Origin: Ruminococcus sp.
GTDB taxonomy: Bacteria > Bacillota > Clostridia > Lachnospirales > Lachnospiraceae
Reading direction: 5' to 3'
Length of the DNA stretch: 32,111 nucleotides
NCBI GenBank assembly: GCA_029258605.1
Contig: JARHYE010000003.1
Span: 1-32,111 of the forward strand
Position numbers and translations under genes: made by a program. Positions 1 through 32,111 of this stretch are shown here, in pieces (position 1 is the first letter of the stretch; each line of letters begins with the position of its first letter). The notes beneath the pieces are model-generated. The model was not told the DNA's origin. It made no database searches and saw only the letters and a program-made list of their open reading frames with translations.

Positions 1-105
1 AGCAGCACTAAGCAGAACCTTCCGGGTGCCGTAAGGGTGCCTGCGGCCAGTTAACTGCTAAGGTAACGTTTGTTGAGAAGCATTCGAAGCGTAATGCACG
101 TAAAA
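1..105 (+). ncRNA. ffs: 3' portion of large bacterial SRP RNA (scRNA/4.5S-like), truncated at window start
   Basis: AGCAGCACTAAGCAGAACCTTCCGGGTGCCGTAAGGGTGCCTGCGGCC..AACTGCTAAGGTAACGTTT..GCATTCG follows the 3' half of B. subtilis scRNA (AGCAGCAUUAAGUGGAUC..GUGCCGUAGGGUAGCC..GGUAACGUUU..GCGUUCG). Neighbouring tadA is also next to scr in Bacillus. 3' end approximate. Confidence 0.88.
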
Positions 106-112
106 AGTAAAC

Positions 113-152
113 AACTCTGTCGCTTAATTGCTGACAGAGTTTTCTTTTTTTT
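113..152 (+). terminator. Rho-independent terminator of SRP RNA
   Basis: AACTCTGTC-GCTTAATTGCT-GACAGAGTT followed by TTCTTTTTTTT. Confidence 0.88.
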
Positions 153-624
153 CTTTTTTCTTTTTTTTCTGTTTTTCTCGCAGTTCCTTAAAAAACTGCT
201 TCATCATCCCACTACATTCTTCTTCTAATACTCCTGTTGTAAGTTCCACTTGATGATTAAACTCCTTCATATCAAGGAGATTCAAAATGGATCCTGCACA
301 TCCTGCTTTTGGATTCATACATCCTACAACAACTCGTTTGACTCTTGCCTGAACAATGGCTCCTGAGCACATCTGACAGGGCTCTAGGGTAACGTACAAT
401 GTACAGTCTTCCAGTCTCCAATCTTCTAATTTTCTACTGGCTTTTCGAATTGCCTGCAACTCAGCGTGTGCCAATGTATTTTTATCGGTCGTTCGTCTAT
501 TGTAACCTCTTCCTATAATTCGATCTTCATAAACGATTACACAGCCAATGGGAACTTCCTCCAAAGCATACGCTTTTTTTGCCTGTTTTATCGCTTCCTT
601 CATATATTTTTCATCTTGTGTCAT
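124..624 (-). CDS. tadA: tRNA-specific adenosine deaminase TadA
   Basis: HAELQAI and PCQMCSGAI zinc-binding deaminase motifs; 166 aa. Confidence 0.93.
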   Translation of the reverse strand: MTQDEKYMKEAIKQAKKAYALEEVPIGCVIVYEDRIIGRGYNRRTTDKNTLAHAELQAIRKASRKLEDWRLEDCTLYVTLEPCQMCSGAIVQARVKRVVVGCMNPKAGCAGSILNLLDMKEFNHQVELTTGVLEEECSGMMKQFFKELREKQKKKKKEKKENSVSN

Positions 625-729
625 TTTATTCTCGCTTTCTTCCTAATTTTACATTCTATATTTTCAGTTCTAATCTCTTAATCTTGCGAATAAATTACAT
701 TAAAAGAAAGACAAGATCAGAGGTATAAC

Positions 730-1452
730 ATGAATTCTGGTACTTATTATTTGTATGAATACAAGAAAGATCAACAACTTCGAAATACGGGCTTCATAAG
801 AATTACAACCTGCTTTCAAACATACTGTCTTCAAATTCATGCGCAGACACTTTCCTTCACCCCCGACAACCCAGTACACCTTTCTGCACTTTTTCAAGAA
901 GAGGAAACCACCTATCTTCTTGATCTGTTAGAGCTTCCCATCCATAATTCTTCGATCTGCACCCATCTTAAAATCAGTGACTTTGATCTTCCTGCAAAGA
1001 AACACTTCTCTGAATTGACTGGTTTTCTTTTATCCGATGGGCAATACTACTATGCCATTTTAGAAGAGGGGTATTCTCTAAATGTAGATCAGTTAAAACA
1101 CTTGCAAGAGATCCAACCGCTCCCAGAACCCCCTTCGAAAGACACTCCTCCCGCGCGAAACATCCAAAAAATTCAACGAAAAGATCTTTGCTGTCTTCCC
1201 AGACAATATTGGAGTCTTGCCAACAACAGCTTCCTTATGCACGGATGTCGCAATTATAAACATCTTCTCCTTGTGGAAGAAAATGGGCATTTGCAACTTG
1301 GAATTCCCGGACTGTACTCTTGCGAAGAAGCAAAAGCTGCCAACCTCTTTGGTTTTCCTATATTTGTTCAATCTTATCTAACTGAAGTCCAACTTTCCGA
1401 ATATGAAAGAGACCCCGATGAATCTTTTGGGTACTGGTGCCGCTATCTTTAA
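730..1452 (+). CDS. Conserved protein of unknown function, DUF6128-like (Lachnospiraceae)
   Basis: Full-length ORF with RBS-like AGAGGTATAAC before ATG; resembles DUF6128 proteins ending ..FGYWCRYL. Confidence 0.65.
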   Translation: MNSGTYYLYEYKKDQQLRNTGFIRITTCFQTYCLQIHAQTLSFTPDNPVHLSALFQEEETTYLLDLLELPIHNSSICTHLKISDFDLPAKKHFSELTGFLLSDGQYYYAILEEGYSLNVDQLKHLQEIQPLPEPPSKDTPPARNIQKIQRKDLCCLPRQYWSLANNSFLMHGCRNYKHLLLVEENGHLQLGIPGLYSCEEAKAANLFGFPIFVQSYLTEVQLSEYERDPDESFGYWCRYL

Positions 1453-1461
1453 CAAAGTCAC

Positions 1462-2871
1462 CTAAATCAAACCATTTAATTCTTGATACAAGCGCTTTGC
1501 GTACCCATCTGTCATCCCACAGACATAATCTGTCACAAGGAGTAGACGAAGATACAGTTTCTCCGCTTCGTTCTTCCCTTCTGCCTGCTTTCGATAGGCG
1601 TTTTTGTAATTATCTGAAATGAAAGACATTACCCTTTGGTCGATGGCATTTAATGGAACATCTGTGTCAAAATACAACGCTGCATGGACCAGTCTGTCCA
1701 TGAGAAATTTTAAGATCACATCCTCTGCAAGTTCCATCTTGTAGATTGCCTTTGATGAAAATACATATCGATACGCAATATCTCCTAAGAGATCCATCAG
1801 TGGCTCTCCCCATGTGTCGTGAAAAATATCCTGTTGATACGTTCCTGCCATAATTGCATCGTAATTTTCTGAAAACCCAGACGTTGCACTTCCAATCAAA
1901 ACTCCCTGTGCTCTCACAATCCAATTTTTTACGGCATATGCTTCCGGATTAGAAACTTGTTTTTCGCATCCTCTTTCATATAATTTTCTTAATTGCAACA
2001 CCCCATCAAATTGATGCTGTGGATGTGCAATATGTAATTTCTCCAATTCATTTTCAAAGGCATGGTAAGACAAAAATCCTTTGACAAAGGCATCTTCAAT
2101 ATCTGCCGTTTTATATGCCAGATCATCTGCTGCCTCTAAAATATAAGTCAACGGATGTCTACAGCCTTGCGTACCAGTTGCTTTTGCAATTTCTTGATAA
2201 ATTTGCTGCTCCGCAAAATAATAACCCATTTTCTTATCTTTCACATTTCCTGTGGATGGGTCAATTTGCACGGAGGAAACTGGATATTTTATAATTGTAT
2301 TTAATAGAGCATAGGTAAGATTCATACCATGTTCATCTACAAGATAATGAAGTCTTGTGACGAGTCGAAGGGCCTGTGCGTTTCCTTCAAAATGATAGAA
2401 ATCTTCTTTCATCTGATCGCTGAAAAGATCCTTTGCATACGTCTCTTTAAACTTTAACAGGGGAAGGTTCTCTATGAACCACCCCCTGATTGCTTCTTCT
2501 CCAAAGTGTCCAAATGGCGGATTTCCTATGTCATGGATTAAACCTGCGCACTGCAAAATATGGCAGATATCTTCTTTCATTTGCGTCGTAAATCCTTCTA
2601 CGTTACGCGAAAGAATGTTCTCCCCTATATTCTGCCCAAGTGACTTTGCAAAAGATGATACTTCCAGTGAATGGGTCAGTCTTGTACGAATAAAATCACT
2701 TTTATCCAATGGAAATACTTGTGTCTTATCCTGAAGCCTGCGGAAGGAAGCACTTCCTATGATCCTGTGGTAGTCTTTTTCAAATTCACTACGAAGGTCT
2801 AGGTTTCTCCCGTTTGAGTTTCCAGGCCCTGGCCGCATTCTTTTTGTTGAAAGCAATGTTTCCCATTCCAT
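1462..2871 (-). CDS. dgt: Deoxyguanosinetriphosphate triphosphohydrolase (HD domain)
   Basis: FRRLQDKTQVFPL, RTRLTHSLEV, AGLIHDIGNPPFGHFGE, EAADDLAY motifs. Confidence 0.93.
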   Translation of the reverse strand: MEWETLLSTKRMRPGPGNSNGRNLDLRSEFEKDYHRIIGSASFRRLQDKTQVFPLDKSDFIRTRLTHSLEVSSFAKSLGQNIGENILSRNVEGFTTQMKEDICHILQCAGLIHDIGNPPFGHFGEEAIRGWFIENLPLLKFKETYAKDLFSDQMKEDFYHFEGNAQALRLVTRLHYLVDEHGMNLTYALLNTIIKYPVSSVQIDPSTGNVKDKKMGYYFAEQQIYQEIAKATGTQGCRHPLTYILEAADDLAYKTADIEDAFVKGFLSYHAFENELEKLHIAHPQHQFDGVLQLRKLYERGCEKQVSNPEAYAVKNWIVRAQGVLIGSATSGFSENYDAIMAGTYQQDIFHDTWGEPLMDLLGDIAYRYVFSSKAIYKMELAEDVILKFLMDRLVHAALYFDTDVPLNAIDQRVMSFISDNYKNAYRKQAEGKNEAEKLYLRLLLVTDYVCGMTDGYAKRLYQELNGLI

Positions 2872-2891
2872 ACTGCATCCTACTTTCTTTA

Positions 2892-3572
2892 TTAATCTAA
2901 ATAAATCGGTGGCTCATATTCTTCTCCTAGGGCTTGTTTTTTTCGCTCCTGATATCCTAAAAAAGCCCATTCTGTCATATCTGTCCAACTGTGACTTTGT
3001 CTATCATACACTTGCACATATCCAATTCTCGTGGGATGCATACGGACACTATTTGTCCGATATTCTCTTCTCGTGTATGGATTCACTTCGCCTAATTCTC
3101 TATCTTCCTCTAAATCATGATGTTGAATAACCGGTTGAAAATCTTCTGAAACGTTACCATCGTCTCTAAGAAAAGCTCCGCCTCCTAAGTTTCCATGTTC
3201 TTTCTTAATCTCTTTGATGTCTTTTTTCCCTAATGCTGTTTCCTTTTCTAGTTGTGTCAATTCTTCATGAATTTGATACAAATCCCCAATTGTCATCTCA
3301 ACTTCTCTTGGTTCCCCTAATTTATCTTTTGCTGTGGATTTTGTCTGTGACTCATTGGATAATATACTTAAATGAAATGGACATTCTAAGATGGATGCGA
3401 TCATTCTCATATCTTGTTCCTGAAAATTATCTCTTCCGAGACGTTGTGTCAGATTCTGTCTCGACATTTTCTTTCCTGTGCGTTTTTCAATGATCTCTGC
3501 TAGTTCTTTGATGGTCATATTTTTACGGTTCAAAATGATTTTGACCTGTTCTCCAAATGTAAGATTTTCCAT
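2892..3572 (-). CDS. XRE-like helix-turn-helix protein with Lachnospiraceae-type C-terminal extension
   Basis: N-terminal FGEQVKIILNRKNMTIKELAEIIEKRTGKKMSRQNLTQRL HTH; 20 bp upstream of dgt on the same strand. Confidence 0.7.
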   Translation of the reverse strand: MENLTFGEQVKIILNRKNMTIKELAEIIEKRTGKKMSRQNLTQRLGRDNFQEQDMRMIASILECPFHLSILSNESQTKSTAKDKLGEPREVEMTIGDLYQIHEELTQLEKETALGKKDIKEIKKEHGNLGGGAFLRDDGNVSEDFQPVIQHHDLEEDRELGEVNPYTRREYRTNSVRMHPTRIGYVQVYDRQSHSWTDMTEWAFLGYQERKKQALGEEYEPPIYLD

Positions 3573-3690
3573 AAACTCCTCCTTATTCTCCCCTATAATG
3601 AAAAGCTCAGTATTGTCTTATTTCCTAATAAACCGATGATTTTCTTACGTATTATTTTATCAAATCTAGGAAAAAGCGTCAAGCAACAGG

Positions 3691-3721
3691 AAAAGGCACA
3701 CCCCTCATTTGGAGTGTGCCT
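3691..3721 (-). terminator. Terminator downstream of VanY-like gene
   Basis: Minus strand AGGCACACTCC-AAATG-AGGGGTGTGCCT-TTTCCT. Confidence 0.75.
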
Positions 3722-3744
3722 AATTGACATTTTATCTGTTTATT

Positions 3745-4545
3745 TTATTTTGGATTTACGCCTAAATATTCTTCAAATGTAATCTTTTTCTTTGTGATTT
3801 GTTCAGCCGCTTCTTTGCCCACATAGCGATAATGCCATGGTTCAAATGTAATATGTGTGATCTCCTCTTTTCCCTTTGGATAGCGAAGGATAAATCCATA
3901 TTTGTATGCATTTTCTGCCAACCATTTGGCTTCTTTTGTATCTGCCTGAGCAGAATCTAGTTCATCATACTCTGAAGATACGATATCCAGTGATAACCCA
4001 AGAGAGTGTTCACTACAATTTGGAGCTGAGATGGCTTTCGCTGTATTGTAATATGCGTCTATGTAAGAGTCTCCCTCATTCACCTTTAATTGCATATTTT
4101 CATTAAACACTTTCTTTTGATCTTCCATGGACCGATAAGCAGACACAACATAAAATTTCATTCCAGCTTCTTCTCCATCTTTGAGCATTCTTTTTGTGTC
4201 TTCTGCAATTCTACTGTCAACGTATCTTTCTTTTTCAATCTCTGTTAATTTTGGTTTGTATTTCTCATCCAAAGGATACTCATTGCTCACCAAAACCAGT
4301 TCCCAATTTTTAGGTGGTTTTGTAGACAAGGTCGCTGCAGAATTGATACTATCTGACCGGTCTACCATGCTATTTAACTTCTTGTTTTCTTTCTTTAAGT
4401 TCTGAACCTGAGTTGTTAATTTTTTACGCTCCGAATTGACCACTTTCTTTGCCGCAAGAAATGTGAGCAAAATTCCCGCTGCCGCTCCTAGTACAGCACC
4501 GATTATCATTGCCTTTTTAATCAGTCTTTTTTTTCTAATGTTCAT
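3745..4545 (-). CDS. D-alanyl-D-alanine carboxypeptidase, VanY/M15B family, membrane anchored
   Basis: N-terminal TM segment; SEHSLGLSLDI (SxHxxGxxxD) and FEPWHYRYVG zinc-peptidase motifs. Confidence 0.9.
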   Translation of the reverse strand: MNIRKKRLIKKAMIIGAVLGAAAGILLTFLAAKKVVNSERKKLTTQVQNLKKENKKLNSMVDRSDSINSAATLSTKPPKNWELVLVSNEYPLDEKYKPKLTEIEKERYVDSRIAEDTKRMLKDGEEAGMKFYVVSAYRSMEDQKKVFNENMQLKVNEGDSYIDAYYNTAKAISAPNCSEHSLGLSLDIVSSEYDELDSAQADTKEAKWLAENAYKYGFILRYPKGKEEITHITFEPWHYRYVGKEAAEQITKKKITFEEYLGVNPK

Positions 4546-4570
4546 TTGTGTTTCCTTTCTAAAACTACTT

Positions 4571-5221
4571 CTACTTAGGGATTTTATTATAAAAGCAATC
4601 CATAAATTCCGTTTTGATCGTTGTACAAATTTCCTTTCGATCTGAACAGACTGCTATTTTATATGGTAATCCATTGATCTGGAACTCTTGGTAATAATAC
4701 TCTTTGGATTCCTTTGGCTTTTTTATCATTTTCGGCGGGGTAGCGAGCTGGATTTCGAAACTCTTTGTCCCCTGCGATAAGCCTTTCCTAGTTGCTTTCA
4801 CATAACTTTCCTTTAACACCCAATATCTATAAAAAGCATCATATTGTTTCGCCTGTGAATTCTGTTTTAATATATACTTGTACTCATTTTCACAAAAAAA
4901 CCGCTCTGCAATTTTTAAATTTACATTTTGAACTTGTTCTATATCACAACCAATATGTGTATCTTTATTTCCATCCATATCGACTGCACATAATACATAG
5001 TCACCGGAATGCGAGAGATTAAATGCTGGAATTTTTCCTTCTTCACAGTTTCCAACAATTCTCTCCAACAGATGCCAGGCACCGATACTTTGTGCTTTTT
5101 TCTGCGTAGAATGTAATCGATCTGCTTTCTTTTTTCTAAATTCTGGAACAGATTTATAGAACACTTCATATCTGTTTTCATCATACAGAGGTGTCACATC
5201 TGCAATCCATACCCCTACCAT
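4571..5221 (-). CDS. 4'-phosphopantetheinyl transferase, Sfp-type
   Basis: FNLSHSGDYVLCAV, IGCDIEQV, FYRYWVLKESYVKATRKGL motifs. Confidence 0.9.
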   Translation of the reverse strand: MVGVWIADVTPLYDENRYEVFYKSVPEFRKKKADRLHSTQKKAQSIGAWHLLERIVGNCEEGKIPAFNLSHSGDYVLCAVDMDGNKDTHIGCDIEQVQNVNLKIAERFFCENEYKYILKQNSQAKQYDAFYRYWVLKESYVKATRKGLSQGTKSFEIQLATPPKMIKKPKESKEYYYQEFQINGLPYKIAVCSDRKEICTTIKTEFMDCFYNKIPK

Positions 5222-5235
5222 AGGTCCCCCTCTTC

Positions 5236-6852
5236 CTACCGTGTCAAATAGCGAACCTCAAATGTGTCCAATGTAATTGCTTTATTAAATAAACTGCCTT
5301 GCGCATAATCACATCCCAGTTCTTTTAATACATTCAACTGATCTTGTGTCTCTATGTCAGATGCAATTACATATGCGCCCATCTGGTGACACACATCAAT
5401 AACTGCTTTTGCAACAATCTGATTATGATTATTTCCAACAATATTTGTAATAAGACTCTTATCCAACTTCAGTCCATCAAATTTCATAATTGTAAGAATC
5501 GAGAAACTAGACTCCTTTGCCCCAAAATGGTCTAAAATGACTCTGATATTTTCTTTTCGAATCTTATTGCCTGTTTCTGATAGCATCTCTTGATTCATAT
5601 TTGTATAAGATTCAGAAACTTCTACCTCAAGGTATTCGCATGGAACATGGTATTGGTTCACAATCTCAAGCATTTTCTTTGTAAAATCTTCTTGTTGAAG
5701 TGTTGAACTAGATAAATTCACTGATATAGATACCATTTCTTTTCCTTGCTGTTCCCACTTTTGGAGCGTCTTGCACACTTGTTCAAACACATACAAATCC
5801 AAAAAATGAGAAAGTTTTGTCTCTTCCAGTAAGGTCATGTATCTTTGAGGATTCATCACTCCAAGATCCGGATGATGATAACGCACAACCGCCTCTGCTC
5901 CAACAACTTCTTCTGTTACAACATCCATTTTCGGAATAAGGCATACAATAAAGCGTCCTGCTTCTATATCATCCAAAAGATCCTGCTTAATCACAGGTTC
6001 ATGATGACCTTTTTTTCGATTTTTATAGTACTTACGCTTCTCCTCACGCATCATGTCTTCTGCATGTGACACCAGATCATTCATACTAATCTCTACCTTT
6101 TGCCATGCATACCCCATAGATACCAATCCCAAACTGATGTTATCTAGTTTATTGTGGGTATCATTTACGTTATGTACAAACTGTTCATAGGTAATATTTT
6201 CCATAATAACCAGATATTCATCTCCTGTAAGACGAAAGACCATGGCTCCTTTAAAATACTCCTCTAAAACCTCTCCTACACGGGTTACGATCTCATCCCC
6301 GTAGTTTCTTCCAAATTCTTTATTAAAATTTTTAAGCCCATTAATATCTACAGACAATGCCCCCGCTGATTTTAATTCTTCTTGCTTTACCTCCTCAATA
6401 TAAGCCACAAAGCTATTTCTATTAAGAAGTCCTGTCAGATTATCGTGGTAACTTAAATATTGTTGCTGCATCTGTGTCTTTTGTAAAATAATAGCCTCTG
6501 AAATATATGGGAGCACTGCTCGCATAAGGGATAATTCACATCCTCCTTTATGCACCCCTACCACTGCAAGCACAGCAGTGACTTCTTCATTCAAAGGTCG
6601 AAAGATGCTATAATCCGCTTCCGTTGTATCCGTAATTTCCTGTTGGAGCCATCTTGGATACTGCTCTGGCTCTAGCATTTTTACTTTTTCTCTCTGCCAT
6701 GGTATATTTTGTGCACACCATTCATAGATCGTAAGAATCTCATCTGCATCTTTTTCTATATAGTATACGTATTCTGAATCGTAGTAATCGCGTATGGTAC
6801 TCAATACTTCGTTCATAATTTCTATAATCGAACGTTGTTCATACTTCTCCAT
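5236..6852 (-). CDS. GGDEF/EAL bidomain protein with degenerate signature motifs
   Basis: LSYHDNLTGLLNR..FRLTGDEYLVIM (GGDEF-like) and AEAVVRYHHPDLG..SVNLSS..LEVEVSES..VILDHFGAKESS (EAL-like). Confidence 0.87.
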   Translation of the reverse strand: MEKYEQRSIIEIMNEVLSTIRDYYDSEYVYYIEKDADEILTIYEWCAQNIPWQREKVKMLEPEQYPRWLQQEITDTTEADYSIFRPLNEEVTAVLAVVGVHKGGCELSLMRAVLPYISEAIILQKTQMQQQYLSYHDNLTGLLNRNSFVAYIEEVKQEELKSAGALSVDINGLKNFNKEFGRNYGDEIVTRVGEVLEEYFKGAMVFRLTGDEYLVIMENITYEQFVHNVNDTHNKLDNISLGLVSMGYAWQKVEISMNDLVSHAEDMMREEKRKYYKNRKKGHHEPVIKQDLLDDIEAGRFIVCLIPKMDVVTEEVVGAEAVVRYHHPDLGVMNPQRYMTLLEETKLSHFLDLYVFEQVCKTLQKWEQQGKEMVSISVNLSSSTLQQEDFTKKMLEIVNQYHVPCEYLEVEVSESYTNMNQEMLSETGNKIRKENIRVILDHFGAKESSFSILTIMKFDGLKLDKSLITNIVGNNHNQIVAKAVIDVCHQMGAYVIASDIETQDQLNVLKELGCDYAQGSLFNKAITLDTFEVRYLTR

Positions 6853-6941
6853 TATTTACCTCTCCTCGATCTTACTCCTTCTAACCACAACTTTTGATAT
6901 ACACAACAATTGTAGTATAAAGCCTTTTAAATTGCAAGGTA

Positions 6942-7766
6942 TTATGACTTGTCATCCTTGATAACCATTTGTAAGAAATCTTTTTCTTCTGTTTTTTTCC
7001 TTGGAATAAATCGCTTTGCAATAGAGCCTTTCCCTCTATTTTTTACATAGAAATATCCAATAACAGAAAATACGACCGCTCCAATAAAGTTCACGATCAG
7101 ATCTTTCATTGTGTCAATTAAACCTAAATCCAGATATCCACCCAATCCTAAATTGCTTCCATTGATTGCTACATCTGTAATCCCCGCTATTGTCTTTACA
7201 TGATTGCCCTTTGTAGGATCAAGCATAACCGTAGAGATGCAATGAACAATCGTGTCTTTTTGCATATCCATGTGAAAAATCTGGTCCATACCGAATTCAA
7301 AAAATTCCCAACACACCCCGATCGTCATAGAAAAACAAAATGCAACAATGGCTGTAAATAAAGGCGATAATTTAAACAACATTCTATCACTTTGATTCAA
7401 TAGATCTACCAGCGAAAACCCAATGGCTGCTGCAAGAAATCCATTTAATGTATGTAGCACCGTATCCCAAAAAGGAAAGACAATATAATATGCTTGAATT
7501 TCTCCCAAAATCTCTGCTGCAAAAATAAAAATTAGGATGATCACTTCCAATGTACTTGGTATTTCAACCTTTAAAGTCACTTGCAAAAAGCTGGGAACAA
7601 TGAGCAAAAGCAATGTCAATATGCAAAGAAATACATTTTCATAATTGCCGTTAAAAAACTGGAGTACCATTGTGATCAAAACAAAAAGCCGCAAGATCAG
7701 ATATACAAAAAATGAACTTTTGTGCTCCCTTAATTCCATTTTTACTGCTTTTTTTATATGTTTCAT
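6942..7766 (-). CDS. Polytopic membrane protein, YjdF/DUF2238-like
   Basis: Multiple hydrophobic segments; FWDTVLHTLNGFLAAAIGF and GVCWEFFEFGMD resemble the YjdF family. Confidence 0.55.
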   Translation of the reverse strand: MKHIKKAVKMELREHKSSFFVYLILRLFVLITMVLQFFNGNYENVFLCILTLLLLIVPSFLQVTLKVEIPSTLEVIILIFIFAAEILGEIQAYYIVFPFWDTVLHTLNGFLAAAIGFSLVDLLNQSDRMLFKLSPLFTAIVAFCFSMTIGVCWEFFEFGMDQIFHMDMQKDTIVHCISTVMLDPTKGNHVKTIAGITDVAINGSNLGLGGYLDLGLIDTMKDLIVNFIGAVVFSVIGYFYVKNRGKGSIAKRFIPRKKTEEKDFLQMVIKDDKS

Positions 7767-7778
7767 AACATCCCCTTT

Positions 7779-7967
7779 CTACATTTGCTTACGTACAATC
7801 CGGTATTCATCTCCTGCCCGGTAATATGGACATTCTTTGAAATTCCCCGTAATAAATCGTCCCATTTCATCTTCATCTAAATTTTGCATACACACATAGC
7901 ATTCATATTCTTCATCATACTCATAATTCATACAATATTCGCAGTTGGATGCTTTTCTTTCTCTCAT
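7779..7967 (-). CDS. Small Cys-rich protein, DUF6472-like (62 aa; start revised from track ORF 7779..8126)
   Basis: MRERKASNCEYCMNYEYDEEYECYVCMQNLDEDEMGRFITGNFKECPYYRAGDEYRIVRKQM; the ATG lies 1 bp after the Maf stop, the longer ORF only overlaps maf in another frame. Confidence 0.75.
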   Translation of the reverse strand: MRERKASNCEYCMNYEYDEEYECYVCMQNLDEDEMGRFITGNFKECPYYRAGDEYRIVRKQM

Positions 7968-7968
7968 T

Positions 7969-8559
7969 TTATTCCCCCATTTCCCTTTTAATCTTCTGAT
8001 AAACATAGGATACTGGTAAGCCAACAACATTGTAATAATCCCCTTCAATCTTTTCGATGTATGCTGCAAATCGTCCCTGAATTCCATAAGCCCCCGCTTT
8101 ATCCATAGGTTCCCCTGTCTTAACATAACTTTTGATTTCTGATTCCTTCATTTCATGAACAAATACCTTTGTCTCTTCTGCATGTGTGTCTACAGTAAGC
8201 GCTCCCTTCTCATCATAGGAAAGAATTGCTGTTCCTGTAAATACTTGATGACAATTTCCCTGAAGGTTGCGAAGCATTTGACATGCGTCCTCTTCATCCT
8301 TTGGTTTTCCTAAAATCTGATTGTCTAATACTACAATCGTATCTGCACCGATAATGATTGTATTTTTCAATTCTCCCTTTATTTCAGATGCTACATTGCG
8401 AGCCTTTTGAGAAGCCAGTTCTTTTACAATCTCAGATGGTTTGGTGCTTACATATCTCTCCTCTTGATCACTTACTCCCGTCTCAAATACAATTCCGATC
8501 TGCTCCAACAATTCTCTTCTTCTTGGAGAAGCAGAGGCTAATATTACTCTTTTATCCAT
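7969..8559 (-). CDS. maf: Maf family nucleotide pyrophosphatase
   Basis: MDKRVILASASPRRRELL, IGADTIVVLDNQILGKP, YYNVVGLPV motifs. Confidence 0.95.
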   Translation of the reverse strand: MDKRVILASASPRRRELLEQIGIVFETGVSDQEERYVSTKPSEIVKELASQKARNVASEIKGELKNTIIIGADTIVVLDNQILGKPKDEEDACQMLRNLQGNCHQVFTGTAILSYDEKGALTVDTHAEETKVFVHEMKESEIKSYVKTGEPMDKAGAYGIQGRFAAYIEKIEGDYYNVVGLPVSYVYQKIKREMGE

Positions 8560-8662
8560 GTATGTATCTCCTATTTTCTATTCTTGATTTTCATAAAAAA
8601 ATCCCTTACACTGAAGAGGATTATAGCAGATATTTGATAGAATAGAAAGAAAGGAACTTAAA

Positions 8663-9412
8663 ATGCTCAAAATCATAATTTCTCCTGCAAAAAAAATGGT
8701 GATAGACGATGAATTTACTGGAAATATAACCGTCCCTGTGTATCTTGATAAAACCATGTATCTGCATCAAGAATTACGTAAAATGACACTGAAAGAATTG
8801 CAAACACTTTGGAAGTGCAGCGATAAATTGGCCCTTCAGAATTATGAAAGACTTCACGCTTATGATCCGAAACAAGCCATAACTCCTGCGCTTTTCTCTT
8901 ATGAGGGAATTCAGTATCAACACATTGGAGCTCGCGTTTTAGAATCTTCCCAGTTAGAATATGTTTCCAATCATCTTAGAATCCTATCTGGTTTTTATGG
9001 AATTTTAAAACCCTTTGACGGCGTCATTCCCTACCGTTTGGAAATGCAAACACTTCTAAAAACAGAACATGCCAAAGATCTTTATGCTTTTTGGTCCGAT
9101 CTAATCTATCAAGAATTAACTTTGGACCACACCACACATATTTTAAATCTTGCTTCTAGTGAATACAGTAAATCGGTACTTCCTTTCGTTAAGAACGAGA
9201 GATCCTTTGTCACTTGCACCTTTGGAGAAGAAGTAAATGGAAAAATAAAAGTCAAAGGAACTATGGCGAAAATCGCACGTGGGGAAATGGTACGCTACCT
9301 GGCAGAAAAACAAGTAACGGACATTGATACTGTCAAGAAATTTGACCGACTTAATTATAAATTCAGCCCTACTTATTCTTCTGAAACAGAATTTGTTTTT
9401 TTACAATCATAG
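8663..9412 (+). CDS. yaaA: Peroxide stress protein YaaA (DUF328)
   Basis: MLKIIISPAKKM..FSYEGIQYQHIGA..LRILSGFYGILKPFDGVIPYRLEM; RBS AAAGGAAC. Confidence 0.92.
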   Translation: MLKIIISPAKKMVIDDEFTGNITVPVYLDKTMYLHQELRKMTLKELQTLWKCSDKLALQNYERLHAYDPKQAITPALFSYEGIQYQHIGARVLESSQLEYVSNHLRILSGFYGILKPFDGVIPYRLEMQTLLKTEHAKDLYAFWSDLIYQELTLDHTTHILNLASSEYSKSVLPFVKNERSFVTCTFGEEVNGKIKVKGTMAKIARGEMVRYLAEKQVTDIDTVKKFDRLNYKFSPTYSSETEFVFLQS

Positions 9413-9414
9413 TA

Positions 9415-9442
9415 CAAAAAGTGGCGATCAAGCCACTTTTTG
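9415..9442. terminator. Bidirectional terminator between convergent yaaA and extradiol/AMMECR1 genes
   Basis: CAAAAAGTGGC-GATCAA-GCCACTTTTTG, symmetric A/T tracts. Confidence 0.85.
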
Positions 9443-9446
9443 TCAT

Positions 9447-10832
9447 TTAAATATGTCGTACAACTTCAAATCGTTCCATTTTTACTTTTTCTTTTGGCTT
9501 TACCCCAGCATTTTTTCTTGCAATCGCAACCTGCTGTTCCACGGTTTCAAGGCCATTTTGATTAGGCAATAAAAATCCTTTCTTGCGCCCTCTGCTTACA
9601 ATGACTCCATAACGATCAATATCTAACATTTCTGTAGAATCTATCTCTTCCAATTCTCCAGTTACATCTACTATAATTTCCAAGCGTTTCAATTCATCTT
9701 TTCTAATCGGTGCATATCTTGGATCATGGAATGCCGCATTTACTGCATTGCATATAATTTCTTCCGCAAGAGACTCTTTGACTGGTTCTATGGTCCCAAT
9801 GCATCCTCTTAATTTTCCTGCTTCCTTAATCAGCACAAATGCCCCTGCTTTTTTATGGCATAATTCCTCTGGCAATGGATTTGGCACTCTTAGAATTTCT
9901 CCTGATGTTGCATATTCTTTAATTGCACTTCTTGCAAGGGATACAAAACCATCTTCTTTCTTTTTGTACTCCTCTATTTTTCTTTCTTCTCTTGCTATGT
10001 ATTTTTCCTTGAAATTACATTCCTTATCTTCCCCTAGTACACGGTAAGAACAAATACCATACCCTACACCAAAGGGACCTTCATAAGAAAGCTTCTCCGC
10101 CTGAACAGCTGTATGATCCAAAGACCCTGCCAAAACAAGAAAGGTTCGATGTCCACACTCTGCCGCCTTTGCTAAAACTCCTTCATCAAAATTAAACAGT
10201 TCATCAAATCTTGCATGTTCCATAATATTCATCACTTTTTCATCATATTTCGGACCTTCTGTAACATATCCATAAGGTCCATCTTTTTGCATTCTATGGG
10301 ATAAATCTCCACTTGCAATCACAACTGTTTTCCGCCCTAATCTATTTGCTGCCTCTTTCACACACTGACCTAATTCATAATGTCTTGTAAATGGAAGTCC
10401 TGATAAGCCAATTCGCACAAGCTTGTATTCTTTCCATTTCTGATTCACAAATGTCAGGGGAATCATGGTTCCATAATCTAACATCTTATCTTTTTCACCT
10501 TTTGTACCTGCTGGCACATGATGAGACTGGGCAATAGAAACGATTTCATCAACAAATTCTGTATCATATTTTACAGCCATATTTACAGAAGAAACTTTAA
10601 ACTTTTCAAAATTACCCTTTGCTGATTTTCTCGGTGAAATATGAAAATAATCTGCATACATTGTCTGATGAGAAGAAATAATAACAATTGTATCCGGCTT
10701 AAGTTTTTCAATCCTGCTGGCAACTTCCTCATATGCCTCTTTTGTTTTGCTTATTTTTCCTTCTTCCCCTTTTCCAACCTTTGGAATAATCACTGGTGGA
10801 TGAGGCACCATAAATGCCGCTTCAATTCCCAT
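9447..10832 (-). CDS. Class III extradiol dioxygenase-like (Memo/LigB) domain fused to AMMECR1 domain (AmmeMemoRadiSam system protein B/A)
   Basis: N-terminal VPHPPVIIP..VIISSHQ..VIASGDLSHRM; C-terminal GAFVLIKEAGKLRGCIGTIEP..NAAFHDPRYAPI. Confidence 0.92.
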   Translation of the reverse strand: MGIEAAFMVPHPPVIIPKVGKGEEGKISKTKEAYEEVASRIEKLKPDTIVIISSHQTMYADYFHISPRKSAKGNFEKFKVSSVNMAVKYDTEFVDEIVSIAQSHHVPAGTKGEKDKMLDYGTMIPLTFVNQKWKEYKLVRIGLSGLPFTRHYELGQCVKEAANRLGRKTVVIASGDLSHRMQKDGPYGYVTEGPKYDEKVMNIMEHARFDELFNFDEGVLAKAAECGHRTFLVLAGSLDHTAVQAEKLSYEGPFGVGYGICSYRVLGEDKECNFKEKYIAREERKIEEYKKKEDGFVSLARSAIKEYATSGEILRVPNPLPEELCHKKAGAFVLIKEAGKLRGCIGTIEPVKESLAEEIICNAVNAAFHDPRYAPIRKDELKRLEIIVDVTGELEEIDSTEMLDIDRYGVIVSRGRKKGFLLPNQNGLETVEQQVAIARKNAGVKPKEKVKMERFEVVRHI

Positions 10833-10944
10833 AATATACTTATCCTCCTTATATCGTTTTTTTCAATCTATTCTTGTATATTTCAAACTTATAATGGACA
10901 AATTTAACTGTAAAACGTATTTTAACCTTCATATTGTACCTTAT

Positions 10945-10973
10945 AGTATATGACGCTTTTGTGTTAAACACAA
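10945..10973 (-). promoter_or_regulatory. Candidate promoter of the extradiol/AMMECR1 gene overlapped by a palindrome
   Basis: Minus strand TTGTGT-N17-TATACT; TTGTGTTTAACACAA (7-bp arms, 1-nt centre) overlaps the -35. Confidence 0.4.
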
Positions 10974-11007
10974 TAAATTTCAATATTTCTCTAATTATAG
11001 CGTAAAT

Positions 11008-11257
11008 TTTTACACAAATTGACTGATTTTTTTCAACTGCATGAATTATACACATTTGTTGATAACTATGTTGATAAGTCTGGTATAACCTATGGATAAC
11101 CTATGGATAACCCTCCGATTTCTATGTCTCTTCTGTTTTTCCCACATTTTTCTATATGTTATTCCCATCTTTTTTCATACTAAAATCATACTTTTTAACA
11201 CTTTTTTACTACTTATCCCCACTTTTTCGACACTTATCCACATATATTTGTTGATAA
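11008..11257. promoter_or_regulatory. Cluster of DnaA-box-like 9-mers
   Basis: TTTTACACA 11008; TTATACACA 11046; TGTTGATAA 11057, 11069, 11249; TATGGATAA 11091, 11102; TTATCCCCA 11213; TTATCCACA 11234 (perfect consensus). Confidence 0.55.
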
Positions 11258-11304
11258 CTTTGATTCTCATACTAATTTTTTATGTTTTCGCTTGTCTCGC
11301 AACA

Positions 11305-11350
11305 CAAAAAAACACCGCCCCTGTGGATACTCTTCCACAAAAACAGTGCT
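11305..11350 (-). terminator. Terminator of tRNA-Lys
   Basis: Minus strand CACTG-TTTT-TGTGGA-AGAGTA-TCCACA-GGGG-CGGTG then TTTTTTT; TTTT/GGGG pair only as G-U in the minus-strand RNA. Confidence 0.75.
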
Positions 11351-11357
11351 TCTAAAA

Positions 11358-11430
11358 TGCGCGATCGGGGGTTCGAACCCCGGACACCCTGATTAAGAGT
11401 CAGGTGCTCTGCCAGCTGAGCTAATCGCGC
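11358..11430 (-). tRNA. tRNA-Lys (anticodon CUU)
   Basis: GCGCGAT TA GCTCAGCTGGCAGAGC A CCTGA CTCTTAA TCAGG GTGTC CGGGG TTCGAAC CCCCG ATCGCGC A; complete cloverleaf, no encoded CCA. Confidence 0.97.
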
Positions 11431-11447
11431 TTATTCAATTTCATCAC

Positions 11448-11500
11448 TTTCATATCTGTGACGCATTTAATATTATATATCACAGATATGAAAAAAGCAA
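11448..11500 (-). promoter_or_regulatory. tRNA-Lys promoter with flanking 14-bp inverted repeat
   Basis: Minus strand TTGCTT-N17-TATAAT upstream of tRNA; TTTCATATCTGTGA (11448-11461) and TCACAGATATGAAA (11480-11493). Confidence 0.6.
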
Positions 11501-11725
11501 GTGATTTTTTACATTTTTTTATTTATTTTATTTTAACACCTGCTTTTTCCATTCAATATTCTATATACTTCGTCAAAAGAATTTAATATACATATAATTT
11601 TACAATTCAACTTTTTCTTGTGATAAAGATGCTGACAAATACAGCATTTCCACTTTCCTTTTCCCATCATAGATTCCCCATATCTGTCTATACACTAATA
11701 TATGATAGGCAAAAGGAGATGGGAA

Positions 11726-12376
11726 CTATTTTCTCACAGCAATGAGCTTATTAATTGGATTTCCTTTCTTTGAAAATTTCTCTTCATACTCTGTCATCAC
11801 GTTCCCTTTGTTTAAAAGATCGCAATGATGTAAATCATAAGTGAAATTTTCCAATATCCAGCCAGCTTCTTTTACCTGTTCCAATGAAAATTCAAAAAGC
11901 TCTGTATTGTCTGTTTTAAATTCCACAGAATGTCCGTGCTTTAATATTTTTTCATAGCGTTCAAAATATTCTGTAGACGTAAGTCTTCTCTTTGCATGTC
12001 TTGCCTTTGGCCATGGATCCGAAAAATTAAGATAAATCTTACTTACCTCATCTTCTGCAAATACTTCTGCAATATCTCTTGCATCCATACAAATAAATCG
12101 AATATTTTTCAGTTCACAAAACTCCTCGGTATCATATTTTTCAAGGGCACGAAGTAAAACGCTGGAATATCTTTCTATACCAACAAAATTAATTTCTGGA
12201 TATTTTGCTGCCATATTCAAAAGGAACCTTCCTTTTCCCATTCCAATTTCAATGTGAATCGGATTTTTATTTCCAAACACCTGGCTCCAACACTTTTTTT
12301 GTGCCTCTGGGCGTTTTATTACTTTATCATGGCTCTGAATTGTGCCTTCAGCTCTTGGAATATTTCTAAGCCTCAT
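11726..12376 (-). CDS. trmB: tRNA (guanosine(46)-N7)-methyltransferase
   Basis: IHIEIGMGKGRFL, NFSDPWPKARHAKRRLTS motifs. Confidence 0.95.
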   Translation of the reverse strand: MRLRNIPRAEGTIQSHDKVIKRPEAQKKCWSQVFGNKNPIHIEIGMGKGRFLLNMAAKYPEINFVGIERYSSVLLRALEKYDTEEFCELKNIRFICMDARDIAEVFAEDEVSKIYLNFSDPWPKARHAKRRLTSTEYFERYEKILKHGHSVEFKTDNTELFEFSLEQVKEAGWILENFTYDLHHCDLLNKGNVMTEYEEKFSKKGNPINKLIAVRK

Positions 12377-12494
12377 ATTTTATAACTCCTTTTATTCTTA
12401 CTTTCACAATTATACATAGAATTAGTATAATACAGTTGTCTTTAAAATCCTATCTTTTTCTTTCATTCATTTAAAATAAATTTATTTGTGCTAC

Positions 12495-12526
12495 AAAAAA
12501 AGCAAAGGTATGATTCTTCCTTTGCT
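12495..12526 (-). terminator. Terminator of glgB
   Basis: Minus strand AGCAAAGG-AAGAATCATA-CCTTTGCT-TTTTTTG. Confidence 0.85.
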
Positions 12527-12547
12527 CTTTTCTAAATAGATTGCATT

Positions 12548-14482
12548 CTAAAATTCAAATACCGCAACTCCATAGCCTGGGAGAGAATAGGCAAATGAAT
12601 ATGGCTTTCCATCGCATTCTTGCTTTTCTGCTTTGTAAACCATCGGACGTTCTTCGCCACTTCCGCCATATTTCGCTTCGTCACTATTTAAGACTAATTT
12701 GTACTGCTTTTTGCGCGGCACACCTACACGATAATCTGATCGCTCTACCGGTGTAAAGTTACACACAAATAACAAATTTTTCTTATCATTTTTTGAATGT
12801 CTGACAAAACTAAAAATACTACGGAATGTATCATCTTTGTTGATCCATTCAAACCCTTCTGGCTCATGGTCTAATTCATAGAGTGCTTTGTTTTTCTTAT
12901 AGAGATGTAGAAGGTCTTTAAAAAACAACTGTAGCTGTTGATGAGACTGTTCTGCAAGCAAAAACCAATCCAACTCTCTTTCCTCGCTCCATTCTCGTAG
13001 CTGTCCAAAGTCTTGTCCCATAAACAACAATTTCTTTCCTGGATGCCCAATCATGTAAGCATATCCAACTTTTAAATTGGCAATTTTATCAAATCCAACT
13101 CCTGGCATTTTATTTACCATGGAACATTTTAAATGGACCACTTCATCGTGAGATAATACAAGAACATAATTCTCACTATATGCATACTCCATAGAAAAAG
13201 CCATTTGATAATGAGCATTTTTGCGGAACAGAGGGTCTAATTTCATATATTCGGTAAAATCATGCATCCATCCCATATTCCATTTTAGACTAAATCCAAG
13301 TCCTCCCTCTTCTGGAGCACCGGTTACTTTTGGCCACGCGGTTGACTCTTCTGCTATCATCATAGCTCCTTTATTTCTTTCAAGAACTACGGAATTAAGA
13401 TGTTTAAAGAACTCAATGGCTTCAAGATTCTGATTGCCACCATATTTATTGGCAATCCACTGTCCATCCTGCTTGCCATAATCAAGATAAAGCATAGATG
13501 CAACCGCATCTACTCTAAGTCCATCAATGTGATAATTTTCAATCCAAAATAGAGCATTTGCAATTAGGAAATTCTGAACTTCTGGTTTTCCATAATCAAA
13601 AATCTTGGTTCCCCAGTCTGGATGCTCTCCTTTTTTCGGATCTGCGTATTCATAAATTGGTGTTCCATCAAATTCTGCCAATCCATGGGCATCTTTTGGA
13701 AAATGAGCTGGAACCCAATCTAAAATGACTCCAATTTTATTCTTATGCAAATAATTTATCATGTATGCAAAATCTTCTGGTGTTCCATATCTTGATGTAG
13801 GCGCATAATAGCCAGTCACCTGATATCCCCAGGATCCATCATATGGGTGCTCAAGCATCCCCATCAACTCAATATGGGTATATCCCATTTCTTTTACATA
13901 TTTTGTAATTGCTTTGGCAAATTCACGATATGTATAAAATCCTTCATTCTCACGACCTGGATGTCTCATCCAAGATCCCAAATGAACTTCATAGATAGAA
14001 AGTGGATTTTTTTCCATATCCCATGTTTCTCGTGCAGTCATCCACTGCTGATCTGACCATTTTAAATCAGAAATATCCGTAATGATTGATGCAGTTCCTG
14101 GACGAAGCTCCGCATAGTTTGCATAAGGATCTGCCTTAAAAATGCGTTTACCCTGCATCGTTTCGATACAAAACTTATATAATTGCCCTTCCTTTGCCTC
14201 TTTTATAAAGCAGGTATAAACACCTGTAGGTTCCTGGCGATCCATATAATTTTTTTCGAAATCCCAGTCATTGAACTCCCCAACTACAGAAACTCGTCTC
14301 GCATTTGGAGCCCATACTGAAAAATAAATTCCAGTTACTCCCTTTACCGTTGCTTTGTGAGCGCCAAGTTTATTATAAATCTTATAATGTGTTCCCTGAC
14401 CAAACAGATAATGATCAAGTTCACCAAATTCATAAGGCTGATATTTCTTTTGTACGGTTTTTTTATTTCCCATAAAGCCCAC
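12548..14482 (-). CDS. glgB: 1,4-alpha-glucan branching enzyme
   Basis: CBM48 + GH13: YEVHLGSW, GVILDWVPAHFPKD, DGLRVDAVASMLYLDYG, IAEESTAWP, VLSHDEVVH. Confidence 0.95.
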   Translation of the reverse strand: MGFMGNKKTVQKKYQPYEFGELDHYLFGQGTHYKIYNKLGAHKATVKGVTGIYFSVWAPNARRVSVVGEFNDWDFEKNYMDRQEPTGVYTCFIKEAKEGQLYKFCIETMQGKRIFKADPYANYAELRPGTASIITDISDLKWSDQQWMTARETWDMEKNPLSIYEVHLGSWMRHPGRENEGFYTYREFAKAITKYVKEMGYTHIELMGMLEHPYDGSWGYQVTGYYAPTSRYGTPEDFAYMINYLHKNKIGVILDWVPAHFPKDAHGLAEFDGTPIYEYADPKKGEHPDWGTKIFDYGKPEVQNFLIANALFWIENYHIDGLRVDAVASMLYLDYGKQDGQWIANKYGGNQNLEAIEFFKHLNSVVLERNKGAMMIAEESTAWPKVTGAPEEGGLGFSLKWNMGWMHDFTEYMKLDPLFRKNAHYQMAFSMEYAYSENYVLVLSHDEVVHLKCSMVNKMPGVGFDKIANLKVGYAYMIGHPGKKLLFMGQDFGQLREWSEERELDWFLLAEQSHQQLQLFFKDLLHLYKKNKALYELDHEPEGFEWINKDDTFRSIFSFVRHSKNDKKNLLFVCNFTPVERSDYRVGVPRKKQYKLVLNSDEAKYGGSGEERPMVYKAEKQECDGKPYSFAYSLPGYGVAVFEF

Positions 14483-14595
14483 CTCTCAGCTCATTTTTTA
14501 TACATCAATTATACTTGAAATACATAAAAAAAGAAAGAGAAAACAGGGATGCTATAAAAAATTAGTTAAATTGTTTAAATTTATTTTTTATACAT

Positions 14596-14641
14596 AAAAA
14601 GACAGCCTGTTTCGCAGCGAACCGCGTGAAACAAACTGTCT
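14596..14641 (-). terminator. Terminator downstream of the 1163-aa AAA+ gene
   Basis: Minus strand AGACAGTTTGTTTC-ACGCGGTTCGCTGC-GAAACAGGCTGTCT-TTTTAT. Confidence 0.8.
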
Positions 14642-14655
14642 AAACTTTACAAAAA

Positions 14656-17600
14656 TTAAATATTAAAATCTTTTTCTGATAGAATTACTCGATCCTTATC
14701 ATCTGTGTTTTTTCCAAAAACTTTTTTAACAAGTTTCTTCGCAGATGTTTTCTTGGAATGTCCAATTGCCTCATCCATCACTTCTTTGACTTCTGCAATT
14801 GTAACGGAATGATCTTCTCGCTGCAAAGCATCAATTCTGCTATACAATGCAAGAATTCCCATTTCATCAATTCGATATCCATTCTCCTGTGCATAGGTCT
14901 GACCAAATGTAACAAGTTCATCATTAATAAAAATTGGAACTTCCAAACGGCTTGTGAATTTTCTTCTAAATTCTCTGTTAGATGCAAGAAGTCTTTCTAG
15001 AGGTTTTCTTTGCTCTTCTAACACAATCAGAAGTTCACCGGTATCTCTTTCCATCGCCTTATTAAGACGTGCAACTGTCTTTTCATTCATTTTGGACGCT
15101 TTCTCTATGATCAATGCACCGCCATAGAGCTTATCACAAATTTCACCGATTTTCTTTTTATTAAGAGATTCTCCTGTTACAATTGCAACTTTTCCTTTTC
15201 GAACGTTTCTTTGCTTTTGAATTGCCTTTACAACATCAACCGCAAGAACTGTTTTTCCATTTCCTTTATTTCCAATGATTAAAAGGTTGCCTGTCTTAGA
15301 AGTACCTCTACGATTTGTACAGTTGCGCTCTTGCTCGAGAACATCCACAAGCTGCTCACTCATTCCTCTTACTGGAACAAAATATGAAAACAGTTTTTTC
15401 TGTTCCTCTGTAAGTCCTGCTCTTGTACCAATCTCGCTTTGTGTTTCCAAATCATAACGACCATGTACTAAAAATCCAGTACCTGACATAGACAATGCAT
15501 CAGAAATTTCATTCATTGGAAGTGGTGCTGTTTTTCCAGTTGCAATTAATTTTGCCGTTTCTTTTCTACTAAGAGGCGTACTCTTTGATAATAAGCTAAA
15601 TTCCTCTTCGTCTGGAACTTCTCTGTCATCTATTTCATTTTGATTTTCTGGATTCACTCTAAATTCCGCTTCAAATCCAGCTTGAATATCTTCATAATCT
15701 TCTTCAAATTCTTCATCTAGATATCCGTGTTGATCGTCATCATCGAACATATCGGTAAGTTCTTCTTCGTCTTCTAGTTCTTCTTCAAAAGCATCTGCAA
15801 GTTCTTCCTCTTCTTCCAGCTCTTCTTCAAAGGTATCGGTAAGCTCTTCCTCGTCATCTAGCTCTTCTTCAAAGGTATCGGCAAGCTCTTCCTCGTCGTC
15901 TAGTTCTTCTTCAAAGGTATCGGTAAGCTCTTCCTCATCCTCAAACTCTTCTTCCAACGTATCGACTAGTTCTTCTTCTTCATCTAGCTCTTCTTCAAAA
16001 GCATCCTCAAACTCTTCTTCAAAAGCATCTGCAAGTTCTTCCTCTTCTTCTAGTTCTTCTCCTAGAGAATCTTCCAGTTCTTCTTCCTGCTCGTTGCCTT
16101 CCAAAGCATCTGTGAAATCTTCTTCTTCGTTAAGGAATGCCTCAATGTCATCTATACGAAGTTGCTGTGTAACCTCGCCCATGTTTTCATGTGGTTCCTC
16201 TTCTACTTTTTCTGTTTTTGGAATTTCTTTTTCCTCAACAACTTGTGGCTGAACACCTTCAATTTCATCAATTAGTCTTTGAATTTCTTCTGGTAGTATC
16301 GGAGTTGTATCCTTCTTGATTTTTTCCATTTCAACCTCTTCCATCCCATCTAAACTTTCATTTTCAGACTCGTCTAATAACTTTTCTAGTGATAATTCTT
16401 CTATTTCTCCTAGTATTTCTTCAGATTTCTCTAAGAAGTCCTCGGATTCGTCCAGTGTTTCTGCTTCCTCTTCCGATAACTCCAAGATTTCTTCTGGCAA
16501 CTCTGCCGTCTCATCTAAGAGATCTTCTATTCCACTTGGCATCTCTACGGTTTCATCTAACAGTTCTGTTATTCCACTCGGCATTTCCACTGTTTCATCT
16601 AGTATTTCTTCAGATTCCTCTAAGAAGTCTTCGGATTCCTCTAAGAAGTCTTCGGATTCGTCCAAGATTTCTGCTTCCTCTTCTGACAACTCCAAAATCT
16701 CTTCCGGTAGCTCTGCTGTCTCGTCTGACAGTTCTTCTACTTCTTCCGGTAGCTCTGCTGTCTCATCTGACAATTCTTCTACTTCTTCCGGTAGCTCTGC
16801 TGTCTCATCTGACAATTCTTCTACTTCTTCTGGTAGCTCTGCTGTCTCATCTGACAGTTCTTCTACTTCTTCTGGTAGTTCTGCTGTCTCATCTGACAAC
16901 TCCTCCGTATGATGTGACACCTCGGTCTCAAGTGGCTCTGCCTTAAGTTCTTCTAAATCAGGATCAAACCGAGTAAACTTTCTATCCCTTTTTGCTGTGA
17001 TCTCACTCACAAGATTCACGTCAATGACAGACTCTATTTCTTCTATAGCAGTTTCTAGTTCCGGAAGTTCATCAACAAAATTGTCCTTGTCGGACTCTTG
17101 CGCTGGTCCTTCTACCACACCTTCACTCTGCTCTTCTTGTTGCATGGTTTCTTCTAATTCTGGATTCAGCAATACTTTTATGGCATCTTCCAGTTTCATC
17201 GTTTTTGCAATCCCTTTCTTTTCCAAGCGTTGTAAAATGTCCTCTATGGATTCTTTTTTCTCTAGTTTTTTTTCAGGGACTTTTTTCTTTTCTTCCTTTA
17301 CCGGCTCTTCTGCAGGTTCTTCTTTTTCCTTTTCTTCCTTCACGGGTACTGGTTCTGGTTTTTTTAGTGTTATCTCTGAAAAATCACACCTTGTTTTCCC
17401 GTCAGAAGATTGGGATTCCTCTTTTACTTTATTTACTACTTGCTCTTTTTCTTTCTGATACTTTTCTACGTTTGGAATTCGATCTGTTACAGATGCCGGC
17501 TTTTCATATCTGTGATCGTATTTTTCCTGCTGAGAAGGGGTAAGTGGCTTATACTGCATTTTTAATTCCATAGCTTTATAAACATACTTTCCTTCACTAA

Positions 17601-18147
17601 ACCAAAGGATAAGATCGTCACATTCTTCCAGACATTCTGCTGTCATCCCAGCTTCCTGATATCTCTTTGCCAGTTCATATGCCCATTCTTCAATATATTC
17701 TGCCTTTTTAAATTCACAAAGAGCTTCTATCTGCTGCTCAATCGGTGCACGTTTTGCTCTTAAAATTTTATATTTCAAAATATACTGTGCAGGGTCTTTT
17801 GGCGCTACTCGAAGGAACTCATCATAATAGTCAATGGCTTCTGCCACATCACCTGTCCTTAAAGAAAGCATACACAAACGGTATAAAACTTTTCTACTTC
17901 CTTCCGTACGATGAAGGGCTAAATGCAAAACCTCATAACTTTTTTGATAATTTCCATTTCTTTCATAAATATCACTGACTGTCATCAGCATTGTGCTATT
18001 TCTAACTCTTCTCCAATCGATGGTATCCGCAATTTCAGCTGCTCTGTTATACGCTCCATTTTCCATAAGTTCAAGCATCTCTTCTGTCTTTAACTTATAT
18101 TCGTATTTATCCATTGCATTCACCTCATAATAATGATTACTATCCAA
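14656..18147 (-). CDS. TPR-like N-terminus, long acidic tandem-repeat linker, CbbX/EccA-like AAA+ C-terminus
   Basis: TPR-like helices (NGNYQKSYEVLHLALHRTEG..GDVAEAIDYYDEFLRVAPKDPAQY), 14-residue acidic repeats, Walker A GNKGNGKT, ASNREFRRKF sensor/Arg region. Confidence 0.8.
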   Translation of the reverse strand: MDSNHYYEVNAMDKYEYKLKTEEMLELMENGAYNRAAEIADTIDWRRVRNSTMLMTVSDIYERNGNYQKSYEVLHLALHRTEGSRKVLYRLCMLSLRTGDVAEAIDYYDEFLRVAPKDPAQYILKYKILRAKRAPIEQQIEALCEFKKAEYIEEWAYELAKRYQEAGMTAECLEECDDLILWFSEGKYVYKAMELKMQYKPLTPSQQEKYDHRYEKPASVTDRIPNVEKYQKEKEQVVNKVKEESQSSDGKTRCDFSEITLKKPEPVPVKEEKEKEEPAEEPVKEEKKKVPEKKLEKKESIEDILQRLEKKGIAKTMKLEDAIKVLLNPELEETMQQEEQSEGVVEGPAQESDKDNFVDELPELETAIEEIESVIDVNLVSEITAKRDRKFTRFDPDLEELKAEPLETEVSHHTEELSDETAELPEEVEELSDETAELPEEVEELSDETAELPEEVEELSDETAELPEEVEELSDETAELPEEILELSEEEAEILDESEDFLEESEDFLEESEEILDETVEMPSGITELLDETVEMPSGIEDLLDETAELPEEILELSEEEAETLDESEDFLEKSEEILGEIEELSLEKLLDESENESLDGMEEVEMEKIKKDTTPILPEEIQRLIDEIEGVQPQVVEEKEIPKTEKVEEEPHENMGEVTQQLRIDDIEAFLNEEEDFTDALEGNEQEEELEDSLGEELEEEEELADAFEEEFEDAFEEELDEEEELVDTLEEEFEDEEELTDTFEEELDDEEELADTFEEELDDEEELTDTFEEELEEEEELADAFEEELEDEEELTDMFDDDDQHGYLDEEFEEDYEDIQAGFEAEFRVNPENQNEIDDREVPDEEEFSLLSKSTPLSRKETAKLIATGKTAPLPMNEISDALSMSGTGFLVHGRYDLETQSEIGTRAGLTEEQKKLFSYFVPVRGMSEQLVDVLEQERNCTNRRGTSKTGNLLIIGNKGNGKTVLAVDVVKAIQKQRNVRKGKVAIVTGESLNKKKIGEICDKLYGGALIIEKASKMNEKTVARLNKAMERDTGELLIVLEEQRKPLERLLASNREFRRKFTSRLEVPIFINDELVTFGQTYAQENGYRIDEMGILALYSRIDALQREDHSVTIAEVKEVMDEAIGHSKKTSAKKLVKKVFGKNTDDKDRVILSEKDFNI
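15746..16063 (-). repeat. In-frame 42-bp tandem repeat array B, encoding TFEEELDDEEELTD-type repeats
   Basis: Plus-strand unit AAGGTATCGGTAAGCTCTTCCTCGTCATCTAGCTCTTCTTCA at 15746, 15788, 15830, 15872, 15914, 15956, a short 24-bp unit at 15998, and 16022. Confidence 0.9.
16684..16893 (-). repeat. In-frame 42-bp tandem repeat array A, encoding DETAELPEEVEELS repeats
   Basis: Five units starting at 16684, 16726, 16768, 16810, 16852; plus-strand unit TGACAATTCTTCTACTTCTTCCGGTAGCTCTGCTGTCTCATC; degenerate units continue toward ~16420. Confidence 0.93.
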
Positions 18148-18252
18148 TTTATATTTTTGAGAATCTTCTCTTCAGTTTACCATAAGCACTGAACAATGTC
18201 AAAATTCTCTTGCCCAGCAGCTTCTTTCTCCCCTTTGCTACCGAAGCTGGTT

Positions 18253-18723
18253 TTATCTTTTTCTTTTAACAATCCTCTCCACTGTAAAGATCATACCACT
18301 TCCCAAAAGTGCTCCTAAAAAATCAATCCCTACATCTTTTACAGAAGGACCTCGTCCGTCCACAAAAGACTGATGATACTCATCTAGGCCTGCCGCTGCC
18401 AAACACAAAATAATGGTAACAAAAAATAAACGGATCCCACGTATATGATAGAAATATAACGGGAAAGCAAATGAACATGCTAATAGCAAATATTCTGTCA
18501 TATGTGCAAGTTTACGTATGTAATAGTGAATCTCTTCCGCACTTTGTGCAAGTTCTTTGGACTCTTTTTGTTCCTGCAAAAAATTGTTCTTAAGTTCCAT
18601 CAACTTATAACTTATTTGATAACTCAAACTTCCAGACTCCTCCCCTGTTTGAGCAGAAAACGAAAAAATAGTACATAAAAGAACAATCGCAGGAATCCAA
18701 GATAATATACGAAATTTTTTCAT
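18253..18723 (-). CDS. VanZ-like family membrane protein
   Basis: FSAQTGEES, RKLAHMTEYLLLA, DEYHQSFVDGRGPSVKDVGIDFLGALLG motifs. Confidence 0.9.
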   Translation of the reverse strand: MKKFRILSWIPAIVLLCTIFSFSAQTGEESGSLSYQISYKLMELKNNFLQEQKESKELAQSAEEIHYYIRKLAHMTEYLLLACSFAFPLYFYHIRGIRLFFVTIILCLAAAGLDEYHQSFVDGRGPSVKDVGIDFLGALLGSGMIFTVERIVKRKR

Positions 18724-18724
18724 T

Positions 18725-20323
18725 TTATTTTACCATTTCAACTGCAGTTCTTTCTACTGCAAGTCCTTTTTTATATCTTTCCATGAAAATTTCATATCCT
18801 TCTACATCTTTAGGATCCGGAACAACTGTAACACTTTCTGCATCAGCAAACACATTTTCTTCCAAGTATTGTGTAAGTGTCTGTTCCTTTTGTTTCCACA
18901 ACATATAAGCTCCCAAAACGGCGATTCCAAACGCGCCTCCTTCTGCTGCTGTTTTCATAACAGAAACAGGTGTGTTTAATGCTGACGCCAGAATTGTTTG
19001 ACCAACTTTTTCTGTTTTAAAGAGCCCTCCATGTGCAAAGATCACATCCACCTTCACTCCTTCTTCCTGAAGGAGAAGATCATTTCCAATCTTAATTGCT
19101 CCAAGGGATGTGTAAAGATGTGTTCTCATGAAATTAGCCAAAGAAAAATTGCAGTTCTGCTCTCTTACAAAAAGCGGACGTCCCTCTGTAAAATCTGTAA
19201 TATGTTCTCCTGAGAAATAATTGTAAGAAAGAAGCCCACCACAGTCTTTATCTCCTGTAAGTGCCAGATGATACAGTCCCTCGTATAACTGATCTAACTC
19301 CATTTTTACCCCGAAATGATCACAAAATTGTTTAAAAATCTGAACCCATGCATTGAGATCGGAAGTACAATTATTGCAATGTACCATAGCAACACAATTG
19401 CCTTCTGGTGTTGTAACAATATCAATTTCCGGATACACTTTTGAAAGTTTCTTTTCTAGAACAATCATGGAAAATACAGAAGTACCCGCAGACACATTTC
19501 CTGTACGGACTTTTATACTATTGGTTGCAACCATTCCCGTTCCCGCATCTCCTGCTGGTGGACACATTGGTATCCCCGCTTTTAATGTTCCAGACGGATC
19601 TAAAAGTGCTGCTCCTTCTTCTGTAAGTGTGCCGCCTTTTTCTCCAGCTACAAGCACTTTTGGAAGAATCTCTTCGATTTTCCATGGATACTTTTGTTCT
19701 GAAATTTTTTCATCGAATTTCTTTACCATATCCTTATAGTATGTGTTTGTCTCAGGGTCTATTGGGAACATCCCCGAAGCATCATCAACTCCAAGCACTT
19801 TTTCTCCACTTAACTTCCAATGCACATATCCTGACAATGTAGTCATATAACGAATGTTCTTTACATGATCAAGCTGATCTAGTATGGATTGGTATAAATG
19901 TGCTATACTCCATCTTTGTGGAATCTGATGTCCAAATAATTTAACCAATTCTTGTGCAGCTTTTTCTGTCATGGTGTTTCTCCATGTACGGAACGGCACC
20001 AGTTGTTGATCGTTTTCATCAAATACTAAGTATCCATGCATCATCGCACTAATTCCAATTGCTCCAATGGTTTCCAATTCTATTTGATACTGCTCTTTTA
20101 CATTCTCTCTTAATTCTTGAAAACATTTCTGGATTCCATTCCAAACATCATCCATATGATAAGTCCAGACTTCATTCTCCAGTTTGTTTTCCCATGAAAA
20201 ACTACCTGTTGCCAAGACCGTATGGTGCTCATCCACTAAAACCCCTTTGATTCTTGTGGATCCCAATTCAATCCCTAACACCGTTTTTCCTTCTGCAATC
20301 TTTCTTCGTTCTGTATTATCCAT
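18725..20323 (-). CDS. FGGY-family carbohydrate kinase (start revised to MDNTERR)
   Basis: [61 protein letters not shown] precedes ATG at 20323, track start at 20443 is not supported by homology-like sequence. Confidence 0.82.
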
Positions 20324-20442
20324 TTTCTTTTTTCCTCTATCTAATGATTTCATACTGATTTCACCATTATTATACAAAAAAGTAAATCCAACTTCAATTT
20401 GATTCTGCCGTAAACTCAAATCTGTAACGCACGATGGTTCCA

Positions 20443-20862
20443 TTATAGGTCAATGGTATCCAAATAGGAAATGTCTTCTAACAGAATCGTGGTATGGTCC
20501 TCCATGATAAGTTTGTGTCCAACTGTGTCAACTTTCTTGATCGTCCCTGTGACCGTAAGATATGTTCCTCCTTCTTTTTGCAAATCTTTCAGAAAATAGG
20601 TGATGGAAACTTGCTCCTTTTTTTGAGGATTACAAAGAATCTGTGACAATTTCAAATTCAATTGTTCTTTTTCTTCCTCTGACAGTTCTATTTTTCTTTG
20701 TGTAAGCCGTGCTGTTTCCTTAATGGCGTCATTGTGTCCGGTGAGCGCTGCAAAAGGTGCAAACTGCGCCGCCCTGTCATGCAATGACATCCGTGCATGA
20801 ACCTTAGAAACAGGATGTTTATAGTCAATCATATCTTGGTATTTTGTTTGCTTTTTTTCCAT
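20443..20862 (-). CDS. YolD-like protein
   Basis: [33 protein letters not shown]; directly downstream of the Y-family polymerase. Confidence 0.8.
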
Positions 20863-20870
20863 TTCTTCTC

Positions 20871-22343
20871 CTAAGCTTTGTGTCCGCCAATTTGTCTATT
20901 CCGCTCCTTTGCGGTAGCTCCTTCTTCAAAATTCATTCCTTTAAGTACTGCATTTTTCCCATACTTTCTTTTAATAGACAACATTGCCAGTTGCACCTTT
21001 TTTTCTTTTTGTCGAATCTGCTCTTCTTCTTCCTTTTGTTTCTGAAGTGCTTCATAATCCGTAAAAAGATCAAGTTGCTCAAAAGCTTCTTTCCTATCTA
21101 TGTCTGATTCTTGTTTCACGTGATTGACAGAAATATTAATTCGTCGTATCAATAAATTTCGGTCCACAATCCGGTCATACAAATCACAGATTACTTTCAT
21201 GATTTCCCGTGTTGATGACGTATATTCTTTCATAGATTCTGTCCCATGCGCATGTTTTGGGATCTGTCTTCCATAATGATCCGTTTTAATCTCTCCTTGA
21301 AACATGCTTTTTTTCACAGGATCCAATAAATTTTCTATATCGTATCCAACGGTCAATACAATCTGATCTGTAACAAGACCTTTCTCTACCAAATCAAGGG
21401 AAAGTGTATCCGCCATTTCTTTTACAACAAGCCTTGCTTTTTCAAAGGTATAAGGACACGACAGGACCTGACCACTTCCAATACTTTTTGTCTGTGGTTT
21501 ATAACATTTAATATCCGTCATGGTACAAGGTTCCCATCCCCATGCATGATCAATTAACAATTCTGCATTGATCCCAAACATTTTATATAACAATTCTTCA
21601 TTGTAGAAATCTAGCGGATCACCAATAGAGCAACGTGCGATATCTCCCATGGTGTAAAGACCACAAGCTTCTAATTTTTTTGCATACCCTTTTCCTACTC
21701 TCCAGAAATCCGTCAGTGGTCTGTGATCCCACAACAATTCCCGATAGGACCGTTCATCTAACTGCGCAATCCGCACTCCATCTTTATCTGGCTGTATTTT
21801 TTTTGCCACAACATCCATTGCGACCTTACATAAATATAGATTGGTTCCGATTCCCGCGGTTGCCGTAATGCCCGTAGTCCTTAACACCTCTTGAATCATC
21901 GCTGCTGCCAGTTCCTTTGGGGTCATCTGATACGTTACAAGATAATCGGTAACATCCATAAACACTTCATCTATGGAATATACATGAATATCCTCTGGGG
22001 CAATATACTTAAGATAAATATCATAGATCCTGGTGCTGTATTCCATATACAAGGACATCCTAGGCGGCACTGCAATGTACGTAAGGGGTGGTTCTTTTGA
22101 ATGATTCATTCTCCTTAATGCATTGATCTTCTCAACTTGCTGAACCACTTCAAACAACCTTGGTCGCCCAGAAATCCCTTGTTTTTTCAATGCTGGGGAT
22201 ACGGCAAGACATATGGTCTTTTGCGTGCGCGACGCATCCGCAACAACAAGATTTGTTGTCAACGGATCCAGGTCCCTTTCCACACACTCCACAGATGCAT
22301 AAAAAGATTTCAAATCAATTGCAACATAACTTCTGCTCGACAA
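20871..22343 (-). CDS. Y-family DNA polymerase (UvrX/DinB/UmuC-like); probable TTG start
   Basis: YVAIDLKSFYASVECVERDLDPL, VYSIDEVFMDVT, TATAGIGTNLYLCKVAMD; AAGGAGAGG SD ~9 nt before TTG. Confidence 0.93.
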   Translation of the reverse strand: MSSRSYVAIDLKSFYASVECVERDLDPLTTNLVVADASRTQKTICLAVSPALKKQGISGRPRLFEVVQQVEKINALRRMNHSKEPPLTYIAVPPRMSLYMEYSTRIYDIYLKYIAPEDIHVYSIDEVFMDVTDYLVTYQMTPKELAAAMIQEVLRTTGITATAGIGTNLYLCKVAMDVVAKKIQPDKDGVRIAQLDERSYRELLWDHRPLTDFWRVGKGYAKKLEACGLYTMGDIARCSIGDPLDFYNEELLYKMFGINAELLIDHAWGWEPCTMTDIKCYKPQTKSIGSGQVLSCPYTFEKARLVVKEMADTLSLDLVEKGLVTDQIVLTVGYDIENLLDPVKKSMFQGEIKTDHYGRQIPKHAHGTESMKEYTSSTREIMKVICDLYDRIVDRNLLIRRINISVNHVKQESDIDRKEAFEQLDLFTDYEALQKQKEEEEQIRQKEKKVQLAMLSIKRKYGKNAVLKGMNFEEGATAKERNRQIGGHKA

Positions 22344-22412
22344 TCCATTCCTCTCCTTCCCTTACTTGTATATCACTTACTATTTCTTTTTTTAGCTTTA
22401 TCATACATGCAA

Positions 22413-22435
22413 ACAGAAAAGAAATCAATCATTTT
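22413..22435 (-). promoter_or_regulatory. Candidate promoter of polymerase-YolD operon
   Basis: Minus strand TTGATT-N17-TATGAT; boundaries approximate. Confidence 0.45.
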
Positions 22436-22436
22436 T

Positions 22437-22450
22437 CGAACATATGTTTG
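22437..22450. promoter_or_regulatory. LexA (SOS) box upstream of Y-family polymerase
   Basis: CGAACATATGTTTG matches the Firmicutes consensus CGAACRNRYGTTYG at every constrained position. Confidence 0.9.
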
Positions 22451-22453
22451 TTT

Positions 22454-23383
22454 TTATTTTTTATTTATCCATTCTAAAATGTCATAATATACTTGCTCTT
22501 TTTCCACCTCATTCAAAATCTCATGCCGCATTCCTTCATAGAGTTTCATCTCTACATCTTTTACTCCCGCTTTTCGAAAACAACGATACGCTTTTTGAAC
22601 GCCTTTTCCCATCTCTCCCACAGGATCATTTTTCCCTGCTATCAACAAAATTGGCTGCTCTTTGTCCATTTTTTCTATATTCGTCTGTTTGGTTATATAT
22701 CTTAACCCTGAAAGAAGATCTCGAAACAGTCCAACGGTTGTATCGCCCCCACAAAGCGGATCTTCTACATATGCATTGACATTTTCTTCATTTGCTGACA
22801 CCCAGTCTACCTGTGTTCTATTTGGGGCAAACTTTTTATTATAAGATCCAAAGGCAAGTTGATCCGTCAATGCACTAAATTTGTCTTTCCCAAGTCTTTT
22901 TATCTCCACTCCTGAAACAAGCTTTCCGCCAAAAATCGTCATAGCCGACGGATGTCCTGTTCCACATAGAATACAACCATCCATCTTCCCCGGATAACGA
23001 ATCAGATAACTTCTAGAGAGAAACGATCCCATAGAATGTCCAAATAAAAAATAAGATCTGCCTGGATACTCTTGTGCCGTTTTACATCTTAACTTCTCCA
23101 TATCATCAACAACATCCCACCAACCTTCATTTTCTCCAAAATAAAGTCGTGGTTTGTCTTGAACGACCGAACTTCCATGCCCTAAATGATCATTGGCAAC
23201 TACTACGAATCCTTGATCACATAAAAATTCTGCAAATTCATGATAGCGGTAACCATACTCTGCAATACCATGTGCAATTTGTACTACTCCTCGAATATAA
23301 GTATTTTCGGGAGTCCATTTATTTACATGTATTTTTGTTTTTCCATCACTTGATAAGTAATAAGATTCTGACATACGATTCAT
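22454..23383 (-). CDS. Alpha/beta hydrolase (lysophospholipase / serine aminopeptidase S33-like)
   Basis: VQIAHGIAEYGYRYHEFA, ANDHLGHGSS, LFGHSMGSFLSR, GKNDPVGEMGKGV, GMRHEILNE. Confidence 0.92.
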   Translation of the reverse strand: MNRMSESYYLSSDGKTKIHVNKWTPENTYIRGVVQIAHGIAEYGYRYHEFAEFLCDQGFVVVANDHLGHGSSVVQDKPRLYFGENEGWWDVVDDMEKLRCKTAQEYPGRSYFLFGHSMGSFLSRSYLIRYPGKMDGCILCGTGHPSAMTIFGGKLVSGVEIKRLGKDKFSALTDQLAFGSYNKKFAPNRTQVDWVSANEENVNAYVEDPLCGGDTTVGLFRDLLSGLRYITKQTNIEKMDKEQPILLIAGKNDPVGEMGKGVQKAYRCFRKAGVKDVEMKLYEGMRHEILNEVEKEQVYYDILEWINKK

Positions 23384-23440
23384 TCAGACGGCCCTCCTAT
23401 TTTTCTTACTGTATTTTTACAATGACCTCTAACTATACAC

Positions 23441-23478
23441 AAAGGGGTCCGACATTCTTGCCAGACCCCCTCTTTTTT
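23441..23478. terminator. Hairpin terminator between the MMPL partner gene and hydrolase gene
   Basis: GGGGTC-CGACATTCTTGCCA-GACCCC with T-rich tract on + and a short TTTG on -. Confidence 0.6.
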
Positions 23479-25609
23479 ATTTTGCTTCAATTTTTTCTGT
23501 ACGGTAAATAATTTTAACTGGCTGGTCTTCTCCTTTGGATACATTAACCATTCCTTTTAACCTTGTAGCTAATTTACCAAGATCACCATCTACTGCACCT
23601 ACTAACTTTTTAACCGCTTTTTCATTAAATTCCCCAAGACCATCTGACAACTTCACGGATCCATCTTTTAATTGTGCTACTCCATCAATTAATGCTGGAG
23701 CTGCTCCCTTTAATTGATTGATTCCAGCGTTCAGTTCTTTTGTTCCGCCTAACAGCGCAGAAGTTCCATTTTTAAGTGTCAACACACCTGCATTTAAATC
23801 AGCTGCCCCTTGTGCTGCAGTTGCCACTCCATTTGTATAGGATACAAGTCCTAAATAAAAACTATTATAACCATCTAATGCAGCCTTTAATTTGATCACA
23901 GCTTTCGCTCCTTCTGATGCTGCTTCCATTTTTTGTTTTACTTCATCAGATGCCATCGCTTCTGAAATTTTTTGCTGCACTTGAATTTCGATATTTTGTG
24001 CAATGATCGCCTGCACTTCTGCTGTCTGCATTTGCTGATTAATTGTTGTTGCAACAAGATCTTTTGTGCCTGCTTCCGCCATCTTTCCTTCTACAAGACC
24101 ACGGATCGTTCCTTGAATGTCTTCACTGTTCATCTGTGCTTCAATCGTTGCTACAACTTTTTCCTGCACTTCCTGAGGAACCTTTCCTGCTTGAACGGCC
24201 TGATCGTACTGTTCTTTTGTCATTGGACTTCCAATCGCCGCTGTGACAGTCTGAATTACTTTCTCTTCTACCTGTGCTTTTACGCCTTCTGTTACTTTTG
24301 CTTGTACTTCTTGCTGAACTTTCGCTGTTACCTGAGCAGTTACTTGTTCTGCAACAACTTTCTTTACACCCTCTTCAATCAATGGACGTTTTTCTTCCAC
24401 TTTTGCTGTTACCATTTTTAAGGCCTGATCATAAACTGCATTCTGATCCAATGATCCAATCACTCCATTTAATACATCCGCATAATTTCCAATGCTAAGC
24501 TGTGGAACAGAAAGTCCTGCTTTTTCGATTTCTGCTTGTGCTGTAGAAAGCAATGTATTAAATACTTGCTGTGCGCCTCCTGTTAGCGCTTCATTATTTG
24601 ATGCCAATGTTGACAACCCTGTAGAAAGCTGTGAGGAACCGTCTAATAATTGTCCAGCACCGCCGTCCAATGTGGAAACTCCGTTTTCTAATTGCGCACT
24701 TCCAAGTGCTAGCTGCCCAATTCCATTGGAAAGTTCTCCTGTTTTTTCGTTCAATGTATGAAGTCCATCTGCTAATTTATTGGAACCATCCATTAATTGA
24801 CCCATGGCACTTGTCATCTGATCTAGAGAATCTTTTAATCCATTTGCACTATTAAATTTAGAGGAATCCAATTCTCCAAAGATTTCGTTTGTAGCAATGG
24901 TCATAGTCTCCATCATCTTAAATCCTTGTGCATCTGCTTCGATTTCAACATAATCAGGAAGTTCCAATTTATCCTCAGAAATCTTAAGATTTTCCTGAAT
25001 TCCTGGTAATGCAATTCCTGCAACAACTGTACGATCTCCGTCATCAACAAGTTTACCATTTGTTACTTTTACATTAGAAAATACATCATTCTCCAAAATC
25101 ATTCCTGTGAGCATCACATAAGGAACAAACATCTGCTCTTTTTTTCCGTCTACAATACAAGTTTTTTTCTCTTGATTTTTGTAGTCAATACGGATTTTTA
25201 CATGACCATCTTTTCCTGCAAGATCTGCTGGGCTTATTTTCTTTCCATTCAATTCATAACTGATTTCAAGCTGAACCGGTATGTTTTTTTGTATTCCCAA
25301 AAGATTCACATCATCCTTTGGAATGGCATCCCCGATCATTTTTCTCATCTCATCGCTTACGATAATCTTGTTTACCGCACCATCGGAATTTGTAAACACA
25401 TACAATACTTCCTCATTGGATGTCGCATTCTTACTTTCTTTTACTGCCTTTGTCTCTGTATTTTTAACAATATTTCTTTCTGCTTTGATATCATTATTTT
25501 TTGCATAAGTTGTAACTCCGCTTCCGCCAGCTACCATTGTGGCGCAAAGAACAACTGATACTGCAGATTTCCATTTCTTATTTCTATTCATATTCTTATG
25601 CCTCCTCAT
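23477..25609 (-). CDS. Secreted/anchored protein with YhgE/Pip-like Gly-Leu repeats, MMPL-linked (start may be 25591)
   Basis: Signal peptide-like N-terminus; repeats LSNGIGQLALGSAQLENGVSTLDGGAGQLLDGSSQL; adjacent to MMPL gene. Confidence 0.75.
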   Translation of the reverse strand: MRRHKNMNRNKKWKSAVSVVLCATMVAGGSGVTTYAKNNDIKAERNIVKNTETKAVKESKNATSNEEVLYVFTNSDGAVNKIIVSDEMRKMIGDAIPKDDVNLLGIQKNIPVQLEISYELNGKKISPADLAGKDGHVKIRIDYKNQEKKTCIVDGKKEQMFVPYVMLTGMILENDVFSNVKVTNGKLVDDGDRTVVAGIALPGIQENLKISEDKLELPDYVEIEADAQGFKMMETMTIATNEIFGELDSSKFNSANGLKDSLDQMTSAMGQLMDGSNKLADGLHTLNEKTGELSNGIGQLALGSAQLENGVSTLDGGAGQLLDGSSQLSTGLSTLASNNEALTGGAQQVFNTLLSTAQAEIEKAGLSVPQLSIGNYADVLNGVIGSLDQNAVYDQALKMVTAKVEEKRPLIEEGVKKVVAEQVTAQVTAKVQQEVQAKVTEGVKAQVEEKVIQTVTAAIGSPMTKEQYDQAVQAGKVPQEVQEKVVATIEAQMNSEDIQGTIRGLVEGKMAEAGTKDLVATTINQQMQTAEVQAIIAQNIEIQVQQKISEAMASDEVKQKMEAASEGAKAVIKLKAALDGYNSFYLGLVSYTNGVATAAQGAADLNAGVLTLKNGTSALLGGTKELNAGINQLKGAAPALIDGVAQLKDGSVKLSDGLGEFNEKAVKKLVGAVDGDLGKLATRLKGMVNVSKGEDQPVKIIYRTEKIEAK

Positions 25610-27695
25610 TTCTTACTTTCACTTTTTTCAAAATACCTGTCATCTGTTTTGTTGTTGCACAGATTAATTTGTCACATAGCATAAACAATGCTGGCAAAAT
25701 AAAGATTACACAGAGCATACTGACAACTGCTCCTCTTGCCATTAACATACACATTGAACTAATAATATCAATATCAGAGTAAACGGCTACACCAAAGGTT
25801 GCTGCAAACAGCCCCATACCACTTACAATGATTGATGGGATTGATGTAGAAAGTGCTGTCACTACCGACTGTTTTTTACTTCCTCCCCTTATTCTCTCAG
25901 TCTTATAACGTGTCGTCATAAGGATTGCATAGTCTACGGTTGCTCCAAGTTGAATGGTACTAATACAAATTGGTGCAATAAATGGAAGTGACTGTCCAAA
26001 ATAATGTGGTAATCCAAGGTTGATAAAGATAGCTAATTCAATCACTGATATCAAAATAAATGGAATACTAAAGCTCTTTTCAACAAGTGCAATGATCACG
26101 AAAATTGCTAGAATAGAAACAGCATTTACTACTTTGAAATCTCGATCTGTTGTCTCGATCATATCTTTCATACATGGAGCTTCTCCAATCAACATACCGC
26201 CTTTATCATACTTTTTCATAATCTTGTTTAAAGAATCTACTTGTTTATTTACTTCATTACTTGCTACACGATATTCTGAATTTACAAGCAGTAATTCCCA
26301 TTTATCACTTTCTAACACTTCTCTGATATGATCTGGAAGGATCTCTACTGGAACTTTTGATCCCAAAACAGATTCCAATCCAAGTACATATTTTACACCT
26401 TTTACATCCTCCATTTCACGAATCATGGAACGTACATCATCTGATGGTACTGAAGAATCCAAAAGAATCATATGTGTAGATGCAATGTCAAACTCTTCTG
26501 ATAATTTTGAATTTGCAATGACATATTTCATATCTTTTGGAAGACATTCTCCCATATCATAATAAACTTCTGAATTTGTTTTTTTGTATCCATAAAATGC
26601 TGGTGGGATCAAAAGCACAAAGACAATGATAAATACAGGAAATACATGAATGATCTTCTTTGAAAACTTTGTCATATCTTTGATCAATGGTCGATGTTTT
26701 GTCTTTTGAAGTGGTTTATCAAAAATCAAGATCAAAGCTGGCAATACCGTTACACATCCAAGCACTCCAAGTAGAACACCTTTTGCCATTACAATACCAA
26801 GGTCTTTTCCAAGCGTGAATGTCATAAAGCAAAGTGCAATAAATCCGGCCACTGTAGTAATGGAACTTCCAATTACAGATGTAAATGTCTCATGAATTGC
26901 GACTTCCATTGCTTCTTTATAATCTGAACAATTTTCTTTTTGCTCATTGTAACTGTGCCACAAGAAAATGGAGTAATCCATTGTAACTGCTAGCTGCAAT
27001 ACTGCTGACAACGCTTTTGTAATATAAGAAATTTCTCCAAAGAAATAGTTACTTCCCAAGTTGATTAAGATCATCATTCCTATGGATGCAAGGAATATAA
27101 ATGGAACCAGGTAGCTGTCAAGGAATAACATCATTGCTACACAAGCTAGTAATACTGCTAAGCCTACATAAACTGGCTCTTCCTTTTCACAAAGATCTTT
27201 CAAGTCTGTTACAAGCGCTGACATTCCTGACACAAAACACTGCTTTCCTGTCACCGAACGAATCTCACGAATTGCATCCATGGTCACATCTTCTGAGGTT
27301 GCACTGTCAAAAAATACTGCCACCATCGTAGCATCATCGGTATTAAACTGATCATACAACTCATCTGGAAGCAATTCTTTTGGTACAGAAATATCTGCAA
27401 AAGAGCTATACCATAAGACTGTCTCTACATGATCTACCTTTTCAATCTTTTTCACCAATTCTGCAACTTCTTTATCTTCCATATTTTCCACTACAATAAA
27501 AGAAAATGCACCTTTTCCAAATTCTTTTAAGAGTTCTTTTTGTCCCTTAACGGTATCCATATCTTCTGGAAGATAATCAAGCATATCATAATTGATCCTT
27601 GTGCCTGCCATTCCAAGAACGGATGGAATCATTAACAGCAGCGTAACAATCAAGATCAATACCCGGTGCTTTACCACCGCTTTTGAAAATTTCAT
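25596..27695 (-). CDS. MMPL/RND-family exporter
   Basis: Two MMPL halves, each a large extracytoplasmic loop plus TM bundle; VTMDYSIFLWHSYNEQ and ATVDYAILMTTRYKTE. Confidence 0.92.
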   Translation of the reverse strand: MKFSKAVVKHRVLILIVTLLLMIPSVLGMAGTRINYDMLDYLPEDMDTVKGQKELLKEFGKGAFSFIVVENMEDKEVAELVKKIEKVDHVETVLWYSSFADISVPKELLPDELYDQFNTDDATMVAVFFDSATSEDVTMDAIREIRSVTGKQCFVSGMSALVTDLKDLCEKEEPVYVGLAVLLACVAMMLFLDSYLVPFIFLASIGMMILINLGSNYFFGEISYITKALSAVLQLAVTMDYSIFLWHSYNEQKENCSDYKEAMEVAIHETFTSVIGSSITTVAGFIALCFMTFTLGKDLGIVMAKGVLLGVLGCVTVLPALILIFDKPLQKTKHRPLIKDMTKFSKKIIHVFPVFIIVFVLLIPPAFYGYKKTNSEVYYDMGECLPKDMKYVIANSKLSEEFDIASTHMILLDSSVPSDDVRSMIREMEDVKGVKYVLGLESVLGSKVPVEILPDHIREVLESDKWELLLVNSEYRVASNEVNKQVDSLNKIMKKYDKGGMLIGEAPCMKDMIETTDRDFKVVNAVSILAIFVIIALVEKSFSIPFILISVIELAIFINLGLPHYFGQSLPFIAPICISTIQLGATVDYAILMTTRYKTERIRGGSKKQSVVTALSTSIPSIIVSGMGLFAATFGVAVYSDIDIISSMCMLMARGAVVSMLCVIFILPALFMLCDKLICATTKQMTGILKKVKVRNEEA

Positions 27696-27726
27696 ACTAT
27701 CTGTTCCTCTCTTTCTTTTATAACTG

Positions 27727-28302
27727 TCATTCTTCAGTGATTCTATCTGGTTGTTGGTGATGAATGATCTTAACCATTGTAATCACTGTGCTCATACTCA
27801 AAATGCCCTCACATAACAGGGTAATTCCAAGGAAGATCATAAGAAGTGTGCCTCCCTCGCCTGGTCTAAAAATAAGAATCAAGCCAAATATACTTGAAAT
27901 AACAGCAATCGCCGCTATCAACCACCACTGAAAAATCCCAAATTTTTTCGCTTCCAATGCAATTCTCACTTTAAAAAGACCGTCTCCTAAAACGGATATT
28001 CCAAAAGCCACACAGATAAAATTTAAAAGACTTCCTGGATGTACCAATAAGATAATTCCTAACACAATCATTAAAATTCCAAATTCAAAATCAAATTGAA
28101 ACGCAAGTCTAAATAGATCTTTTGAAAAATATCCGATTAATTTAATACATCCAAATGCGACAAATATAATCCCACAAATGGTTCCTAGCATTGTAGCAGA
28201 AAACTCTGGGAATACAATCAATGTAATGCCCAATACACATAACACGATAGAAATCACAATATAACCAATTTTAGCTGTTTTCATTGGTGCTACCGAACGC
28301 AC
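27727..28302 (-). CDS. HdeD/DUF308-family membrane protein (revised GTG start)
   Basis: Repeated TM pairs GIMLIVLGIILLVHPGSLL, IFGLILIFRPGEGGTLL; AAAAGGAGGT (28311-28320) 8 nt before in-frame GTG at 28302. Confidence 0.82.
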   Translation of the reverse strand: MRSVAPMKTAKIGYIVISIVLCVLGITLIVFPEFSATMLGTICGIIFVAFGCIKLIGYFSKDLFRLAFQFDFEFGILMIVLGIILLVHPGSLLNFICVAFGISVLGDGLFKVRIALEAKKFGIFQWWLIAAIAVISSIFGLILIFRPGEGGTLLMIFLGITLLCEGILSMSTVITMVKIIHHQQPDRITEE

Positions 28303-28431
28303 GACGAAACACCTCCTTTTTCGTTCCTTTCCTTTTTTAGTATACGAAGAACTGCATTTTCTTTGTATGGACAATACCTTCCTCCCTGTAAGAAAAACAG
28401 GCAGCTATAACCTATGTGTCCGGTTTTTAGA

Positions 28432-28468
28432 CAAAAAAAAGAGACTGCCTAAAAATAAGACGCCTCTT
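28432..28468 (-). terminator. Terminator of TetR gene
   Basis: Minus strand AAGAGGC-GTCT-TATTTTT-AGGC-A-GTCTCTT then T8. Confidence 0.8.
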
Positions 28469-28483
28469 TATGTATTTCATATT

Positions 28484-29029
28484 TTATTTATGTTTCATTT
28501 GTTCAAAAAGATTGTGAAACATCCCGCATATCGTATGAAGATCCTCGATATATTCTTCTTTGAGTCCATTGGAAATCCAGTCAATACAGAACCCAAATAA
28601 CATACACTTATTTGCTTCCATACAAATCCGTTTTTCATTTTCATCCAACTCAATATTTTTTAGGGCTGTGTCAGAATATTTCTTCACAACCTCTCCACAC
28701 AATCGCATGGCATGTTCTTCATAGATATCCCTGTTGACGGAGCGGAAAATATGTAGCAATGCTTTTTTATTCTCCATACATGCAGCATAAATCTCATCCA
28801 CAAAACGATCTAAGGAATCCAACGTAGGATATTTTTCAATGATCTTGTTTGTCTCTTCCATAATGATTTCTTCTACAAGAGCCGGTATATCTCGAAAATG
28901 ATAGTAAAAGGAATTTCTATTAATTCCACAATCCTCTACAATATCTCGAACACTAATCTTATTAAATGGCTTTTCATTTAAAAGCTTCACAAAAGAAATC
29001 TTGATTGCCTGTTTTGTAAAATTGGCCAT
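28484..29029 (-). CDS. TetR/AcrR-family transcriptional regulator
   Basis: KISVRDIVEDCGINRNSFYYHFRDIPALVEEI HTH. Confidence 0.92.
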   Translation of the reverse strand: MANFTKQAIKISFVKLLNEKPFNKISVRDIVEDCGINRNSFYYHFRDIPALVEEIIMEETNKIIEKYPTLDSLDRFVDEIYAACMENKKALLHIFRSVNRDIYEEHAMRLCGEVVKKYSDTALKNIELDENEKRICMEANKCMLFGFCIDWISNGLKEEYIEDLHTICGMFHNLFEQMKHK

Positions 29030-29133
29030 CTATATTCTCCCTTCCCATTCCACATCATGACTTACTACCATTATAAACACCCTACTGCTAAATTTCAATT
29101 AAAAAGTAACTACTCAAAATCCGCGAAATTTCT

Positions 29134-30498
29134 CTATTTCAAAATTCCTCGAAGCATTTTATAGTAACGCTTCTTATAGGGTTGATATCGCATCGGTAAA
29201 TCCAGCCATATCTTTTTGTCCACCATGCTCTTCTCGTGTGTAAAGGTATCAAAACCAGCTTTCCCATGGTAGTTACCCATTCCACTTTCTCCCACACCTC
29301 CAAATGCCATTTCGCTTGTAGCCAGATGTATAATCGTATCGTTAATACAACCACCCCCAAATATACATCTAGTCGTAACTTTACGCACAATACTTTTATC
29401 TTTTGTAAAAAGATACAGGGCAAGAGGCTTCGGCATCGTATGAAGATTTTGAACAACTTCCTCAATATGATCATAGGTTAAAATTGGAAGCACTGGTCCA
29501 AAAATTTCTTCCTGCATGACCTTATCTGCAAAGGTTACATGATCAAGAACCGTTGGTTCTATTTTTAATGCGCTTTTATCAAAATTCCCCCCATATACCA
29601 CTTTATTTGGATCAATTAAGCTTAAAACTCTTTCAAAATGCTTCTTATTAATGATCTTTCCATAAGCATTATTTTCCAACGGATGCACTCCATACTGCCT
29701 TTGAATCTGCTTTTTCAATTCTTTTAAAAATTTATCCTTCACAGACCTATGGCAATAAATATAGTCTGGAGCGACACAAGTCTGACCACAATTTAGATAT
29801 TTCCCAAAAACGATTCTTTTCACAGAAAGTTTAATATTTGCAGACTTATCCACAATACAAGGACTTTTTCCACCTAATTCTAGGGTAACTGGTGTGAGAA
29901 ACTCTGAAGCTTTTTTCATAACTTGTTTTCCTACGTTTTGACTACCCGTAAAAAATATGTAATCAAAATGTTGCTCCAAAAGACCAATATTTTCCGCTCT
30001 TCCTCCGGAAACTACAGCCACATATCTTTCATCAAAGCATTCTTTTATCATTTTACTTAAAACTTTACTTGTATATGCAGAATATGCACTTGGTTTTAAA
30101 ATAACGGTATTGCCTGCTGCTAGTGCATCCACCAATGGTTCTATGGTTAACAAAAATGGATAATTCCATGGGCTCATTATAAGAACAACACCATAAGGAG
30201 CCGGCTTTACAAAGCTTCTGGAAGGAAATTGAGCAAGAGGCGTATGTACCGTTTTTGCTTTAGCAAACTTATAAATATGTTTCTGCATATAAGAAATTTC
30301 ACTCAGAACAAGACCAATCTCACTCATATAACTTTCAAAAGAACTTTTCCCAAGATCTTTTTGCAATGCGCACAGAATCTCTTTTTCATGGTTTTGAATA
30401 CATCTTTTGAGTTTTTCTAATGCTTGCACTCTGAATCTAATATTCATGGTTGTACCTGTATTAAAAAATCTACGCTGTTTTTGTACTAATTCTTTCAT
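29134..30498 (-). CDS. Aldehyde dehydrogenase (ALDH3/YwdH-like)
   Basis: MSPWNYPFLLTIEPLVDALAAGNTVILKPS, FTGSQNVGKQVMKKA, VTLELGGKSPCIVD, LNCGQTCVAPDY, EEIFGPVLPI. Confidence 0.94.
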   Translation of the reverse strand: MKELVQKQRRFFNTGTTMNIRFRVQALEKLKRCIQNHEKEILCALQKDLGKSSFESYMSEIGLVLSEISYMQKHIYKFAKAKTVHTPLAQFPSRSFVKPAPYGVVLIMSPWNYPFLLTIEPLVDALAAGNTVILKPSAYSAYTSKVLSKMIKECFDERYVAVVSGGRAENIGLLEQHFDYIFFTGSQNVGKQVMKKASEFLTPVTLELGGKSPCIVDKSANIKLSVKRIVFGKYLNCGQTCVAPDYIYCHRSVKDKFLKELKKQIQRQYGVHPLENNAYGKIINKKHFERVLSLIDPNKVVYGGNFDKSALKIEPTVLDHVTFADKVMQEEIFGPVLPILTYDHIEEVVQNLHTMPKPLALYLFTKDKSIVRKVTTRCIFGGGCINDTIIHLATSEMAFGGVGESGMGNYHGKAGFDTFTHEKSMVDKKIWLDLPMRYQPYKKRYYKMLRGILK

Positions 30499-30585
30499 TT
30501 CCTCCTCCTATTTTAAGTTCATACTGATAATGGAGTGAAAAATCTCTTCTCACTCCATTAAAATATTTGATCCCTTATTTAATAA

Positions 30586-32111
30586 TCAGACTGCTCTTGT
30601 ATAAGTCTTAAGCCAATTTTTCTCCTCCTCATCTAGATATGGAGAAATTGTTTCATACACAGATGCATGATACTCGTTCAACAATTTTTTATCTTCTTCT
30701 GTCATAATTGACAAGTCGATAGCATCCAAATCAAACGGTATAAACGTAACCTGTTCCAGATACATAAATTGTCCGTATTCATTACATTCACCCTTACGTA
30801 CGACCAACTCATTTTCCAGTCGGATTCCATGGGACCCTTCTATATAGATTCCTGGTTCATCTGTAAGAACCATTCCTTCTTCCAACTGATTGCTCTCACC
30901 TTTTACGTATTTCCATCGAAATCCCGCTGGTCCTTCATGTACGTTTAATAGGTATCCAATTCCATGTCCTGTTCCGTGATTATAATTTAATCCTCTTTCC
31001 CAAAGTGGTTGTCTTGCAAGGATATCCAAAACCATTCCAGTACATCCATATAAAAACTTAGCATTTGCAAGACGAAGATTGCTCATTGCAACCAAGGTAA
31101 AGTCTTTTTTCATTTCTGGTGTGACATCACCTAATGCATAGGTTCTTGTAATATCTGTGGAACCTTCTTTAAACGCTGCCCCTGTATCTGTAAGGAAGAA
31201 ATTTCCTTCTTTTAATTGTACATTTGTCTCTGGTGTAGAAGAATAATGTGGGCAGGCACTATGAGGACCATAAGCACAAATTGGTCCAAAACTTGGTTGC
31301 ACATAATATTCTAGAGAACTACGAAGCCCGTCCAAATAATCGGATGCACTTAGTTCTGTAATTTCCATCTTCTTGTAATTTTCTTTTAGCCATTTCATAA
31401 ATTTAATATGGCATACACTATCTTTGATTTCTGCCTTACGAAGATTCGACAATTCTGTTTCATTTTTAATTGCTTTAAAAAGAATTGCTGGATTTGAATC
31501 TTCCATTGTCTGAACTGCATTTGGAATATTTTTTGCAATGGCATAATTAATATGAACTGGATCAATCAGAATCCGTTCGTTCTCACCAAGTTGCTTTATA
31601 TCTTCATAAATATCATTGTATGGATGAAATACAACCCCATCCTTTTCCAGATTCGCTCTTAATTCCTCGCTAAATTTTTTCTCGTCTGCATAAAGATGCA
31701 TTTCATTCATTGTGATCATTGCATAACTTAAAATCACTGGTGTATATGCCACATCATTTCCACGAATATTTAATGTCCAGCAAATATCATCCAATGTAAT
31801 AAATACATGAGAAGTAGCTCCTTTTTCTTCCATTACTTTTCGAATTCTAGAAAGCTTAGAAGCAGTAGACTCTCCTGTGAATTTTTCTTCTAATAGATAT
31901 GCTTTTTCTTTGCTCATAGAAGGACGCTCTGCCCAAATAGCATCTACCAAATCGTTTTCATAACTGATTTTTCCATGCTTGTCATCTGCAATCTTCTCAT
32001 AAGCCAGCCCCTCTTGCATAGAAACCACACGCCCGTCAAATCCGATGGTTCCGCCTTCTTGTAACGTTGCTTTTACATATTCGCGAAGTGTTGGAACACC
32101 TGGTTCACCCA
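30586..32111 (-). CDS. Aminopeptidase P family (Xaa-Pro aminopeptidase); N-terminus beyond window
   Basis: LTDTGAAFKEGSTDITRTY, NHGTGHGIGYLLNVHEGP, LTDEPGIYIEGSHGIRLENELVV; frame stays open to the edge (GEPGVPTLREYVKATLQEGGTIGFDGRVVSM), so the ATG at 32028 is internal. Confidence 0.92.
   Translation of the reverse strand, partial: GEPGVPTLREYVKATLQEGGTIGFDGRVVSMQEGLAYEKIADDKHGKISYENDLVDAIWAERPSMSKEKAYLLEEKFTGESTASKLSRIRKVMEEKGATSHVFITLDDICWTLNIRGNDVAYTPVILSYAMITMNEMHLYADEKKFSEELRANLEKDGVVFHPYNDIYEDIKQLGENERILIDPVHINYAIAKNIPNAVQTMEDSNPAILFKAIKNETELSNLRKAEIKDSVCHIKFMKWLKENYKKMEITELSASDYLDGLRSSLEYYVQPSFGPICAYGPHSACPHYSSTPETNVQLKEGNFFLTDTGAAFKEGSTDITRTYALGDVTPEMKKDFTLVAMSNLRLANAKFLYGCTGMVLDILARQPLWERGLNYNHGTGHGIGYLLNVHEGPAGFRWKYVKGESNQLEEGMVLTDEPGIYIEGSHGIRLENELVVRKGECNEYGQFMYLEQVTFIPFDLDAIDLSIMTEEDKKLLNEYHASVYETISPYLDEEEKNWLKTYTRAV

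What the first reader, a model, noticed from the sequence alone, without database searches (positions are those of the whole stretch)
14656..18147. TPR / acidic-repeat / CbbX-EccA-like AAA+ protein
Seen: TPR-like N-terminus, about 600 residues of Glu/Asp-rich sequence, then an AAA+ C-terminus whose ASNREFRRKF..VPIF segment parallels CbbX/SpoVK (ESNPGLRSRF..). Knowledge: TPR plus a CbbX-type AAA+ is the architecture of the type VII secretion chaperone EccA. Inference: this is a divergent EccA/CbbX-like scaffold with a long anionic spacer; no partner system is recognisable in the window.
Basis: partly seen in the sequence, partly recalled or inferred. Interest (0 to 1): 0.68.

Follow-up and report, generated by a model that had tools for sequence, protein, structure and literature searches.

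The report
Catalytically dead TPR–AAA scaffold of Lachnospiraceae
This gene makes a large protein that almost every sampled gut bacterium of the family Lachnospiraceae carries once: a protein-docking domain joined by a long acidic tether to an ATP-motor-like domain whose catalytic parts have decayed, and in early-branching relatives it sits right behind a DNA-organising machine, so it is probably a structural hub and not the secretion chaperone first proposed.

Summary
The start is ATG 18114, not TTG 18147, giving 1152 aa. Residues 1-199 are a TPR superhelix (AF2 pLDDT 96); 200-900 are an acidic linker with 14-aa tandem repeats; 901-1152 are a CbbX-clade AAA+ fold (pLDDT 90; the four best PDB matches are all CbbX).

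The EccA reading fails. In 126 orthologues the pore-loop segment is deleted (125/126), the Walker B glutamate survives in 13, both nucleotide motifs in 3, and the clade's sensor-1 GY signature in none. WXG100 proteins occur in 8 of 36 family genomes, never on the target's contig. It is a degenerate AAA+ with no known family.

The N-domain occurs in 283 of 299 family genomes, normally once, with only weak TPR matches in other families. The linker carries two conserved short motifs (48 and 67 of 129; shuffles ~0). In early-branching genera the gene directly follows jetA-jetB-jetC (Wadjet III/Mks-type SMC) without the JetD nuclease: 28 of 37 such jetC loci have it downstream, 0 of 37 have JetD, whereas 22 of 24 canonical Wadjet III loci have JetD within about 3.5 kb.

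Most likely it is a non-catalytic scaffold, possibly for chromosome organisation. The fold and degeneration are shown; the function is inferred.

The parts
14659..18114 (-). Whole coding sequence, 1152 aa, ATG start with GAGGTG ribosome-binding site
   Evidence: single copy in the window's genome
17518..18114 (-). N-terminal TPR superhelix (residues 1-199), the most conserved part, with YELA..Y..C..CD..ILWF..G.YV..A core
   Evidence: Pfam TPR_2; A1 mean column identity 59% over 28 rows; AF2 pLDDT 95.9; Foldseek TPR/MamA
15415..17517 (-). Long acidic, mostly low-complexity linker (residues 200-900)
   Evidence: composition; length varies in relatives, median about 470 aa
16700..16899 (-). Tandem 42-bp/14-aa acidic repeat array 1 (ELSDETAELPEEVE x ~5)
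   Evidence: TRF 96% matches; not present in this form in the same-genus orthologue
15750..16017 (-). Tandem 42-bp/14-aa acidic repeat array 2 (EEELTDTFEEELDD-like x ~6)
   Evidence: TRF 80% matches
16129..16179 (-). Conserved linker island GEVTQQLRIDDIEAFLN (residues 646-662), variant of the family's QIxGQMxIxEVLxEWE motif
14659..15414 (-). C-terminal degenerate AAA+ domain of the CbbX/SpoVK/EccA clade (residues 901-1152), ending in the conserved ILxEKDF tail
15250..15273 (-). Walker A GNKGNGKT (residues 948-955), intact here but lost in about 40% of orthologues
15100..15123 (-). Walker B position GGALIIEK (residues 998-1005): DE of CbbX replaced by EK, catalytic Glu absent
14598..14640 (-). 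Intrinsic terminator after the gene, separating it from glgB
   Evidence: sequence; hairpin -23.7 kcal/mol, z -4.8
18174..18202 (-). Promoter-like site TTGACA-17-TAAACT with TG extension, just upstream of the gene (consensus match only)
12548..14482 (-). Neighbour: glgB, 1,4-alpha-glucan branching enzyme, directly downstream in 62 of 130 loci

Best explanation
It is a housekeeping scaffold (hub) protein particular to the family Lachnospiraceae. The TPR superhelix docks one or more partners. The acidic, largely disordered linker keeps the ends apart and presents short helical docking motifs. The CbbX-derived C-terminal domain serves as an assembly or binding module, at most a nucleotide-binding switch, and not as a threading ATPase. 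Ancestrally it was expressed with dnaX-ybaB-recR and a JetD-less JetABC (Mks-type) SMC complex, so its most likely cellular role is organising or anchoring a chromosome-associated machine. It was kept after most lineages lost the SMC genes. Shown here: architecture, folds, motif decay, near-universality, linkage. Inferred: scaffold action, oligomerisation, chromosome-related role.
For: Folds. Degeneration against CbbX and five intact in-family paralogues: pore-loop segment gap in 125/126, Walker B Glu in 13/126, sensor-1 GY in 0/126, Walker A plus Glu in 3/126. Conserved although catalytically decayed: 283/299 family genomes, 236/245 high quality, normally one copy. Linker motifs NLQ 48/129 and GQ 67/129 against about 0 in shuffles, always in the same order (43/43). 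Chromosomal linkage: recR-to-target median gap 23 bp in 19 loci, jetC-to-target in 9 of 130 loci; 28 of 37 group-A jetC loci have the target downstream on the same strand and contig, none with JetD. On the tree jet-linked loci are scattered near the base, and JetC and target trees are compatible in three groupings. In one genome the two halves are separate adjacent genes, TPR 809 aa and AAA 1011 aa.
Against: No experiment and no partner structure. About 60% of orthologues, including the window's, keep Walker A, so nucleotide use is not excluded. Most genera have the target without JetABC, so JetABC cannot be an obligate partner. The commonest neighbour is glgB, not a DNA gene.
Confidence: 0.5

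Rival explanations
1. It is a working EccA/CbbX/SpoVK-type AAA+ chaperone: the TPR recruits a dedicated client and the hexameric AAA+ ring pulls on it, for example for type VII secretion.
For: Same higher-order fold; TPR plus CbbX-clade AAA+ is the EccA arrangement (PMC10659427); intact Walker A here.
Against: Pore-loop-1 segment missing in 125/126, catalytic Glu missing in 113/126, sensor GY missing in all, arginine fingers mostly lost. WXG100 in only 8 of 36 family genomes, not found in the own or same-genus genome, never on the target's contig. EccA equivalog score 27 against a cut-off of 467.
Confidence: 0.06
2. It is a scaffold or regulator of glycogen metabolism: it gathers GlgB/GlgP/GH13 enzymes, and the acidic tether surrounds the granule.
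For: glgB directly downstream in 62/130 loci (median gap 31 bp), glgP or GH13 beside it in other lineages; glycogen synthase glgA in all 45 genomes tested.
Against: A strong terminator separates it from glgB in the window; the recR-linked clade (24 loci) shows no glucan gene in the labelled neighbourhood; no carbohydrate-binding module found. glgA being everywhere gives no discrimination.
Confidence: 0.17
3. It is a dedicated fourth subunit or regulator of the JetD-less JetABC complex that took over JetD's place, for example with its acidic linker acting as a DNA mimic on the SMC DNA-binding site.
For: jetA-jetB-jetC-target order in 28/37 JetD-less loci against JetD beside 22/24 canonical ones; JetC and target trees compatible in three clades; MksBEF of Pseudomonas is thought to have arisen by loss of JetD (PMC10586767); MukBEF is inhibited by a viral DNA mimic (PMC7617805, title and abstract only).
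Against: About 240 of 283 target-bearing genomes have no such JetC; the linker's composition varies and one orthologue has only 7% acidic residues; contact is not shown.
Confidence: 0.2
4. It is a polar or nucleoid condensate organiser analogous to PopZ (acidic disordered linker plus an oligomerising C-domain plus a docking domain).
For: Same physical layout; acidic linker of variable length with conserved docking motifs.
Against: No sequence kinship to PopZ is known to me and none was tested; localisation and phase behaviour unknown.
Confidence: 0.15

Closest known systems
CbbX (red-type Rubisco activase, TIGR02880, PDB 3zuh/3syk)
   Same: Nearest AAA+ fold and sequence relative; Asn four before the arginine finger kept in the window protein
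   Different: Pore-loop segment, Walker B Glu, GY sensor and second arginine finger missing; no Rubisco context; has a TPR domain and acidic linker
EccA (type VII secretion AAA+ chaperone, TIGR03922)
   Same: N-terminal TPR and C-terminal CbbX-clade AAA+
   Different: Far below the family cut-off, catalytically degenerate, no ESX/WXG100 linkage, a linker of hundreds of acidic residues
SpoVK (stage V sporulation AAA+, TIGR02881) and SpoVK-like paralogues in the same family
   Same: Same AAA+ clade
   Different: Paralogues in the same bacterial family keep Walker A/B, pore aromatic, GY and arginine fingers; this one does not
Wadjet type III JetABC / MksBEF (PADLOC JetA3/B3/C3)
   Same: Genomic partner in early-branching genera, JetD-less like MksBEF
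   Different: The target protein itself is not a Jet subunit and has no Toprim/JetD similarity
PopZ-type polar scaffold (PMC9512792)
   Same: Acidic disordered linker with an assembly domain, by analogy only
   Different: No homology known; TPR and AAA-like ends

Membership tests
CbbX/SpoVK/EccA AAA+ clade (criteria of PMC10659427) | AAA+ fold nearest to CbbX | tested here: met
CbbX/SpoVK/EccA AAA+ clade (criteria of PMC10659427) | Tyr in sensor-1 as part of a GY signature | tested here: not met
   0 of 126 orthologues; EQ in the window
CbbX/SpoVK/EccA AAA+ clade (criteria of PMC10659427) | Asn four residues before the first arginine finger | tested here: inconclusive
   present in the window and in 62 of 126 orthologues
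CbbX/SpoVK/EccA AAA+ clade (criteria of PMC10659427) | Second arginine finger (sensor-2) | tested here: not met
   Lys or other at the aligned CbbX/paralogue Arg positions in nearly all; 11 of 126 have Arg at one of them
Active AAA+ ATPase/unfoldase | Walker A, Walker B Glu and pore-loop aromatic | tested here: not met
   Walker A 75/126, Glu 13/126, pore segment gap 125/126
EccA (TIGR03922) | Score above the equivalog cut-off of 466.65 bits | tested here: not met
   27.3 bits
EccA (TIGR03922) | Linkage to a type VII (ESX/WXG100) system | tested here: not met
   no WXG100 found in own or same-genus genome, 8/36 in the family, never on the target's contig
EccA (TIGR03922) | N-terminal TPR domain | tested here: met
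Wadjet/Mks subunit | Similarity to JetA, JetB, JetC or JetD | tested here: not met
   PADLOC gives only a low-complexity hit of the acidic linker to JetC3
Wadjet/Mks subunit | Physical contact with JetABC | not testable with these tools
   only gene linkage available
PopZ-like condensate scaffold | Polar localisation and self-assembly | not testable with these tools
   needs microscopy

The most novel reading that the evidence does not exclude
In the ancestor of the Lachnospiraceae a type III Wadjet defence complex lost its JetD nuclease and became a chromosomal condensin-like machine, with this TPR/acidic/pseudo-AAA protein as its dedicated fourth partner. The partner then became a family-wide, near-universal nucleoid scaffold that outlived the SMC genes in most lineages.
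Probability: 0.2. Interest if true: 0.8.

Novelty: new variant of a known kind. Interest (0 to 1): 0.55.

Why it matters
A protein present once in about 95% of sampled Lachnospiraceae genomes, a dominant family of the human gut, matches no curated family over its full length. A whole family has kept a CbbX-clade AAA+ domain while losing its catalytic and threading parts, which makes it a natural test of what such domains do without hydrolysis. The link to a JetD-less Wadjet/Mks locus offers a testable case of a defence SMC turned to housekeeping outside Pseudomonas.

Tried and rejected
No relatives on plasmids or viral contigs (single-protein pattern query, so a weak negative), so a mobile-element origin was dropped. 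Rfam gives only tRNA-Lys in the window. A 2473-aa orthologue (G386, L301) is an artefact of masked N stretches and was discarded. The NCBIfam SMC and PADLOC JetC hits of the acidic linker are low-complexity matches. A weak VRR_NUC Pfam hit (residues 130-200) is below cut-off and lies inside the TPR helices. The alignment A1 was too diverse for a genome contigs pattern search, solved with A3. Literature searches found no description of this protein; the library is open-access only.

Full report
WHAT IS THERE. The reading frame lies on the minus strand of the window; the plus strand is closed by stops. The best start is ATG at 18114, with GAGGTG six bases before it, giving 1152 residues (P0001). 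The TTG start of the finding adds 11 residues that orthologues lack. A promoter-like site at 18202-18174 (consensus only) and a strong terminator hairpin at about 14640-14598 (-23.7 kcal/mol, z -4.8) suggest a single-gene transcript here.

DOMAINS. Residues 1-199 match TPR models and, with 27 relatives, fold with pLDDT 95.9 into helix pairs matching TPR superhelices and MamA. Residues 200-900 are acidic, 40-52% Glu+Asp at 401-550 and 50-64% at about 651-800 with almost no Lys/Arg, and hold two 42-bp tandem arrays. Residues 901-1152 fold with pLDDT 90.3; the four best PDB matches are all CbbX (4e-12 to 1.5e-11), followed by p97 and RuvB at about 3e-8 to 1e-7. Sequence profiles agree: CbbX 7.6e-12, SpoVK 3.7e-7, EccA 1.3e-6, all far below equivalog cut-offs.

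THE AAA+ DOMAIN IS DEGENERATE. I aligned 126 orthologous C-domains with CbbX and five SpoVK-like paralogues from the same family. The paralogues keep every motif (one arginine-finger position is Lys in three). The orthologues have a gap where pore loop 1 with its aromatic residue lies (125/126); the Walker B Asp is Glu in 106, the catalytic Glu is present in 13, and the GY of sensor 1 in none. Walker A GK(S/T) is intact in 75, and only 3 have both Walker A and the catalytic Glu. In the window Walker A is intact (GNKGNGKT) but Walker B reads IIEK. PMC10659427 lists three characters of the clade: GY in sensor 1, Asn four before the first arginine finger, and the second arginine finger. So the domain descends from this clade but does not look like a working threading ATPase.

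DISTRIBUTION. The N-domain profile finds it in 283 of 299 genomes of the window's family (236 of 245 high-quality), nearly always once. In an order-wide sample all 22 same-family genomes are positive, while outside the family only five weak TPR-level hits appear. The 80 closest named genomes are Lachnospiraceae-type (Muricomes, Faecalicatena, Mediterraneibacter, Hespellia, Dorea). No plasmid or viral copies were found. The window's own genome is 58% complete, with one copy.

LINKER. Against the same-genus orthologue the TPR part is 95% and the AAA part 98% identical, while the protein is 112 residues shorter, all in the linker, with conserved islands between variable repeats. Across 129 linkers two short motifs recur: (T/S)xNLQx(E/A)L in 48 and GQ(M/L)x(I/F)x(E/D)(I/V)(L/M) in 67, against about zero in shuffled linkers, always in that order (43/43). 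The shuffle test ignores relatedness, but the motifs occur in every context group. In the window the second survives as VTQQLRIDDIEAF. They look like docking helices (inference). In one genome the protein is split into two adjacent genes, 809-aa TPR and 1011-aa AAA.

NEIGHBOURS. In 130 loci (almost all from different genera) the target is followed by glgB in 62 (median gap 31 bp) and preceded by recR in 19 (median 23 bp, usually dnaX-ybaB-recR-target); ksgA, glgP or jetC flank it in others. JetA/B/C here are strong PADLOC Wadjet type III hits (690, 331 and 1670 bits). Among 299 genomes, 37 loci carry a jetC of this group (990 bits or more). In 28 of them the target lies downstream on the same strand and contig, within 0.4 kb in most and under 8 kb in all; in none is JetD on that contig. 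By contrast 22 of 24 more distant Wadjet III jetC loci have JetD within about 3.5 kb. The nine unlinked ones have diverged, missing or fragmentary targets. On the N-domain tree, jet-linked loci are scattered at early branches (7 changes), including as sister to the glgB clade that holds the window. JetC and target trees are compatible in three groupings, two of them supported in the target tree. The simplest reading is an ancestral jetABC-target cluster with repeated loss of jetABC; repeated insertion beside the target is less likely but not excluded. PMC10586767 notes that MksBEF of P. [quoted passage not shown]

FUNCTION. Type VII secretion is not supported. A glycogen role is possible because of glgB, and glgA is present in all 45 genomes tested, but the window has a terminator between the two genes and the recR-linked clade shows no glucan gene in the labelled neighbourhood. 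My best reading is a non-catalytic scaffold, ancestrally tied to DNA-metabolism and SMC genes. Folds, motif decay, distribution and linkage are shown; scaffolding, oligomerisation and a chromosome role are inferred.

Noticed in passing
G009, G016, G018, G015, G026 and 32 other family genomes; loci L036, L049, L054, L056, L058, L244, L252, L264, L290: A JetD-less Wadjet type III JetABC group, in some genera within a dnaX-ybaB-recR operon, which PADLOC-style annotation would call Wadjet; possibly a domesticated condensin.
   Followed up: partly
window 5236-6852 (-): GGDEF-EAL protein whose signature motifs read TGDEY and EAV, so it may be a catalytically altered c-di-GMP protein.
   Followed up: no
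window 20443-22343 (-): YolD-like gene directly after a Y-family DNA polymerase (IMS), a SOS-type pair, beside the FGGY sugar kinase and VanZ genes.
   Followed up: partly
L060 9642-15114: Natural fission of the target into a TPR gene and an AAA gene 7 bp apart.
   Followed up: partly
L264 2303-2872 and L244 976-1326: Small Cys-rich repeat ORF (GFCFCKGELVECSTGRVQDC) just upstream of jetA in two genera.
   Followed up: no
window 23477-25609 (-): 710-aa protein rich in 'LxDGxxxLxxG' repeats next to an MMPL-like gene, with no Pfam hit.
   Followed up: no
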